Below, one piece after another: positions 1-60,646 of a DNA stretch of 60,646 nucleotides. The notes below the pieces were generated by a model. The model was not told the origin of the DNA. It saw only the letters and a list, made by a program, of their open reading frames with translations, and did not search any database. How positions within the stretch are numbered: the stretch's first letter is position 1; the number at the start of each line of letters is the position of its first letter. The position numbers were made by a program, and so were the translations under genes. Source of the DNA: a virus. Location of the stretch: positions 1 to 60,646 of IMG/VR virus record IMGVR_UViG_3300042563_003046, one strand, 5' to 3'.

Positions 1-1
1 G

Positions 2-406
2 GACGAAATGCGTGAAGCTTACGTGAATTTCCAACACGGCAAATATACCGTCGATGTGGGAGATGTTTTTGACTTTGCCAGAAAACTTGAACGCGAACTA
101 GCCGCCGTCACCGAGCAGCGGGACGAAGCGCGGGAGGAATTAGCCGAACTAAAGGCGGAATACGGAACGTGGTGGGCGCAGAAACGCATCGCAATTGATG
201 AGCTAAAGGAAGTCACCGAGCAGCGGGACGCAGGACGGCGGGAAATTAAGCAATTAAAAGTAAAACGATGCGAGTTTTGCCACGAACTACCTCAGACGGA
301 AAATGAAAAAGCGTATGCGGCTGAGTTTGGCGATAAAAAAGGTGAATTGCCAACAATGGATGAGTGGCTACAAAACCAATCCGTAACCAACCCGAACGAA
401 CTATGA
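2..406 (+). CDS. Coiled-coil small phage protein, cassette A copy 2 (5' end at the other contig end)
   Basis: Open from the first base; the start codon lies at 60568, before the 53-bp end overlap, where the same reading frame begins MNETETPRTDE. The first visible ATG (8) is internal. The middle (FARKLERELAAVTEQRDEAREEL) is a predicted coiled coil, and a CEFC pair lies near the C-terminus. The first 127 bases are identical to the paralog at 59823-60221, after which the two diverge, so this is a recent duplication with a variable C-terminal half. It ends in an ATGA overlap with the next gene at 403. Similar leading sequences are frequent in small unassigned phage genes; function unknown. Confidence 0.75.
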   Translation, partial: DEMREAYVNFQHGKYTVDVGDVFDFARKLERELAAVTEQRDEAREELAELKAEYGTWWAQKRIAIDELKEVTEQRDAGRREIKQLKVKRCEFCHELPQTENEKAYAAEFGDKKGELPTMDEWLQNQSVTNPNEL

Positions 407-717
407 ACAAAGAACTACAACGAATCAGAATAGCAGAAGCTTGTGGATTTGATAAATCACATTGGCTAGAACTTAAAGGTGGCATTGTATTCGGAACGTC
501 AGGAAGTCTCCCAGACTACCCGAACGACCTCAACGCGATGCACGAGGCATGGCAAACACTAACAAGCGATCAAAGAATAACTTATCGCGGCGAGCTTGCA
601 AAAATATGTGCGAGAGAAGCGCCAGAACGAGATACGTGCTGGCTAGAGGACATTGCAGCAGAGTTTGCGCCAGAAGCGTTCCTGAAAACCCTTGGACTAT
701 GGAAGGAAGAATCATGA
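403..717 (+). CDS. Phage ABA-sandwich-like small protein, cassette B copy 3
   Basis: 104 residues starting MNKELQRIRIAEACGF. The start at 403 is chosen because it overlaps the upstream stop as ATGA and matches the paralogs at 59467 and 60218. The pattern IAEACG...PDYPNDLNAMHEA...AEAFLKTLGLW is typical of the phage ABA sandwich (DUF2591-like) family, small proteins of unknown role in phage accessory regions. The ends are conserved among the three copies while the middle is largely different. Part of a translationally coupled chain of small plus-strand genes. Confidence 0.75.
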   Translation: MNKELQRIRIAEACGFDKSHWLELKGGIVFGTSGSLPDYPNDLNAMHEAWQTLTSDQRITYRGELAKICAREAPERDTCWLEDIAAEFAPEAFLKTLGLWKEES

Positions 718-785
718 ACAAAGAACATCACACACAAAGCGGCCACGCTATTCCTAACCCTAATTACAAAGATGCACCACTATGA
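714..785 (+). CDS. Very small ORF, possible remnant of a cassette B gene
   Basis: 23 codons starting MNKEHH, linked by ATGA overlaps to both neighbours (714-717 and 782-785). It begins with the same four residues as the cassette B proteins but then ends early in a polar PNPNYKD tail. It may be a real tiny gene kept for coupling, or the stump of a deleted B copy. No function can be proposed. Confidence 0.45.
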   Translation: MNKEHHTQSGHAIPNPNYKDAPL

Positions 786-997
786 CATTAGAAACATTCT
801 CCATGCCTTCAAAAGAAACTTTCGTCACAGGTAATGGAATCTCTGTCACGGTATATCAATGGGGCAACCTTGAGGGTTGCTCATTCATGATGCACCAAGA
901 TGGGGTTACGATGCCACTGCGCTGTGCTGCATCTCTCCGCTGGGAAGAGCTTGATACACTGCTGGTTGCACTGACCGCTGCACGATCCACATCATGA
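782..997 (+). CDS. Hypothetical protein, 71 aa
   Basis: MTLETFSMPSK start, ATGA overlap at both ends. It has a compact alternating pattern (ISVTVYQWGN...LRWEELDTLLVAL) suggesting a small alpha-beta fold. Family not recognised. Coupling to its neighbours supports that it is translated. Confidence 0.6.
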   Translation: MTLETFSMPSKETFVTGNGISVTVYQWGNLEGCSFMMHQDGVTMPLRCAASLRWEELDTLLVALTAARSTS

Positions 998-1287
998 ACA
1001 AACTATTATTCATAATCAAGCTCGCCAATAAGCTAAATGCCTCTGGCCTCAGCGTCAACGAACTCGCTACCCTAGCCACGCTCTATACTCTGGCGGATGG
1101 TGCTAAGTCTATAACTACCGATGAGTTAAAGAAAACTCTTGGGGTAAGGTCTATAGCGCCAACGCTCAAGGTTCTTGGCAGCTTAATACAGCGAGTATCA
1201 CCAGCAAAGACTTCTCCTTACTATCACCAAGTTAAGTTAACTCTCGCTGGGGAAAGAGCGCTATCCTTAATTATAGACGTAGCATAA
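994..1287 (+). CDS. Hypothetical protein with winged-helix-like pattern, 97 aa
   Basis: Starts at the ATGA overlap (994). Residues about 20-65 read as helices (SVNELATLATLYTLAD, TTDELKKTLGVRSIAPTLKVLGSL) followed by a strand-like region, similar in pattern to small MarR-type winged helices, so a DNA-binding role is possible but only inferred. Last gene of the plus-strand chain; it converges with the endonuclease gene with 2 bp between stops and no visible terminator. Confidence 0.55.
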   Translation: MNKLLFIIKLANKLNASGLSVNELATLATLYTLADGAKSITTDELKKTLGVRSIAPTLKVLGSLIQRVSPAKTSPYYHQVKLTLAGERALSLIIDVA

Positions 1288-1289
1288 CA

Positions 1290-1751
1290 TTAAGGTTTCT
1301 TGGCGTAGCTGCCTTTGTCTTTTACATATTCGGCAGCGCGTCTAAGAATCACTTCACTATCTAAAAACATTCCGAGGGCTCTATTACACTGGCTACATAG
1401 TAGCCCTCTAAATTCCCCAGTGCTATGGTTATGATCAATGGCGCTACCCATAATTCCTATGGCCACAGCACATAGCGGGCACTTACCATCTTGCTCCTCG
1501 AGAAACAACATGAGGAGCTCGGGAGTAATACCTCTGCGAGCACAGCGTTTCTTTAAACTCCAAGTGTTGCGCTTATTGTATTCTTTGCAGATGTGCGGAT
1601 TTTTCTGAGCCCACAGGATACTATTTTGGCGGAGACATTCTTTGCAATGGCTCGTTAAGAGATGAGCTAAACGCCCTCCTCTACTTCTGAAAAGAGAAAC
1701 TGGTTTGATCTCTTTGCACCTAGTGCATCTTTTAGTCTGTATATCTGCCAT
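1290..1751 (-). CDS. Recombination endonuclease VII-like HNH nuclease
   Basis: 153 residues with the signature of the endonuclease VII family (T4 gp49 type): paired cysteines (CTRC, CKEC, CPLC, CSQC) for zinc binding, and the catalytic segment DHNHSTGEFRGLLCSQCN near residues 115-135. Family members cleave branched DNA such as Holliday junctions and help resolve replicated concatemers before packaging. Here it is the last gene of the late internal-virion-protein operon, which suits a packaging role, although free-standing homing nucleases of this family also exist. Start ATG at 1751, 18 nt after the preceding stop. Confidence 0.85.
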   Translation of the reverse strand: MADIQTKRCTRCKEIKPVSLFRSRGGRLAHLLTSHCKECLRQNSILWAQKNPHICKEYNKRNTWSLKKRCARRGITPELLMLFLEEQDGKCPLCAVAIGIMGSAIDHNHSTGEFRGLLCSQCNRALGMFLDSEVILRRAAEYVKDKGSYAKKP

Positions 1752-1769
1752 CTTTTAATTCGTAACCTA

Positions 1770-2072
1770 TTACCATTTTTCGCGATTAGCCCAATATGCC
1801 GCAGACAGTTTGCCTTTGGCTATATTCTTTGCATGCCTCGCTTTGAACGAGGCTCGTTTATTCTTCATGCGATCCGATTCCCCAGCCTTCGGCTTGCCTG
1901 CGGTCTCCGCACCCTGCTCCCCGAATCTGATTGTCTTTACCTGATTCCCTTCCTTGGCCACTACGATGTGGCTTTTGGTCGGGTGCTTCGGAGTAGCCTT
2001 CGGTTGATTAACCCCAGCTACTCCTGCCGCTTTAACTCTGCGTTCTATTGATGCTTGAAAACTATCTGACAT
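1770..2072 (-). CDS. Small basic virion-operon protein with ARHAKN...YWANREKW tail
   Basis: 100 residues from ATG 2072 (MSDSFQASIERR); an in-frame ATG further upstream would overlap the giant gene. Rich in Lys and Arg, with a C-terminal SFKARHAKNIAKGKLSAAYW segment of a kind common at the end of short proteins in many phages (resembles DUF5872). Five nt separate it from the stop of the 4078-residue gene, so it is probably co-expressed late and may be a packaged DNA-binding protein; that role is inference. Confidence 0.65.
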   Translation of the reverse strand: MSDSFQASIERRVKAAGVAGVNQPKATPKHPTKSHIVVAKEGNQVKTIRFGEQGAETAGKPKAGESDRMKNKRASFKARHAKNIAKGKLSAAYWANREKW

Positions 2073-2076
2073 AATG

Positions 2077-5000
2077 TTACTTGGTTTTGATCTCATCGAT
2101 AAAGATGTATCGATTGTATCTGTCACGAACTTTAATCAGTTGCTCCAGCCTATCTGTTTGTTGATTCTCGATGAGCTTTTCTGCAAAATCTTTCTCGATG
2201 TCTGGTCGATCCATGATTCCTTGGAACAGGAGTCGTGCTTTCTCTTTACCGATCCCTGCTGACTTCATCGTGTTATACTGATCTTGTGGCTTGATACCTA
2301 AGCTCTCGAACCCACGAACAACACCGAGTAGCTCTTGGTTGAGCGAGCGGCGCCCTTTGAATTCACGGTCATAGATTTCATCAATCTCCTCAGGCGACAT
2401 GGCTTGCTTGCGAAGCATAGCGTATTTCTCACGCTTAAGCTGCGAGAACCTTTCGGCGTGGTCATATAGGAAGCGGCGATGTTGCGCGACTAAGTCAATC
2501 TGATGTGTCTTCGTTGGTTTCATACCGTCGAACAGCTGCGCTAGTGGTGAGTTACGCTCGCCAACATAGTTACCATCCATAGCATTCACCGAGTTCATGA
2601 CATCCTGCACGATTCGTGGCGTATAAGTTTTCTTGAAAACATATGCCGCTTGCTTAGTCATGGCCTCGAAGACTCCATCTACTCCCTCGATATAAATATT
2701 CTGGTTCGTTGTGCTATCTTTATTTTCAATAACATCTGCAAGGTTACCAGCTAGGATTTGATCATCGAGATAAGTGCTAAAGAAGAGACCCTTAGTCAGC
2801 GCTGATGCAGCATTACCTACTTCTCCATTCTTAATATATGGCAGCGCCCTCATAAACGGATCTAATAGTAAGCTAAAGGGGTTAACATAGGTTAGGTCTA
2901 GTGAGATCAAAGCATTTTTACTATCCCTGTAGAAAAGGAACGAGTGGCCTCTGAGATACTCGGGCATCGATTTGCGTAATGCCTCATCTTCTTCATCTCT
3001 CACACCACCGAATAGCGCAGAGATTACAGCGGGTAGGGCAGCCGAGACCATTCCGAGCATTGAAGTCATTCCGCCAAGTCTCTTCATACCCCGAGCTACA
3101 AGCACTGGGTTTCCGCTATTAACTTCCTCCCACCCGAGCTTATACGTATTGAATACGATACGCGGGACTTCAGCTTTGAATCGGATGAACGGGGCGAACA
3201 TCAAACCAAAGGTTGAGTTGTTAAGAGCTTTCACAAAGTCAGGAGCTTGGCTCGCTGACTGTGCTGTCATCTTAACTTTCACAGCAGCCATACGCTTAAG
3301 GTCGTAGTCGGACATGCCAGTGAGTTTTCCTGATGGGTCGTTAGCCCTAGCCTCGATCAGAGTATCTAACTCGTGCTGGAAATACTCGATCTTGTAGGCT
3401 GCATCAATAGCACCCGAAAGTGTAGACGCTTTGTTCTCTAGCCACTCCATTCCTTTTCTTACTGTTCCAACTACTGGCAGCTCGGCCGTAAATTTATCGA
3501 GGGAGGCGAGCATACTATCTTTGCTAGCCGCACCAGATAGCAGAGCTTTTAGCATAGCTGGCTGGATCTCGTCACCGATGATGCCAAGACCAGTAAGCTC
3601 AGCCATGGCTGCGTTGATGCGATTAGGGTCTTTGAGTTGCATGTAAGAGAATACACCTGTGCGAATGGCGATTTTATCTGCCCGAATAAACCCTTGTGCG
3701 GGTGCAAAAAAGAGCAAGTTGCCCAGAGCATTCCGTAGGTAGAAGCCAACAGAACCCAACGTTTTGGCTACCATTGCCTTGCCTGTGAGATTACGGGCGA
3801 CGAGCGAGATAGCGCTTACAGCTGCCTCAGCTGTTGTAGATTGCTGAGTAACACGAGCCTCGAGCGCTGCACCGAGCGAATCAACAATGTCCTTAGGTGC
3901 ATACATGTGGGCAAGCGGATCGTTCTTAGTTGATCCACCCGAGCGCATTGGCACATAGTCTGGGTATTGGCTTGGGTTCGCTGCATACGTTTTGGCATCG
4001 ACCATGAAGCCTTGCTTAGCTCCCGTCTTAGCAAGATTGTTAAGGAAGGTTTGTTGCGCCGCCACCATAGCTACACTCGAAAACGTGCGGACAATTAGGT
4101 CAGTGCCATTCTCCGCTCCGTATTCTCCAAGCAAATCACGGAGTTCCTTGGGTAGGTCTTTCCGTCTCTTCAGGTTGTTCTTAATCTCTCTGAGACCCTT
4201 GGTTGTTTGTGGGCTAGGACTTTGTTTCTGATCATAGCTCGATAGAAATGCTTCCATAGCCTGACTACCATATGAACTACCTGCTGGTGCTTTCTGATTT
4301 GCTTTTTGTATTGCTAGATTAGCAGCGTTAGTCGCGTCGATGTCGCTCAATCCTTGGGCTTTAGCCTCGCTAAAGGACATGTTGAATAATTGCGTAGTAA
4401 AGAAAGACATAGCCGCATCACGAACAGCTTGATAGTGCGGTTCAGTCCGCACTCGCTCAGCATATGTTGGGTCATTAAACATCGCGTAGGCACGAGTAAT
4501 GTAGATACCACCCGTCTTATCAATCTTGAGCCCGATGTTTGGGTCGATACCAGCCGCGATTAGCTTTTGTTGAATAGGCTGGATGAGCTGCGTCCTCATG
4601 CTAACTATGTGCACCGCGAGGTCACTGTTGAGACTTTGGAGTTGGTTGAGCGCGGCGTCTCGTTCGATTGTTACTTGAGCAATTGCACTAGATTCTGCCG
4701 CCTCGATATCTTGATCACGCTGCTGACGGGCTGCTGCCCGCTGTGTCCGCTGATCTGCTGGGGTTAACGTCTGATCATTAGCGATACGTTCGAGCTCGGC
4801 GTTATATGCTTTCTCCATAGCCTCATATGCTGCATCGCTCACGAGGTTGCCATCGATGTAGCCCTGAGCTTTTGCGAGCAAGTCCCAATCTGCTGAGGCC
4901 TTATCTCCGTAAGTATTGATAACGAGCTTATCCATTTTCTCTTTGTATGAGATCACTAGCTGTGATGCAGCCCGTTTGAATTCTTCTCGTTGTTCAAATA

Positions 5001-8000
5001 AGCGTTTAACTGGGGTGCTCATATCACCACGGAAGATGTTAAGCCATCCTTTCTGCGCTTTGTATGCCCCGTATTCAAACATGGGCATCTCGAGGAGTTC
5101 TACAACTGCTGAGAAGTCGATGTTCGAAAGATCGGAAGATGCGCTAGAGCTCTGCCCAAAACTCGTAAAGAGTTTAAATGGAACGCCCGCCTCGAAAGCG
5201 CGATCATTGTGTTCGTCTTTGATCTCTTGCAATTCCTCTGGTGTAATATTCTCATCTTTAGTAGCCGCTCGATATGACTTCATAATCACATCAATATCTT
5301 CGATCCTAGCTGTTCTGACCGCTGGAGAAAACATCCGAGTAACATAATTTTTTAGGTCTTTACTACCATTTTGTGTATCAAATGTAACATCCAAACTTTG
5401 GCCATAGCGCCTCCATAGGTTAGCTGCCCTATTACCTTTTGGGTTTACATGAATCGCATGGTATAAATCTAGCTTGCCATCTGGCGTAGTCGCCGCATCT
5501 ACAAATTCATTCAGCTCGCTTGCAATTTGAATCTTAGATTGTTCTATGAAGTTAACTGAATGCTCATTAAGTTTCCTTTTTAGGTCGTTAGATAAACGCT
5601 GTCCTTGAGCGCTATTCAGGATTTTGTCCTGTAACCAACTAATCTGATCTTCTATGTCTATTTGAGCTCTTCTGATTTTTCTATCTAGCGCTGATCCTTT
5701 TGTGAAATCATCTAACTTGTTAGCTCGAGCCATTTGAAATCCCATAGATGGCCATGTGTAGTAACCATTCATCGACTCATTTAATTTTATACCATATTTA
5801 GATTGGTCTGTTCCTGTGGGGAATAACAATGCTACTACGTCTGATATAGACCGATCAATATTTAGGGAATCAAGATATCCAATTTTAAAAGATCTCTTAA
5901 GGAAGTTAGACCCATCGCCGCCACCCAAGGTCTCAATGCCTAACGCTTTAATGGCGCTATTGTTTGAAACAAGGGCGTTCATTAGTGTTGCAGCAAATGG
6001 AATTTTGGCCGCTTCTTGTGTAGTCCCGCCATCTCGACCCAACCAACCAACATGGATGCTGTTCTCGTTCTTAATATCTAAATCGACTGATACCACAGCT
6101 GTTTGTTTGTTAGCTACCCATGGGTTGTTATTCACCTTTTCATATGCGCTAACTTCGTATCTATCTTTACCTACTGAGACTACCTTGAATTGGAATAATC
6201 TATCTCCATACTCAATTCTCAGCGCCTTAATAGTATCTTCCAGCGCCTGTCTATCTATGTTCTCGATTACTTTAGTTTCAGTAGGATTCAACGCACTGAG
6301 GATTGCTTCTATGTCTAAGTTTGTTGACTCCATGTCGGGATCAAAACTCAGGGGTAACCCATCGACTACTAAGTCAGGGGGCGTTTCAAGATCAGTTCCC
6401 CCACCAAGGAGCGCCATTGGCGCCGTCATAGAACCATTAGCTCTGGCAGCTGCTTCTTCAGCGATAACACTATCTGGTGTATTCTCCGCGTAGTCATATC
6501 TGAATGTTACGGGGATCGGTGTGCTAGGATCCAATCCTAAGCTCTTCATTTTTTCAACGAGAATAATAGCTGCTATAATCGCTTCCGCCTTTACATTATC
6601 TATTTGCCCATCAGTAGTATAAGGCACTAGATCAAACGTAGAACTATCTGGGTCATAGGTTGATAGTAACTCTACTGCTTGAACTTCTTGCACTGGTCGG
6701 CTCGTTAATGATAATACTAGTCTATCAAATTCCTCTAGCTCGTCTACTATGGTATCATAATAAGCGTCGCCATCGTCCGCGAAATATAGATTGAGCGCCT
6801 GATCAATACTCCTGTTTAACCCGAGCGTGTTTTCTAGATCCTGTAGTGATAGCGTATATGATACTGAGAATAATTCTGGCCTATCTGGAGGGGCTGTCCA
6901 CCTTGCTGCAGGTGAACTAGGTGTGCTGCTAGCCGTAAAGTCAAGATCACCTTGGACGGGGGTAGTAGGCGCCTTATTAGTCGGTGCTACCGCAGCAGCC
7001 TCATCATCTACAATCTGGTTACCATTGATGACTCGAAGTCCTGCTTGTTGCATAAGTCCAGCAAACGTAGTTAGCGGTAATCCTGATGTCGCCAGTGCTG
7101 CCATTCTATCTTGTGCTTCGTATAATGCATCTGTCTCATCGAGGATGTTATAGTTTAAGATGCGGTTATATTCTGCGATTGCTTCAGCTGGAGAATTTGT
7201 ATCCAGCGCTCTGTAAGCATTCGTTTTTGCAAAACCCATGTTGATGGCTTGCATCTCTTGCATCATGGCAAAGACAGCAGCATCCATAGCGCCAGAACCC
7301 ATACCGAGTTTCTTACGATTGAGATAGCTGTTGAGCGCCCCACCGATGTATCTCTTTAATATGCGCAGCAGAGAGGGCTTGCTCGTCCAAAAGGCTATGT
7401 CATCCTCGGTGGTGTAACCACGAGTTACTTGTTGTAAGCGCATACGCAGCTTCTCTTCTACAAGAACACGCTGCTGTTGGCGGACGACTGTAGGATCGCT
7501 AGATGCGAGTTTAGCTAAAACGTCTGCAACATTCTGCGGGTTATTAATGTGGTAGGCTCTAGCAATTTCTTCATAAGCTGAATTAGATAAGCTATCCACA
7601 ATGATATCTACCTCACCTTGTGTAAGAGACCCAAATGATGCGTGGTGACCGAGTTCTTCGTTAAGAATAGAATCAAGAATAGAACGTTGGGCTAGTGGGT
7701 CTAGCTCATACATCTGGGACATTAAGATCGCAGGATTAATCCTGATCACATCGCCCTCTGCCTCAGCAGCGCCCTCAATAGTTTCGTCTCTGATTACCCG
7801 AGTGCCCGCAGGTATACGTGTATTCAGCCATCGCATTAATTGCACGAACTGAGCTTTCTGTTTTTCTGTTGGTAGCTTTTTGCTACCTGATGCTATTGTC
7901 TCCTCTATGCTGGCCTCTGTTTTATCGCGGTCAGCTTGATCCGAAGCGGTTGTTTCAGTGTCAGCTGCTGTCGCCGCCTCTGTCGTTTCTGTAGCTACTG

Positions 8001-11000
8001 GAGCTGCTGTATCAATAGTGGGCGCAGCAGTAGAAGTAGAGAGACGAGGTGTGTTGGTGACCTCAGCCAGATCATTAGCAGCACGAGTTACATCTGATGC
8101 TACCCGCATACTAAATGGAACTGCAGTAGCACGAATCGTCGTCTTGGATAAGTCTACGATATCCTTGAGCGCTTGGGCGTAAGCTGTGTTCTCTTTAGCT
8201 GATACCTTGCGGAACAACGATACCATCGCTTCGATGATGCGCTGGAAGAAACCACGCTGTCCTTCTTGGACTGGTAGCGTCTTTATGAATTGTTGGAATG
8301 TTGGGTCGAGCAAAAAGTTTGCTACGAACTCGTCTATATTCTCGAGACCAGTTTCTAGCGATGCATTATATCCATCTTCGCCTTGCTCGGTCTTTTGTTG
8401 GGCGTATGCTTTTTGGGCGAGCTGGTAAAGACCCTCGAGTCGTAAGCGAGCTGATCGTTGTTTATCAGACAATAGCTCAAGCGGTTGTGTCATGGTATCC
8501 GATAGGAATGCATGAACATATTCTTCGAGCAATACGTTCTCAAGACCAAGGCCGTTACCCTGCTCGGTGTTTAGGAATACGCTGTGGTTACCGTCTACGT
8601 GACGCGCATACTCACCAGCGATTGGTGTTTGACTAGATCCAATAGAGAACTTAACTCGGCGGATAAACGCTGGGTCTTCGAGTAGGAGCTCTGCTACTAA
8701 TTTATGCGCTGGGTTATTGCTACTCTTAGAAATTTCAGTAAGCGCTTTGACTACTGACTCTGGATCTCCTGATGCTAAACCTAGGCGAGCAATGTCTGCA
8801 GCATTTTGCTGGCGGAAGAGTCCTTTGTTTGCATTGTTTACAACGGCACGAGAAAATCGTGTGCGGACTGCCCTATCAATTGTCTTAATAATATTAGATG
8901 CCCTTCCTTTTGTGGCCGCTTCTCCGAATGTAGGCGCTAATAAGCGCTGGACTTCAGCAATATACGCTGGGTCTTCAAGTGGGTTACCATCAATGCGACC
9001 CGCAATAGCAGATAACTTGAGCGCATTCTTTAACTGCATCCCAGCGGGAGCGCCACCCCGTTCAAGATCTTGAATAAACGAGAGCACATCAGGGCGGTTG
9101 GCGTGGTTACCTAACGACATCCAGTCACCAATTCTAGCCATCAAGTCACGCGAACTCAGACCTCTTACGTGGGCTGCCGTGCCACCATCGGGATTAGGAT
9201 ATACTGAAGTATATGCTAATTCTTCGAGGCTATCACGGAGGTCGGTATCATTATCAATGGCATCAACTGCCTCAGTAATCGTATCTTTTATAGTGAGGTG
9301 GAATGCTTGCTCTGAGATAGCAAAATTAGGATTAGCTCCACCGAGACTGATCGAAGAATTTTTCAACTGCTCAGCATCGATGTTATCGATCATGCTGTTA
9401 GCTTGGTCTTCAAAGGCCACATCAGGGTCTTGAAGGACTCCTGTTGGTCTGCTCTCATCAAGAGATACCATAGCTCGAGTGCGCTCATTTACTTTGCGAA
9501 CTATCTGTTGTTCGTAGTAGCGATCTGCTGTCCGTCTGAGGACAGTAATAAAAGAGGGCATAAACCCGCCAGTTAAGTCCTTATTGTTTATGACTCGTTC
9601 ATTGATGAACTGAAGAACAATACTTGTATTAGTAGCCGACTTGTTAGGCCGTTTGGAAAGCAGGGGTGACAGAACTTTTGCCATGCCCTCGACGTCGAGA
9701 TTTCCTTTGAGCCTTGATTGCAACGCTTTGATTGCACCATTCTGTTTCTTTGGTAAGAGAGTTACGTTGTTGCTGCCAACCTCGGGTGTCGTCAGTTTAC
9801 CACTCGACAATATATCTACGCGCAACTCGTGGAGATTGGCAAGCATTAAGAATTCTATCTTAGCCGCTGTAACTGCATTGTCTTTAAAGTCTTCATCAAG
9901 GTCTCCTCTATTGATCGCGGTTGAACTTAGGAGAGCATCAACTGCTTCAGCATTCCCAGTAAAAGCGCCAACATTATACATGAGCTCGCCCATAGTTGTG
10001 GCTAGGCCTTCTCCATAGCCCGTGCGCTGGTTTACTGACTTAGTGCCCGTTGGCATGGGTTTAGCCTCTACTCCCTCAGGATAAAAAGGTATTCTGGAAT
10101 ATGCTTCATAGAGAGAATTATCCGCACTAATATCAGTGGTTTCAGTAATACGTGTCACAGCAGACTCCATAGATTTACCATCCAAAGAAGGCTTTCTGAC
10201 ATCAACGACATAGTTATTCTTAATAACAAAACTCTTATTGATCGTATTGCGGTCAACCGAAGGTTTAATAAATACAGGGATGCCATGTGCTAACATCTCC
10301 GTTACCACAATAGGGTCGTTATTAAAAATTCCACGGTCTTGGCGGTCGAGCGGCATTTTAATTGTGCCCTTTACAGTTTCATTTTTAATTGGGTCAAAGT
10401 AAGTAGAAACCCGAGATGCATTTTGTGTATAAGCTACTTCGCCCTCGCCAATCTTAAATGCTGGATAGAAAGCGTAAACTAGACGAGCAAGATATTCTGA
10501 CTTAGACACGAGATTTTTAGCTGTCACAGTGCCATACTTAAGAGCATTACCAAAGCGAAGTGGGAATCCTTTGAGGGCTAGCTTTGAAACCGCATCTGCT
10601 TCTGCTTCTTCCTGCGGGGTAAGTTCATCACCATTGCGAAATGGCGTAGTATCAAAACTTGATAACGGCGTATCCGTTGGGAGTGCCTGAGTTATAGGGG
10701 CTGTTGTTTCCTTTTTACTTTTGCTCTTATTCTTTTTGCGTCGTTGCTTTCTCGAGGACTCATCTACATCTGCATCAGGATCAAAGCTCGCTACATGTGA
10801 AGCTGTGTTGCTCGCGGCTTCATCCGTATCAATCTCTGCAACTGCTGCTGCTTTTTGAGCGGCTGGTGATGGCTGTGAGATAATCGTGATCGGCTCTTGA
10901 GAGAAAGTTGAGCTGATAGTGGTCGAACCTATGGTGGCAACAAGTGGAACCTCTTGGTTGTTCTCTAACTGTGCTACTGCATTGCTGATAATTTGATCCG

Positions 11001-14000
11001 CCTGTTCTTGTGGGGTTTCCGAAATGCGCACAAACAACTCATTAACATCCGTGATATCAGAAGGTTGTTCCAGCGAAGGTGTTTCTGAGGGAACTACTGG
11101 CGGTGTAAAAGCAGGGGTTGCTACTGGCGCAACAGGTTTAGGTAAAGCCCGTGGGACTTTAGCGTTACCCGTTTCCTTGATGTATCCAATTTCTTTCTTG
11201 GCTTTTTCAATTTTTGCATTCGCTTTTTTACCAATTGCTTTTCTCCCAACAAGTGGGACTGATAGAGAAGTAATTAAACTTTCACGCTCAGCAATTGCCG
11301 CTTCGGCCTCTGGGGTCAGCGTGATGGGAGCTACTGGTATTACTTCAACAGGAGTGGCTTCGATAGGAGTTGTTGGCTGACTCGTATCGTATCCAAATTG
11401 CTGGCTTGCTCCAACTGGCGCCCCCTCAATAGGGGTTGTAGCCGCAGGAGTTGTATCCGCAGGAGTTGTATCCGCAGTATCTGCGGGGATTGTAGCCGCA
11501 GTATCCGCAGGAGTCGTAGCTGCAGTCACCGCAGGAGTTGTAGCCGCAGGAGTCGTAGCTGCCGTCACCGCAGGAGTTGTAGCCGCAGGAGTTGTAGCCG
11601 CAGGAGCTAGTGTAGAAATAGGCGCTCGGCGGGCACGTGCTTGCTGGGTCAGGATTCTTCCTACTGCTTGTGCCGTAATTGGGCTACCCGAATCATTTAG
11701 ACGCTGAGTGACATCTGAAATAAACTTCTGTTGTAAACTGATGCCCTCTTGTAATACAGCTGCCTGATTCTTAAATGGATTGACTTTGTTCCATGCCCCT
11801 TTTGTGAGTGTGATTCCACCACCTAAGGTAGCTCCCATGGCCGCTGCATACATCGTTTGTTTTAAGCGCTCCAAGAATGGGGTATCCTGATCACTAGCTG
11901 CATCCTCAACAAAACTGTTAAGGAGCTGATCTAGCCCTTCTTCCTGCGCTTCGTCTACGGCATCTTTTAGGAATCCAGTCTTCGAAGATTTCTCGAGCTT
12001 TTTAATAGTAGCTGATAACTGCTTAGTAACTGCTTCTTTAAATTTAGTATCACTTAAGTTTTTGACGTTGGCTAACGAGCCTAAAAGATTTTTGGATTGC
12101 TTAAATGTTAAGCCACGTAGCATTGCGTCTTCTACACCCGCTTTACCAAATGAACCAAAGGCTGCGGTAATAACGCCAGTAACCATTCCACTAGTTAGTG
12201 CAGCTCCGAGAGATCGGTCGTGGATTTGTTCGTCAGTGAGCCCTAGCTCTTGCTGTTTCTTCTTAAGCGCTAGCGAGACGCTACCATATGTGCTAGCCCC
12301 AGTGCGAGTAGCAGCTGGAATAAAGGATGCGGCAGAAGTCCCAATACGTTGTGCTACGAGGCTGTTGTATCCCTTGATGGCTGCAAGCGCTCCTTCTCCT
12401 GTTACTTTTTTTACAGACTCTTTGATTAGCCCATCAGCAAGGATTCTCTTCGCAGCTGTCTCAGCTGTCTCTTTGGCGCCGATTCTAAAAGCTCCTTTTG
12501 TCAAGCCTTTCATCATGCCCTTCATGGTGAGCCGAGCTCCTTGTTTTGCTGCTAAGTATGCGACCCCACCCATTCCAGCTACGGGAGCTGTAACGGTGCT
12601 TAGCAGAGCAGTAGCGGCCATATCTACTACGAGTGGTGCTAGCGACTCCGCAATATCTTGGCCAAAGCCCATTTTCTGCCCGAACATTTCGGCAACTTCG
12701 CGGCGATCAGAATTGTCCTGTGCTATGTCTCTCAACATTTCGGCAGACCAATCAGCGCCAGCTGCCGTTAATACTCCCAAGACAGGAGATCCGAATCCAG
12801 TGAGAATGGACATTCCGAGTCCTTTAGTTCTCTCAGTAAAATTACTATAGTTTTCCTCATCTTTTAGGAAGTCGTTGAGGATCTCATGGTTCGCTTTGCC
12901 CTTAAGGCGGCCGTCAATTTTTGCCAGATTCCACTTATCCTCGCTGCCTGTGCGCTGAAATACTTTATCAGCGTTATTGTAATTATCTGTAAGGGCTACT
13001 AAGCGCTCGCCTTCAAGTTTTTTTCTATCGTTACCTGTGATGTCTGGCCGAGCTTCCAGTGTTTTGTTGAACAAATTTTCGTTCATCAGCGCTGCTGGGT
13101 GCATAACAGTTGTGCCCAAAGAGGTCTTGCGAATATTTTTTTGATATTCACCCTCTTCATCATGTAGCACAAATTTGCTATTTTGCGATGCATTAGAAAT
13201 AGCGACCTCTTTAATCAGTCTATCTACATCCTCTGGATTTAGCGACCCTTTTTCAAACGCCCCAGAATCCTCAAGTTTCTTAGTGATCGTGTCCCTAAAG
13301 TATGATATGTCGCGATCAACTTGGCTATCGATCTCTTTCTTAGCATTATAGTCGGCATCTACTTTTTTAGATGCTTCATCAGAAAATAGTCCTATTACTT
13401 TGGATACTCCAAGTCCTAGTGCTTCGCCAAATTCATTTGCTAAATATGATCCTTTATCCCCACCATCAAACTCTTGAAAGGCTGCTCGGTTTCCGAGTGC
13501 CTCTATGGTTGACTTAACTGACTTATCAGTTTTTGCCAGAGTAGACAGGGACTCATACATTTCAGAGATCTGATTAATTTTGTATCGAGCTACAGTTGAG
13601 CCTTCTGCAATTGCCAATTCACCTTGTGCTACATAAGCATCTGCTAAAGAAACACCTGCTGCGCGCGAGGCTTTGAGTGCCTCATTAAGGCTCATCGACG
13701 TAGCGAGGTCGCTAGTCTTGAACATGCGGTCTCCGTTGTCATCTTCGAAGACAGCAAAAGGAATCTTGTTCGTATCGATTGCTCGTGTCTTAGCCTCGTT
13801 GTATCTATTGAGGATAATATTATTAGCCGCTTCTTTGAGCTCGGCATGTCTGGCGAGGGACTCCTCTGTAAAGCCATTAGGGTTACCTGCTTTGATAGCT
13901 TTGTCCATCGAGCTAAATTTGCTCAATGCATCGCGATCTGGATCATCATAATTTAAGTTGGAAAGTGTCAGTGCAAACTTATCCTCGAAGGATGGCTCGA

Positions 14001-14313
14001 CAATATTTTTCTTGATGATGTCCTTAAATCCATCGTAGTCGCCGTCTTTTAATAGGTCTGCTGTTACTAACGAACCATAGAGGCCTTGCTGAATATTATT
14101 CTCGATCTCTACATCCATCGGCAGGTTAGAATCTAACCTTGTTTGACGCATGTAATCTGCATAATCAACTCGAAGTTGCACAGGATCTCGGTCTTCTTTA
14201 TCCAAAGACCAATCACCGAACGGTATGTATTGTGCCTCTGTAGGAGTTGTAGATTCAGTGGATCCAAGCAGACTTGTTGGAACGATAGTAGTAGTGGTGG
14301 TTGGGTCAGTCAT
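2077..14313 (-). CDS. Giant internal virion (polyvalent) protein, 4078 aa
   Basis: One uninterrupted frame covers about a fifth of the genome. Visible parts: a charged N-terminal region; Ala/Gly-rich hydrophobic stretches near residues 550-620 and 830-870; a Thr/Ala/Pro repeat linker at about 900-970; two protease-like motifs (LLEEYVHAFL near 1931 and LNEELGHHASFG near 2220) resembling the metal-binding helices of large polyvalent phage proteins; long coiled-coil stretches near 3000-3150; and a C-terminal region with a hydrophobic segment near 3755-3775. It follows two coiled-coil genes, an arrangement like the internal virion proteins of podoviruses that are ejected to build a channel and process the cell wall. 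I do not see the motifs of an N4-type virion RNA polymerase, but cannot exclude one. Confidence 0.85.
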   Translation of the reverse strand: MTDPTTTTTIVPTSLLGSTESTTPTEAQYIPFGDWSLDKEDRDPVQLRVDYADYMRQTRLDSNLPMDVEIENNIQQGLYGSLVTADLLKDGDYDGFKDIIKKNIVEPSFEDKFALTLSNLNYDDPDRDALSKFSSMDKAIKAGNPNGFTEESLARHAELKEAANNIILNRYNEAKTRAIDTNKIPFAVFEDDNGDRMFKTSDLATSMSLNEALKASRAAGVSLADAYVAQGELAIAEGSTVARYKINQISEMYESLSTLAKTDKSVKSTIEALGNRAAFQEFDGGDKGSYLANEFGEALGLGVSKVIGLFSDEASKKVDADYNAKKEIDSQVDRDISYFRDTITKKLEDSGAFEKGSLNPEDVDRLIKEVAISNASQNSKFVLHDEEGEYQKNIRKTSLGTTVMHPAALMNENLFNKTLEARPDITGNDRKKLEGERLVALTDNYNNADKVFQRTGSEDKWNLAKIDGRLKGKANHEILNDFLKDEENYSNFTERTKGLGMSILTGFGSPVLGVLTAAGADWSAEMLRDIAQDNSDRREVAEMFGQKMGFGQDIAESLAPLVVDMAATALLSTVTAPVAGMGGVAYLAAKQGARLTMKGMMKGLTKGAFRIGAKETAETAAKRILADGLIKESVKKVTGEGALAAIKGYNSLVAQRIGTSAASFIPAATRTGASTYGSVSLALKKKQQELGLTDEQIHDRSLGAALTSGMVTGVITAAFGSFGKAGVEDAMLRGLTFKQSKNLLGSLANVKNLSDTKFKEAVTKQLSATIKKLEKSSKTGFLKDAVDEAQEEGLDQLLNSFVEDAASDQDTPFLERLKQTMYAAAMGATLGGGITLTKGAWNKVNPFKNQAAVLQEGISLQQKFISDVTQRLNDSGSPITAQAVGRILTQQARARRAPISTLAPAATTPAATTPAVTAATTPAATTPAVTAATTPADTAATIPADTADTTPADTTPAATTPIEGAPVGASQQFGYDTSQPTTPIEATPVEVIPVAPITLTPEAEAAIAERESLITSLSVPLVGRKAIGKKANAKIEKAKKEIGYIKETGNAKVPRALPKPVAPVATPAFTPPVVPSETPSLEQPSDITDVNELFVRISETPQEQADQIISNAVAQLENNQEVPLVATIGSTTISSTFSQEPITIISQPSPAAQKAAAVAEIDTDEAASNTASHVASFDPDADVDESSRKQRRKKNKSKSKKETTAPITQALPTDTPLSSFDTTPFRNGDELTPQEEAEADAVSKLALKGFPLRFGNALKYGTVTAKNLVSKSEYLARLVYAFYPAFKIGEGEVAYTQNASRVSTYFDPIKNETVKGTIKMPLDRQDRGIFNNDPIVVTEMLAHGIPVFIKPSVDRNTINKSFVIKNNYVVDVRKPSLDGKSMESAVTRITETTDISADNSLYEAYSRIPFYPEGVEAKPMPTGTKSVNQRTGYGEGLATTMGELMYNVGAFTGNAEAVDALLSSTAINRGDLDEDFKDNAVTAAKIEFLMLANLHELRVDILSSGKLTTPEVGSNNVTLLPKKQNGAIKALQSRLKGNLDVEGMAKVLSPLLSKRPNKSATNTSIVLQFINERVINNKDLTGGFMPSFITVLRRTADRYYEQQIVRKVNERTRAMVSLDESRPTGVLQDPDVAFEDQANSMIDNIDAEQLKNSSISLGGANPNFAISEQAFHLTIKDTITEAVDAIDNDTDLRDSLEELAYTSVYPNPDGGTAAHVRGLSSRDLMARIGDWMSLGNHANRPDVLSFIQDLERGGAPAGMQLKNALKLSAIAGRIDGNPLEDPAYIAEVQRLLAPTFGEAATKGRASNIIKTIDRAVRTRFSRAVVNNANKGLFRQQNAADIARLGLASGDPESVVKALTEISKSSNNPAHKLVAELLLEDPAFIRRVKFSIGSSQTPIAGEYARHVDGNHSVFLNTEQGNGLGLENVLLEEYVHAFLSDTMTQPLELLSDKQRSARLRLEGLYQLAQKAYAQQKTEQGEDGYNASLETGLENIDEFVANFLLDPTFQQFIKTLPVQEGQRGFFQRIIEAMVSLFRKVSAKENTAYAQALKDIVDLSKTTIRATAVPFSMRVASDVTRAANDLAEVTNTPRLSTSTAAPTIDTAAPVATETTEAATAADTETTASDQADRDKTEASIEETIASGSKKLPTEKQKAQFVQLMRWLNTRIPAGTRVIRDETIEGAAEAEGDVIRINPAILMSQMYELDPLAQRSILDSILNEELGHHASFGSLTQGEVDIIVDSLSNSAYEEIARAYHINNPQNVADVLAKLASSDPTVVRQQQRVLVEEKLRMRLQQVTRGYTTEDDIAFWTSKPSLLRILKRYIGGALNSYLNRKKLGMGSGAMDAAVFAMMQEMQAINMGFAKTNAYRALDTNSPAEAIAEYNRILNYNILDETDALYEAQDRMAALATSGLPLTTFAGLMQQAGLRVINGNQIVDDEAAAVAPTNKAPTTPVQGDLDFTASSTPSSPAARWTAPPDRPELFSVSYTLSLQDLENTLGLNRSIDQALNLYFADDGDAYYDTIVDELEEFDRLVLSLTSRPVQEVQAVELLSTYDPDSSTFDLVPYTTDGQIDNVKAEAIIAAIILVEKMKSLGLDPSTPIPVTFRYDYAENTPDSVIAEEAAARANGSMTAPMALLGGGTDLETPPDLVVDGLPLSFDPDMESTNLDIEAILSALNPTETKVIENIDRQALEDTIKALRIEYGDRLFQFKVVSVGKDRYEVSAYEKVNNNPWVANKQTAVVSVDLDIKNENSIHVGWLGRDGGTTQEAAKIPFAATLMNALVSNNSAIKALGIETLGGGDGSNFLKRSFKIGYLDSLNIDRSISDVVALLFPTGTDQSKYGIKLNESMNGYYTWPSMGFQMARANKLDDFTKGSALDRKIRRAQIDIEDQISWLQDKILNSAQGQRLSNDLKRKLNEHSVNFIEQSKIQIASELNEFVDAATTPDGKLDLYHAIHVNPKGNRAANLWRRYGQSLDVTFDTQNGSKDLKNYVTRMFSPAVRTARIEDIDVIMKSYRAATKDENITPEELQEIKDEHNDRAFEAGVPFKLFTSFGQSSSASSDLSNIDFSAVVELLEMPMFEYGAYKAQKGWLNIFRGDMSTPVKRLFEQREEFKRAASQLVISYKEKMDKLVINTYGDKASADWDLLAKAQGYIDGNLVSDAAYEAMEKAYNAELERIANDQTLTPADQRTQRAAARQQRDQDIEAAESSAIAQVTIERDAALNQLQSLNSDLAVHIVSMRTQLIQPIQQKLIAAGIDPNIGLKIDKTGGIYITRAYAMFNDPTYAERVRTEPHYQAVRDAAMSFFTTQLFNMSFSEAKAQGLSDIDATNAANLAIQKANQKAPAGSSYGSQAMEAFLSSYDQKQSPSPQTTKGLREIKNNLKRRKDLPKELRDLLGEYGAENGTDLIVRTFSSVAMVAAQQTFLNNLAKTGAKQGFMVDAKTYAANPSQYPDYVPMRSGGSTKNDPLAHMYAPKDIVDSLGAALEARVTQQSTTAEAAVSAISLVARNLTGKAMVAKTLGSVGFYLRNALGNLLFFAPAQGFIRADKIAIRTGVFSYMQLKDPNRINAAMAELTGLGIIGDEIQPAMLKALLSGAASKDSMLASLDKFTAELPVVGTVRKGMEWLENKASTLSGAIDAAYKIEYFQHELDTLIEARANDPSGKLTGMSDYDLKRMAAVKVKMTAQSASQAPDFVKALNNSTFGLMFAPFIRFKAEVPRIVFNTYKLGWEEVNSGNPVLVARGMKRLGGMTSMLGMVSAALPAVISALFGGVRDEEDEALRKSMPEYLRGHSFLFYRDSKNALISLDLTYVNPFSLLLDPFMRALPYIKNGEVGNAASALTKGLFFSTYLDDQILAGNLADVIENKDSTTNQNIYIEGVDGVFEAMTKQAAYVFKKTYTPRIVQDVMNSVNAMDGNYVGERNSPLAQLFDGMKPTKTHQIDLVAQHRRFLYDHAERFSQLKREKYAMLRKQAMSPEEIDEIYDREFKGRRSLNQELLGVVRGFESLGIKPQDQYNTMKSAGIGKEKARLLFQGIMDRPDIEKDFAEKLIENQQTDRLEQLIKVRDRYNRYIFIDEIKTK

Positions 14314-14345
14314 AGCTGAATATGTAGCGTATTAAAAAAAGTAAT

Positions 14346-15392
14346 TTATCGAGTAGGAGGCGCTTCAAAAGCAGCTTCTTCTCTAGACTTTGGTGGTGGC
14401 GGAGAAAGCGAATTTGAAAAAATTCCAGCGTATACTCGGTTGGAAACCGCTTCGTATAGTTCGTTATCCTTTGTCGGTGCATTCTCTGGCTTCTCCTTAG
14501 GATTTAGCACTGTCCACATTTGCTTAAGTCGGAGGCGTTCAGTATCGGCAAGGGTCAATTTTGCTGCCCTTTGGGATTCATCCAGCGCATCTTGGCCAAT
14601 TTGATCCGCTGTTCGCTCAGCAATAGTTGAAGGAGGTGTGTAGTCGTCACCCTTAGCGCGACCCATGGAGCGGAGAGATGTTTCAAAGTTCTGTAACATA
14701 GACAGCTGCGATTTGCGGACGTTCTCAGTTTGATCATACTGAATCTTTTGTTTAGCGATTGCTTTGTCTAAATCTTTCTCTTCTTGACTACGCTGACCTA
14801 GTGTTTGATATGCCTCATGCAAATCAACTGTATCTCTAGTCGTAGGATCAGTGAGTTTCTTAACGAGAGCTGTATCACCAATTTGAATTGCAGAACTAAT
14901 GATGGATAATTTCTTTTGTTCATCCAAAGCTGACTTCCTATTTTTATCTTCGTCTATACTCTGCATAGAAGCTACTTGTCTATTAGCCCCGCTGAGCAAA
15001 GTAGCTACACTCGGGTTATAGGTAGCGAGGTTGGAATACTTCATGTTCAGTTTTCCAACTTCCATTGCCTTAGTATTTGTATCGATCCCTTTATTTCCTA
15101 GGACAGAATCAAGTTCGGTCATAAGCGCTGGGAGTCGGGTATCCGTATCCGCTCTCATCTGAGCTGTTCGCTTAGCCTCTTCTAGCTGGAGTTTTTGCAT
15201 CTCAAAGGCATCCTCAGATTCAATCATCTTGAGCATGTCCTTTTCTATCTCGCGCCTTTTTGCATCAATAGGCTCGATGTCTTTTGTGTAGCGAGTATCT
15301 AGTTGTTGGCGCTGTAAACGCGACATTCCGCTCGCGGGGAAAAACGTCGAGCGGAGTGGTGCAATATCGGATGCGTAGGAAAATTCAGCCAT
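14346..15392 (-). CDS. Coiled-coil internal virion protein candidate, 348 aa
   Basis: Mostly charged helices (EKDMLKMIESEDAFEMQKLQLEEAKR; LDKAIAKQKIQYDQTENVRKSQL) with no cysteine. It lies between a 218-residue helical protein and the giant virion protein with short gaps (about 20-30 nt). The order small, medium, giant resembles the internal core protein genes of T7-like phages. Function is inferred from position and helical content only. Confidence 0.65.
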   Translation of the reverse strand: MAEFSYASDIAPLRSTFFPASGMSRLQRQQLDTRYTKDIEPIDAKRREIEKDMLKMIESEDAFEMQKLQLEEAKRTAQMRADTDTRLPALMTELDSVLGNKGIDTNTKAMEVGKLNMKYSNLATYNPSVATLLSGANRQVASMQSIDEDKNRKSALDEQKKLSIISSAIQIGDTALVKKLTDPTTRDTVDLHEAYQTLGQRSQEEKDLDKAIAKQKIQYDQTENVRKSQLSMLQNFETSLRSMGRAKGDDYTPPSTIAERTADQIGQDALDESQRAAKLTLADTERLRLKQMWTVLNPKEKPENAPTKDNELYEAVSNRVYAGIFSNSLSPPPPKSREEAAFEAPPTR

Positions 15393-15413
15393 AGTTTTAA
15401 AATATTAGATCAA

Positions 15414-16070
15414 TCAGATCGGAGTAGTGTTATACGAAGATAACTGCTTCTGTGCGCGTTTGCGCATATATTCATCATACATATCCTCAGTCTTTTTCTT
15501 CTCATAAGACTTAGCGTCCTGTTCCATGTCCATAAAGGACATGCGGCTACGCTGCTCTTGCGTAGTCATAGTCGGAGTTTTAATGCGTTCTAATTCTCCC
15601 ATGCCTGCCATTTGAGCTGCTTGGTCGGTATAGCCCTGACGGCGAAGTCTGCGTGATGCGCGGTTGATTTTTGTCCATTCGGGGGCTATCGGTTGTGGTG
15701 TTTCGCGTAGCGAGCTACCAGATCCAAGAACATAATTAGAGTCTTGCATCGCTTGTTGTGACCCAAGTAAGTCACCAGCGCCTTTTCGCAACAGGACTTC
15801 ACGTCCTTTCATTTGCTGCTTAAACGGTTGATCAGCCATTTCTTTAGCTTGGGCTGTTTCTTCTGCAACTTTCTTGGCTTCTTCTTCGCGGCGTATTCTC
15901 TCTTGCTGGGCAAGAAGTCTTTTTCGTTCCTCATCTAGCTTGTTTTTTTCTTCCGCAGCCGTGATTCGAGGGTCAGCTAGACCTGATGTGGACGAATCTA
16001 TTGAGGGTGCTAGCGGTGTAGCACCAGTCACTGAAGCTAAAAAATCAGAGAGGTAAGGAGTAGAAGCCAT
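15414..16070 (-). CDS. Small internal virion protein candidate, 218 aa
   Basis: Start chosen at 16070 (MASTPYLSDF): a promoter lies 22 nt upstream, so the longer open frame to 16124 would begin inside the promoter. It has a very charged helix (EEKNKLDEERKRLLAQQERI) and a Gln/Met-rich middle. First gene of the late operon leading to the giant virion protein; probably part of the same internal core. Confidence 0.65.
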   Translation of the reverse strand: MASTPYLSDFLASVTGATPLAPSIDSSTSGLADPRITAAEEKNKLDEERKRLLAQQERIRREEEAKKVAEETAQAKEMADQPFKQQMKGREVLLRKGAGDLLGSQQAMQDSNYVLGSGSSLRETPQPIAPEWTKINRASRRLRRQGYTDQAAQMAGMGELERIKTPTMTTQEQRSRMSFMDMEQDAKSYEKKKTEDMYDEYMRKRAQKQLSSYNTTPI

Positions 16071-16092
16071 AATTGTAATAAGAGATGGGCTA

Positions 16093-16121
16093 CGATTACT
16101 ATATATTCTACAACATGTCAA
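16093..16121 (-). promoter_or_regulatory. Late promoter for the internal virion protein operon
   Basis: On the minus strand TTGACA (16116-16121) is followed after 17 nt by TAATCG (16093-16098), 22 nt before the ATG at 16070. The -35 box is perfect, the -10 box moderate. A 106-bp element shared with the other late control region lies 76 bp upstream. Confidence 0.55.
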
Positions 16122-16137
16122 CACTGAACCGTGAACT

Positions 16138-16190
16138 GAATCATGATTCCTGTATCCTGCTCGGGGTGCACGATTCGGGATTCGGGATTC
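16138..16190. promoter_or_regulatory. GANTC cluster with GAATCATGATTC palindrome
   Basis: Five GANTC pentamers in 53 bp (16138, 16145, 16072+100=16172, 16179, 16186), the last three spaced exactly 7 bp apart. The first two form the perfect palindrome GAATCATGATTC. The same palindrome recurs at 50518-50529 in the other late control region. Could be operator sites or methylation targets; role unknown. Confidence 0.5.
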
Positions 16191-16196
16191 AGGGTT

Positions 16197-16302
16197 AGTG
16201 GTGCTGTAATAAATTTCGCTTACACTATTAAAAACTTTCTTTTAATTCTATTGGTGCTCTAATAAATTATTACAGCACCAATACGTCATATAGAAAGTTT
16301 TT
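16197..16302. repeat. 106-bp control element, inverted copy of 49916-50021
   Basis: This sequence equals the reverse complement of 49916-50021 with about four mismatches. Inside are a GTGGTGCTGTAATAAAT motif and an imperfect 33-bp palindrome (16249-16281) made of two facing copies of ATTGGTGCT(C/G)TAATAA. It lies between the terL stop and the promoter of the 218-residue gene. Likely a shared binding site for a regulator or replication protein; also a possible substrate for inversion of the intervening 33.6 kb. Confidence 0.75.
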
Positions 16303-16331
16303 ATTCCCTACAAAGAGGAGCTGACCAAGAT

Positions 16332-18122
16332 TTAGGAGAGAAACGAATCTGGGTTATGCAAAGCTCTTTGGAGCGTCTTGATCGATACGGGGCGCTTGTA
16401 GCCCTTTTCATCTGAATCCTTAGGCGGATCAACGGCAACTAGCCCGAGCCTCTGGCGGGCACAATCTAGCGCAAGGAAGGCAGCGTCAGCCAAGTCGGGT
16501 GATCGGCCGAAGCGAGATTTGAAATCACCCTTCGATTCAATCTTAACTTTAAGGCTGCTAGATTTGATAAGGTCATAGTTTCGAGCGCACATCTCTTGAG
16601 CTAGATCGCTATTGATTCCTGAGACCTGATGCGTTCTCATTAATTCCTTTCCAACGAACCAGAGTTCACTGACTCGGTTAGTGTAGAGTTCTTCGCCAGT
16701 CAGGGACGAGTTCATACTTACCCGCTTGTCTGATGGTTTCCCACCGAAGCTAACGCGCAGAAAATGTGGAGACCACTCTCCAGCCAGAACGTCACAGAAG
16801 GGCGCCCCAGCACCAGTGCTATCTACCGCAACATTATCGGCCGTAATACCTAGTTTCTTGCAGTGCTCAATGATCTGGCGAACAATCTGGTAGGTTCGTG
16901 GGACTGCTTTATTAGTAGCATCATCATTCAAATGGATCGCTTTCTCAAACTCGATGACGTATTGACCCGCTGTATTATACCCGACCGAGGCCGTATACAT
17001 GATGGTTCTGTCACCACCATTCGTAAAGGCGGGGTCAATGCCCGCGACCAAGGTAGGCTTCTGAGCCCACTCGACCCCCTTCTTAAGGCCACCACTAGAG
17101 GCGAGCTCTGCCTCGCTGTAAATTCCAGTTGCCTCATCTGAATCAAAAAAGATGGCTCGAATCATTCGCATGTATCCACGAGACTCCGAACCGAGAAGAG
17201 CTTTGTCCTCATCGATCTTCTGCTGAGTCGGCAACCACGGATATTTATTTTCCCCGAGCACAATGTTGGGACTGCGTTCACCGTCAAGACGTATGTATCT
17301 GCCACCCCATTTGGTTTTCCATTCGTCGTCTACCTGAGTATCAACGGAAGCCCACCCCTTCGAAGGCTCTGACCATACACCAAAGGCGTCGAACCGACTA
17401 TTGGGGTTGGACATTCCGATCATCTGGAATGATGGGTTCTTCGAAAGGTTAGATAGACCAGCATTAAGAATTGCCTCGGATAGCTCGGATAGCTCGTCGC
17501 CAATCAGAATCACACGCTTTTGCTTAATACCAATAAACTTACCGATGGCTTCACGAGTCTTACTCTTTTCTGCAGCAATTAGTGAGAGACCCGCTTTCTC
17601 AAAGAGAATACCGTTCTCGTCTACATAGGCGGCATTTCCAATCGAATCGCGAATCTTGATTGGTGCAATGTCTTCGATGACTGAGAGTAACGAGATGACT
17701 GAACCCCAGATACGCTTACGTGCTTCGCGCAGAGTAGTAGATGTCATTAGCACGAGGGTATCACGTGGTTGTGACAACCAATTGACGATGCCCCACGCGG
17801 CCATGGTATGTGACTTACCACTACTAGCACTACCGCCAATAGCGAGATACTTATGGTCAATTGCCTCGCGAATCATTCGCTCCGCCCATGGGTGACGCAC
17901 CATCATCTGCTCGGGTAAGTCAGGTCGATTCCATAGCTCATCGCAAACTCTCCAAAAGTAATACTCCTTAGCAATTGCTTTTGGGTGGTTAGCAAATCCG
18001 AATAATAATGCGGTGATAAGCGTAGTAGGTGGGATCATTAAACCACCGATATCCATCATCTTAGTGACAGCATCAATTTGAGGTTCAAGAATTTGCTTGC
18101 GTTTAGTTATATCGTCGGGCAT
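16332..18122 (-). CDS. terL: Terminase large subunit
   Basis: About 596 residues from ATG 18122; in-frame ATGs at 18146 and 18173 are alternatives. ATPase half: Walker A GGSASSGKS (residues 96-104), Walker B VILIGDE (204-210) and the coupling segment SNPN (about 238). Nuclease half: acidic residues in VAGIDPAFTNGGD (Asp 363), VAVDSTG (Asp 434) and SPDLADA (543-546), as in the RNase H-like fold. It pumps DNA into the prohead and cuts the concatemer. Divergent from the small subunit gene, whose start is at 18148. Confidence 0.93.
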   Translation of the reverse strand: MPDDITKRKQILEPQIDAVTKMMDIGGLMIPPTTLITALLFGFANHPKAIAKEYYFWRVCDELWNRPDLPEQMMVRHPWAERMIREAIDHKYLAIGGSASSGKSHTMAAWGIVNWLSQPRDTLVLMTSTTLREARKRIWGSVISLLSVIEDIAPIKIRDSIGNAAYVDENGILFEKAGLSLIAAEKSKTREAIGKFIGIKQKRVILIGDELSELSEAILNAGLSNLSKNPSFQMIGMSNPNSRFDAFGVWSEPSKGWASVDTQVDDEWKTKWGGRYIRLDGERSPNIVLGENKYPWLPTQQKIDEDKALLGSESRGYMRMIRAIFFDSDEATGIYSEAELASSGGLKKGVEWAQKPTLVAGIDPAFTNGGDRTIMYTASVGYNTAGQYVIEFEKAIHLNDDATNKAVPRTYQIVRQIIEHCKKLGITADNVAVDSTGAGAPFCDVLAGEWSPHFLRVSFGGKPSDKRVSMNSSLTGEELYTNRVSELWFVGKELMRTHQVSGINSDLAQEMCARNYDLIKSSSLKVKIESKGDFKSRFGRSPDLADAAFLALDCARQRLGLVAVDPPKDSDEKGYKRPVSIKTLQRALHNPDSFLS

Positions 18123-18147
18123 ATTGTCGAGGACTTCCCACAACATA

Positions 18148-18807
18148 ATGGCTTTCAAGAAAAAAGTAAACAACGATATTGATAAAGAAGCAGAGAATGT
18201 AAATCGTGAGAGTGCACTTAAACGAGCGCTCGATCTTTATCACCAAGGAATGCCTAACGCATCTATTGCGCGTGATATTGGCGTCCACCCGAATACACTT
18301 CGAACATGGCTTCGTATTGCTGGCATCAAAGCTAAGCTACCACCGAACGTAGAAAAAGCCCAGAGAGCAAAAGCGGAAGCAGAATCAAAGGACGGACTAC
18401 AGTCACAGCTCGAGGAAAATTTAGTAAATGTAACTAGCTCGGCAATCGCAGATGCCAAGCTAACTGCTTCTCTCGAAGAGGATAGACTGCTCGCAGATAT
18501 TGCAGATGCACAGGGCACTCCAGCGGATAAGTATCAGCACTATATAGCAGCGGCAGGCATCAAGCTGCTACGTGATAGTATTCGCGGGCTTAAGCCACCC
18601 AAGACCATTCGTGAGCTAAGCGAACTCGACCAGCTCATCCGCCGCAATCTCGGGCTCAATGCAAAGACTGGAGGAGGGACTAGCAAATTATCCATCGATA
18701 TCTCAATACTCAATAATGGTGCTGCCGATAAGGGTAATGGCACTGTCAAGAGTATGAAGAATCAGATTATCGATGCCGATATGGTCGATGAAGAAAGTGA
18801 AGAATAA
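18148..18807 (+). CDS. terS: Terminase small subunit candidate with helix-turn-helix
   Basis: 219 residues from ATG 18148 (MAFKKKVNND). Residues about 22-60 form a helix-turn-helix (ALDLYHQGMPNASIARDIGVHPNTLRTWLRIAG) as in terminase small subunits and resolvase-type DNA binders. Then come charged helices and an acidic tail. Position head to head with terL supports recognition of the packaging site. Unusual: it is on the opposite strand from terL, and the two start codons are within 30 bp. Confidence 0.7.
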   Translation: MAFKKKVNNDIDKEAENVNRESALKRALDLYHQGMPNASIARDIGVHPNTLRTWLRIAGIKAKLPPNVEKAQRAKAEAESKDGLQSQLEENLVNVTSSAIADAKLTASLEEDRLLADIADAQGTPADKYQHYIAAAGIKLLRDSIRGLKPPKTIRELSELDQLIRRNLGLNAKTGGGTSKLSIDISILNNGAADKGNGTVKSMKNQIIDADMVDEESEE

Positions 18808-18819
18808 TTATTTTTATTC

Positions 18820-18847
18820 TTGCCAGTCTAATTATTAACGCTAGCTT
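18820..18847 (+). promoter_or_regulatory. Candidate early promoter, start codon 7 nt downstream
   Basis: TTGCCA (18820-18825), 16-nt spacer, TAGCTT (18842-18847), then 7 nt to ATG 18855. Same spacing as the better-matching promoters elsewhere in the window; boxes here are weaker. Confidence 0.4.
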
Positions 18848-18854
18848 AGGACTC

Positions 18855-19082
18855 ATGTTTGCCAACCGCACACCAGTAGTGTCTCCCGAATTCATTCTTC
18901 GGAACGATGAGGGCAACGAAGCCTCCTTTGGAACTTCGAAAGCGGATGGCCTTTGGTATCGCGTGATACCCGTTAATATGAAGGAGATTCAATACATCCA
19001 ATGTCTCCCTAAAAATATCAAGCTACTAACACCTGCTCGAGGGCATGGTGTATTAATACGAGCAGATGCGCTCCCAGTATAA
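18855..19082 (+). CDS. Hypothetical protein, 75 aa
   Basis: Begins MFANRTPVVSPEF; mixed beta-type composition with a C-terminal GHGVLIRADALPV. Ends 10 nt before the next start. Family not recognised. First gene of the plus-strand replication block. Confidence 0.6.
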   Translation: MFANRTPVVSPEFILRNDEGNEASFGTSKADGLWYRVIPVNMKEIQYIQCLPKNIKLLTPARGHGVLIRADALPV

Positions 19083-19092
19083 ATTTCTCATT

Positions 19093-19788
19093 ATGAATAC
19101 TCCAGACCTACTAAAATTACACAAAGAAACCTGTGACAAATGTTACGGGGTGATGCAAAAAAAGAACAACGACTATAGCGGGGGTGCAACAAGTTCTGAT
19201 GCGCTCGCTAATTTCAAGATGTCTAGCTCCTTGGGCTTAGCCCCAGTCATGGGTCTCTTGCTGCGGATACAAGACAAGATGATGCGCATTAAAACATTCG
19301 CCACAGATGGCGAATTAAACGTAGCAAATGAGACGGTCAATGATGCATTCGAAGACATCATCAATTATGCGGTGCTCGGTAAAGCGCTATTGCAAGAGAG
19401 CAGAGCGGAGTATATTGATTGCATAAAAGAACCGAGTCTCCAAGATGAGGAATCAATCCAAGGTGTTATCAAACAGTTCATGGATCATATTTCTAACGGT
19501 AGTGACCCTACCAAAAAAGAGGCAACACAATCTGTGCCACAAGAAATCATCCTAGATGCTATTGGCATGTTTGATGAGGGGTTTATTTACTACGGAGAAA
19601 TAACCCCGTTTAGTGTAGCCGTTAATCAGTTTGCTTCACATCTTTCATCAGATGATATCGATGGTAATATTCAAATTTTTACAGCCCCAAAGGGAGACGA
19701 CCCTGAAGGATATATCTTAGTCGCTGTAAAAAAAGGGTCGCTCCTTTACAAGGCGCTCAGTAAAAAAGGGTATACACCGACCGCATGA
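19093..19788 (+). CDS. Nmad1/DUF1599-like protein with extra C-terminal domain
   Basis: 231 residues. Start 19093 is preferred over 19066, which overlaps the upstream gene. The N-terminal 110 residues carry the hallmarks of the nucleotide-modification-associated family DUF1599: KKNNDYSGGA, then GLLLRIQDKMMRIKTF and NETVNDAFEDIINYAVLGKALL. Such proteins occur in phages and are proposed to act in nucleotide or modified-base metabolism. The remaining 110 residues are an unassigned extension. ATGA overlap with the resolvase gene. Confidence 0.75.
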   Translation: MNTPDLLKLHKETCDKCYGVMQKKNNDYSGGATSSDALANFKMSSSLGLAPVMGLLLRIQDKMMRIKTFATDGELNVANETVNDAFEDIINYAVLGKALLQESRAEYIDCIKEPSLQDEESIQGVIKQFMDHISNGSDPTKKEATQSVPQEIILDAIGMFDEGFIYYGEITPFSVAVNQFASHLSSDDIDGNIQIFTAPKGDDPEGYILVAVKKGSLLYKALSKKGYTPTA

Positions 19789-20267
19789 TTATAGGTATTG
19801 ATAATGGGCTAGACGGTGGGCTGTGTGCCATCTCAACACATGACGGTAGCATCATCGCTAAAACTACTATGCCCACTCTCGTCTTTAAAAAGAAACGAGA
19901 GGTTGATCCAAAACGAATCTACAAATGGATCATGGGTCTCAATACCCCATGTGTGATCGCGATTGAAGAACCACTTAATCATGCTCGTTCATCACAGGCT
20001 ATGAGATCTATGGCTATTAGCTTTGGTAAGATTATCGGGATGTCCGAGTGCAGGGATATATCAATCAAGAGAATAGATGTGCATGACTGGCAAAAGGCTA
20101 TGCTTGGAAAAATACCTAAGGGGTTCACGAAGCAGGCAGCCCTTATTACAGCAACAAAATTAGCTCCAGATGAAGAATGGCTAGCAACCTCTCGCTGCTC
20201 GACACCACACGATGGAATGATCGACGCCTTTCTTATTGCAAAATTTTATTTGACTAAATGCAAATGA
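19785..20267 (+). CDS. RuvC-like Holliday junction resolvase
   Basis: 160 residues. The first strand MIIGIDNGLDGGLCAI carries the invariant catalytic Asp of the RNase H/RuvC fold; further acidic positions are in IAIEEPL (about residue 66) and the C-terminal HDGMIDAFLIAK. The family resolves branched DNA in phage replication and before packaging. Coupled to the DUF1599 gene by an ATGA overlap. A second junction nuclease of the endonuclease VII type is encoded at 1290-1751. Confidence 0.85.
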   Translation: MIIGIDNGLDGGLCAISTHDGSIIAKTTMPTLVFKKKREVDPKRIYKWIMGLNTPCVIAIEEPLNHARSSQAMRSMAISFGKIIGMSECRDISIKRIDVHDWQKAMLGKIPKGFTKQAALITATKLAPDEEWLATSRCSTPHDGMIDAFLIAKFYLTKCK

Positions 20268-20289
20268 TGAACTATGAACGGTCTCCCAC

Positions 20290-20556
20290 ATGAAAAGTCA
20301 CGTTAAAGAAATACTAATCGGCGATACGCTAGTCGAGATCAAATCTCGGACGGATGATCGTCATCCCTCTGGCTGGTCAGTCATCGCATTCTCTCCAGAG
20401 TTATCCATCCGCAGCACTAAACTACATCGATTATCTGGGCGCACCGCATTTATTAATTCGATCCTTGGATCCTGTGGCCTGAACGGTGAATCCGAACAAA
20501 AGATCGAGGTATTCCAGCGAGCGCTATCCGTCATCCTTGACGAGGCAACCTCCTAA
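20290..20556 (+). CDS. Hypothetical protein, 88 aa
   Basis: MKSHVKEILIGDTLVEI start, 22 nt after the resolvase stop. Mixed strands then a C-terminal helix (EQKIEVFQRALSVILDEA). Not recognised; by position part of the replication operon. Confidence 0.6.
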   Translation: MKSHVKEILIGDTLVEIKSRTDDRHPSGWSVIAFSPELSIRSTKLHRLSGRTAFINSILGSCGLNGESEQKIEVFQRALSVILDEATS

Positions 20557-20589
20557 ATTCTCCCAAACCAAAAATGAAGACAAATAAAA

Positions 20590-21888
20590 ATGAAGACATT
20601 ATATCCAAAGCAACAAGAAGCGCACGACTTTTTTGTATCGTGCCTAACTAAGAACGTTAACACACTAGACTCATCAGATGTAGGAACAGGTAAGACAATT
20701 GTCGCCTGCCACATTGCGAAGACCTTGGGCAAACCATTCTTCGTCATGTGCCCTAAAGCGGTCATACCATCTTGGGAACGTGAAGCAGCAGCCTGTGGGC
20801 TTAAACCGCTGTTTGTCATGAACTACGAGAAACTACGAACTGGAAAAACTCCATGGCTAACAAAGCGTGGTAAGAAAATATTCAACTGGAAGTTACCAGA
20901 AGGAGCTATCGGGTTCATCGACGAGTGCCATAAAGCAGGAAACCCGTATACGCAGAATGCGCAGATGGTAATCGCTCTACACAAAGAAGATTTCCGTATT
21001 CACTTGATGTCAGCTACATCAGCTAATGATCCAACGGAGATGCGAGCAATCGGATACGCCTTAGGTTTGCATTCTCTCAATGAAGCGCAAGCGCCACTTA
21101 AAAGTTGGTATCGATGGATGATGGATTATGGCTGTGTGCAAAATACATGGGGTGCGTGGGAGCTGCGTAAGAAGAACAAGCTATCCCTTTTGCATGATCA
21201 AATTTATAACCGTAATGCGAAGAGGCTTACCGTAGCTGACTTCCCTGATTCATTTCGTAAGAATAGGATCTTTGTGGAGAACATTCAGTTTTCTAATCTC
21301 AGCAAGATTCACGCGGCATACAAGAGTCTTAATATTACACCAGAAATCATCGAGCGATACATTGAGCTAGGCACAGTAGAAGATAGCGAGCACACTCTCG
21401 TGAACCTGTTACGAGCTCGACAGTTGGCTGAGTCTTTTAAAGTAAATGATATTGCTGAAATGGTCGATGAGTTATTGTTAGAAGAGGCCAGCGTGGTTGT
21501 CTTCATGAACTTCCGTGAAACAGCAGAAGCATTAGCACTAACCCTAAGGTGCGAGAAGATCGTTGGTGGACAATCGGCAGCTGATAGACAGCGGATCATT
21601 GATGACTTCCAGTCGGATAAAACGCATGTGCTCGTTGTTAATATTGCAGCAGGTGGCACTGGCATTAGCTTGCACGATCTGAACGGTGATAGACCACGTG
21701 TATCTCTGATATGTCCTACGTTTAATGACAAGGACTACATGCAGGCACTCGGACGCATTCACCGCAACGGAGCAAAAAGTGATGCCGTGCAAAAGATTTT
21801 AGTTGCCAATGGGACGGTTGAGGAAGTAGTTATCAAATCCATCCAGAACAAGATCGCAAATCATGACATGCTCCATGGAACAAAATAA
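20590..21888 (+). CDS. SNF2-type SF2 helicase/ATPase
   Basis: 432 residues with helicase motifs in order: Walker A VGTGKT (31-36), motif II FIDECH (about 112-117), motif III MSATSA, then the second RecA-like domain with VVVFMNFRETAEAL, NIAAGGTGISLHDL (motif V) and QALGRIHRNG (motif VI). SNF2-type phage helicases move on double-stranded DNA and are placed in replication, recombination or origin melting. Compact, without accessory domains. Preceded by an A-rich leader without a Shine-Dalgarno motif and followed directly by the attC-like cassette array. Confidence 0.88.
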   Translation: MKTLYPKQQEAHDFFVSCLTKNVNTLDSSDVGTGKTIVACHIAKTLGKPFFVMCPKAVIPSWEREAAACGLKPLFVMNYEKLRTGKTPWLTKRGKKIFNWKLPEGAIGFIDECHKAGNPYTQNAQMVIALHKEDFRIHLMSATSANDPTEMRAIGYALGLHSLNEAQAPLKSWYRWMMDYGCVQNTWGAWELRKKNKLSLLHDQIYNRNAKRLTVADFPDSFRKNRIFVENIQFSNLSKIHAAYKSLNITPEIIERYIELGTVEDSEHTLVNLLRARQLAESFKVNDIAEMVDELLLEEASVVVFMNFRETAEALALTLRCEKIVGGQSAADRQRIIDDFQSDKTHVLVVNIAAGGTGISLHDLNGDRPRVSLICPTFNDKDYMQALGRIHRNGAKSDAVQKILVANGTVEEVVIKSIQNKIANHDMLHGTK

Positions 21889-21892
21889 ATTT

Positions 21893-22198
21893 ATGAATAC
21901 AAAACAAACTAACCCGCTGGCAGCGGTTGCTCCAGCCACGCCTTGTTCGGCTGCTTGCCCTAAGTGTGGCAGTCTGAACATCCACCGCCATCATCGCGCC
22001 CCGAAAGAAGAGTGGTCGCGAAATATCGGGGAGAACCGCAAGAACTACGAAACGCCGTGGGTCAGCTATGTCGGATACTCCGCAAAAGCTCTCAAGGAGT
22101 GCATTACCCACCACTGCCGCTGCTGCCAGTGGAAATGGGAATCCGATTGTCTGCCGAACGATCAAAGTGAGGCACAGCCTCCAGCAACAAATCTATGA
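21893..22198 (+). CDS. Cassette ORF 1: small zinc-ribbon-like protein
   Basis: 101 residues from ATG 21893. After an N-terminal stretch ending TPCSA come CPKCG and, 40 residues later, CITHHCRCC, which together look like a zinc ribbon. First ORF of an array of small G+C-rich genes between the helicase and 23.5 kb. Its stop overlaps the next start as ATGA inside the loop of the first full attC-like site. Function unknown. Confidence 0.65.
   Translation: MNTKQTNPLAAVAPATPCSAACPKCGSLNIHRHHRAPKEEWSRNIGENRKNYETPWVSYVGYSAKALKECITHHCRCCQWKWESDCLPNDQSEAQPPATNL
21917..21951 (+). repeat. Half attC-like site at the left edge of the cassette array
   Basis: The right arm (ending CGCCTTGTTCGGC, 21939-21951) matches the right arms of the sites at 22244, 22599 and 22902, but no pairing left arm is visible in the helicase gene. 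It would mark the boundary where the array joins the phage backbone. Confidence 0.5.
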
Positions 22199-22250
22199 AT
22201 ACACCAAAAGACTCAACGGGAGGCTGTTGTCCTCCACCGCCTTGTTCGGC
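22153..22250 (+). repeat. attC-like hairpin site 1
   Basis: Ends pair as GCCGAAC (22153) and GTTCGGC (22244). Inner arms CAGCCTCC (22175-22182) and GGAGGCTG (22219-22226) pair perfectly, and pairing continues outward (GTGAGGCA with TGTCCTCCAC) with single unpaired bases. The loop holds the ATGA stop/start overlap of ORFs 1 and 2. This is the R''-L''-loop-L'-R' plan of integron attC sites. Confidence 0.6.
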
Positions 22251-22548
22251 TTCTTTGGAGGCCGTTCAATACGCCGACTACATCCTAAACCACTACTCGC
22301 GGGATAGTCACGCTGACAAGTTGTGCCTCGCCCGTGACTTGGAGCGGCACGGGTGGTCGAGTGACTTGTTCGGCGATTTGAGTGCGGATGCGAAACAAGC
22401 GGTCGCATGGCTGTTTAGTGACCATGCCAAAAAGCTCTCAGTCATCGAGGCTCGCGCCTGCATCTTGGAAGGATGGGGAAAGCGCGTGGACGACGAACTG
22501 CGAGCTTACTTTTCGCCAAACGCCAAGGTATCAGACCGCCCATCATGA
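22195..22548 (+). CDS. Cassette ORF 2, hypothetical protein, 117 aa
   Basis: Begins MNTPKDSTGGCCPPPPCSAS; the first 18 codons are the right arm of attC-like site 1. The remainder (VQYADYILNHYSRDSH...KLCLARDLERHGWSSDLFGDL) is helical and G+C-rich. Family not recognised. Ends in an ATGA overlap inside site 2. Confidence 0.6.
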   Translation: MNTPKDSTGGCCPPPPCSASLEAVQYADYILNHYSRDSHADKLCLARDLERHGWSSDLFGDLSADAKQAVAWLFSDHAKKLSVIEARACILEGWGKRVDDELRAYFSPNAKVSDRPS

Positions 22549-22605
22549 AAACTCCCGAATCACAACAGACGCCTTTGGGCGGTTCTGATCACCGCCTTGT
22601 TCGGC
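22515..22605 (+). repeat. attC-like hairpin site 2
   Basis: Ends GCCAAAC (22515) and GTTCGGC (22599). Inner arms ATCAGACCGCCCA (22530-22542) and TGGGCGGTTCTGAT (22576-22589) pair over 13 bp with one extra base in the right arm, like the extrahelical base of attC sites. The loop contains the ATGA overlap of ORFs 2 and 3. Arm sequence differs from site 1 while pairing is kept. Confidence 0.65.
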
Positions 22606-22850
22606 GTTGCGTGACACACCACTTCGCTTGCGACTGCCGCGAGGCACTGATGGCGGAATCCATGAAGACGCAACGACGAGTGATCGACTGGCGGGATCAG
22701 AGCGATGAGGGCTTGAGACTGCGTTGCGGAGAACTGACCACGCAGGAAATCCGCACCATCAGGGCTGTGCTGACTGCTATTCTTCCGCCGAACGCCGATG
22801 TGATGGCAGCCGCCGACAATAAAACTCCAACGAAGGAAATGACTTTATGA
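22545..22850 (+). CDS. Cassette ORF 3, hypothetical protein, 101 aa
   Basis: Starts MKTPESQQTPLGG at the ATGA overlap. The segment HHFACDCREALMAE (two cysteines and a helix) resembles short conserved stretches in other small phage proteins; function unknown. Residues 1-20 are encoded by the right arm of attC-like site 2. Ends in an ATGA overlap within site 3. Confidence 0.6.
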   Translation: MKTPESQQTPLGGSDHRLVRRCVTHHFACDCREALMAESMKTQRRVIDWRDQSDEGLRLRCGELTTQEIRTIRAVLTAILPPNADVMAAADNKTPTKEMTL

Positions 22851-22908
22851 TACCAGAAACCATTGAAGAAACCACAGATGGCGGATTGCCATGCACGCCT
22901 TGTTCTCC
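22787..22908 (+). repeat. attC-like hairpin site 3
   Basis: Left end GCCGAAC (22787), right end degenerate GTTCTCC (22902). Inner arms ATGGCAGCCGCC (22803-22814) and GGCGGATTGCCAT (22880-22892) pair over 11 bp with unpaired bases. Longest loop of the series, again enclosing an ATGA overlap (ORFs 3 and 4). Confidence 0.5.
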
Positions 22909-23212
22909 GTCTTTTCGGGCTGGAGATGATGTTCGCCACCTGCCATCTGGTGAAAACTGGAAGCTCGCCACGGATGAGGAAAACGGGTGGGTGTCTCCAT
23001 GCGGATGGCCGCCTACACTAGCCGAAGCGAAAGACTGTGTGTTGCAGTTCGCCGCCGACGATAATGAGAGGATGGAGATGCTGAAAACATGGGCAGCAGA
23101 GGGGCGCGGCTACGAGCATGAGCGCGACCACCGAACCCGCACCGCTCGCCACCAGATTTCTTCCGAGAACGCTGAGGTGAGGCACGGCGCTAAGGACGCT
23201 GACCTCGACTAG
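22847..23212 (+). CDS. Cassette ORF 4, hypothetical protein, 121 aa
   Basis: MIPETIEETTDGGLPCTPCSP start; then VRHLPSGENWKLATDEENGW and a Cys/Trp-containing stretch (SPCGWPPTLAEAKDC) with the look of a small phage protein domain of unknown role. The stop TAG (23210-23212) is in the loop of attC-like site 4. Confidence 0.6.
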   Translation: MIPETIEETTDGGLPCTPCSPSFRAGDDVRHLPSGENWKLATDEENGWVSPCGWPPTLAEAKDCVLQFAADDNERMEMLKTWAAEGRGYEHERDHRTRTARHQISSENAEVRHGAKDADLD

Positions 23213-23249
23213 AAACTTTCCCGCCGTTGCCTCGACCGTCTTGTTAGCC
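23164..23249 (+). repeat. attC-like hairpin site 4
   Basis: Right end GTTAGCC (23243). Inner arms GAGGCACGGCG (23179-23189) and CGCCGTTGCCTC (23222-23233) pair over 11 bp with a single extra T in the right arm. Left end CGAGAAC is degenerate. Here the loop holds only the stop codon of ORF 4, and ORF 5 starts after the site, as in ordinary integron cassettes. Confidence 0.6.
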
Positions 23250-23288
23250 GTTCGGGGTGCGTCGGAAAACCGAAACAAACACACGAAT

Positions 23289-23504
23289 ATGGACAACCTA
23301 CGAAAAAACATCGAATCAGCAATTAACGCCGCCAGTGCGGAAAACGGCAGTGACACTCCCGATTTCATCTTGGCCGAATATCTCACGGACTGTCTCACTG
23401 CATATGACAAAGCGGTGGTGGCGCGTGAAAAGTGGTATGGACGGCCAGAACTCCCAAAGCCATTTCCTTCGGCTAATAGCAAAGATCAATCACCGCAAGG
23501 TTGA
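23289..23504 (+). CDS. Cassette ORF 5, hypothetical protein, 71 aa
   Basis: MDNLRKNIESAINAASAENG start, 39 nt after the right end of site 4. Acidic helical protein (DFILAEYLTDCLTAYDKAVVAREKWYGR), a pattern I have seen in small phage proteins without known role. Last ORF of the array; only a weak candidate hairpin (23471-23524, GGCTAAT to GTTCGAT) follows. Confidence 0.6.
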   Translation: MDNLRKNIESAINAASAENGSDTPDFILAEYLTDCLTAYDKAVVAREKWYGRPELPKPFPSANSKDQSPQG

Positions 23505-23742
23505 TTGCATCGATCTGTTCGATAAACGCTGACATGCCGTTTAGTATGTCACTACACTCGCGCTCATTGCATTGAGGGCATCTGAAACAGAATGAGGGGG
23601 AGCCGTACGCGGCGAACTCAATACGTCTGGATGAGCAACCTGAACAGTGGGTGCGAGTGTGGTGTGACTGAGATGGTTTAAGGTTGACGCAGATAGAGCG
23701 GGGATATGTTCTGCAACGTATCGCTGCCCGTAGATTCGTATT
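23473..23742 (-). pseudogene. Antisense zinc-ribbon reading frame without a start codon
   Basis: On the minus strand a frame opens after a TAG at 23743-23745 and runs to TAG at 23473-23475. It contains CSGC, 15 residues, then CFRCPQC, a good zinc-ribbon spacing, followed by a helical tail. No ATG, GTG or TTG precedes the cysteines, so it is probably a truncated or frameshifted gene. It fills most of the 290-bp gap between cassette ORF 5 and the gene at 23795, and its end overlaps ORF 5 by about 30 nt. Confidence 0.35.
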
Positions 23743-23794
23743 CTACCACCACACGACTTGCTGCCGTAAGCAGCTACTAACCAATAATAAAAAT

Positions 23795-24076
23795 ATGACA
23801 ACCTTAGAACAACAATTAGAAGACGCAGGATACGATGCATCCGAGCTATTATGCATGGATGGATATAACGACTGTATTGTCGGAGTTGTAAACCGCATAG
23901 GCCAACCACCAATCATATGCTATGATACTACCAAGGTTATAGCGTCATTAGTGAATGATGGTATGACCGAAGAAGAAGCTGAAGAGTATTTTAACTTTAA
24001 CCAATTAGGAGCTTGGATCGGCGAAAACACCCCTTGCTTTTTAACACCTTTAACATTAGAACAACCATTACAATGA
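23795..24076 (+). CDS. Hypothetical acidic protein, 93 aa
   Basis: Start 23795 (MTTLEQQLEDAGYDASELL), downstream of an A-rich leader. Contains TEEEAEEYFNFNQLGAWIGENTPCFL; short proteins with this EEAxEYFxxNxxGAW pattern are common in phages and of unknown role. ATGA overlap with the nuclease gene. Confidence 0.7.
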   Translation: MTTLEQQLEDAGYDASELLCMDGYNDCIVGVVNRIGQPPIICYDTTKVIASLVNDGMTEEEAEEYFNFNQLGAWIGENTPCFLTPLTLEQPLQ

Positions 24077-25197
24077 TAGACAACGTAAACCACGCAGACA
24101 GAGGACACGCAGAGTTCTCACCATCGAGCCTAAAGTATGTAGCGCAGTGCGCAGGATACCAAGGTAAAAGCGGAAATTCCGCAGCCTCAGAAATGGGCAC
24201 ACGAATCCACGAAGCCTTAGAGGTTAGAGACCCTTCTGCTTTGCACAATGAACAGGAAGTTGACATCTACAATCAGATCGTTGAAATGGAAGCTGAGTTC
24301 ATGACGAACTTTGGCACAATCACAGAAGAGCTCAATGAGATCCAAGTGAGCGTAGAATTGATTGGGACTGAAACATGGGGGACATGTGACCGTCTATTGA
24401 TCATTGGAGATGGCAGCGAAGCAGTGATGGCCGACTACAAAACTGGTATCTCAATTATTGATCCGCCAGATAAAAACTTCCAAGCAAAGGCATATACCAT
24501 TGGGGCTTTCCAAAAGTATCAAAAGTTGGAAAAGATCGTCTTCGTCTTCTATGTCCCTCAGCGCTACCAATCGTTGCACCATACGTTCTATCGGGCAGAC
24601 CTTCCTAGCCTAGTGCAGGAGCTAAGCACGATTGTTACGACAGCGGAGCGTGTTAGACCAAAATGGAACAAAGGCACGATGGATATCGATGATTGCACAC
24701 CGAGCCAATATTGCCACTTCTGCGCACATGAAGATGGCTGTCCTTCTCTAGGCGGGCTCAGCATCGCATTAGCCAAAAGAATCAACAGCACACTACCCGA
24801 CATCGATCTAACAGATCTTGAAAACACAGACCGCTTAGCCGAGCTCTACCACATCTCTAAGATCGTAGAGAACTGGGCTGCAGCAGTTAAAGAGAGAACT
24901 CTAGCCGCCCTAAAAAATGGTGAGTCGTTAGAGGGTCTCAAGCTAAGATCCATGGGTAAAACAAAATCGGTCACAGACAATATTACACTGATCGAAATTG
25001 CTAAAGAGTGCGGCGTTGAGATGGAAGATATCCTGAAAGAAGCAAATTTCCCACTCGGTAAAATGGCTAAAGTCGTAGCCTCTTTGGGTCATGGAAAAAC
25101 AAAAAAAGAAAAAGAAGAAAAATTTCTTGACGCCTGCCAAGATGCGGGTATTGTCACGTTCTCCGACGAGCGGTTCACAATCGCAAGTCTGACTTAA
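24073..25197 (+). CDS. DUF2800 / RecB-type PD-(D/E)XK nuclease with Fe-S cysteines
   Basis: 374 residues from ATG 24073 (ATGA overlap). N-terminal FSPSSLKYVAQCAG and GTRIHEALE match the start of Cas4/RecB-like nucleases; VMADYKTG is the catalytic D-x-K strand; the C-terminal half has CHFCAHEDGC, which with the N-terminal Cys would form an iron-sulphur cluster. This is the DUF2800 layout, usually next to a phage family A polymerase. Likely an exonuclease for recombination or end processing. Confidence 0.85.
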   Translation: MIDNVNHADRGHAEFSPSSLKYVAQCAGYQGKSGNSAASEMGTRIHEALEVRDPSALHNEQEVDIYNQIVEMEAEFMTNFGTITEELNEIQVSVELIGTETWGTCDRLLIIGDGSEAVMADYKTGISIIDPPDKNFQAKAYTIGAFQKYQKLEKIVFVFYVPQRYQSLHHTFYRADLPSLVQELSTIVTTAERVRPKWNKGTMDIDDCTPSQYCHFCAHEDGCPSLGGLSIALAKRINSTLPDIDLTDLENTDRLAELYHISKIVENWAAAVKERTLAALKNGESLEGLKLRSMGKTKSVTDNITLIEIAKECGVEMEDILKEANFPLGKMAKVVASLGHGKTKKEKEEKFLDACQDAGIVTFSDERFTIASLT

Positions 25198-25224
25198 ACC
25201 AATAACATTAAACTAATAACACAT

Positions 25225-25899
25225 ATGTCTAAAGAAGATAATACCGCTAAAGCGGACACGCAGGTTGCAGAAGTTTCTGCAAAAAACACATCACTGAGCA
25301 CCACAGTTAATGGAGCAATGCAAATCGATGCAGAAGATATTGATATTCCCCGTATCAATGTTATCCAAAAGTCGAGTCAGATTGAAGCACCTGTTGGTTC
25401 AATCGTCGTCAACAAAATGGATGTCATCGCTCTTGCTGATCAAGCGGTAGAAGTCATCGTGGCTACTGCCCAAAAAGGCTGGAGACAAGATGTCCCATAC
25501 GAAGAGGATACCGTCCCACAAATCGCATGGTCTAAAGACCGCGCCGATGCTATTGCATTGGATGGTGATTATGAGATGATTGAGTTTGCGGAGATTACCA
25601 TGCTCATCAAACAGCCAGAAGGCAATACCGACGATGACGCTTTTCCATTCCCTATTGGTAGTGGTAATTACGCTATCGGCCGCATCAACGTATCCAAGAA
25701 TGCCTATCGATCCACTTACAAATGTCTCGCTACCTTCGCGGCGTTTAACAAAGGGGTATCGCTATCTGGTCGCGTCTGGTCTCTTAAGAGTTCTAGCATG
25801 AGCAAAGGCAAATACAGTTGGTTCAGCCCATCCTTGACCATCACCAAGTCTACACCAGAACCAGAAGTTCTGGAATTCTTGGCAAACTTCGGTGCATAA
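25225..25899 (+). CDS. Hypothetical replication-module protein, 224 aa (possible ssDNA-binding partner)
   Basis: Polar N-terminus, then DIDIPRINVIQKSSQ and beta-rich sequence (VEVIVATAQKGWRQDVPYEED, SLSGRVWSLKSSSMSKGKYSWFSPSLTIT). Located between the RecB-like nuclease and the polymerase, where DUF2800 modules usually carry a DUF2815-like or single-strand binding protein. No diagnostic motif seen; the role is inferred only from position. Confidence 0.6.
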   Translation: MSKEDNTAKADTQVAEVSAKNTSLSTTVNGAMQIDAEDIDIPRINVIQKSSQIEAPVGSIVVNKMDVIALADQAVEVIVATAQKGWRQDVPYEEDTVPQIAWSKDRADAIALDGDYEMIEFAEITMLIKQPEGNTDDDAFPFPIGSGNYAIGRINVSKNAYRSTYKCLATFAAFNKGVSLSGRVWSLKSSSMSKGKYSWFSPSLTITKSTPEPEVLEFLANFGA

Positions 25900-25927
25900 T
25901 AACCAAAACCAATATATTTTCCTTATT

Positions 25928-26179
25928 ATGTCATTAGAAAGCAAAACACACATCATCGCTGGTGAGATCGCACAAGTCGATACCCAGATTAACGAGATGA
26001 AGAAGCAGCTCACACAGCTGCATGAAATCATCACTACCTTCGAAGTTATCCGTGAAACCTATCAGGCTTATCTGGACAACAATCGTTGTGAACAGCTTGA
26101 GTTGGAACTCCATTCAAATATTGTGGAACTCGTTCCATCTATTGGAGAAGAGGATATCGTTGAAGCTGTCACTGAGTAA
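25928..26179 (+). CDS. Coiled-coil hypothetical protein, 83 aa
   Basis: MSLESKTHIIAGEIAQ start. Residues 10-45 form a heptad pattern (IAQVDTQINEMKKQLTQLHEIITTF), with an acidic tail. Not recognised. Followed by a hairpin at 26194. Confidence 0.6.
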   Translation: MSLESKTHIIAGEIAQVDTQINEMKKQLTQLHEIITTFEVIRETYQAYLDNNRCEQLELELHSNIVELVPSIGEEDIVEAVTE

Positions 26180-26193
26180 ACACTAACCAACCT

Positions 26194-26231
26194 TAGCCCA
26201 CCCTGCCTAATTTTCCAGCGGGGTGGGCTTA
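26194..26231 (+). terminator. GC-rich hairpin before the polymerase gene
   Basis: TAGCCCACCC and GGGTGGGCTTA form a long stem around an A/T-rich loop, followed by a weak T-run (AACTTT). It may be an attenuator or partial terminator between the coiled-coil gene and the polymerase. Confidence 0.5.
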
Positions 26232-26246
26232 ACTTTAAACAAAATT

Positions 26247-28007
26247 ATGGAAACCTACGCACTAGACTTTGAAACATATTACGACAAGCACTGTTCTATA
26301 AAGACGCTTGGCACACTGGGATACTTTTCGCATCCCGATTTTGACGCTTACATGGTATCCATTGTAGGCGATAATGGATACAACTTCGTTGGTCACCCCT
26401 CGGAGTTTGATTGGACTCTCCTTACTGGAGCGACTGTTCTGAGCCACAATGCTAGCTTTGACGAAACCCTCTACCTCTATGGCGTAGTCCAAGGATGGTG
26501 GCCTAAGGTTGAAGTTTATGCGTGGCATTGCACGGCCGATATGGCTGCAGCCTGCGGTCTCCCGAGATCGCTAAAAAATGCTACAGCACAAGCGTTCAGT
26601 TTGGAGATCTCGAAAGAGACGCGTAACCTGATGTCAGGTAAGCAGTGGAACACAATGGCTAAAGATTTCCAAGAAGAAGTTACAGCATACGCCCTGAAAG
26701 ACTCAGAGCTATGCTTAAGACTCTGGCAGGAATACGCATCCAAATGGGGCGAGTTTGAGCAAGAGATAAGCCGCATGAACCGCAAAGTAGTTCAGCGTGG
26801 TTTACCAATTGATACTACGCTGATGGAAGAAAACCTCGGTAAAGTCCGTAAGGCGCTATTTGACGCCGAGCAGAATATTCCGTGGAGTGGTGACAAACCT
26901 TTGCTAAGCCGCAAAGCATTTGATGAGGAGTGTATCAGTATTGGAATTGAACCCCCTGCCTCGCTTGCTGCTACAAATGCTGAAGCTCAAGATTGGCTGC
27001 GGATCAATGGAAGTAAATACAAATGGATCGAGGCCGTAATTAACTGGCGTAGAATCAATTCAATTCTCTCCAAGCTAGAAGGCTTCGATGCAGCGACAAT
27101 GCCAGATGGTCGATACTACGGTAGTATAATGTATTTTGGAGGACACACTGGTCGCTTTAGCGGCAGCGGTGGAAATCTAAATCTACAGAACTTGCCTCGT
27201 AACGAAATGTTTGGTGCAAACCTTAGACATATGATTGCTGCTCCAGAGGGCAAGAAGCTAGTCGCGGCCGACTTATCTAACATCGAAGTGCGCACCCTAT
27301 GTTGGCTAGCTGGTGACCATGATACTCTCAAAGAGATATCAACCACACCAGATATCTATGAGGCCTTTGCAATCCGATTTGGTTTGTGGTCTAAGGAACG
27401 TGGAGCGCTTAAAACAGATCCTGTGCTGCGACATAAAGTTAAAGCGCTTGTTCTCGGATGCGGCTATGGTGCAGGTGCTGCTAAGTTTGCTGAGATGTAT
27501 GATATGCCGTTTGATGAAGCAGCAGACGCCGTTAACCTCTACCGAACCAAGCTGCATAAAATCCCAACTTACTGGACAAAGCTAAACAACAATTTACGCT
27601 CAACCTATTCTTTGGCTGAACCATACATGATCAATCTAGCCTCTGGCAGATCTCTTAAATATGGGAAACTAAAGGCTGTCAAAGATGGGACGGGTCGAAT
27701 CCAGTATGTAGCGATTATGAACCGCAATGGCAAGCGGCTACCTATGAAACTATGGGGTGGTATTTTGGCAGAAAATGCGAGTCAGGCAATGGCTCGAGAT
27801 ATCTTATGCTACATGATGCTCCAGCTTGAAAAAGCTGGAATCAACGTAGTTCTTCATGTGCACGACGAAATCGTCGCTGAATGTGATGAACAGGATGCTG
27901 AGGAGGTTCTCAAAACAATGAGCGAGATCATGTCTACCCCACCCCCGTGGTGTTTAGATCTCCCACTGGCCTGCGAGGGATACATCAGTCAACTATACAA
28001 AAAATAA
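26247..28007 (+). CDS. Family A DNA polymerase with 3'-5' exonuclease
   Basis: 586 residues from ATG 26247. Exonuclease motifs: ALDFET (residues 5-10), SHNASFDE and YALKDSELC. Polymerase motifs: A, VAADLSNIEVR (about 339-349); B, KVKALVLGCGYGA (397-409); C, HVHDE (about 537). No 5'-3' exonuclease domain, as usual for phage replicative enzymes. About 14 nt upstream of the primase-helicase gene, forming the replication core together. The leader is A-rich, without a Shine-Dalgarno motif. Confidence 0.95.
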   Translation: METYALDFETYYDKHCSIKTLGTLGYFSHPDFDAYMVSIVGDNGYNFVGHPSEFDWTLLTGATVLSHNASFDETLYLYGVVQGWWPKVEVYAWHCTADMAAACGLPRSLKNATAQAFSLEISKETRNLMSGKQWNTMAKDFQEEVTAYALKDSELCLRLWQEYASKWGEFEQEISRMNRKVVQRGLPIDTTLMEENLGKVRKALFDAEQNIPWSGDKPLLSRKAFDEECISIGIEPPASLAATNAEAQDWLRINGSKYKWIEAVINWRRINSILSKLEGFDAATMPDGRYYGSIMYFGGHTGRFSGSGGNLNLQNLPRNEMFGANLRHMIAAPEGKKLVAADLSNIEVRTLCWLAGDHDTLKEISTTPDIYEAFAIRFGLWSKERGALKTDPVLRHKVKALVLGCGYGAGAAKFAEMYDMPFDEAADAVNLYRTKLHKIPTYWTKLNNNLRSTYSLAEPYMINLASGRSLKYGKLKAVKDGTGRIQYVAIMNRNGKRLPMKLWGGILAENASQAMARDILCYMMLQLEKAGINVVLHVHDEIVAECDEQDAEEVLKTMSEIMSTPPPWCLDLPLACEGYISQLYKK

Positions 28008-28020
28008 ACCCACTCTGATT

Positions 28021-30195
28021 ATGACCTCTTATAGATATATAAAAAATCTACGTGATTCCAAAGCAAACAAATCGGGCGACCTAAGCAAGATTCAATCTGT
28101 CGTCCCACCATTCCCAACAAAGCAAGCGTATAGACAATGGTGCGCTGACAATACAACTGATCACGTGTTTTATAGCACGTGTGAAGGACGCGCACCAAGC
28201 AAGCGTATTAGCAACGACAACCCAGTCAACAAGATCTACGGAGTCGTAGCTGACTACGATGCTGCTGTAGACTGGAAGACGCTCGACGACGATATACTCG
28301 CTCGCTTTGGTGTTAACCAACCTACGTGGAGAACAAAAACTCAATCAGGCTACATGCGCTTGGTATGGGAATTTGCTGAACCGATCCCTATTGCTCCTGA
28401 GTTATTCGATACCTTCATGAAGCACATGGACAAGTCGCTAAAACTCAGCCGTGCATTTGCTGGATTTGATAGCACGTCACTTCGAGCTAACCAATACTTC
28501 GAGCTCGGAAGTGAGTGGGTTCAGGTCAACGGTCACCTTGACGGTAACTTCGTGCAGGGAGTCCTTGCCAAAGCGGCTGCTGAGAAGCCCCCACAATCCT
28601 CAGAGACGTCCATTCCAATTGATATCATCGCAGCTGAAGTCGAGAAGAGATTCCCGAATCGATGGGTAGGTGACTTCGAAGTTGGCTCGCGTGGATGCTT
28701 GTTCTGGATCGATGACGGGATTGATCGTGATGGATGCCAAGTAGTTGATGACGGTATGGTCTGCTACAGCGACCGTGCTGGAAAAGGATTCGTAACGTGG
28801 GCTGAGATCTTTGGGTCTTCATTCACGAAAGACTTTGAGCACAAGAAACTATCTACGCTCCTTGACGAATACTGGTTCAACGGCCGTAGCTTTTTTAAGG
28901 TGCTTCACAATAGTGCTGTTACCATACCTAAAGATCAGCTGATGTTGGAATTAAGGCAATCAGGGTTTAGCACAAAGCACAAGCAAGGGCAGCCTTTAAC
29001 GGAAATAGAGAGTGCTATTCTCGTCATAAGTAACCAGAATCGGATTGATGAAATTGCCCCCGTGGTATTCTCGTCAGACCGAGTCGTTTCCTACAATGGC
29101 AGCCGTATCTTGAACTGTGCAAACAACCAACCTGTTGAACCAGATACGGATGGAGATCCCTCAAAGTGGCCATTCCTCCATGCATGGCTGAACCAGTTGT
29201 TTGAAAATAGCGGCACGATTGACTCGATCCAGTATTTCTATGCATGGTTAAAGCGCTTCTACATGGCTGCTTACAACCGCAAGTTCATGCAGGGTCAAGC
29301 ATTCGTCTTGGTCGGGGCGACAGGACGGGGTAAATCCCTACTGTCCAACCGAGTCATAGGCACATTGGTAGGTGGGTTCGCTGATGCTAGCGATTACATC
29401 AGTGGCCAAACTAAGTTTAACAAAGATCTTGGTCGGGTAGCTGCATGGGTGATCGATGATACAACATCCGCTGCGTCCTTTCAGGATCAGCGAAAGGCTA
29501 CTGAATTGCTAAAGAGATCTGTAGCAAACCCACGGGTTGAGTATCAAGCCAAGTATGCAGATGCTCTCTCTGTGCCGTGGACGGGTCGGGTAATTCTCTC
29601 GCTCAACATGGACGCCAATAGCTTGTCTGTTATCCCTTCGCTTGATAGTAGCAATAGAGATAAGCTCATTGCGCTCCGAGTGAGAGATGATGCAAGGTCT
29701 GACTTCCCCGACAACCAGATTCTTGAGCAGATGATCGCTGATGAACTTCCGCACTTTGCCAGATTCTTGATTGACTTCATCGTGCCCTCGGGGGTTCGAG
29801 ATGTAGGACGCTTCGGTGTGCAGAGCTTCATCGACCCATCGATTGCTGATGCTGCCTACGACAACAGTCACCGCAGTGCAATCGCAGAGTTAGTAGAGTT
29901 CTTCACTAAGCGCTGCAGAGACCTAAATGAGAACATGCAAATCTGGCGTGGAACGCTTACTGAGTTCCAAGTTGCATTGCATGATTTCAACAATGGCCGC
30001 AGCGTAGGTATGAGTAGTAACCTTGAGTTCGTCCGCCGAGGTATGAGCACTCTGGAAGAAGCCAGTAAGGTCAACTCACGTATACGCCCGATTAGATCGA
30101 GCGGTCACGGTGGTGGCAAGATCTGGCAGATTAACCTGCAGGAGAACTACGATATGAAGACTGATGACATTGACCTTCTAGTCATAGAAGACTGA
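28021..30195 (+). CDS. Primase-polymerase / SF3-type helicase fusion
   Basis: 724 residues. The N-terminal region has YGVVADYDAA (about 74-83), matching the catalytic D-x-D-like strand of AEP primases, and ANQYFELGSEW further on. The C-terminal region has Walker A VGATGRGKS (about 430-438) and VAAWVIDDTT (Walker B-like), as in superfamily 3 phage helicases. It would prime and unwind DNA for the polymerase encoded just before it. Last gene of the replication operon; a bidirectional terminator follows. Confidence 0.85.
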   Translation: MTSYRYIKNLRDSKANKSGDLSKIQSVVPPFPTKQAYRQWCADNTTDHVFYSTCEGRAPSKRISNDNPVNKIYGVVADYDAAVDWKTLDDDILARFGVNQPTWRTKTQSGYMRLVWEFAEPIPIAPELFDTFMKHMDKSLKLSRAFAGFDSTSLRANQYFELGSEWVQVNGHLDGNFVQGVLAKAAAEKPPQSSETSIPIDIIAAEVEKRFPNRWVGDFEVGSRGCLFWIDDGIDRDGCQVVDDGMVCYSDRAGKGFVTWAEIFGSSFTKDFEHKKLSTLLDEYWFNGRSFFKVLHNSAVTIPKDQLMLELRQSGFSTKHKQGQPLTEIESAILVISNQNRIDEIAPVVFSSDRVVSYNGSRILNCANNQPVEPDTDGDPSKWPFLHAWLNQLFENSGTIDSIQYFYAWLKRFYMAAYNRKFMQGQAFVLVGATGRGKSLLSNRVIGTLVGGFADASDYISGQTKFNKDLGRVAAWVIDDTTSAASFQDQRKATELLKRSVANPRVEYQAKYADALSVPWTGRVILSLNMDANSLSVIPSLDSSNRDKLIALRVRDDARSDFPDNQILEQMIADELPHFARFLIDFIVPSGVRDVGRFGVQSFIDPSIADAAYDNSHRSAIAELVEFFTKRCRDLNENMQIWRGTLTEFQVALHDFNNGRSVGMSSNLEFVRRGMSTLEEASKVNSRIRPIRSSGHGGGKIWQINLQENYDMKTDDIDLLVIED

Positions 30196-30210
30196 CCAGC
30201 ACAAAAGACA

Positions 30211-30246
30211 AAACCCCGTTGTGCATATCGCGCAGCGGGGTTTTTA
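30211..30246. terminator. Bidirectional intrinsic terminator
   Basis: AAACCCCG and CGGGGTTT enclose a 17-nt spacer; runs of A on one side and T (GGTTTTTATTT) on the other give terminators for the plus-strand replication operon and the minus-strand late operon, which converge here. Confidence 0.85.
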
Positions 30247-30287
30247 TTTGGTGTAAGATTTGTGTCGCGGGTCAAGACATGCTTTAC

Positions 30288-30800
30288 CTATTTCATACGC
30301 TGTTGCAGGAGATTCTCGTAGCGGTCAGCTTCCGCCCTCATCTCTGGGGTGATCAGCTTAATTGGTATATCGTTACTCAATACGCGTGAAATAAGACTTT
30401 CTCGAAACGCTTGGTCATCAGTAGCATACGGGTCGCGACCCACTTTGAAATGTTGCTCACGCAGCCTCTGGAGATTTTCCGAAATAGGATACTCTGCCAC
30501 AGGATTGTCTGGCATCAATGCACGAGCAGCTTCAATCTTGTAGAGCCCCTCCCGTTTTTCTTCGTCCCCCATATATTTGTTATACGGATTAGATATAATC
30601 GAAATAGGTTCATTTGGGTCAGAGTCGTTATGCCCACCACCAACAACCATACCAGCTACATCTGGTCGCGTTTTGAAGTAAGCGTCATACATCTTCTTCA
30701 TGTGCGGTGGCTCGATAGGATAACCGTATCTTGTTTGTGGGGCAGAAGATTGTGTCACCCGCTTCTCTATCGCTTTTTCAAAACTATATGGATCGGGCAT
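30288..30800 (-). CDS. Hypothetical late protein, 170 aa
   Basis: MPDPYSFEKAIEKR start. The region GHNDSDPNEPISIISNPYNKYMGDEEKREGLYKIEAARALM recalls small phage proteins found near lysis and tail genes; function unknown. Immediately downstream of the endolysin gene with 5 nt between; end of the late operon. Confidence 0.65.
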   Translation of the reverse strand: MPDPYSFEKAIEKRVTQSSAPQTRYGYPIEPPHMKKMYDAYFKTRPDVAGMVVGGGHNDSDPNEPISIISNPYNKYMGDEEKREGLYKIEAARALMPDNPVAEYPISENLQRLREQHFKVGRDPYATDDQAFRESLISRVLSNDIPIKLITPEMRAEADRYENLLQQRMK

Positions 30801-30805
30801 AGTCG

Positions 30806-31369
30806 TTATTTAGTCTTCTGGAAATGCATAGCGTCCCTGCTCCAGAATGCCCCAGCAGCGAGCCAGCCGTGCTTGGCGAATACTTCCATGACACTAAATG
30901 GCATGGTAGCGCTAATAGGCCACGACTGCTTATTAAGATTGGAGTTCGGAATTAGATCGATGGCAGCACCACGAGCATGTAACGAAGGCAGCGAACCACC
31001 ACGCATTACTCGGTTGTTATAGCACCCAGCGTATTCCTTGAGCGCAGCACGACCTTCATCAAAGGTGGCGAGCTCGCGGACAACTGCAAGCAGCGACTCA
31101 GCTACATTTTTGTTGCAGCGAATCGTCTTCACCACCTGACCGTCATACTTTACACCAAGCCCCTTGACATCTATATTGACCAACTGGGACTCATCACCTG
31201 CAGCGCCATAGGCTTTAGTCAAACTAGCCTGATCCGTGTTAGGTGAATCATTATTCGGACACAGACTCTTGAGATACTTCTGGCAGGCAGCAATGGATTT
31301 TTGACCCCAGAACCCATCTGGAGTCGCCCCGATCTTTTCTTGAATTACTTTGATACTAGCCTGATTCAT
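30806..31369 (-). CDS. Endolysin: peptidoglycan-binding domain plus M15-type peptidase
   Basis: 187 residues. Residues 1-40 resemble a PG_binding repeat (IGATPDGFWGQKSIAACQKYL). The C-terminal half is a D-Ala-D-Ala/L-Ala-D-Glu type M15 peptidase: HARGAAID supplies His131 and Asp138, and AMHFQ supplies His182, the zinc ligands. No signal peptide, so it depends on a holin; small membrane proteins are at 36.7-37.8 kb. Start shared with the upstream stop as TAATG. Confidence 0.9.
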   Translation of the reverse strand: MNQASIKVIQEKIGATPDGFWGQKSIAACQKYLKSLCPNNDSPNTDQASLTKAYGAAGDESQLVNIDVKGLGVKYDGQVVKTIRCNKNVAESLLAVVRELATFDEGRAALKEYAGCYNNRVMRGGSLPSLHARGAAIDLIPNSNLNKQSWPISATMPFSVMEVFAKHGWLAAGAFWSRDAMHFQKTK

Positions 31370-32325
31370 TAGACAATATTTGGTATACGCGAGCTCACGC
31401 CAGAAGGCATGATGCGAAGTTTAGGTTTAGCAGCGCCACGAGCTTCATCGAGTTCTGCGTCGAGTAGCTGAGAACAAATTGTCCAGTGATATTGTGCGCG
31501 TTCTAAGTCTGCGTTGTCCTCGGCAATCATTCCTAATAGACCATGTTTGATAGCATTAAGGTTTCCTAAGTAAATGAAATCATCCTCGGTCAATACAGTT
31601 TCCCACGAACGCTTTAGTAATAGACGAACCACTCGGGTAGCCCCAGAGTTATTAGCAAAACGGAAGCGTCTGTATCGGGCAATTCCATCACCCCGAACTG
31701 TAGCGAGGGAGGTCTCGAATTCATCTTCGACTCGGATATCAACTGGTGTGAAAACTCCCTCGAAGTAAATAGAAGTAATTTCAACCCACGTATCATAGTC
31801 ACTGATCATCTGAGCTGATCCGTCTAGATTAAATACTTCGGTTGTCTTAAAAGTCTTATCAGTGTTCGATCCATTACTACGCCACCCCTCAACTGTAATA
31901 GTTCCCTCAGAGGGAAGTAGGTTCGAGTTTGAGGCTACAGGATTCATGGAGAAGGCAAAGAGATCCGTGGTAGAGGCTACAGTGATATCCTCTTTAACTG
32001 CCGTCCACCCGTCATCAACTACTCCAAAGATGGGAGCGACTCCGTCATTGGCGTATCCTGCAATCCGATAGTCGTGCCAGCGAGCCTGTAACTCTACAGG
32101 AGCATCGTCTAATAAGGCGCCTATTAAACCAGCAGAATGCTCTGGCATCGTGAAGTAATCATTGGTAGTCTGGATTGTCCAGTCATACAATAGATCACGC
32201 CACATACCCAACGCATATAGGCGTGGCATGATAAGATTTAACTTGGATACAATGTCTTCATCTGGGCGAACGTATCCAGATAGCGCTTTTGTTATGGCCT
32301 TGACAGTCAGAGCGGGCATCGACAA
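31369..32325 (-). CDS. Head-tail adaptor / tail tube protein candidate, 318 aa
   Basis: N-terminal helices (TVKAITKALSGYVRPDEDIVSKLNLIMPRLYALGMWRDL) and C-terminal helices (NADLERAQYHWTICSQLLDAELDEARG) around a beta-rich middle fit the adaptor/tubular A type of podoviruses (T7 gp11-like). A weak promoter (TTGACT, 17 nt, TACCTT) lies 6 nt before its ATG. Assignment is by fold pattern and position, not certain. Confidence 0.5.
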   Translation of the reverse strand: MSMPALTVKAITKALSGYVRPDEDIVSKLNLIMPRLYALGMWRDLLYDWTIQTTNDYFTMPEHSAGLIGALLDDAPVELQARWHDYRIAGYANDGVAPIFGVVDDGWTAVKEDITVASTTDLFAFSMNPVASNSNLLPSEGTITVEGWRSNGSNTDKTFKTTEVFNLDGSAQMISDYDTWVEITSIYFEGVFTPVDIRVEDEFETSLATVRGDGIARYRRFRFANNSGATRVVRLLLKRSWETVLTEDDFIYLGNLNAIKHGLLGMIAEDNADLERAQYHWTICSQLLDAELDEARGAAKPKLRIMPSGVSSRIPNIV

Positions 32326-32370
32326 AAGGTAAACATATGTGCACCAAAAGTCAACACCATTCTACTAGGC

Positions 32371-32739
32371 TCAATCGTCTTCGACCGCTATGATTTGCAC
32401 TCGGCAAGGAGACGTAGATGCAGTAGCATACAGCGTAGACGTCTGCGGCGATATAACGCAACAATCGCTCGGCAAGATTTTTATGCGCCACTCGTCATGT
32501 GCGCTATCTCCGCCTACGTATACCACATTGGTAGTGTCAAGATTCTTAATAATCAGGGTGCGCGGGCTTCCGCTAACGCTACCAAATTCTAGCAAATCAA
32601 TGGTAGACTCCGAGATCAACTGCGTTCCTTGGAACGTATCGCTCCCATACATATCAAAAAAGTTGCGGTTAGCAAAACTTACGGTCGCTCCGTTTTTCGT
32701 TGCTGAAAATTTGATGTCCTGAATGATCTCATTAGCCAT
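32371..32739 (-). CDS. Small beta-rich virion protein candidate, 122 aa
   Basis: Predominantly beta-type sequence (NGATVSFANRNFFD; TLIIKNLDTTNVVYVGG; CRVQIIAVEDD), a pattern common in small virion decoration or tail accessory proteins. Has its own strong promoter with its -10 box 6 nt before the ATG. Confidence 0.6.
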   Translation of the reverse strand: MANEIIQDIKFSATKNGATVSFANRNFFDMYGSDTFQGTQLISESTIDLLEFGSVSGSPRTLIIKNLDTTNVVYVGGDSAHDEWRIKILPSDCCVISPQTSTLYATASTSPCRVQIIAVEDD

Positions 32740-32745
32740 GTCCAG

Positions 32746-32773
32746 ATCATACCATATGAGCCATTATTGTCAA
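32746..32773 (-). promoter_or_regulatory. Strong promoter 6 nt before the start codon
   Basis: Minus strand TTGACA (32768-32773), 16-nt spacer, TATGAT (32746-32751), then 6 nt to ATG 32739. A transcript starting 6-7 nt after the -10 box would be leaderless. Confidence 0.75.
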
Positions 32774-32779
32774 TATGCT

Positions 32780-33373
32780 CTACGAGGTAAACTTCTGCTG
32801 GTAAGTTAATCGGGTAGTTGGATCTTTGTCGCATCCAAGGTGGATGACACAAGCGTCTTCCTGACCTTCATACGTCGAGGCTCTACGCGCAGTCCCTACA
32901 GGCAGCGTATAGATGTCATTAGGAAATCTCGTTCGAGCAAGCCACATAAGGTGCTGATCCTCTTCCATTCGTTGGCATGACTTGCAAGGTTCTTGCACGG
33001 ACAATTGTAGAATAGCTCTTTTGGTCATCGAGTATCCGAGGCCTAGCACGAAGTGTGGATTGAATGTCCATTGGATTCCAGCTAGCGAGTGCTCTGTATT
33101 AAACAAGTATGGCTTGATGTGCCATGAATCGGCATCAATCTTAGCAACTCGGTCGCTGCAGGTCAGATACATAGCCTTAAGAATATCCTGCGTAATCCAG
33201 TTAGTCTTCCAGCGTAGGTTGCCCACTGTAGGCATGGTAGTATCTGGTGGATTCTTGCTACACGGTGCTACATATACAGATGCTTCAGGATATACCGAGG
33301 CCAAGTTCTTCTCCAAGGCTGGAAGAAGAACCTCGTCCTGTTTATTACAACAAATGATAATCGAAGAGGTCAT
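32780..33373 (-). CDS. Glycosyltransferase-like protein (GT-A pattern), 197 aa
   Basis: Start 33373 (MTSSIIICCNKQD) at an ATGA overlap with the upstream stop. Features of GT-A enzymes: an N-terminal strand with Cys/Asn, VAKIDADSW (D-x-D, about residue 85), GIQWTFNPHFVLGLGYSMTKRA, and MEEDQHLMWLAR near the C-terminus. Could modify a virion or host surface glycan; no substrate can be inferred. Located among tail genes. Confidence 0.6.
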   Translation of the reverse strand: MTSSIIICCNKQDEVLLPALEKNLASVYPEASVYVAPCSKNPPDTTMPTVGNLRWKTNWITQDILKAMYLTCSDRVAKIDADSWHIKPYLFNTEHSLAGIQWTFNPHFVLGLGYSMTKRAILQLSVQEPCKSCQRMEEDQHLMWLARTRFPNDIYTLPVGTARRASTYEGQEDACVIHLGCDKDPTTRLTYQQKFTS

Positions 33374-34506
33374 GGTATTGCCTCTCCTGAGCACATGGGA
33401 ACTTCTATCTGGACAGTATTGTCCGTCTCAGGCCAATCATCTATACTAGTATTAACTGCAGATAGCATCCCGCTGACAAAAATAAATCTGCCAAGCTGGG
33501 TTGGAATTCCCACTGGGTCTCCGTATATATCAGTAGCTTGGCAATCTGTAAATCTAAGATCACCAGATAATCCAGTAGGGTGATAAATATGTGACCCCAT
33601 GGCAAATGGGGTCACCTGATTGCCACCGTTAAATTCAGCTAGCTTATAATAGTAATTACCCAGAAGAATTGGGTCAGCCCCAATAGACATGGTAGACGAA
33701 GGCACTATCGCGAAGTCAACATATGATATACTACCATATACGTTTGATTGAACGTTAACAGCTACCATTTCACCAACCTCAATTGGCTGATCTAGAAAAG
33801 GCGGCAAGTAGTGGTGATCTAATGCATCCGCCATAGGGTATTGTAATTTTCTTTCAACCACGCACCCACCATTGACGTTAACCTTATACGTAGTAACTGG
33901 CAAACCATCTACCTCGGTTGTTTCACTAGTAAGAAAAACATAGAATGGTGGAATGGCAGCTTCTGTATGGTAAATATGTGAACCCATCAAAAATGGTTTT
34001 ACCTCCAGATCATCTTCTCCTTCTTCTAGCTCAGCTAGTTTGTAATGAAATCTGTTACCAACAATTGGCAGTGTAATCTTTGGCAATACTTGTAGCTCGG
34101 CCGAAGCGGCGTCGATAATACCCTCTGCGTTTTCTGTAAACGTAGCAAAGATTGCTTCGGTTATGGTAATGGGAAACTCTTTCGGATCTCCCGCTTCAAA
34201 AAAATTATTACACAAATGGTAAGTCAGCGCATCAGGTTCGCCCCTTGATCGGTTTTTCTCAGCAATATACCCTTCAGCAACTGTTACCTTATAATTGGAT
34301 ACAGGCTGATCTTCGCCATCTACCACCTCAATTGTGATCTCCTCACGCAGCGTAACAAAAAATGGGGGTGGTCTATCCTCTAGATCACTATAGGGATTCC
34401 TTGCATACTGGTCAATTTGAGTTTGGTTATAATTAAAATTCTGAAGGCGAAACTCAGCATTAGTCAGTTGTTGCTGAGCCCACTTGATACTATCAAATTC
34501 GTTCAT
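33370..34506 (-). CDS. Virion protein with two tandem homologous domains, 378 aa
   Basis: Residues about 47-175 and 180-315 are internal repeats: each begins PPF(F/Y)V(T/F)L, has NYKV/TYKV near its start and ends FxxGSHIYH. The N-terminal helix (IKWAQQQLTNAEFRLQNF) may attach it to a partner. A tail appendage is likely. ATGA overlaps at both ends link it to the 678-residue gene and the glycosyltransferase-like gene. Confidence 0.65.
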   Translation of the reverse strand: MNEFDSIKWAQQQLTNAEFRLQNFNYNQTQIDQYARNPYSDLEDRPPPFFVTLREEITIEVVDGEDQPVSNYKVTVAEGYIAEKNRSRGEPDALTYHLCNNFFEAGDPKEFPITITEAIFATFTENAEGIIDAASAELQVLPKITLPIVGNRFHYKLAELEEGEDDLEVKPFLMGSHIYHTEAAIPPFYVFLTSETTEVDGLPVTTYKVNVNGGCVVERKLQYPMADALDHHYLPPFLDQPIEVGEMVAVNVQSNVYGSISYVDFAIVPSSTMSIGADPILLGNYYYKLAEFNGGNQVTPFAMGSHIYHPTGLSGDLRFTDCQATDIYGDPVGIPTQLGRFIFVSGMLSAVNTSIDDWPETDNTVQIEVPMCSGEAIP

Positions 34507-36539
34507 GCGGGTATTGTAATACTATATTCGCGAATGACAAACCCATTTTTATATGGAGTTGCATCAAATCGGGCTAGGAATGTTATGCCCTTGTAGGTAG
34601 GTGGAGTAGTGGCAGGAATAGATATAGTGCCAACAGCATACTTATATCTTGGATCCTTTGTCCCTGTAGTCCAAACTACACTGAGGTCTTCGTGCAAAGT
34701 GGCGCCCAAATTCAAACCACCCCACGGAGTTGTGAAGGAAACTGGTTTCGGCCGAAACATTTGCAGGTCACCCATCGAAGGGACGAGTGGAGTCTCCGTG
34801 TAATATTCTGTTACCATACATGGGAATGTCCCAGATAAACCTTCCTCTACTCGTGGCTCGAAGTGTGTTTCGATGCCCCCGTTTCTTAATGGGAATGCGG
34901 TGACCTCGATGCTTAGAAGAATGCTGGGTAGGTTATACTGGATAACAGAGGCATATGTTCTAGGAGTAACGCTCGGGGTAATAATCGTGGACGAATTCTC
35001 GTATACTCGAATATCGTCTAATTGATAAATGACGCGAGAAGTTGAATTTGCTTCTGGGCTAGCTGGGGTCTCATCGCTGTAGTAAGTTGTTACCTCTTCT
35101 GTCAGCAAAGCATTAGTCTCTACTGCGCTAATGAATGGAGTATCATTGATGGTCAACGATGGATTCTCGTTTAAGAAAACGCTAGTGACTCCATTAGTCC
35201 AAACCTGACGCGATCTAAGACCACTCGATGATGTAGAATATACACCGCTCCATGTTAGCGCACCCCAGATTTGAGGATCTACATCTTGCGATGTCCCTGC
35301 TGCGGCTACTTCTACGGTAGAGGATTCGTAAACAGTCGTCATGCTGTCTTTGAAAATCAGACGTGTATTACCACCCTGTTCGAAATCAGGAGTTAACGTG
35401 AAGTTGGTGGTCTCAGTAATAGCACCCCAGCTCTGAGAAATTGTGTCAGATCCCTTGAGACCAGTTACTCCCTCTGTAGTAACCGCAGTATTACGGTGAA
35501 TGTTGAGTTCTCCAGCACGGTATACGAGCTCAGAAGAGACGTCACCAACCTCAGGTAGCGACTCGGTATTGCTAACAGTAGTCTCACGAGTCGTGATTAA
35601 GTAAGCAGATCGATTGATGGATGATTCTAGCGATCCCGCATTTAACTGGTATTGAAGCTGCGTAGTCTCAGCTTGAACTCGGTCTGGTGTTTCTCTTTTG
35701 TATGTGAGCCCAATGGTATCACCAGACAAGGTAATTGGATCAGGAATCGAGGCTACCTTTTCTGTGAAAGTAGTGCTCTGAAGATTATCAAAGTAGATGA
35801 GTGGTGGGATTCCAGCAGGAGGAGTTCCAACCGAGATATCAACTGGTGATGGCCAGCTTGCAACTTGACGAGTAGTTTTGACTGCTTGTCCATTACCAAG
35901 AGGCTCGACACGAGAAGAGATGATATTAATCCCCGTATCGACTGCAGCATCGTCAGGAACGACAGCTGTTACAGTATCGTTGATGGTAACAATTTCGCCA
36001 TAAGTAACACCGCTCGACGAGTTGGGCTTAAGGTATATCAATTGCTGCACTACAAATAAGCTATCGAGCTCCTGCTCCCCGATTCGTTTTTGGGTTACAT
36101 CATACAGGAACCAATCTCCTTGGAACTGTCCTTCTGGGAGATCAGGCATAGCAGATCCTATTTCTAGGTTTACTGCTTCTGGGTCAAAGTTACTGCGTAA
36201 AATAACATAAGTCCGAGTAACCGTGTCTACAAGGCGCCCACCGATCTGGGTATTAGCATACTCAAAATTGTAAGCATCTTGATTATCTCGCTCGGCCGCA
36301 TAGTAGTAACGGAAGAATCTACCCTGCTGATCTTGTCCATTAGCGGCATCACTAGACGTAATCAAGACGAGCTTATGATGTGGCCATGAGCGGGGATCAG
36401 GATGCGGGGTTCCGTATTCTGGGACATTTTTCTCCCCGATACGTTGCGCATCTACGCGCTCATAAAATAAAATATCGCCCACATCGGGAGATACAAAGGA
36501 GATTACGCGTTGCCGTTGTGGTGTGGGGTCGAGTGACAT
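34503..36539 (-). CDS. Large beta-rich tail/appendage protein, 678 aa
   Basis: Start 36539 (MSLDPTPQRQR) preferred over 36569. Almost entirely Thr/Ser/Val-rich beta sequence with repeated TxxxSRxxW...WG units (about residues 210-560), typical of a tail structural protein. No enzyme motif seen. Preceded by an inverted repeat (CTTGACA / TGTCAAG, 36558-36584) which could contain a promoter. First gene of the tail subcluster. Confidence 0.6.
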   Translation of the reverse strand: MSLDPTPQRQRVISFVSPDVGDILFYERVDAQRIGEKNVPEYGTPHPDPRSWPHHKLVLITSSDAANGQDQQGRFFRYYYAAERDNQDAYNFEYANTQIGGRLVDTVTRTYVILRSNFDPEAVNLEIGSAMPDLPEGQFQGDWFLYDVTQKRIGEQELDSLFVVQQLIYLKPNSSSGVTYGEIVTINDTVTAVVPDDAAVDTGINIISSRVEPLGNGQAVKTTRQVASWPSPVDISVGTPPAGIPPLIYFDNLQSTTFTEKVASIPDPITLSGDTIGLTYKRETPDRVQAETTQLQYQLNAGSLESSINRSAYLITTRETTVSNTESLPEVGDVSSELVYRAGELNIHRNTAVTTEGVTGLKGSDTISQSWGAITETTNFTLTPDFEQGGNTRLIFKDSMTTVYESSTVEVAAAGTSQDVDPQIWGALTWSGVYSTSSSGLRSRQVWTNGVTSVFLNENPSLTINDTPFISAVETNALLTEEVTTYYSDETPASPEANSTSRVIYQLDDIRVYENSSTIITPSVTPRTYASVIQYNLPSILLSIEVTAFPLRNGGIETHFEPRVEEGLSGTFPCMVTEYYTETPLVPSMGDLQMFRPKPVSFTTPWGGLNLGATLHEDLSVVWTTGTKDPRYKYAVGTISIPATTPPTYKGITFLARFDATPYKNGFVIREYSITIPA

Positions 36540-36604
36540 GAAATTGGTAAGCAGATCTTGACAGAGCAATCTGTAATGTCAAGATTTGATATTCAGGCTA
36601 CAGG

Positions 36605-36674
36605 AAGCAGGTGCACGATTCGAACATGCATGGCCTCCTCAGGAAGGCATCTTAACCAATTAGATCAACCTTGC
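36605..36674 (-). tRNA. Degenerate tRNA-like sequence
   Basis: Minus strand: D-arm ATCT-AATTGGTTA-AGAT with canonical G18G19; T-arm GCATG-TTCGAAT-CGTGC; acceptor GCAAGGT / ACCTGCT pairs only with a bulge. The anticodon stem CCTTC / GGAGG closes a loop of only four bases (CTGA), so no standard anticodon can be read, and CCA is not encoded. Either a decayed tRNA or a tRNA-like element in the 370-bp gap upstream of the tail genes. Confidence 0.45.
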
Positions 36675-36696
36675 TATAGTCGTGTAGATATTTATT

Positions 36697-36828
36697 TCAT
36701 TTGGCGTAATACGGTTCTATGATAATTACCCCAGTTGGGGTAGCTGTCAACTTCGCATACTTGCCTTTATATGTCAAGCTGGCACAGGAAGTAAAGAATA
36801 GAATCGTAATTGCTGAGATTGTTTTCAT
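36697..36828 (-). CDS. Small lipoprotein, 43 aa (possible outer-membrane spanin)
   Basis: Begins MKTISAITILFFTSCASL: a short hydrophobic signal with lipobox FTSC and Cys at residue 15, then a 28-residue polar tail rich in Lys, Thr and Pro. Lipoproteins of this size near lysis genes often act as o-spanins, and it lies just downstream of a set of small membrane proteins. Too short for usual gene calling. Confidence 0.6.
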   Translation of the reverse strand: MKTISAITILFFTSCASLTYKGKYAKLTATPTGVIIIEPYYAK

Positions 36829-36905
36829 GGTATTGATAGTATGTTAAAGTATTGGTATTGCAATGTTTTTGCTTATGTTCCCGAAACAGATTTCGTTAAC
36901 AAGAA

Positions 36906-37346
36906 TTAACTATATGTGATTTTTATATTCGATTTCTTGCCGTAAAACTTCCAGCCGAAAGCACACACGCCAGCGTAAATGATTCGTGCGTCCCAAGGTG
37001 CGCGGGGCGCGATTAAATCGCGTATCCAACAATCAATCTCTTTACGAGTGAACGGCGTGTTGCGACAACCACCTAGTTGATAACCAAGATCGTGCACTAA
37101 GCCGCCGATCATGTTCGCGGGAGTATCGTTGTAGCACGTTAAGCCATCCCATTCGTAGCCTTCAAAGATCGTCAGTCTGCCGTCGCGGAAGGATGCGATA
37201 TGGTATAGCCCATCATTCGTCCAAACATCAAACGGCTCGATTATGCGACCAATCAGATAGGTTTTTTCTGACTCAAGGCGATATGCCCAGTTGTCAGAGA
37301 GTCTGCCGTCGTCGGAGTAAACTAATTTATTAGTGCTGGTAATCAT
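36906..37346 (-). CDS. DUF1353-like lysis-region protein, 146 aa
   Basis: Start 37346 (MITSTNKLVY), overlapping the 36-residue gene by 17 nt. Pattern YEWDGLTCYN...NMIGGLVHDLGYQLGG...TRKEIDCWIRDLI matches the DUF1353 type (WDG, then LVHD), phage proteins of uncertain, possibly hydrolytic function frequently near lysis genes. The C-terminal half has a hydrophobic stretch (IIYAGVCAFGWKFYG). Confidence 0.6.
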   Translation of the reverse strand: MITSTNKLVYSDDGRLSDNWAYRLESEKTYLIGRIIEPFDVWTNDGLYHIASFRDGRLTIFEGYEWDGLTCYNDTPANMIGGLVHDLGYQLGGCRNTPFTRKEIDCWIRDLIAPRAPWDARIIYAGVCAFGWKFYGKKSNIKITYS

Positions 37347-37440
37347 CGTCGTCAAAAAAGTTTGAGCAAACCATACAAACCATGACAACAACAAAAATTG
37401 TAGTCGCAATAATTTTTACATATAAGTGTTGGTCGCTCAT
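37330..37440 (-). CDS. Tiny single-span membrane protein, 36 aa
   Basis: MSDQHLYVK, then a hydrophobic segment (IIATTIFVVVMVCMVCSN) and an acidic FFDDDDYQH tail. ATGA overlap with the upstream 65-residue gene and a 17-nt overlap with the downstream one. Fits the small nested proteins of lysis cassettes (holin accessory or spanin). Not long enough for standard gene calling. Confidence 0.55.
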   Translation of the reverse strand: MSDQHLYVKIIATTIFVVVMVCMVCSNFFDDDDYQH

Positions 37441-37634
37441 TGTTCAATTCTGCTTGGTGTTTGGTCAATGTAGCTTCGGGCGGTAATCAAACCTGTCATC
37501 GCCACGGAAAGCATGAATGAGGCGGTCTCGCGCCAATCGGAAAAATTAACTGTTGGCAATCCTGCGCTGGCACTTGTTCCCATCGCAATGAGGATGTATA
37601 AAGATAACCTTGCCATGGATTGTTTTTGATTCAT
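37437..37634 (-). CDS. Small membrane protein of the lysis cassette, 65 aa
   Basis: Start 37634 (MNQKQSMARLS), overlapping the upstream stop as ATGA. Two hydrophobic segments (LSLYILIAMGTSASAG and SFMLSVAMTGLITA) with a short loop suggest a holin. The longer frame to 37922 is an artefact of the PEPE-coding repeat. Confidence 0.6.
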   Translation of the reverse strand: MNQKQSMARLSLYILIAMGTSASAGLPTVNFSDWRETASFMLSVAMTGLITARSYIDQTPSRIEQ

Positions 37635-37816
37635 TTCTTTTTCCGTAAAAGATTGCAGAGGGTGACAATGGAAACGCAAATCAGAAGTATTGTCGAAGAC
37701 GTTTTCAAAGCCCAATCCAGTTGCTCTTGAAACTGAGTAATGACACCCAATGAGGATGCAGCAATGCCGATAAGCCCATTGACGATATTGTATGTCGCAC
37801 TGTGTTCCTCGATCAT
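37631..37816 (-). CDS. Holin-like small membrane protein, 61 aa
   Basis: Two potential membrane helices (NIVNGLIGIAASSLGVI and SSTILLICVSIVTLCNLL) and a basic end RKKK, the usual charge pattern of holins. First of four overlapping small genes. Endolysin itself is encoded 6 kb downstream in the same direction. Confidence 0.6.
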   Translation of the reverse strand: MIEEHSATYNIVNGLIGIAASSLGVITQFQEQLDWALKTSSTILLICVSIVTLCNLLRKKK

Positions 37817-37821
37817 AATAT

Positions 37822-38202
<381 letters not shown>

Positions 38203-38206
38203 AAAA

Positions 38207-41200
38207 TTATACCCATGTAGCAATTAGTGTTCTTTTCCAAGTATTTGTTGCAGTGCAAACATAAATGTATGAATCATCCCAACAAATGTCCCCAGCGTTA
38301 CCCGCTGCCGCTGCGCTGGCTGGTGTCTTGGCTGTGCGAATACGTAAAATGTTGGAGTTGATATCAACGGCTGCGGTTGGCGTTGTTGTACCTAACCCTA
38401 AGTTCCCTCCTCCGAGTAGAGTCATTACTGCTGATCCGCCATTACGCCACTGCGTAGCCATTTCTGTGGATGCTAAAGCTGCTCTGCCAGTTGTCCCATT
38501 GTGCTTATACGCATCTAGCACAATGACTGGCGTGGTAGGCGCAGTAACTCCAGAATGAGCGAAGATTGACACTGCTCCTGAGTTGTCCGCTACAGAAGAA
38601 AATCCTATGAGTGACAGCCCAGCGCCAGAACTACTACCTTGTGCAACTCTAGCAACTACTGACGTGGTCACGTTAGGAGTGAATCCTACACCTGTGAAGT
38701 TAGCAGTAGTAGACCCACCAATATCTAAACCAGCGTTGGTAGCTGTGTTATGAATATGCAGTCTATTGTTAGGAGCTACGATACCTACGCCTACACCAGC
38801 TATACGTGCCGATAGCAGTGAGGCATAAGCTGTTCCGTTGTAATACTGGTAATTCCAACCACTGAACTCTGTTGGTGTTGCGAGAGTGGTATAAGTGTTG
38901 TTAGAGTACTCAAATGCAGTAAACTGAACAAGTCCAGCATTGCCGAATGAGTTATCGTTCTGTCCTATCGTCTGATAAGTTTTAAGGTAACGGTTGGTCA
39001 TCCTTGTTTTAGTCACAAGACCTGCATTTTTACCTGTGCTATTATCGGTTGTGTTCCATATAACGGAAACAGGCGCGTCACTAGCAGCAGCAGTCCCGAA
39101 TAAGTTAAATTTCCCTTGGCTACCGTCACCACGGGTAGTTCCTCCTATAGTCATATACACCGCAGAACTTGAGAACCCTTGATAGAGTGCTTGATTGCCA
39201 CTGAGCGTCTGACTATCAAATGTTCCAGTATTGTTGCGTGTCACGTTCCCAGCACTTGATACGGTTAGGCTAGTATAGTTTGCGGCATCATAGCCGATTC
39301 GCATTTGTTCCGTCAGCGCGATTGTGTGAAGAGTCGCTGATGGAGTAGCTGTTCCGATCCCGACATTGCCACCATTAGGTTGTAGATTAACATAGCTCGT
39401 TGTCCGTGTGGCGCTTCCTGTGCCTTGCAAAGTCAGGTCATCGTTAGCTGCAATGCCGCCATTGATCTGCGCGATTGTCGGAGTTGTGATAGTTGGCGAT
39501 GTCGCAAAAACCAATGAGCCGCTGCCCGTTTCATCTGTGACCGCTGCGGCAAGGTTCGTGCTGCTTGGAGTGGCTAAAAAAGTTGCAACGCCCGTGCCGA
39601 GTCCCGTCATGTCCGATGGAGCAACTCGCCCTTCTTGGTCGTCCACAATAGCAATGGTGCCATTAACTCCAGCGACAGGCTGGAGAGTTTGGAGATCAAT
39701 TGACAATGTTGGTTGATCGCTGCCATAGATAACCGTCCAACCAGTCAGCAACCAAGGTCTGTCACTATCACTTGTATTTGTCGCCTCATATAAAATGGTG
39801 TCACCATCGTTAAGGATAAGCGTCCACACTCCCGCGTACCAAGAAAGCTCCTGATTGCTGGAAAACCAAACTCTCTTGCCGTTGATTAGTGAGCCGTCAT
39901 CAACCAATGGCTCAGTAAATGCTGGTGTCGTGCCTGTGACCGTGATGACCGATGTTAGAGGCAAAGCACCAATATCAGCAGGAGTAAGAGGATCACTTCC
40001 GCCGATTGCGTGAGTCGGAGCGTGAAGTGCCAGTGCCTGTGTCGTGCCGAATAGTAACTGATGATTGTTTGCGAAACCAGTTGTTCCAGTCCCGCCAGAA
40101 TCGACAAGTGTTACTGGGAATGTAAAGTATGCGTTCGCTGTTCCACCATTAACTAAAGACGGTGTCCCAGATACCAACCATATCTGGAAGTTTTGAGAAG
40201 CGTCACGATCTTGCAGGAACAGTTGCTGTCCTTCTTGAATGAAGCCTAAGAAAAACTCAATGTCGTCATTGTCTTGATCTTTGTGTGATACGTTAATGCT
40301 AGTTGCATTTATCTGAGTCGCATTGTTCCAAATAACATTAGCATCGGTTGGATCGCCAGTAGTTATCGTAGTTTTGGCTCGATAGTGCCAAGTAGTGACT
40401 GAAGAATTTCCGCTGTATCCACGTCTCCAAACGGCTGCGCCCTCTGTAGCGTCCGTGCAAATGTAGATTGCGCCATCAACGGTTTCCCAGCGAGTATTGG
40501 GAACAAAGCCTTGAGTTATGTCATCTGTCGCAGATGGGTTTATTTCGTCGATTGCAAGAATCCTTAAAATCTGCCCACTGTTGATCTGTCGTAAGATCAT
40601 ACGACCAGCAACCCACTGCCAGCGATAGCCAACCGAGCACTCAATTTCTAATCCTTGCGCTCCTGCTTCTCGAATTACTGAGGCGTTTGCGAAGATAATG
40701 TCTGCGCCAGATTCCATCGTGCCGCCAGCAAGCGGCAGCACGTCGAGTGCCGTTCTCATTGCACTAGCTGCCCCCGCCCCAAACGTGTAAGTGGTCGCGT
40801 TAAATGTCGCTGCCGTGCCGATTGTCGCTGAGTTGATTGCTGGCGATGTCAGCGTTTTGTTGGTGAGTGTTTGAGCAACTGCCGTTGTTACTACATCTTC
40901 GGAGATATTAGCAGTAGGGGCTACGTCAAAAGCTGCTGCCGTGCCAAGAGAATTTATGGTCGCATATCCGCTTAAATCTTGGTCGCCTGTGTTTGTTCCG
41001 CTCGATGTGCCGCTAAATGTTCCCGATTGAGTAGCTAGTGTGCCAAGTGCTAATGCCGTGCGATGCGCTGCCGCCGCGCCTGTGCCGTAGGTAAATGATG
41101 TCCCTGTGATGTTCAATCCAGTGGATTGCATCACCCCTACGTTTGAGACTGCAAATACTTCTCCCGCAGCACTGTTGCCACTAATTATCTTGCCACTATT

Positions 41201-41578
41201 ACTTGAGATATTTGCGCCGATACCACTATAACTTTGTATGTCCGCGCCAGTGGAGCTGACACTTGTTATGTAAGCACCTATCCCATCCACACTACTGATA
41301 CCTGAACCATATCCAGTAAGTGAGGCAAATTCTGAAGCGTTGCCGCTTTCACTTACACCCCTTACAGCAAGTCCTGTGACTGTCTGAGCCTCAAATGTTG
41401 CAACTAACAAATCAGCAGTCCCATCGCTGGTCGTCTCGCTAGTTACACTATTTGGGGCTATTGATATAGCAGCGTAGGCCAATGTAAGATCCCAATTATT
41501 CTCTTCAACAGTTAAGCCAAAGTTTTCTTCAGAAACTGTTAGAATATGTCTTGGTGTAGTTGAAGGTTCGAGTGGCAT
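38207..41578 (-). CDS. Tail fibre, 1123 aa
   Basis: Long Ala/Thr/Ser/Gly-rich protein with repeated fibre-like units (GTAAAFDVA, TNLAAAVTDETG, QTLTNKTLTSPAI), ending with AGNAGDICWDDSYIYVCTATNTWKRT, a C-terminal pattern seen in many tail fibres. Preceded by a small beta-sandwich protein that may be the attachment adaptor. It likely determines receptor binding. Start at 41578 shared with the upstream stop (TAATG). Confidence 0.85.
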   Translation of the reverse strand: MPLEPSTTPRHILTVSEENFGLTVEENNWDLTLAYAAISIAPNSVTSETTSDGTADLLVATFEAQTVTGLAVRGVSESGNASEFASLTGYGSGISSVDGIGAYITSVSSTGADIQSYSGIGANISSNSGKIISGNSAAGEVFAVSNVGVMQSTGLNITGTSFTYGTGAAAAHRTALALGTLATQSGTFSGTSSGTNTGDQDLSGYATINSLGTAAAFDVAPTANISEDVVTTAVAQTLTNKTLTSPAINSATIGTAATFNATTYTFGAGAASAMRTALDVLPLAGGTMESGADIIFANASVIREAGAQGLEIECSVGYRWQWVAGRMILRQINSGQILRILAIDEINPSATDDITQGFVPNTRWETVDGAIYICTDATEGAAVWRRGYSGNSSVTTWHYRAKTTITTGDPTDANVIWNNATQINATSINVSHKDQDNDDIEFFLGFIQEGQQLFLQDRDASQNFQIWLVSGTPSLVNGGTANAYFTFPVTLVDSGGTGTTGFANNHQLLFGTTQALALHAPTHAIGGSDPLTPADIGALPLTSVITVTGTTPAFTEPLVDDGSLINGKRVWFSSNQELSWYAGVWTLILNDGDTILYEATNTSDSDRPWLLTGWTVIYGSDQPTLSIDLQTLQPVAGVNGTIAIVDDQEGRVAPSDMTGLGTGVATFLATPSSTNLAAAVTDETGSGSLVFATSPTITTPTIAQINGGIAANDDLTLQGTGSATRTTSYVNLQPNGGNVGIGTATPSATLHTIALTEQMRIGYDAANYTSLTVSSAGNVTRNNTGTFDSQTLSGNQALYQGFSSSAVYMTIGGTTRGDGSQGKFNLFGTAAASDAPVSVIWNTTDNSTGKNAGLVTKTRMTNRYLKTYQTIGQNDNSFGNAGLVQFTAFEYSNNTYTTLATPTEFSGWNYQYYNGTAYASLLSARIAGVGVGIVAPNNRLHIHNTATNAGLDIGGSTTANFTGVGFTPNVTTSVVARVAQGSSSGAGLSLIGFSSVADNSGAVSIFAHSGVTAPTTPVIVLDAYKHNGTTGRAALASTEMATQWRNGGSAVMTLLGGGNLGLGTTTPTAAVDINSNILRIRTAKTPASAAAAGNAGDICWDDSYIYVCTATNTWKRTLIATWV

Positions 41579-41925
41579 TAGATATTGGTGACGTTGTCTT
41601 CGACTTTAACAGTGCCCTTGATGAGCTTATCAGATAGACCGCTGCTGTCAGATAGCCAAAAAAGATCCCAATAGTAAGTGATATGGCCATCAAGTTTCAG
41701 CGTTTCCGATTTTGGTAGGATGCAGCTAACTATACCACTAGCACCAGAGATTACGGATTCACAAATAAAAGAAGCAACCAAGGGTTGCTTGGGCGCTCTT
41801 CGTATTTGTGCTGTAAAAGTATCCGCAGATACGTCTACTATAGTATTATCAGAATCACGAATTGTGATCTGGAAACCGAAATCTGCTGCTCGGCTGACTA
41901 GTAAATTATGTTGTGCTGCGGCCAT
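41578..41925 (-). CDS. Ig-like/BppU-like fibre adaptor, 115 aa
   Basis: Pattern ADFGFQITIRDSDNTIVDVSADTFTAQIR resembles the N-terminal beta sandwich of phage baseplate upper proteins and small fibre-attachment proteins. Immediately upstream of the fibre gene. The start overlaps the preceding gene by 20 nt. Confidence 0.6.
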   Translation of the reverse strand: MAAAQHNLLVSRAADFGFQITIRDSDNTIVDVSADTFTAQIRRAPKQPLVASFICESVISGASGIVSCILPKSETLKLDGHITYYWDLFWLSDSSGLSDKLIKGTVKVEDNVTNI

Positions 41926-42244
41926 TGGATGTCATTGCTTTTTCTACGGCAACGACGAATCCTACAGGTGCTTTAGTATCTTGTCCAGACTCATTTTCAG
42001 AATCTTCAGACATAACGTAGTCATGCACACTATCAAGATGGTCGCAGGCGAGGATGATACTTTCTAGCGCTTCAGGTTCAATAAGCTCTTCAGACTTGCA
42101 TTCGCAAGCATCGAGGAGACCCTTTGCGTTTTGGATAATTAAGTTTAATTTTTGAGAAACTAACTCATGGGCTTCCTGTGAATTTTCAGAGGACTCGTCT
42201 TCATACGACTCATCCTCTCCCATACCACCCTGTTGTTTAGACAT
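41906..42244 (-). CDS. Acidic hypothetical protein, 112 aa
   Basis: Start 42244 (MSKQQGGMGEDES). Glu/Ser-rich N-terminus, then helices with CEC and an acidic middle. Not recognised; located between capsid-region and fibre genes. Confidence 0.55.
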   Translation of the reverse strand: MSKQQGGMGEDESYEDESSENSQEAHELVSQKLNLIIQNAKGLLDACECKSEELIEPEALESIILACDHLDSVHDYVMSEDSENESGQDTKAPVGFVVAVEKAMTSNGRSTT

Positions 42245-42262
42245 GTAATCTCCACCCATAAT

Positions 42263-43117
42263 TTATAGATATTTGTATTTGCGATATAGCTGCAGGGCAA
42301 ACTGATTCGGCGTAGTCTTACCTAGCTCACCGCCCATTCCTCCGAGCATCTCTTCGATCTCGGATCGTTTTTGTATATCACGCTTAGACTTTGGATCAAA
42401 AGAAGTTCCATGCGTTGTTATAAAAAGTTGCTCTACAAGGTCTGGATCGGGCGCTTGGTCAGCCTGCTCACTACCCTTATTTGACATAGCTGGATCTTCC
42501 ATTTGTAAAGAACCATCACTATCAAATTCCTTTTCATTTGGAATTTGAACAGGCGTTAGCGCCTCCTCTATAGGTTGCACGGCAGAAGCAATGCGTTTAT
42601 CGGCAGCCTCTGTAAATGATTGTTTTTCTTTTTCAGCCTCCAGCGCTTGGCGTTCAGCTTCCTTTTGGCGCTTTGCAAGTTTTGCTTGCTCATACCTATT
42701 CGCAATCTCTTCATCCGAGGGTGCAGCTGCTGCAGATTTATTGGCCTCGCGTGTTGCCGTGACTGTATCACCAATAAGTCTAGCTATGCCATATCCTGTA
42801 TTGACAGGATCGAGTAAGCCCGTAGTAAAGCGATCAACAGCACTGCTATTCTCAGCCATTTCTAGAACCTTATCGGCCTCTTCCTGACGAGCATCTTCAC
42901 TAAGTGCAAGGCGTCCTACGTCAAAGGCAGTTTTGGCTACTACTGCAGCCTTGCCTAATCCTTTTCCTAATACTTTACCTGCGGCCTTTTTAGTGACATT
43001 GCGCATAGGCCTTTGTGCAGCACGAAGAGTTGATAAACCAGTATTGGGTAGTCCAACAGGATACTTCGCAGCAGTGCTAATAATACTCGATTGTGGGATA
43101 CTAAGTGGAAGAGCCAT
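42263..43117 (-). CDS. Virion-region protein, paralog of the gene at 49183, 284 aa
   Basis: Residues about 95-155 (RFTTGLLDPVNTGYGIARL...SAAAAPSDEEIANRYEQAK) resemble residues about 120-180 of the gene at 49183-49761 (RFAKGFFSPAETVVGIGAM...SALNAPSDDELMRRYLEAK). Coiled-coil middle and a C-terminal FALQLYRKYKYL. Placed just after the capsid gene and its terminators; probably a head or injection component, not proven. Confidence 0.6.
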   Translation of the reverse strand: MALPLSIPQSSIISTAAKYPVGLPNTGLSTLRAAQRPMRNVTKKAAGKVLGKGLGKAAVVAKTAFDVGRLALSEDARQEEADKVLEMAENSSAVDRFTTGLLDPVNTGYGIARLIGDTVTATREANKSAAAAPSDEEIANRYEQAKLAKRQKEAERQALEAEKEKQSFTEAADKRIASAVQPIEEALTPVQIPNEKEFDSDGSLQMEDPAMSNKGSEQADQAPDPDLVEQLFITTHGTSFDPKSKRDIQKRSEIEEMLGGMGGELGKTTPNQFALQLYRKYKYL

Positions 43118-43133
43118 AATTATAAGATGTTGT

Positions 43134-43238
43134 GTAAAAAGAAACCCTGATCCCTATTAATCCCGCAGGATTAAGGAAGGGGATTCAGGGATAAAAAGAA
43201 GCTAGTGGGCACTACCATTAGCAGCGCCCACTAGCTAG
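43134..43238 (-). terminator. Tandem terminators after the capsid gene
   Basis: Minus strand: the first hairpin pairs CTAGTGGGC with GCCCACTAG (43202-43236) and is followed by TTCTTTTTAT; the second pairs CCCTGAATCCCC with GGGATCAGGG (43145-43191) and is followed by TTTCTTTTT. Together they would confine the highly expressed capsid transcript. Confidence 0.8.
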
Positions 43239-43243
43239 ATTAA

Positions 43244-44581
43244 TTATGCAGCAGGATCGGCATCGTCACGCTTGAACAAGACCACGTAACCGAATTCGGT
43301 TTTGATTGGCTTGGTAGCGCTTGCGAGAACACCACGGAAGAAACCAACAGTTCCATCTGGGTTGACGATCTCGTTGAGGATGTTCGTCCACTTGAATTGA
43401 CCACGATACTGAACAGGATTGAAGGTCAGACCATTCGAACCGCTCAGTGGGTTTGGAATCAAGGACTCGCAAACGTCTGGGTGCATCACGTAGAGTGCTT
43501 CATAAGAAGCGCTATCGTATGCAGGATTCGGGGTTGCAACACCAGAGGACACGGTCTCAGGATTCACTTTTACGAGGACACCAGCAGTAACCGTGAAACG
43601 GGGTGCGAGGTCATCGATCAAGTGATAGAAGCTGCGGAAGGACTTCTCAACTCCAAGAGGAGCAATCAGCTCGGATACACGTGCGTTGTTATAACGAACG
43701 TCATCGCGGAACTCAGCTTCAGTTTGGAGGCGATAAGATGCTTCCGAGGACATGACCACCGCAAATACTGGGCGGCCATTTTCGCGACCATAAGCGTTAG
43801 CCCCAGCACCTGCCCGAACCAAACGATAATAGATCTTATCCATGATCGCGTTGCTGATGTTAGCAGTAGGAGTAACGTCAGTTGCACCAGCACCAGAGGT
43901 AGTAACTTTCATACCAGCAAGGTCGTTGCCTTCGAACAAGTCATCAGCGGCGCCATCGGCATCTGCATCAACCGTAGTAAGGAACGGAGTAGAAGCGGAC
44001 AAGCAAGGAATAAAGTTAGCAGCAACCGTCTCATACTCATCACGATAACGATTTTCCCATGAACGACGAGTTACTTGGGTCATGATGTCCATGATAGCAC
44101 GAAGCTGATCTTGGCGATGAGCAGCGAAACGAAGGTCTTCCAAAGAGATACGTGGTGATTCGATCACAGCACGTTGCAAGGAATACTTTTTGAGCTGCTT
44201 ACCAAACTGAACGAATGAACGGTTATCAGTGCTGCCACCAGTTCCACGACTACCCTGAACATTGTCAGCAGCATCATCGAGGGCTTGACCACCAACAATC
44301 GAAGTGTTGAATTGGTTGCCACCAGTAGAGAGCGAAGCCAGCGAAGTCCAATTCACACCAGCGGTGTTACCGTTGGTAGCAGTCGTAGCAATAGCACGGT
44401 CATAAACCAGCGTTGAAAGTTGATAACCCATTCCATCAGGAAAGGCCGATTGCTTGGTCAGGTCGAGCCAAGGAGAAGTGTGGAGCGTGTGCTGATAGAT
44501 ATCAGAACCGATGCGATTGGCTTCTTCAGCCAAGATAGTATTGATGGCAGAAATGCCAGTGCCGAGATCGAAAGTAGACAT
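43244..44581 (-). CDS. Major capsid protein
   Basis: 445 residues beginning MSTFDLGTGISAINTILAEEANR, with a long helical N-arm followed by mixed alpha-beta sequence as in HK97-fold capsid proteins (ENRYRDEYETVAANFIPCLS; FAVVMSSEASYRLQTE). Follows a scaffold-like gene and is bounded by its own promoter and terminators, and codons are strongly C-ending, all fitting high expression. Its mRNA has an unusually long structured leader. Confidence 0.85.
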   Translation of the reverse strand: MSTFDLGTGISAINTILAEEANRIGSDIYQHTLHTSPWLDLTKQSAFPDGMGYQLSTLVYDRAIATTATNGNTAGVNWTSLASLSTGGNQFNTSIVGGQALDDAADNVQGSRGTGGSTDNRSFVQFGKQLKKYSLQRAVIESPRISLEDLRFAAHRQDQLRAIMDIMTQVTRRSWENRYRDEYETVAANFIPCLSASTPFLTTVDADADGAADDLFEGNDLAGMKVTTSGAGATDVTPTANISNAIMDKIYYRLVRAGAGANAYGRENGRPVFAVVMSSEASYRLQTEAEFRDDVRYNNARVSELIAPLGVEKSFRSFYHLIDDLAPRFTVTAGVLVKVNPETVSSGVATPNPAYDSASYEALYVMHPDVCESLIPNPLSGSNGLTFNPVQYRGQFKWTNILNEIVNPDGTVGFFRGVLASATKPIKTEFGYVVLFKRDDADPAA

Positions 44582-44817
44582 AGTAGTAAAAAGTTAAGGT
44601 TGTAAACTGGTGTTCCCGTTCAGGAACGAATGGTTAAAAATGATTGGTTATTGTTTCGAGGTTCCCGTTAGGGAATCTAACACAGATATTGCGAACATGT
44701 TGTAGAACTAATTAATGGCTAGAGCAACCGACAGGTTCAAGTGGGGCGAAGCCCAATAATTTTTTGTCACCAGTTTAGAACTACTTAATGGCTAGAGCAA
44801 CCACCGCTGACAGGAGA
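44582..44817 (-). promoter_or_regulatory. Structured 5' leader of the capsid gene
   Basis: About 237 nt between promoter and ATG. Contains two 27-bp direct repeats with one mismatch (44703-44729 and 44776-44802; core TTAATGGCTAGAGCAACC), hairpins GTTCC/GGAAC (44612-44627) and TTCCC/GGGAA (44662-44675), and a GGGC/GCCC hairpin (44743-44754). Only this gene in the window has such a leader; it may control capsid translation. Confidence 0.5.
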
Positions 44818-44845
44818 AAATTAACATAATTTGCAGAATTGTCAA
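44818..44845 (-). promoter_or_regulatory. Capsid gene promoter
   Basis: Minus strand TTGACA (44840-44845), 16-nt spacer, TAATTT (44818-44823). Placed immediately after the terminator of the scaffold gene. Confidence 0.65.
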
Positions 44846-44850
44846 TAGAC

Positions 44851-44884
44851 AAAAATAGGGCTGGTAGCGATCAACTACCAACCC
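44851..44884 (-). terminator. Terminator after the scaffold gene
   Basis: Minus strand GGGTTGGTAG and CTACCAGCCC pair (with one bulged T), then TATTTTTG. Confidence 0.75.
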
Positions 44885-44910
44885 CATATGAAATGTATTC
44901 TTAAGAAATG

Positions 44911-46050
44911 TTATACGTTCGCAAAAGCCGAATTGACTCGGTCGATAAATGATCCAGCAGCTTGTGCTCCCTTAGAATTATTCGAACTACCAGAGACCTT
45001 TGGCTCAGCCTGCTCGTAATCTGCCAATCGGTCAGTGATCAAGTCTAGCTCTTTTTTGAGCGAGACATATTCACGAACGATGCTAGGAAACAAGCGAGCT
45101 GAAACTGCATTGTAGACATGGTCAACTGCATGAAGTGTAGTTGGGTCTAGTGATGCCGAATCCTGCTCGATCTTATTCATATCAAGCCCTTCAATCTTTG
45201 CGAGGAAGGGTAGCTTCTGTTGGATGCGCTCGACAACATTATGAGTAACAGTAGAACGCATACGCGCCCGTTCTGCCATCTCAGCTCGGCCGTTTTGTTC
45301 CTCTACAAGTTTGGCCTCAGCAAGAGCTTGCTGCGTGTTCTGCATCATCTGCTCGCGGCGTTGAACCAATGGGTCAATCCGCTCTAAGATGCTGTAGATT
45401 TTTGCCTTATCACGATCACTTGCTCGTGGCATTAATTCAGCTAGGCGTTCCTCTTGGAGGTTGGGATCTGTCATGCTGAGCACATCGATGAGCGCCGAAG
45501 AGTCAACATCATACTTCTCAGCTACTTGTGCAGCCTGATTCAAGAGATCGCGAATTGGTTCGGCAACGGCTTTCTGATAGGCCATCGTTTGTTCAAGATC
45601 ACTGAACATTTGGCGCTTTTCGTATTCCTCAACTCTTTGTTGGAGTTGCTCGTAATCTTTATTCTCAGTGAGCCCCTTAAGTTCTTGTATCTGAGTTTCA
45701 TACTGGGTCTTTTCTTGTTGCAGTTCTTGCAGCTGGGACTTGTAATCTTTGAGCTCTTGTTTGAGATTCTTAAATCGTTTGGCCGCTTCAGGTGTCCAAT
45801 CGTTTCCAACATCATCATTCAGTTGTTCGATAGGGTCATCGGTCGTGGTTTCGTTCTCGATAGCCTCTGGTTTTGTAGGAGGTTGCTCCTTTGCAAGTGG
45901 CTGCTCAGACTCTTCTTCTGGCATATCGAGTTGTGCAAACGCCCTCTCCAAAGATGCTTCAAAAGAAAGCTCTTCAGGTTGGCTGTCTGGTAATGCGGCT
46001 ACTGGGTCTTGCGACTCAGCACTATCGTTTATTGATGAATATGCATCCAT
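44911..46050 (-). CDS. Scaffolding protein candidate, 379 aa
   Basis: Acidic N-terminal half (DMPEEESEQPLAKEQPP) followed by a long coiled coil (KRFKNLKQELKDYKSQLQEL...YEKRQMFSDLEQTM) and a C-terminal helical part, located between portal and capsid genes. This composition and gene order are typical of podovirus scaffolds that guide prohead assembly and then leave. Confidence 0.75.
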   Translation of the reverse strand: MDAYSSINDSAESQDPVAALPDSQPEELSFEASLERAFAQLDMPEEESEQPLAKEQPPTKPEAIENETTTDDPIEQLNDDVGNDWTPEAAKRFKNLKQELKDYKSQLQELQQEKTQYETQIQELKGLTENKDYEQLQQRVEEYEKRQMFSDLEQTMAYQKAVAEPIRDLLNQAAQVAEKYDVDSSALIDVLSMTDPNLQEERLAELMPRASDRDKAKIYSILERIDPLVQRREQMMQNTQQALAEAKLVEEQNGRAEMAERARMRSTVTHNVVERIQQKLPFLAKIEGLDMNKIEQDSASLDPTTLHAVDHVYNAVSARLFPSIVREYVSLKKELDLITDRLADYEQAEPKVSGSSNNSKGAQAAGSFIDRVNSAFANV

Positions 46051-46337
46051 TCCTGTGGTATTTGTGTTTGTTTAACGGGGATTTTCGTTAGTTTTTGTAA
46101 GTCCCTGAAAGCATCATGGTAACCTGCTAGCCAATGTAGGCGCATTGCAGTTTGCATTGGGTCAGTAAACACCCCACCGCTTGATGGAGATGCCGCTTCT
46201 TTAAGCGTAGCTACTGCAGTTTGGAATATTGGATCGTCCATTAGCGAACGATAATGATCAATAGTCGCAAGGTCGGAAAACCACTGTGTAAGTGATTTTG
46301 GTAGAGGGACTTTTGGTTGCATAAATGGTAATTTCAT
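46029..46337 (-). CDS. Hypothetical protein between portal and scaffold, 102 aa
   Basis: MKLPFMQPKVPLPKSL start; helical core with SSGGVFTDPMQTAMRLHWLAGYHDAFRDLQKLT. Overlaps the scaffold start by 22 nt. Small genes at this position are conserved in some podoviruses without assigned role. Confidence 0.6.
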   Translation of the reverse strand: MKLPFMQPKVPLPKSLTQWFSDLATIDHYRSLMDDPIFQTAVATLKEAASPSSGGVFTDPMQTAMRLHWLAGYHDAFRDLQKLTKIPVKQTQIPQEWMHIHQ

Positions 46338-46364
46338 GTGGACTTTGTTTTTAGTATTCTTAGA

Positions 46365-48647
46365 TTATACTTCGAAATCTCGAAAGCGCAATGCATTTTG
46401 TGCATCTTTCATCGCTTGTTCCTGATCAAACTTGCGTTGTCTAAGTGACATATCGAGATCGGCTTTCTGTTGCACAATTTGCATCTCAACCTGAGCCCGT
46501 TGCATCTTAAGATCAAGGTCAGTCATTGTAGGTTGTTGTGGCATCGGTTGTCCCGCTTGTGGATTCATTGGATCACCCTCGGGGGTCATTTGATCTTGCT
46601 GTGCTTGTGCCTGTTGTTGCTGGTCACGCTGAATCTTTTCAAGAGCTTTCATCGTGTTGTTAATAGCCTCTTCAAGGTATTGGAGAATCTGGTTAGCCGA
46701 GCTTACCATAGATCCTAATGCTGGGTCGCCACCTGCATATTGCACAGTCTCTGACGTATGTTGATAAACTGCTTGTAGAGCTGGGAGCGCTTGTTGCGGA
46801 TCAGACTGACCAGCGTTGATAGCTTCCAACAATTGTTGTGCAAGCTGCATGTGGACAGGTAAATGTTGACCATGAAGCTCGCTCGATATAACTGGAATAT
46901 TCTGTCCGACTTGCAGCTGGATATTCTCGAAGATTGCAATCTTCGTATCTGTTGCAGTGCGCTCGCCTTCCTGATTCGGAACATACCGATCAGCTAAATC
47001 GTAGCCCACCCTCGTGGATACTAGGTCGCGTGTAAGATTGCGGCGACCTATATCATCAAACTGTGAACTCATTGCTTGGAGCTCACGGAGGGCAACCAAT
47101 CGGTTGGCCATAGAGCCATTACCGATTGATTTGATGGCACGAGTGCGTGTGACATCCAAGCTCTTAATGAAGCTGGCATCAACATTCCTCTTGGCACAAC
47201 GGGCATAAAACTCCTTTACAAAGGAATCTTGCTTCTTGCTGGTGACTACTCGACGCACGATCTCGCGCATCAAGCGATTCCAGCTAGCATAGAACAGATT
47301 GATGGAAGCACCCGATAGACGTGTTGAAACATCCATATCGGATACTACCTGCATCTGATTACGGTAGGGGGAGGATTGCATCGCGCCATAAGGACTGACA
47401 GTGTCAGTATTTAATGCGAGCTGCTGAGACAAGTCTTGTAGTGCAGGCACTACTGAAGTTGAAAGATTGGGGATTGCCTTCTCGACAATCTTAACGTTAG
47501 GCGACATCACAGAGTAACCACCGTAGAAGGTGAACTGCAATTCGTCTAAGGCACGTTGGTTCTCGGGTTGTAACATCACCGAAGACGCGAGCATAGCACC
47601 ATCGATCTGCTGACAGCGAAGACGGTTGCTCGTCTGCACATGTGAGAAGATTCGCTGACCTAAGCCACGAACCGAGTGATACGTTCCGTTAGAACCAACA
47701 CCGTTAGTAAAGAAAATGAAAGCCTGTTCAGGAGTCTCGTAGCGCGAAACCTTTTGATACAAAAAGTCTGAGGCATCTTTTTCTGGGGCAATACAATGAG
47801 TAACTGTCCCATCGATTTCCTTTACCCAAAAATGGAGTAGGGAAACCTCTGGGTTTTGAATACCTACGTATAGGTCATTATTCTTAGCTTCCGCTTGCAG
47901 AGCCTCGTAGTCTGTCATGGTTGTGCCACTCATGTTATTGCGACCTTGAGTCGTAACATTTTTGAGCATAGCTTTTTTAACAGCAGGAACATTCCAGCCA
48001 ACAGTAGTAGCCGCTTTCTCATTTTGAATAAACTGAAATAGTTCATCAAGAGAATAATTGCGGCGGCCGATAGCAATGGTAATGGCCTGCTCAGTTGCTG
48101 GTGTTTGTCGCGGGATCAAGAAGTCACTGAAGCCGCCTACTTTGAAACGCCAGTCATCGGGTGAATCAAAATAAACAATACCTACCCCATGCTTGATGAA
48201 GGTAGTGCAAAGACGTAAATAGCTGCTGTGGTATTCAGGCCAGCTACGAATGAGATGCGTAAGTTCTTCTGCAACGATACCTTCCATTTCATCGGCTGCT
48301 CCTCGCTCACCTTCGGTGCTAAACACTTCGACAAGTTTCTCGAGCGAACTATCCAAGTCTACGTAAGCGGACAAAGCAACATCGAGAAGACGCTGGGCAT
48401 CATTAAAATTTAAGTTGGTCTTAAGACCTTGTCCCGAGGCTGTTAGCTCTGCCTGATTGTATGGAGCTGCACCATCGAACATTTGATCCACTCGCATACG
48501 CTGAATGGAGCTACCCTCATCAGCTCTTAACAAGGTTTGGAATATCGAGATAGCACTCTTGACATCACGAAGGCGAGATTCAACTCGCTTTCCTTTTTCA
48601 TCGAAGGGAGATAACTCTAGGCCATCTAGTTCATGGAGATTGGACAT
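46365..48647 (-). CDS. Portal (head-to-tail connector) protein
   Basis: 760 residues, close to the size of N4-like portals. The C-terminal third has long Gln-rich helices (EKIQRDQQQQAQAQQDQM; LKMQRAQVEMQIVQQKADLDMSLRQRKFDQEQAMKDAQ) typical of portal crown/barrel regions, and the N-terminal part has the mixed alpha-beta wing pattern. First of portal-scaffold-capsid. Has its own near-perfect promoter 8 nt before the ATG. Confidence 0.82.
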   Translation of the reverse strand: MSNLHELDGLELSPFDEKGKRVESRLRDVKSAISIFQTLLRADEGSSIQRMRVDQMFDGAAPYNQAELTASGQGLKTNLNFNDAQRLLDVALSAYVDLDSSLEKLVEVFSTEGERGAADEMEGIVAEELTHLIRSWPEYHSSYLRLCTTFIKHGVGIVYFDSPDDWRFKVGGFSDFLIPRQTPATEQAITIAIGRRNYSLDELFQFIQNEKAATTVGWNVPAVKKAMLKNVTTQGRNNMSGTTMTDYEALQAEAKNNDLYVGIQNPEVSLLHFWVKEIDGTVTHCIAPEKDASDFLYQKVSRYETPEQAFIFFTNGVGSNGTYHSVRGLGQRIFSHVQTSNRLRCQQIDGAMLASSVMLQPENQRALDELQFTFYGGYSVMSPNVKIVEKAIPNLSTSVVPALQDLSQQLALNTDTVSPYGAMQSSPYRNQMQVVSDMDVSTRLSGASINLFYASWNRLMREIVRRVVTSKKQDSFVKEFYARCAKRNVDASFIKSLDVTRTRAIKSIGNGSMANRLVALRELQAMSSQFDDIGRRNLTRDLVSTRVGYDLADRYVPNQEGERTATDTKIAIFENIQLQVGQNIPVISSELHGQHLPVHMQLAQQLLEAINAGQSDPQQALPALQAVYQHTSETVQYAGGDPALGSMVSSANQILQYLEEAINNTMKALEKIQRDQQQQAQAQQDQMTPEGDPMNPQAGQPMPQQPTMTDLDLKMQRAQVEMQIVQQKADLDMSLRQRKFDQEQAMKDAQNALRFRDFEV

Positions 48648-48655
48648 TTGTGCGG

Positions 48656-48683
48656 ATTATATCGATTATTATGTTGGTGTCAA
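48656..48683 (-). promoter_or_regulatory. Consensus promoter of the portal gene
   Basis: Minus strand TTGACA (48678-48683), 16-nt spacer, TATAAT (48656-48661), then 8 nt to ATG 48647. Likely leaderless or nearly so. Confidence 0.8.
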
Positions 48684-48706
48684 GTATTTACCTTGGAATT
48701 GTGAAA

Positions 48707-49159
48707 TCAATCGTCGTCGTCTTCTGCAAGTTCACCCCAGAGCTGCTTGAGTAATTTGGTCACTCCCTTATTGTGTCGCTTGCCAGAAGTATGAACTAGC
48801 TGAACGAAAGAAAGGTTACCTCGAGACTCTTCGCGAACCATATGTGGGGTCACGCTTCGTTTACCCTGTATCCTCCATACTGCACCATAAGGCGTGATTC
48901 CGTAGTTGGGATACTCGGGGATCATACGAAGATCGAGCGGCATCGAATTGTCCTCAGGCAACTTGAACTTAGGGTTCTTGTGAAAGAGCCTAAACAAGCG
49001 TCCGTGTCCTATCGGGATCAAAGAGAAGAAACCCTTAGAGCTCCAGTGTCTCTTCAATCGTCGGCCAGTCTTCCAGTTGTAGATAAAGCCAGATTCAGTT
49101 AGAACGTAGTTTGGCAGCCCGTCAATTTGGGTGCACGATGCGGTAGTATTATCATTCAT
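48707..49159 (-). CDS. NUMOD4-like protein without nuclease domain, 150 aa
   Basis: Two segments resemble the NUMOD4 motif that accompanies HNH homing nucleases: IDGLPNYVLTESGFIYNW (about residues 13-30) and IPEYPNYGITPYGAVWRI (about 79-96). Basic protein with an acidic DDDD end. No HNH or GIY-YIG motif is visible, so it may be a DNA-binding remnant of a homing nuclease or a repurposed regulator beside the portal gene. Confidence 0.55.
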   Translation of the reverse strand: MNDNTTASCTQIDGLPNYVLTESGFIYNWKTGRRLKRHWSSKGFFSLIPIGHGRLFRLFHKNPKFKLPEDNSMPLDLRMIPEYPNYGITPYGAVWRIQGKRSVTPHMVREESRGNLSFVQLVHTSGKRHNKGVTKLLKQLWGELAEDDDD

Positions 49160-49182
49160 TTTTGTTGGTGTGGTTGTGAATA

Positions 49183-49761
49183 TCAGGCGAGTTGCTCGCC
49201 AACGTAACGGAGGTCTTCCTCCTTGTTCGCGGGAACTTTATCAGTTCGTTTTAGAATTGGCAACTTTTTTCTTTCCTTAGCTTCCAAATATCTTCGCATA
49301 AGCTCATCATCAGAGGGGGCATTAAGGGCTGACTTTTTGGCAGCCGCTCTAGATTCTCCTAGGTCTGTTAACATAGCTCCGATCCCTACAACAGTTTCTG
49401 CGGGACTAAAAAAGCCTTTTGCAAACCGTTCGGGGGCTGAAGCAATTTCAGCATCCTTATACACCTGATCAATGGCCTCCTGTCTATTCTCGGGGTTAGT
49501 CATCTCCAAAGCTTCTATGGCGCTTGCAATAGTGCCTAACGCTGGGACTCCCTTAGCCACTGGAAGTCCCTTAAGCGCTTTTTTTAACAACGTAGAACTG
49601 TTCTTGCGTAAGGCTGTGCTAGCATCTGCATACCGTTTTGTATAATCTATGGAATTTGCGATGTCACTTTCATCTACGGTTTCGCCGCTGAGCTTTCGGG
49701 CAACTGCACGGTCTACTCTATTTGCAAAACTATTATCAGATTCTTTAGGTTTAGCGGCCAT
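49183..49761 (-). CDS. First late-operon protein, paralog of the gene at 42263, 192 aa
   Basis: Start 49761 (MAAKPKESDNS), 21 nt after a promoter. Ala/Lys-rich helices, shared domain with the gene at 42263-43117 (APSD(D/E)E(L/I)xxRY). Duplication of a probable virion component flanking the portal-scaffold-capsid block. Confidence 0.6.
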   Translation of the reverse strand: MAAKPKESDNSFANRVDRAVARKLSGETVDESDIANSIDYTKRYADASTALRKNSSTLLKKALKGLPVAKGVPALGTIASAIEALEMTNPENRQEAIDQVYKDAEIASAPERFAKGFFSPAETVVGIGAMLTDLGESRAAAKKSALNAPSDDELMRRYLEAKERKKLPILKRTDKVPANKEEDLRYVGEQLA

Positions 49762-49782
49762 AAATGTGTGGTGTGACAGAGC

Positions 49783-49809
49783 ACTATAGTTAGCCACGCG
49801 ATCTGTCAA
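49783..49809 (-). promoter_or_regulatory. Promoter at the head of the capsid-region late operon
   Basis: Minus strand TTGACA (49804-49809), 15-nt spacer, TATAGT (49783-49788). Upstream are two facing TTGTCACAA/TTGTGACAA sites (about 49825-49860) that could be operators, then the shared 106-bp element. Confidence 0.65.
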
Positions 49810-49868
49810 GCACTAAGAGCTATCTTTTGTCACAAATTTGGGGGTCGGCTTGTGACAAATAACGGAAT

Positions 49869-50038
49869 CGATGTATTTACATCTCGTTGGTGCTGTAATA
49901 AATATATATTGAGAAAAAAACTTTCTATATGATGTATTGGTGCTGTAATAATTTATTAGAGCACCAATAGAATTAAAAGAAAGTTTTTAATAGTGTATAG
50001 GAAATTTATTACAGCACCACTTAAATGTAAATACATCG
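49869..50038. repeat. Large palindromic late-control element (contains 49916-50021)
   Basis: Outer arms CGATGTATTTACAT (49869-49882) and ATGTAAATACATCG (50025-50038) are exact inverted repeats. Inside are GTTGGTGCTGTAATAAAT (49886) facing ATTTATTACAGCACCAC (50004), and a central 33-bp imperfect palindrome (49936-49968). Bases 49916-50021 match the inverted copy at 16197-16302. Four copies of the GGTGCT(G/C)TAATAA motif make this a good candidate for a protein-binding array or an origin. Confidence 0.7.
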
Positions 50039-50111
50039 GCTCAAAGGCTTGGTATTGCAGGATATTTGCTATAAATTAGCCCTATTTTTGCCAATCCCGT
50101 TAAGACATGTA

Positions 50112-50381
50112 TCATGAATCCTGTTTAGGATGGCTATAAATACGCTTAAGTGCGAGCGATTTCCGCTGTTTGCGTATCCGATCTCGGTTCACAGAGTAGT
50201 ATTTTTGGTTATATTCGCTACGAGCCCGTTTAAGGGCATCCACCTGCTCTGGCTCAAGTAGTTCCGCGAGCTCCTTAAGACGCGGTCTGCGTAGCTTGTA
50301 GCGCTCGTAGTAACCCTTCTGGTAGGCTAGACGAGTTTCACGATTGTCACGATAGTATTTTTGTTTATTTAGATTAGCCAT
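50112..50381 (-). CDS. Small basic protein, 89 aa
   Basis: Very rich in Tyr, Arg and Lys, with repeats of the type KYYRDNRETRLAYQKGYYERYK and KYYSVNRDRIRKQRK; likely nucleic-acid binding. Under a consensus promoter and transcribed toward the palindromic control element, so it may act as a regulator there; this is inference. Confidence 0.65.
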   Translation of the reverse strand: MANLNKQKYYRDNRETRLAYQKGYYERYKLRRPRLKELAELLEPEQVDALKRARSEYNQKYYSVNRDRIRKQRKSLALKRIYSHPKQDS

Positions 50382-50387
50382 ACGCCC

Positions 50388-50415
50388 ATCATACCCCGTC
50401 CGAGCACCCTGTCAA
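50388..50415 (-). promoter_or_regulatory. Consensus promoter 6 nt before the start codon
   Basis: Minus strand TTGACA (50410-50415), 16-nt spacer, TATGAT (50388-50393), 6 nt to ATG 50381. Confidence 0.8.
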
Positions 50416-50787
50416 ATTTTTTCTCATGGGGGTATATACATATGCACACCGCGCACACAAATGTGCACACCCACCCGTGGCGTATCCCCTCTTTCCCCTT
50501 ACTGATTCATGCACCATGAATCATGATTCATGCATCAGAAACAGGATTCGGGGTTCAGGGCGCGTGATGCGCACCGTTGTCTTCTTATGATACAACGGCG
50601 CTGTGCTCAAGTAACTGACAATGTATCATGTGACCTTTTTCCTGCTTCCTGATCCATGAATCCTTGATCTTAAGCCGATTTCTCACGTGACGCGTAGCAC
50701 GCAGGAACGTAGTGCTGATCGACGGTTTGCTCCTAGTTTATTGTCGGCGATGATGCCGCAATCAACAAACAAACAAACATACCTACC
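50416..50787. other. Intergenic control region with GANTC cluster
   Basis: 372 bp between divergent genes without an ORF. Holds four GANTC sites in 46 bp (50504-50549), including GAATCATGATTC shared with 16138-16149, several degenerate copies of ATGATTCATG-type sequence, and near 50735-50790 a CGGCGATGATGCCG hairpin and a G-free CAAACA leader before the gene at 50788. No clear promoter for that gene was found. A replication origin is possible. Confidence 0.45.
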
Positions 50788-51462
50788 ATGACAACTAACA
50801 CCGTAATAGCAGCCGTTTCCACAGTTTCATTGATCAACCTCTCTCTTGAGGAGTTGACCACACACACTGTGGAAGCCGCGAAAGAATACGCCTCATTCCA
50901 AGAAAAGGGCTGTAAATATCTCGGCCTCTTAAGAGGTCGTCTTCACCAATTGAATGTCAGCTCTGCTGATAGCTTCAACCTCATAACTGCCAGTCTTCAG
51001 ACTGGTGGAATGGATGAAGCCCGCTCAAAGTCTGCCGTTAATAACGGCAAAGGACATTCGGAGCTTGCCCTCTATCTTCTAAGAGAAGATGGCGGTGTGG
51101 CAATCGAAGCCTCCAGATTCTACGCCGTCTCTGTAAGAGACAGCAAGGCAGTCGCCGCCTTGCTAAAGCAAGGTGATGAATTTGTCAGACAGTTCAACCG
51201 TCTCCGTCTGAAAGACGGTAAGTTGAATCTCAAGTCGTTCCTTCCGAAGGAAGTTCCCACTACTTCCAAGGAAGTAGTTGCCCCGACTGAAGATGCTACC
51301 TCTAAAGAGGTAGTTGCCCCCGTCGAAATCCCTACCTCTAAAGAGGTAACACCAAGACAAGCGATTGCTAAAGCAATTGCTGACATCACCAAGCTACTTC
51401 CGCAGCTTTCAGCTGAAGACAGAGACGCTGCTGTGTCCGCTCTTGCCAAGCTGATCGGCTAA
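50788..51462 (+). CDS. Hypothetical protein encoded by a palindrome-saturated gene, 224 aa
   Basis: Helical protein with a middle repeat KEVPTTSKEVVAPTEDATSKEVVAPVEIPTSKEV and a C-terminal helix pair. At least 14 short perfect inverted repeats with 1-4 nt centres lie inside the gene, for example CTACTTCCAAGGAAGTAG (51260), CTACCTCTAAAGAGGTAG (51296), TGCCGTTAATAACGGCA (51033) and CCTTGCTAAAGCAAGG (51158), about one per 45 nt. Codon choice appears shaped to keep them. Function unknown; first gene of the accessory operon. Confidence 0.7.
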   Translation: MTTNTVIAAVSTVSLINLSLEELTTHTVEAAKEYASFQEKGCKYLGLLRGRLHQLNVSSADSFNLITASLQTGGMDEARSKSAVNNGKGHSELALYLLREDGGVAIEASRFYAVSVRDSKAVAALLKQGDEFVRQFNRLRLKDGKLNLKSFLPKEVPTTSKEVVAPTEDATSKEVVAPVEIPTSKEVTPRQAIAKAIADITKLLPQLSAEDRDAAVSALAKLIG

Positions 51463-51467
51463 GTCCC

Positions 51468-51524
51468 TTACCCTAAAGGGTAGTTTCATACTACGGTAGT
51501 ATGGAGCTACCCCTTAAGGGGTAA
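51468..51524 (+). repeat. Triple-hairpin module, copy 1
   Basis: Three inverted repeats in a row: ACCCTAAAGGGT, the 17-bp dyad CATACTACGGTAGTATG (51487-51503) and TACCCCTTAAGGGGTA. The arm AGGGTAG can pair with the preceding ACCCT or with the following CTACCC, giving mutually exclusive folds. Begins just after the stop of the 224-residue gene. No T-run follows. Confidence 0.75.
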
Positions 51525-51530
51525 ATCAAA

Positions 51531-51575
51531 CATCACATCACATCACATCACATCACATCACATCACATCACATCA
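51531..51575 (+). repeat. CATCA pentamer tandem repeat in a leader
   Basis: About nine copies of CATCA precede the gene at 51604, continuing into ACTC-rich sequence; no G for about 70 nt before the ATG. Acts presumably as an unstructured leader. Confidence 0.75.
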
Positions 51576-51603
51576 CACTCACACACTCAAACACTCAAAC
51601 ATC

Positions 51604-51807
51604 ATGAAACTGACTACCATCACACTTAAGTCTTCGAAGAAGAACCTCGCATCACTTGTAATCACTTGGGCTGACAAGCACCGCCGAGTCCGCAAAGGTT
51701 ACTCTGTAACCTTTAGCATCTACCGTGATACCGTAGAAGCGGAGATCATTGCTCCAAAGGAGCAAACCGAGCTCGCCATCGCAAACCTCCGCATGATCCT
51801 AGCCTGA
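51604..51807 (+). CDS. Hypothetical protein, 67 aa
   Basis: MKLTTITLKSSKKNLA start; two strands (VTFSIYRDTVEAEIIAP) and a C-terminal helix. Contains the coding hairpins AAAGGTTACTCTGTAACCTTT-like (51694-51714) and TTGCTCCAAAGGAGCAA (51749). Unknown function; followed by module copy 2. Confidence 0.6.
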   Translation: MKLTTITLKSSKKNLASLVITWADKHRRVRKGYSVTFSIYRDTVEAEIIAPKEQTELAIANLRMILA

Positions 51808-51813
51808 ATCCCC

Positions 51814-51869
51814 TTACCCTAAAGGGTAGTTTCATACTACGGTAGTATGGAACTACCCCTTAAGGGGTA
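51814..51869 (+). repeat. Triple-hairpin module, copy 2
   Basis: Same order as copy 1 with the dyad at 51833-51849; nearly identical to copy 1 (one base differs after the dyad). Directly after the stop of the 67-residue gene. Confidence 0.75.
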
Positions 51870-51889
51870 AAAATAAATGAAAAAATATG

Positions 51890-51917
51890 TTGACCTTATG
51901 TGGAAAGCTGGTAATGT
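51890..51917 (+). promoter_or_regulatory. Promoter with conserved downstream leader, copy 1
   Basis: TTGACC (51890), 16 nt, TAATGT (51912). The following 25 nt (hairpins GGTAA/TTACC and GCCG/CGGC) are identical to those after the promoter at 52448. Confidence 0.6.
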
Positions 51918-52003
51918 AGTTACCACTTAGCCGACAACGGCGACCAACCAACCAACCAACCACAACCAACCAACCAACCAACCAACCAACCAACCTACCT
52001 ACC

Positions 52004-52402
52004 ATGTCCACAACCACACTACCTGCCCGTTCCTGCTACTACCTCGGAAAAAACCGCAAAGGAAAGTCCCTATACCTTGGCAAGAAAGAATCCGATGACC
52101 CCGATTCCAGAGACCTCACCCTCTGGTATACTATAGGTATACCGAAGATCGACGGTTCAAACTATGTTCGAGTTCCTGCGGATGCCGAAGTCCACTACAT
52201 CAACAGCGGGATCGGGCATTCGTTCGAAAACTGGATCGCCTACCTGAGATGGCGTATCTGCATCCCGATCATGCATCCCGATTGCGCTGCCCGTATCCAG
52301 AACCACGGAGAGCAGCACCTGTTCTTCCACTCCCGTTCCATGAAGGAATGGCGCAGGATCTGGAAACAGGATGCACGTCTGAAGTCAACCATACTACGGT
52401 AG
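52004..52402 (+). CDS. Hypothetical protein, 132 aa
   Basis: Preceded by about 60 nt of AACC repeats. Residues 10-26 (CYYLGKNRKGKSLYLGKK) and a His/Trp-rich C-terminal half (RWRICIPIMHPDCAARIQNHGEQHLFFHSRSMKEWRRIW). Not recognised. Its stop codon TAG lies inside the dyad of module copy 3. Confidence 0.6.
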   Translation: MSTTTLPARSCYYLGKNRKGKSLYLGKKESDDPDSRDLTLWYTIGIPKIDGSNYVRVPADAEVHYINSGIGHSFENWIAYLRWRICIPIMHPDCAARIQNHGEQHLFFHSRSMKEWRRIWKQDARLKSTILR

Positions 52403-52426
52403 TATAGCCCTACCCCTTAAGGGGTA
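52390..52426 (+). repeat. Hairpin module, copy 3 (first hairpin missing)
   Basis: Dyad CATACTACGGTAGTAT(A) at 52390-52406, overlapping the last codons of the preceding gene, then TACCCCTTAAGGGGTA. Confidence 0.7.
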
Positions 52427-52447
52427 AAAAATAAATGAAAAAAGTAT

Positions 52448-52475
52448 TTGACGGTAACTCATAACCTGATAATGT
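52448..52475 (+). promoter_or_regulatory. Promoter with conserved downstream leader, copy 2
   Basis: TTGACG (52448), 16 nt, TAATGT (52470), then the same leader segment as after 51917, and a G-poor ACCAACTAACC leader to ATG 52529. Confidence 0.6.
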
Positions 52476-52528
52476 AGTTACCACTTAGCCGACAACGGCG
52501 ACCAACTAACCTACCAACTAACCTACCA

Positions 52529-53434
52529 ATGACCACTACCTACAAACCAACTGTCCCACATAGCCGACTACTCAAGGCGGCTGCTGAACTCATCCAAGGC
52601 ATCACCACTGAAGCCAAGGCAATTGTCGCCGAGAATCCAAACGGCAGCAACGCCACATGGGCTGGTGTCTTCCGCAAGCTGATCCGTCAGGCAACTGACA
52701 TCAGCTTGGATCGCCTCGAGTCCCCCGCCTTTACCATCTTCGCAGAAGACGGCAACTCCAAGCTGCCATTCGCAGCATTCTCTAGCATGGCAGTGCTCGA
52801 CTGCCCCGCCCGTGGTGCTTGTGAAAGCTGGTGCTACTCTAAGTCTGCATGGCGTAACCCCAATGCAGCGGGACGTCAGATCAGCAACTCCATGCTACTA
52901 CGTAGCGATGCGGGACGTGATCTCATTACCAAGCAGTTTGCTACCCTAAAGGGTAAGGTGCTACGACTCTACGTAGATGGTGACTTTCACTCGCAGAATA
53001 ACCTACGCTTCTGGATGGATCTGCTTAAGACTCGCCCTGAGGTAGCTTGCTACGGTTACTCTAAATCGTGGGAAATCTTCATCGGCTTGCACCTCTCCCG
53101 CTATGAGTTTCCCGCTAACTACATCCTGAATCTCTCAGGCGGTAGCAAGTATGACGACAGAGTCGGTGACTGCACCCGTGAGATCATGATGCAGCTGCCC
53201 ATCACTCGAGGCATCTTCGCAGCCTACCAAGTGCCCCGCCACCATATGACAAGCAAGGCTTACCAAAGCAAGCGTAACGAGGGACATGCAGCCTACGCTG
53301 CAGATGTCCGCAAGGCGGCAGGCAAACGGGTCTTCGTTTGTGCAGGGCGCTGCGGCGATTGCCTCCCCGATGGCACTCATGCTTGCGGTTCTGACCGCTT
53401 CCGTGGAATCGAGATCGCCATCGGTATCCACTAA
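52529..53434 (+). CDS. GP88-like cysteine-rich protein, 301 aa
   Basis: Central motif CPARGACESWCYS (Cys 92, 98, 102) followed by LRLYVDGDFHSQNNLRFWMDLLK and ending with CAGRCGDCLPDGTHACG (about 272-288). This matches phage gene-product-88-like proteins of unknown function, with a possible metal or iron-sulphur centre; the spacing CX5CX3C is not the radical SAM CX3CX2C. Unit of the palindrome-rich operon; contains CTACCCTAAAGGGTA at 52941 within the frame. Confidence 0.7.
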   Translation: MTTTYKPTVPHSRLLKAAAELIQGITTEAKAIVAENPNGSNATWAGVFRKLIRQATDISLDRLESPAFTIFAEDGNSKLPFAAFSSMAVLDCPARGACESWCYSKSAWRNPNAAGRQISNSMLLRSDAGRDLITKQFATLKGKVLRLYVDGDFHSQNNLRFWMDLLKTRPEVACYGYSKSWEIFIGLHLSRYEFPANYILNLSGGSKYDDRVGDCTREIMMQLPITRGIFAAYQVPRHHMTSKAYQSKRNEGHAAYAADVRKAAGKRVFVCAGRCGDCLPDGTHACGSDRFRGIEIAIGIH

Positions 53435-53476
53435 CCCCCTAAAGGGGAGTTCATACTACGGTAGTATGAGCTCCCC
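53435..53476 (+). repeat. Hairpin module, copy 4
   Basis: CCCCTAAAGGGG, dyad at 53452-53468, closing arm GCTCCCC which can pair with GGGGAGT. Starts at the stop of the GP88-like gene. Confidence 0.7.
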
Positions 53477-53506
53477 AAACATTCTCCAACACATACACAT
53501 ACACAT

Positions 53507-53755
53507 ATGATACCAACACCAACACACGAATTCCACCCCACCTTCACACCTCAGGAAATCTTTGCTCGAGACCAGCGAGCCCTCGCCTACCTCACAGGTA
53601 TCGACGCAGCCCGAGGTCACAAGGACGGGACATCAGCCCTGAAACCTGCACCCCTAACCATCCTTAGTGTTCCCTACCTAATACCCGCTGCAGTTCTGAA
53701 GCACATGGTAGAGCGTGTGTCCATCACACTGGAACACATCACCCGTAACCTGTAA
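53507..53755 (+). CDS. Hypothetical protein, 82 aa
   Basis: MIPTPTHEFHPTFTPQEIFARDQRALAYLTGIDAARGHKDG; Pro-rich start and helical end. The leader is a CACATA repeat without G. Unknown function. Confidence 0.6.
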   Translation: MIPTPTHEFHPTFTPQEIFARDQRALAYLTGIDAARGHKDGTSALKPAPLTILSVPYLIPAAVLKHMVERVSITLEHITRNL

Positions 53756-53760
53756 CCCGT

Positions 53761-54117
53761 ATGAAAGTCCGCATCTACTTCAACCTACACCGCAAGCTCT
53801 TCACGATCCAGCGCCGAACCCCCAAGGGCTGGCGTGTGGCTAGTCATGCACGGGTTATAAGCCTGAGCTTCCCCCAGTTCAAGGTCAGCGAGGCTGGCAG
53901 GCAGCGTGTGCTCCGCGAGAAGCGCAAGAATGTCCATGCCTTCGTCGAGGGCTACCACGAGCTAGCCTACATGCAGCTCGAGGAGATGCAGCGTGTGACC
54001 TACAACCCCTACAAGTGTGGGTCGTTCGTCATCGCTGAGACACAGCAGCCTGTCAGCGATGGGCGCTACCTCATCGGCACTGTCACGGACGGCAAGCCTA
54101 CCCTCCATGTCCTGTGA
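53761..54117 (+). CDS. Conserved phage protein with VSEAGRQRVLREKRKNVHAF motif, 118 aa
   Basis: MKVRIYFNLHRKLFTIQ and the highly basic VSEAGRQRVLREKRKNVHAF, then YNPYKCGSFV: a pattern I recognise from many unrelated phages, where the role is unknown. Five nt after the preceding stop. Confidence 0.7.
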   Translation: MKVRIYFNLHRKLFTIQRRTPKGWRVASHARVISLSFPQFKVSEAGRQRVLREKRKNVHAFVEGYHELAYMQLEEMQRVTYNPYKCGSFVIAETQQPVSDGRYLIGTVTDGKPTLHVL

Positions 54118-54153
54118 TTCGAACCGACCTTAAAAAAATATTGAAAAAAGAAT

Positions 54154-54181
54154 TTGACACTATCTCAAAACCTGATAACTT
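54154..54181 (+). promoter_or_regulatory. Promoter of the AAA-VWA operon
   Basis: TTGACA (54154), 16 nt, TAACTT (54176), followed by a G-poor CCAACACC leader to ATG 54230. Confidence 0.65.
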
Positions 54182-54229
54182 AATAACTCATTCGCAACCA
54201 ACACCAACCAACACCAACTGAAACTGAAT

Positions 54230-55318
54230 ATGAATTATCCAATCGTTAACAACACAGCCGACCTCGCCGCATTCGCCACCATGGCACGTGACACCCGCCG
54301 CATCCTTGCCCTGTATGGACAAGGCGGTGTGGGTAAAACCACCGTGGCGGAAACGGTAATCGCTCCCGCCCTGAACATCAACCCCAACCGTGTCTATGTG
54401 GTCAACCACTCTGGGTCTGCACCCAGCGAGGTCAAGGGCACTGGCGTCCCTGACATGGTGACCCGTGAGATGTGGTTCGGCAAGCCGCTCAACGTTCCAC
54501 TCTACGAACGTATCGGTGATGCACCTGCACTGCTAGTGCTCGACGAGTATCCCGAGTGGGACGGCGCTGTGCAGTCCCTCTGCCGCTCGCTCTTCCAGCC
54601 TACTGGCAGCCGACCTAAGATCGGTTCACATGAGCTGAGCGCTAACACAGTGATCATGGTCACTGGCAATCGCCGCATCGACGGCAGCCGTTCATCTGTG
54701 CCGAGCGCCCCGTTCGTAGAGCGCTGCTTGTCCATCATATGGCAGCCAACCCTCGACCAGTGGCTCGACTGGGCTGCCGCTAACGGACTAGGTGCAAGCC
54801 CCATCTACACCTTCCTCCGCTTCAACGGTCTCGACCAGCGTGGTAAGGAGGGCGACTTCTTCTGCCCACCTGTGCAGCAACCATGGAACGGTGATGCCCA
54901 CCCCTGCCCTCGGCAATGGGAGGCTGCCTGTCAGCTCGATGACAACTCACCCCTGTTCTCCCTTGCCCTCTGGGGCTTAGTAGGTGAGGCCGCCAGCAAG
55001 GCTGCCTATGCCTTCACCGAGACGGTAGCCAAGCTGCTGCCTACTCTCGCCCTTCTCCGACAAGGTGGTGCTACCATGCCCACCGATCCGTCAACACAAT
55101 TTGCCCTCATGCACTGTGCATTGAGACAAGCGAAGCGGGAGTCAAGTGCCGATGTCGAGGCTGCTGTGGTAGGTGGCTCACTCGACTGGCTCGTCAACAT
55201 GATGCTCACCGTCCGTGGTGAGATCCGTGAATGGGCATACCGCACTGCGGTATCTCCTGCCTGCGGCATCCCACTGCAGATGCATCATCAACGACACCTC
55301 CTGCAACAGGGGATCTAA
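54230..55318 (+). CDS. MoxR-like AAA+ ATPase, 362 aa
   Basis: Walker A YGQGGVGKTT (29-38), Walker B LLVLDEYPEW (101-110), sensor-1-like VIMVTGNRR. In MoxR systems the ATPase acts with a VWA-domain protein as a chaperone or remodelling machine; such a partner is encoded two genes downstream. C/G-ending codons differ from the replication genes. Followed by hairpin module copy 5. Confidence 0.8.
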   Translation: MNYPIVNNTADLAAFATMARDTRRILALYGQGGVGKTTVAETVIAPALNINPNRVYVVNHSGSAPSEVKGTGVPDMVTREMWFGKPLNVPLYERIGDAPALLVLDEYPEWDGAVQSLCRSLFQPTGSRPKIGSHELSANTVIMVTGNRRIDGSRSSVPSAPFVERCLSIIWQPTLDQWLDWAAANGLGASPIYTFLRFNGLDQRGKEGDFFCPPVQQPWNGDAHPCPRQWEAACQLDDNSPLFSLALWGLVGEAASKAAYAFTETVAKLLPTLALLRQGGATMPTDPSTQFALMHCALRQAKRESSADVEAAVVGGSLDWLVNMMLTVRGEIREWAYRTAVSPACGIPLQMHHQRHLLQQGI

Positions 55319-55360
55319 TCCCCTACGGGGTGTTCATACTACGGTAGTATGGACATCCCA
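55319..55360 (+). repeat. Hairpin module, copy 5
   Basis: CCCCTACGGGG, dyad at 55335-55351, and GGACATCCC. GGGGTGTTCATAC and GTATGGACATCCC form one long stem around the dyad centre. Confidence 0.7.
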
Positions 55361-55432
55361 CCAACCCTCTCACATCACATGCTTAACAACACAACCAACA
55401 ATACGTTTGACAACATCAACACCAATACACAT

Positions 55433-56314
55433 ATGAATACCAACGACATGAACCTGAACACCATCAACTCCATCGTATCCGCTCGCCTCATCACTGGCAA
55501 GCCTGCCATCAGCGCAGCGCTAGAGCGTCAGCATCACCACATCATCGCTGCCTCTGGCGCTGAGTCCAGTGCAGTTCGTGCCCCAAGTGCCCGCCTCTTC
55601 GCCAAGGGTGGTCTCGTTAGCGATGCCTTCAACATCGTCAACGGCATGGGCGTCTACCTCCGCAAGAAAGGAAACTCCGTGCCTGACATGGCTGGCACTA
55701 CCTACCAGCTCGCCACTGACATCGATGAGATCCAGCGTGAGTTCGACACACGCCGCGACCAACTCGATGCGCTGATCGCTCAGATCCGCAACCACTACGA
55801 GTCACTCGTAGCCAGCGGCATGGCATCACTCGGCTACCTCCGCATGGAGGTCGAGTATCCTGCAGTCGAGCAGTTCCTCTCGGACTTCCGCTTCGAGCTG
55901 CGCTGGCTGGGTCAACCTGCTGGTATCGAGGGCACTGTCCTTGGTGCTGTGTCTCGTGAGACTGCCGCCCGTATCCGTGCCTCCTCTGCACAGAACGCTA
56001 ACAGTATGCTCACCGAGGCTCACCTTAACCTGATCTCAACGGCCGTCGAAGAGATGGGCGATGTGGTCACTGCCCTGACCCAAGGCAAGCGCCTAAGACA
56101 AGAGCGCCTTGACAAGCTCGCCAAGTTGTCCGACGATCTTCAACGTAAGAACTGGCTGCAGCTGCCAGCTATCTCCGCACTGGCTGACAAGCTCCGCCAG
56201 TTACATGTCCAAGCGGACGAGCTCCCAACGGAGGACGACCGCAAGAATCACGCTAAGCAGATCGCCGCTGCACAACGGCAGGCATCCGCTACTCTCGCAG
56301 AACTCGGGCTGTAA
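55433..56314 (+). CDS. Helical partner protein of the AAA-VWA module (DUF3150-like?), 293 aa
   Basis: Start 55433 (MNTNDMNLNTI) or 55448. Long charged helices (IDEIQREFDTRRDQLDALIAQIRNHYESLV; KRLRQERLDKLAKLSDDL; KNHAKQIAAAQRQASATLAEL). Located between the ATPase and the VWA-peptidase genes, the position occupied by DUF3150 proteins in comparable phage operons; I am not certain of that family. Confidence 0.55.
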   Translation: MNTNDMNLNTINSIVSARLITGKPAISAALERQHHHIIAASGAESSAVRAPSARLFAKGGLVSDAFNIVNGMGVYLRKKGNSVPDMAGTTYQLATDIDEIQREFDTRRDQLDALIAQIRNHYESLVASGMASLGYLRMEVEYPAVEQFLSDFRFELRWLGQPAGIEGTVLGAVSRETAARIRASSAQNANSMLTEAHLNLISTAVEEMGDVVTALTQGKRLRQERLDKLAKLSDDLQRKNWLQLPAISALADKLRQLHVQADELPTEDDRKNHAKQIAAAQRQASATLAELGL

Positions 56315-56362
56315 CCCGAGCCCTGCTCCCTGAATCCTGAACCACTAATACTGAAACTGAAT

Positions 56363-57922
56363 ATGAACGCCTACCAATACGACTTCAATACACTCGACAT
56401 CTACACTCGTGCCATGCGTCGAGTGTCCCGCTACGGACAGCTTGCCTACGGTAAGCTGCTGAGCCTCCGCCTAAGAGCGACCAAGGATACCCCCTACGGG
56501 GCAACCGATGGACGCACGTTATACCTCAACCCTGATGGGTTACATACTCTGGAGCGGACATCAGACCCCGTGGGTTACACTGCCTTCCTGCTAGTGCACG
56601 AGGCGCTGCATGCCCAGCTGTCACATGCTACTCGCTTGAGACACCTGTCCGACCAACAGACAGTCAACATCGCAGCTGACTATGTCATCAACGCAATGAT
56701 CGTGGAGATGAACCGCTCGGCGCTACATGCTGGTGCGAAGACCGCTCCCTTCCCACTCATCGACCGAGTGCTAATCGATGAGGCGCTGAGCCAAGACCGC
56801 CACGTGGTCGAGCTCTACAACATCCTCAAGGTCGAGGCTGCTAAGCAACAGCAGCAACCGCAACCGCAACCGCAACCACAACCGCAACCGCAAGATGATG
56901 CACCCGAGGATGCACAACCCAGTGACAGCGGTGACAGCGAAGGCGACAGTGACAGCGGTGACAGCGGTGACAGCGGTCAAGGCACTGGTGGCGACAGCGA
57001 TGGTGACGGTGACGGTGATGGTGACGGTGACGGTGATGGTGACGGTGACGGTGATGGTGATGGTGATGGTGATGGTGATGGTGACGATGGCACTGGCACT
57101 GGTGGTGACAGCGCAGGTGGCAAGGGCGATGGGCAAGATGACCAGAGCAATGGCAAGAGCAAGACCGCTGCCGAGGCTGACAGCGACATCCTCGGTGAGT
57201 GGGTAGGCACTAGCACTAGCAAAGGTGACCTAGCCCAACCCCAACTCGAAGAGGGTGAGACCATGGCTGACTTTGAGAACTCGGTTGATAAGGTTAACGA
57301 GTCTATCGAGCTACAAGATAAGCTCAGCGCCAGTGCTGGTATCGGTGATGGCGCTCTGCGGGAGATGGCCAAGCAACGCAGACGCTGGGCAGGTCTGGAC
57401 TGGACTGAGTATGTCCGCCAGTGGATGACCGACCGTCTCGACAACGGGTGGAACAAGCCGCTCAACGTCAGCACCTTCGCTACTACTGGTCTCGTAGAAG
57501 ATGACCGCAGCATCAACAACATGGGTGAGCTTGCAGTAGTGATCGATACATCCATCAGCGTTCCCGCCTCGGTTGTCCGTGAGATGCTAGACGCTACACA
57601 GGATGCACTCAACACCTTAGCTCCCCGATGCATCCACCTACTGAGCGCCGACCACAGGGTGCAAGAGCATCACGAGCTGACCGCTGGTGATACAGTCCCG
57701 ACAACCCTCAAGGGTGGTGGTGGCACACTGTTCGCTCCTGTCTTCAAGTTCCTTGCTGAGAACGCACCGAACATCGATGGCATCCTGTTCCTCACGGATG
57801 GTGAAGCAGCCGACTGGTCTAGCGTAGCTGACCCACAAGTGCCAGTGCTCTGGCTCGACTGGAACTCATACCGTGTGATTACATACCCATTCGGCGAAGT
57901 CATTAAAGTCAGCGTCAAATAA
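56363..57922 (+). CDS. HExxH metallopeptidase-like plus VWA-like protein (DUF2201/COG3864 type), 519 aa
   Basis: Residues 70-130: FLLVHEALHAQLSH gives HExxH (His79, Glu80, His83). Middle linker: a Gln-Pro repeat (about 155-173), a Ser/Asp-rich stretch and a long Asp-Gly run (about 211-240) encoded by GGTGAC/GGTGAT repeats. C-terminal VWA-like domain: VIDTSIS (about 392) as the MIDAS D-x-S-x-S, GGGGT and FLTDGEA (about 475). Family members pair with MoxR ATPases. Peptidase activity is not proven. Confidence 0.8.
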   Translation: MNAYQYDFNTLDIYTRAMRRVSRYGQLAYGKLLSLRLRATKDTPYGATDGRTLYLNPDGLHTLERTSDPVGYTAFLLVHEALHAQLSHATRLRHLSDQQTVNIAADYVINAMIVEMNRSALHAGAKTAPFPLIDRVLIDEALSQDRHVVELYNILKVEAAKQQQQPQPQPQPQPQPQDDAPEDAQPSDSGDSEGDSDSGDSGDSGQGTGGDSDGDGDGDGDGDGDGDGDGDGDGDGDGDGDDGTGTGGDSAGGKGDGQDDQSNGKSKTAAEADSDILGEWVGTSTSKGDLAQPQLEEGETMADFENSVDKVNESIELQDKLSASAGIGDGALREMAKQRRRWAGLDWTEYVRQWMTDRLDNGWNKPLNVSTFATTGLVEDDRSINNMGELAVVIDTSISVPASVVREMLDATQDALNTLAPRCIHLLSADHRVQEHHELTAGDTVPTTLKGGGGTLFAPVFKFLAENAPNIDGILFLTDGEAADWSSVADPQVPVLWLDWNSYRVITYPFGEVIKVSVK

Positions 57923-57923
57923 T

Positions 57924-58010
57924 ATGAAGGACTTCATTCTCGGTATGCTGGGCGCCTTAGTCCCAGTCCTCCTCTTCATTATCTTAACCGTGTTCCTTTC
58001 ACGTATCTGA
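57924..58010 (+). CDS. Tiny single-span membrane protein, 28 aa
   Basis: MKDFILGMLGALVPVLLFII is almost entirely hydrophobic and ends LSRI. ATG one base after the stop of the VWA gene, so it is probably coupled to it. May anchor or accompany the AAA-VWA module at the membrane; inferred from position. Confidence 0.55.
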   Translation: MKDFILGMLGALVPVLLFIILTVFLSRI

Positions 58011-58079
58011 ATCAAACCAATATTACATCAACAACCAATGAACATACTTCACATGAACCTAATCAAACTACTCCGCATT

Positions 58080-58607
58080 ATGAATACACCAATTAAACTA
58101 ACTACACCACCTACCACCGAGACTCCCGCTTACCGTAACGAAAACTTCTGGGATGAATTTGACGCTGAGTCACGCGTCATCGAGCGCTTGTTCGAAGAGG
58201 CTGAGCGTATAAATACACCACGCATTTCTGCACCATCGATTGGTAGCCAGACCTGTGTCCGATCTATTGCACCCTACCGTCTGCATGGACAGTGGGTGTT
58301 TGATGATCCATCTCTTGGTCTCCGTGCCGAGGCGTTCGTCTGTGGCATGAGCGAGATTCTCGATCAGCTGCTGCGTGATTCGGGTATCGATCCCAAGCAA
58401 GTGCGCAAGGGATTCCGACTGACCTACTCACCCGTTGCCTTTCCCCGCCACACCTATGCCATCCGCTGGTTACGTGCCGAGTCTGGTGGCAACATCTACA
58501 CCTGTGAACAGAACGGGATGAGCGGATGGCTCTGCCCTGCGCTATATAAGTATTTCGATAAAGCTCCTGAGCGTATTTATTTTAGCGCTGATTTGCTTGA
58601 CGAATAA
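58080..58607 (+). CDS. Hypothetical protein, 175 aa
   Basis: Start 58080 (MNTPIKLTTPP) preferred over 58038 and 58053 because of a G-poor leader and the MNTP-type start seen in other genes here. Contains FWDEFDAESRVIERLFEEAERI and a C-terminal CEQNGMSGWLCPALYKYFDK with two cysteines. Not recognised. Confidence 0.6.
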   Translation: MNTPIKLTTPPTTETPAYRNENFWDEFDAESRVIERLFEEAERINTPRISAPSIGSQTCVRSIAPYRLHGQWVFDDPSLGLRAEAFVCGMSEILDQLLRDSGIDPKQVRKGFRLTYSPVAFPRHTYAIRWLRAESGGNIYTCEQNGMSGWLCPALYKYFDKAPERIYFSADLLDE

Positions 58608-58627
58608 TTGTAGCTCGTTATATTGCT

Positions 58628-58653
58628 GCCCGCCGAGTTGACCCTCGGTGGGC
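58628..58653 (+). terminator. Intergenic hairpin
   Basis: GCCCGCCGAG and CTCGGTGGGC form a 10-bp stem with one G-U pair and a 6-nt loop; no T-run follows. Resembles the hairpin at 26194 in position between genes. Attenuator or processing site. Confidence 0.5.
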
Positions 58654-58667
58654 TAACCAAACTTAAA

Positions 58668-58877
58668 ATGAATATACCAATGAACCAAATAAATAGTATG
58701 ATACCACAACACGTCCGCGATGCTCTCGCGGTAAGCCCGAATGCCAGTGAGGCAAACACGATCACCGTATGCAAGTTAAGCGATACGCTATACACTGCAC
58801 GGTGGAACCTGCAACCTGTATCCTTTGAACTGGATATCCAATGGTCAACCACGGATCAGGATGGAGGTGCACGATGA
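58668..58877 (+). CDS. Hypothetical protein, 69 aa
   Basis: MNIPMNQINSMIPQHVRD start; small alpha-beta protein (ITVCKLSDTLYTARWNLQPVSFELDIQW). First member of the ATGA-coupled chain. Confidence 0.55.
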   Translation: MNIPMNQINSMIPQHVRDALAVSPNASEANTITVCKLSDTLYTARWNLQPVSFELDIQWSTTDQDGGAR

Positions 58878-59470
58878 GCATACCAGCGAAAGAACAAATT
58901 GAATTATCGGAATCGCTTCTCGCTGTGTGTAAAGCGGCTGGGATTGAGGAACTAAGATATGTAGCTCAAGATAAAGATGGTCGGATTTATCACTATAATA
59001 TAAAGCCAGATTGTCTGTCTATCGATTGGGATAGCTACCCCTACCGAGGAGGCGGTGTCACATATATTGGTCATCTACCCTACGCCGACGACTGGAAAGA
59101 CAGCTTGCTAGAGTGGGTCGAGCAAGGAGAACACCCAGCTATTGCTTGCACTAAGCATGCCGATCATATCGTTGAGACCAACTATACGACTCACAGGAAA
59201 GTAGTTGTGCTACAACAGAGACTATTCACTAGCAGCTTTGGTGATCCACTTGATTGCACATTGGCCAGCGATAGACAGGTTATCGATGCGCTGGTCATTG
59301 CCGAGCGAGCAGTAAATCTAGCAATCAAATCGGGAGTAGACTATGTTGAGCTACGCTATATCAATATTCCCCCTATAGTTTATAGCTCAGGAAACAATCT
59401 CGTAGGCGTCAGAGTAGCGGGCTTCCGCTCAATAGAAGAAACAACAAATAACATAATAGAAGAATCATGA
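58874..59470 (+). CDS. Hypothetical protein, 198 aa
   Basis: Start 58874 at an ATGA overlap (MSIPAKEQIELSES). Has a beta-rich middle and a region VDYVELRYINIPPIVYSS. Its early segment (IEELRYVAQDKDGRIYHY) and this later one resemble each other weakly, perhaps an internal duplication. Unknown function. Confidence 0.55.
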   Translation: MSIPAKEQIELSESLLAVCKAAGIEELRYVAQDKDGRIYHYNIKPDCLSIDWDSYPYRGGGVTYIGHLPYADDWKDSLLEWVEQGEHPAIACTKHADHIVETNYTTHRKVVVLQQRLFTSSFGDPLDCTLASDRQVIDALVIAERAVNLAIKSGVDYVELRYINIPPIVYSSGNNLVGVRVAGFRSIEETTNNIIEES

Positions 59471-59826
59471 ATAAAGTATTACAACGAATATCAATAGCAG
59501 AATCACAAGGATGGAAGCATGACATATGTAATGTCGGCAAGCACGGCACGAAGATGAGTGGGTGGTGGATGCCCTGTGGTTCGTTCACTACGGACATAAA
59601 CATGCTGCCCGATTATTGCAATGACCTCAACGCGTGTGACAACTTACTCAACCACATGCAGACCCTCGGGTTTAACTGCGTGTTAGTAGCAGAGGGATGC
59701 GCACGTTGCTGCACCTTCATCAGCCAAGAGATGGACATTGAGTTCAAAGTAATCAGTGACAGCTTCGCACATTCAATCTGTGAGGCATTTCTCGAAACCC
59801 TTGGACTATGGAAGGAAGAACAATGA
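59467..59826 (+). CDS. Phage ABA-sandwich-like protein, cassette B copy 1
   Basis: 119 residues; shares MNK(V/E)(L/Q)QRI(S/A)IAE at the start, LPDY(C/L)NDLNA in the middle and ETLGLWKEEQ at the end with copies at 60218 and 403, but is the most divergent, with several added cysteines (EGCARCCTF). ATGA overlaps at both ends. Confidence 0.7.
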   Translation: MNKVLQRISIAESQGWKHDICNVGKHGTKMSGWWMPCGSFTTDINMLPDYCNDLNACDNLLNHMQTLGFNCVLVAEGCARCCTFISQEMDIEFKVISDSFAHSICEAFLETLGLWKEEQ

Positions 59827-59975
59827 ACGAGACAGAGACACCGAGGACGGACGAAATGCGTGAAGCTTACGTGAATTTCCAACACGGCAAATATACCGTC
59901 GATGTGGGAGATGTTTTTGACTTTGCCAGAAAACTTGAACGCGAACTAGCCGCCGTCACCGAGCAGCGGGACGAA
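59795..59975 (+). repeat. 181-bp direct repeat, copy 1
   Basis: Identical to 60540-60646 continued through 54-127 across the contig junction. Covers the end of a cassette B gene and the first part of a cassette A gene. Confidence 0.8.
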
Positions 59976-60221
59976 CTAGCACGACAAAATAAGCTATTCC
60001 GAAATGAAACTTTAATCTGGGTTGATTGTGATGCGGTGAGAAAAGATGAATACAACACGGTGATACAGCAGCTGGACGAGGCGCGGGAGGCGTTGAGGGA
60101 TATGCTCAGTGGGTGGCGTTACATTAGAAAGACTCACGGCGATCTTTACGGAGTCGGATGGGACAGAGCGCAAAACAAAGCTGAACAAGCCCTCCAATCC
60201 CTAACCCCGAACGAACCATGA
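59823..60221 (+). CDS. Coiled-coil small phage protein, cassette A copy 1
   Basis: 132 residues starting MNETETPRTDEM at an ATGA overlap. N-terminal half identical to copy 2; the C-terminal half (YNTVIQQLDEAREALRDMLSGWRYIRKTHGDLYG) is different. Coiled coil, unknown function. Confidence 0.7.
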   Translation: MNETETPRTDEMREAYVNFQHGKYTVDVGDVFDFARKLERELAAVTEQRDELARQNKLFRNETLIWVDCDAVRKDEYNTVIQQLDEAREALRDMLSGWRYIRKTHGDLYGVGWDRAQNKAEQALQSLTPNEP

Positions 60222-60571
60222 ACAAAGAACAACAAAGAATAGCCATCGCCGAGGCTTGCGGATGGACAGCGGAGCAGGACAGCAACGGATATTGGAGAGC
60301 CGTAAGCCACAAACACGGCAACGCCGTTGAGCTGTGGCTGAGTGAGCGGAATGTCTGGAGCGTTGGCATTCCAGATTACCTCAACGACCTGAACGCGATG
60401 CACGAGGCGGAGAAGATTTTAAACCAGCAACAAGCACGTGACTATGCTGAGCATTTAGGTCATAGCGCACAAGACGGAACATGGGCTGGCTGCCATATTT
60501 GGTATCAATCCGCCGCACAACGAGCAGAAGCGTTCCTGAAAACCCTTGGACTATGGAAGGAAGAACAATGA
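60218..60571 (+). CDS. Phage ABA-sandwich-like protein, cassette B copy 2
   Basis: 117 residues: IAEACGWTAEQDSNGYW, IPDYLNDLNAMHEAEKIL, and AQRAEAFLKTLGLWKEEQ, the clearest match to the phage ABA sandwich family. Coupled on both sides by ATGA. Confidence 0.8.
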   Translation: MNKEQQRIAIAEACGWTAEQDSNGYWRAVSHKHGNAVELWLSERNVWSVGIPDYLNDLNAMHEAEKILNQQQARDYAEHLGHSAQDGTWAGCHIWYQSAAQRAEAFLKTLGLWKEEQ

Positions 60572-60646
60572 ACGAGACAGAGACACCGAGGACGGACGAA
60601 ATGCGTGAAGCTTACGTGAATTTCCAACACGGCAAATATACCGTCG
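60540..60646 (+). repeat. 181-bp direct repeat, copy 2 (continues at base 54), including the 53-bp end overlap
   Basis: Bases 60594-60646 equal bases 1-53. The end of the contig therefore lies inside a duplicated cassette. Confidence 0.85.
60568..60646 (+). CDS. 5' part of cassette A copy 2 (continues at base 54)
   Basis: ATG 60568 at an ATGA overlap with the previous gene; first 26 codons of the protein whose remainder is at 2-406. Confidence 0.75.
   Translation, partial: MNETETPRTDEMREAYVNFQHGKYTV

Follow-up and report, generated by a model that had tools for sequence, protein, structure and literature searches.

Behind the helicase gene of a phage replication region, small open reading frames (ORFs) alternate with hairpins, which raises the question whether the locus is an array of integron cassettes and, if so, whether it was taken over from a bacterium or belongs to a cassette system used by phages themselves. 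The window analysed here is the whole 60.6-kb virus record IMGVR_UViG_3300042563_003046, positions 1 to 60,646, in which the helicase, DUF2800/PD-(D/E)XK nuclease, PolA (DNA polymerase A) and terminase genes were confirmed. The region behind the helicase is very probably an integrase-less integron cassette array (CALIN) with five cassettes, four complete attCs and one half attC, of a phage-type class whose genes are oriented opposite to the attCs.

Placement of the Array

The array lies between two genes:

20590..21888, plus strand: flanking helicase (Pfam Helicase_C), behind which the array is inserted
23797..24076, plus strand: small native gene, located directly after the helicase in L006 and L007

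The G+C content of the array amounts to 55.8% as compared to 44.6% for the helicase and 46.2% for the nuclease gene, in agreement with the original prediction that the ORFs are richer in G+C than their flanks. An integron integrase was not detected in the record (no match to TIGR02249), so the locus is not a complete integron; at least two attCs lie close together without an integrase, which, with the covariance-model matches described below, bears out the predicted integrase-free array in a phage replication region.

Elsewhere in the record, two near-identical 75-bp palindromic elements were observed at 16229-16303 and 49915-49989, one of them just downstream of the terminase gene, which might be a terminator or another regulatory repeat. 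Moreover, the genes at both record ends (59782-60646 and 1-136) match genes that lie beside the cassette array of the viral contig L058 with 78-93% DNA identity, and accessory genes near the record ends may therefore share an exchanged pool.

Identification of the attC Sites

A covariance model, R1, was trained on 20 aligned sites, all from viral contigs other than the window. Because some of these contigs had been located through proteins or sites of the window, the training set is not independent of S2 and S5; it contains no close copy of S3. R1 returned exactly four strong matches in the 60.6 kb (36.7-73.8 bits, E 3.7e-16 to 4.7e-7), as was expected of an attC model if the prediction held, and all of its matches in the window, the half-site included, lie on the minus strand only:

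21915..21951, minus strand: left border, half attC (R1 half-site 21899-21951, 18.4 bits, E 0.015)
22153..22250, minus strand: attC S2 (R1 71.1 bits, E 1.7e-15; presumed crossover on the plus strand between GCCGAA and C, 22158/22159)
22515..22605, minus strand: attC S3 (54.4 bits, E 2.1e-11; presumed crossover 22520/22521)
22787..22908, minus strand: attC S4 (36.7 bits, E 4.7e-7; presumed crossover 22792/22793)
23164..23249, minus strand: attC S5 (73.8 bits, E 3.7e-16; presumed crossover 23169/23170)

The boxes GTTCGGC at 21945, 22244 and 22599, GTTCTCC at 22902 and GTTAGCC at 23243 yield exactly the predicted right-end spacings of 299, 355, 303 and 341 bp, and all arms and ends quoted in the original prediction are present in the sequence. 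Among its hairpin sites, S2-S5 are complete attCs, but the first one (21945) is only half an attC, consisting of the outer box GCCGAAC (minus strand) and one inner arm and abutting the phage sequence ATGAATACAAAACAAACTAAC, which is likewise found in L004. An arm resembling this half-site occurs in a full attC of L075 (3438-3541). The strand originally taken for the attCs was wrong: read along the plus strand, they have the form RYYYAACG ... TTGTTNGN, a canonical attC in reverse, and comparison with bacterial arrays and phage TJE1 places them on the minus strand.

The claim that structure and not sequence is conserved was supported by the R1 training sites, in which both-side changes were counted in 41 cells as compared to 20.1 ± 3.0 in shuffles, and whose covariation score was 0.305 as compared to at most 0.084 with slid partners. 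The inner arms keep their structure while their sequence varies, with extra-helical bases on the R'' side. The outer boxes conform to RYYYAAC ... GTTRRRY in that the AAC/GTT core is paired in all sites, with 7/7 positions paired in S2, 6/7 in S3, 5/7 in S4 and 4/7 in S5. They are not strict GTTRRRY boxes, since the fourth base is a pyrimidine (R boxes GTTYGGC), and this was counted against reading the region as an attC array; the same pyrimidine is present in attC-like sites of the planctomycete contigs L040 and L043. Folding, which had been proposed as a check, supported S2 (z -3.2) and S3 (z -2.3), but by folding energy alone S4 and S5 were not significant. A search of Rfam gave no match above its thresholds. 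A scan for boxes plus stems with shuffled controls was discarded as too weak alone, small-loop palindromes elsewhere having reached equal scores.

Beyond the window, R1 recognised attC arrays in the vicinity of intI in Planctomycetota; of 289 genomes from the phylum of a Lentisphaerae MAG (Verrucomicrobiota in GTDB), 53 contained arrays. It also recovered the published attCs of phage TJE1, and in phage P12002L it gave one weak match, with the genes on the opposite strand. A pattern scan of a genome collection, using a narrow pattern, detected planctomycete attCs and no S2-type copy. As far as sequence can tell, structure, covariation and the match to attCs of bacterial integrons and published phages identify the sites as attCs.

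Gene Orientation and Reading Frame

In the window, the genes do not lie on the attC strand with an attC at their 3' end:

21893..22198, plus strand: cassette 1 ORF, 101 aa, stop overlapping the next ATG (ATGA)
22195..22548, plus strand: cassette 2 ORF, 117 aa, ATG in the S2 loop and stop in the S3 loop (ATGA)
22545..22850, plus strand: cassette 3 ORF, 101 aa, beginning with an ATG in the loop of S3 and ending in a stop that overlaps the ATG in the loop of S4
22847..23212, plus strand: cassette 4 ORF, 121 aa, ATG in the S4 loop, stop within S5
23290..23504, plus strand: cassette 5 ORF, 71 aa, with a weak R1 match at 23471-23523 (E 0.19)

The end of cassette 5, TCG GCT AAT, resembles a decayed outer box and may mark the right border of the array. 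The product of cassette 1 is Cys-rich and zinc-ribbon-like by eye, and its ORF gave no match in Pfam or PHROG; protein searches with ORF1 and ORF2 in phages and a nucleotide search against phage and plasmid collections gave none either. A relative of cassette 2 in L060 (3642-4160) differs by a 37-aa in-frame insert overlapping attC-like sequence, which looks like a fusion of two cassettes with loss or gain of the intervening site.

R1 was also used to collect bacterial arrays, and in 126 of their 141 intervals the longest ORF shared the strand of the attC, whereas in phage arrays it was opposite to the attC strand or tied in 24 of 26. Inverted ORFs reaching from loop to loop were present in 16/26 intervals of integrase-less phage arrays and in 35/68 intervals of integrase-bearing viral contigs, as compared to 0/137 in bacterial arrays. 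Median attC spacing was 466 bp in bacterial and 198 bp in phage arrays. On the plus-strand ORFs, codon positions 1, 2 and 3 showed 12, 3 and 20 differences from relatives, third positions accounting for most differences in cassette 2, and both the Mom gene of L045 (E 9.6e-40) and the VRR-NUC gene of L074 lie on the strand opposite to their attCs; codon-position bias and the strand of these two genes identify the plus-strand ORFs as the coding ones. The array gene of L045 (1828-2670, minus strand) encodes a Mom-like DNA modification (anti-restriction) protein. A flip of the Treponema type was considered and rejected, since that published exception concerns the direction of intI.

Of 36 unambiguous phage sites, 33 have the AAC of the R' box in frame as a codon of the incoming ORF (p = 4e-13 when tested against one third, an optimistic value because sites of one attC type are not fully independent, though the joined genes are unrelated). 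This frame distribution of 33:3:0 at the presumed crossover side differs from that at the other end of the site, where the ratio of 16:10:4 follows no rule. Bacterial arrays, read in the same sense, gave 30:21:22. In integrase-bearing viral contigs, inverted ORFs prevailed by 36 to 13, and the same frame was favoured (66/90 sites). The incoming ORF mostly stops inside the attC, and at many sites, in the window at 22195, 22545 and 22847, the stop overlaps the next start (ATGA), so that the attC seems to double as a translational coupler.

Exchange of Cassettes Among Phages

Comparison of helicase relatives revealed that the interval at the array position varies from 0 to 4.8 kb. In L006 and L007, whose helicase is 90% identical, the cassettes are absent; L004, with an identical helicase, is the same as the window up to AACTAAC and then diverges at the left border. 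R1 detected nothing convincing in five relatives. In the more distant phage L008 (helicase 66% identical), attC matches at 2496-2585, 3681-3811 and 4336-4427 are situated upstream of a RuvC-like gene and not behind the helicase.

The 98-nt S2-type attC was found at 87-96% identity to the window in six viral contigs (L045, L066 and L068-L071), as a half copy in L058 and at 79% identity in L073. These copies are surrounded by unrelated sequence on both sides, the homology mostly starting at site positions 1-5 and ending at 96-106. An S2-type attC also terminates a 750-aa glycosyltransferase/methyltransferase gene, to which it gives a C-terminal tail common to other genes. A close copy of S4 follows the VRR-NUC gene in L074 (2611-2732), and copies of S5 are present in L075 and L076.

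Cassette 1 recurs in L058 with 97.3% DNA identity over window positions 21936-22159, there flanked by different attC arms on both sides and located upstream of a helicase homologue instead of downstream. The shared block ends at a box on the right and within an attC arm on the left, and an integrase alone does not explain this left break. Thus, blocks that were gained, lost or moved end at boxes, with some breakpoints off the crossover, and comparison of related phages, as suggested with the original prediction, uncovered both gain or loss (cassettes absent from L006 and L007) and re-siting between other attCs (L058). Counting against the reading as an array are the lack of an integrase gene in the record, the left breakpoint in L058 and the truncated left-border attC; neither of the latter two is a clean integrase product. 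Judged from these alignments, cassettes and attCs have recombined among phages.

Integrases in Viral Contigs

An integron integrase above the curated cut-off is encoded in IMGVR_UViG_3300045911_000231 (L066/L129/L130) at L066 714-1667, 0.25 kb from an S2-type attC; its catalytic residues are present, as is the patch that characterises integron integrases. By inspection, this contig carries terminase-, portal- and tape-measure-like genes; the phrog_2 terminase profile gave no match on it. Some 30 further viral contigs encode integrases 47-60% identical to this one, and a profile search yielded 80 viral contigs with integron integrases, several of which also hold a terminase, to be read in view of the fact that IMG/VR contigs can include bacterial pieces and that the polarity of L185 is of the bacterial type. 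R1 sites were present in more than half of the integrase-bearing viral contigs searched; almost without exception they lay on the minus strand, immediately upstream of intI. The direction of intI in viral relatives is away from the attCs. Integron integrases are thus encoded by viral contigs that carry this class of attC, so there is no need to assume an integrase of the host, and the dependence on host integrases that had been proposed is not supported.

Among 388 genomes of the Lentisphaerae/Verrucomicrobiota phylum, the best integrase match was only 45% identical to the phage integrase. In one MAG of this phylum (G382), contig C38 (L121) has inverted phage-type attCs at 2919-3009 and 3985-4085 in a prophage-like stretch with DnaB-like helicase and HNH-like genes, and contig C29 has intI with an ordinary array. 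The prophage-like stretch is a possible link to a host in this phylum.

Proposed Mechanism and Alternative Explanations

We propose that the attC folds when phage DNA becomes single-stranded during replication, and that cassettes would then be exchanged between GCCGAA and C of the plus strand by an integron integrase, supplied either by the host or by a co-infecting phage that bears one. As the frame at the presumed crossover is fixed, an incoming ORF is terminated in frame by the attC that follows, and the ATGA overlap would often restart translation. With a start codon in its own attC loop and a fixed frame, any order of cassettes gives a coupled operon; cassettes lying behind one another would thus form a translationally coupled operon, presumably read from a phage promoter. 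Homologous recombination via the conserved sites may contribute, as suggested by the breakpoint in L058 and the truncated left border. With regard to origin, we mildly favour the reading that phages keep an integron system of their own, with a pool of short cassettes, inverted and frame-standardised genes and phage-encoded integrases, in which the attC would serve as recombination site, terminator and start codon.

Alternatively, the sites might be attCs by origin while the phage genes are now shuffled by homologous or microhomology recombination between linkers and not by an integrase. The identity of S2-type sites between phages over 98 nt is sufficient for phage annealases, the left border is an attC truncated at a possible microhomology, one breakpoint of the cassette common to the window and L058 falls inside an attC arm, and the window has no integrase. 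Yet linker homology does not require arms that change in sequence while their pairing is kept, the frame is locked on the integrase crossover side only, and integrase genes adjoin such arrays in viral contigs; we consider it rather unlikely that such shuffling is the whole explanation. Less likely still, and improbable in our view, is the capture of an ordinary host integron fragment without any phage-specific cassette class: here the opposite polarity of bacterial arrays, their lack of inverted loop-to-loop ORFs and their longer spacing speak against a proposal that draws on the bacterial type of the attC class, R1 recognising many Lentisphaerae/Verrucomicrobiota arrays and planctomycete arrays near intI, and the sole inverted case noticed in a bacterial MAG sits in the prophage-like stretch. 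Hairpins that serve as intergenic terminators or couple translation within a phage operon, with no relation to integrons, would fit the ATGA overlaps in the loops and the operon context; given the specific matches to an attC model including outer boxes, spacers and extra-helical bases, the recovery of published phage attCs and intI-linked arrays by the same model, and the cassette-wise gain and re-siting, we regard this as scarcely credible.

Gene capture by integrons is known from bacteria, and the handful of examples from phages has been interpreted as transferred pieces of the bacterial platforms. An inverted, frame-locked class across many viral contigs, some with an integrase, would make phages users of integrons themselves and would explain how they swap small accessory genes, including the Mom-like anti-restriction gene in one array. 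How a recombination site is kept compatible with dense, translationally coupled phage operons is thereby made a testable question.

Comparison with Known Systems

CALINs have been described in the virulent phages TJE1, P12002L and PH101, and phage-borne integrons are known too; five of six tested phage attC sites were active with IntI1, TJE1 being among the phages with active sites (Qi et al., 2023, PMC9892861). The array of the window resembles these CALINs as a cluster of attCs without an integrase in a lytic phage, and the conclusion drawn in the original prediction, that such a cluster would mean phages can capture cassettes, is accordingly not new. Contrarily, the genes of TJE1 lie on the attC strand, whereas those of the window array run against the attCs in a locked frame and have their start and stop codons in the attC loops. 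In the limited set of literature searched, this inverted, frame-locked architecture was not found. Phage CALINs are thus already known, and none of the tested bacterial integrons showed the inverted, frame-locked arrangement.

Planctomycetota and the Lentisphaerae/Verrucomicrobiota phylum have sedentary chromosomal integrons whose attCs, as recognised via R1, are of the same class as those of the window; these integrons differ from the window array in gene polarity and cassette length and have no inverted loop-to-loop ORFs. The atypical integron of the Treponema type (PMC3607928) also departs from the standard gene orientation of integrons. There, however, intI is flipped and transcribed toward attI, while in phage arrays intI, where present, has its usual direction relative to the attCs and the cassette genes are flipped. 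Finally, in the fused cassettes of class 1 integrons (PMC4670013), genes of neighbouring cassettes are joined across an attC region, as is the case here; those fusions are reported to be a rare product of attC loss, whereas the phage arrays keep complete attCs and follow the frame rule generally.
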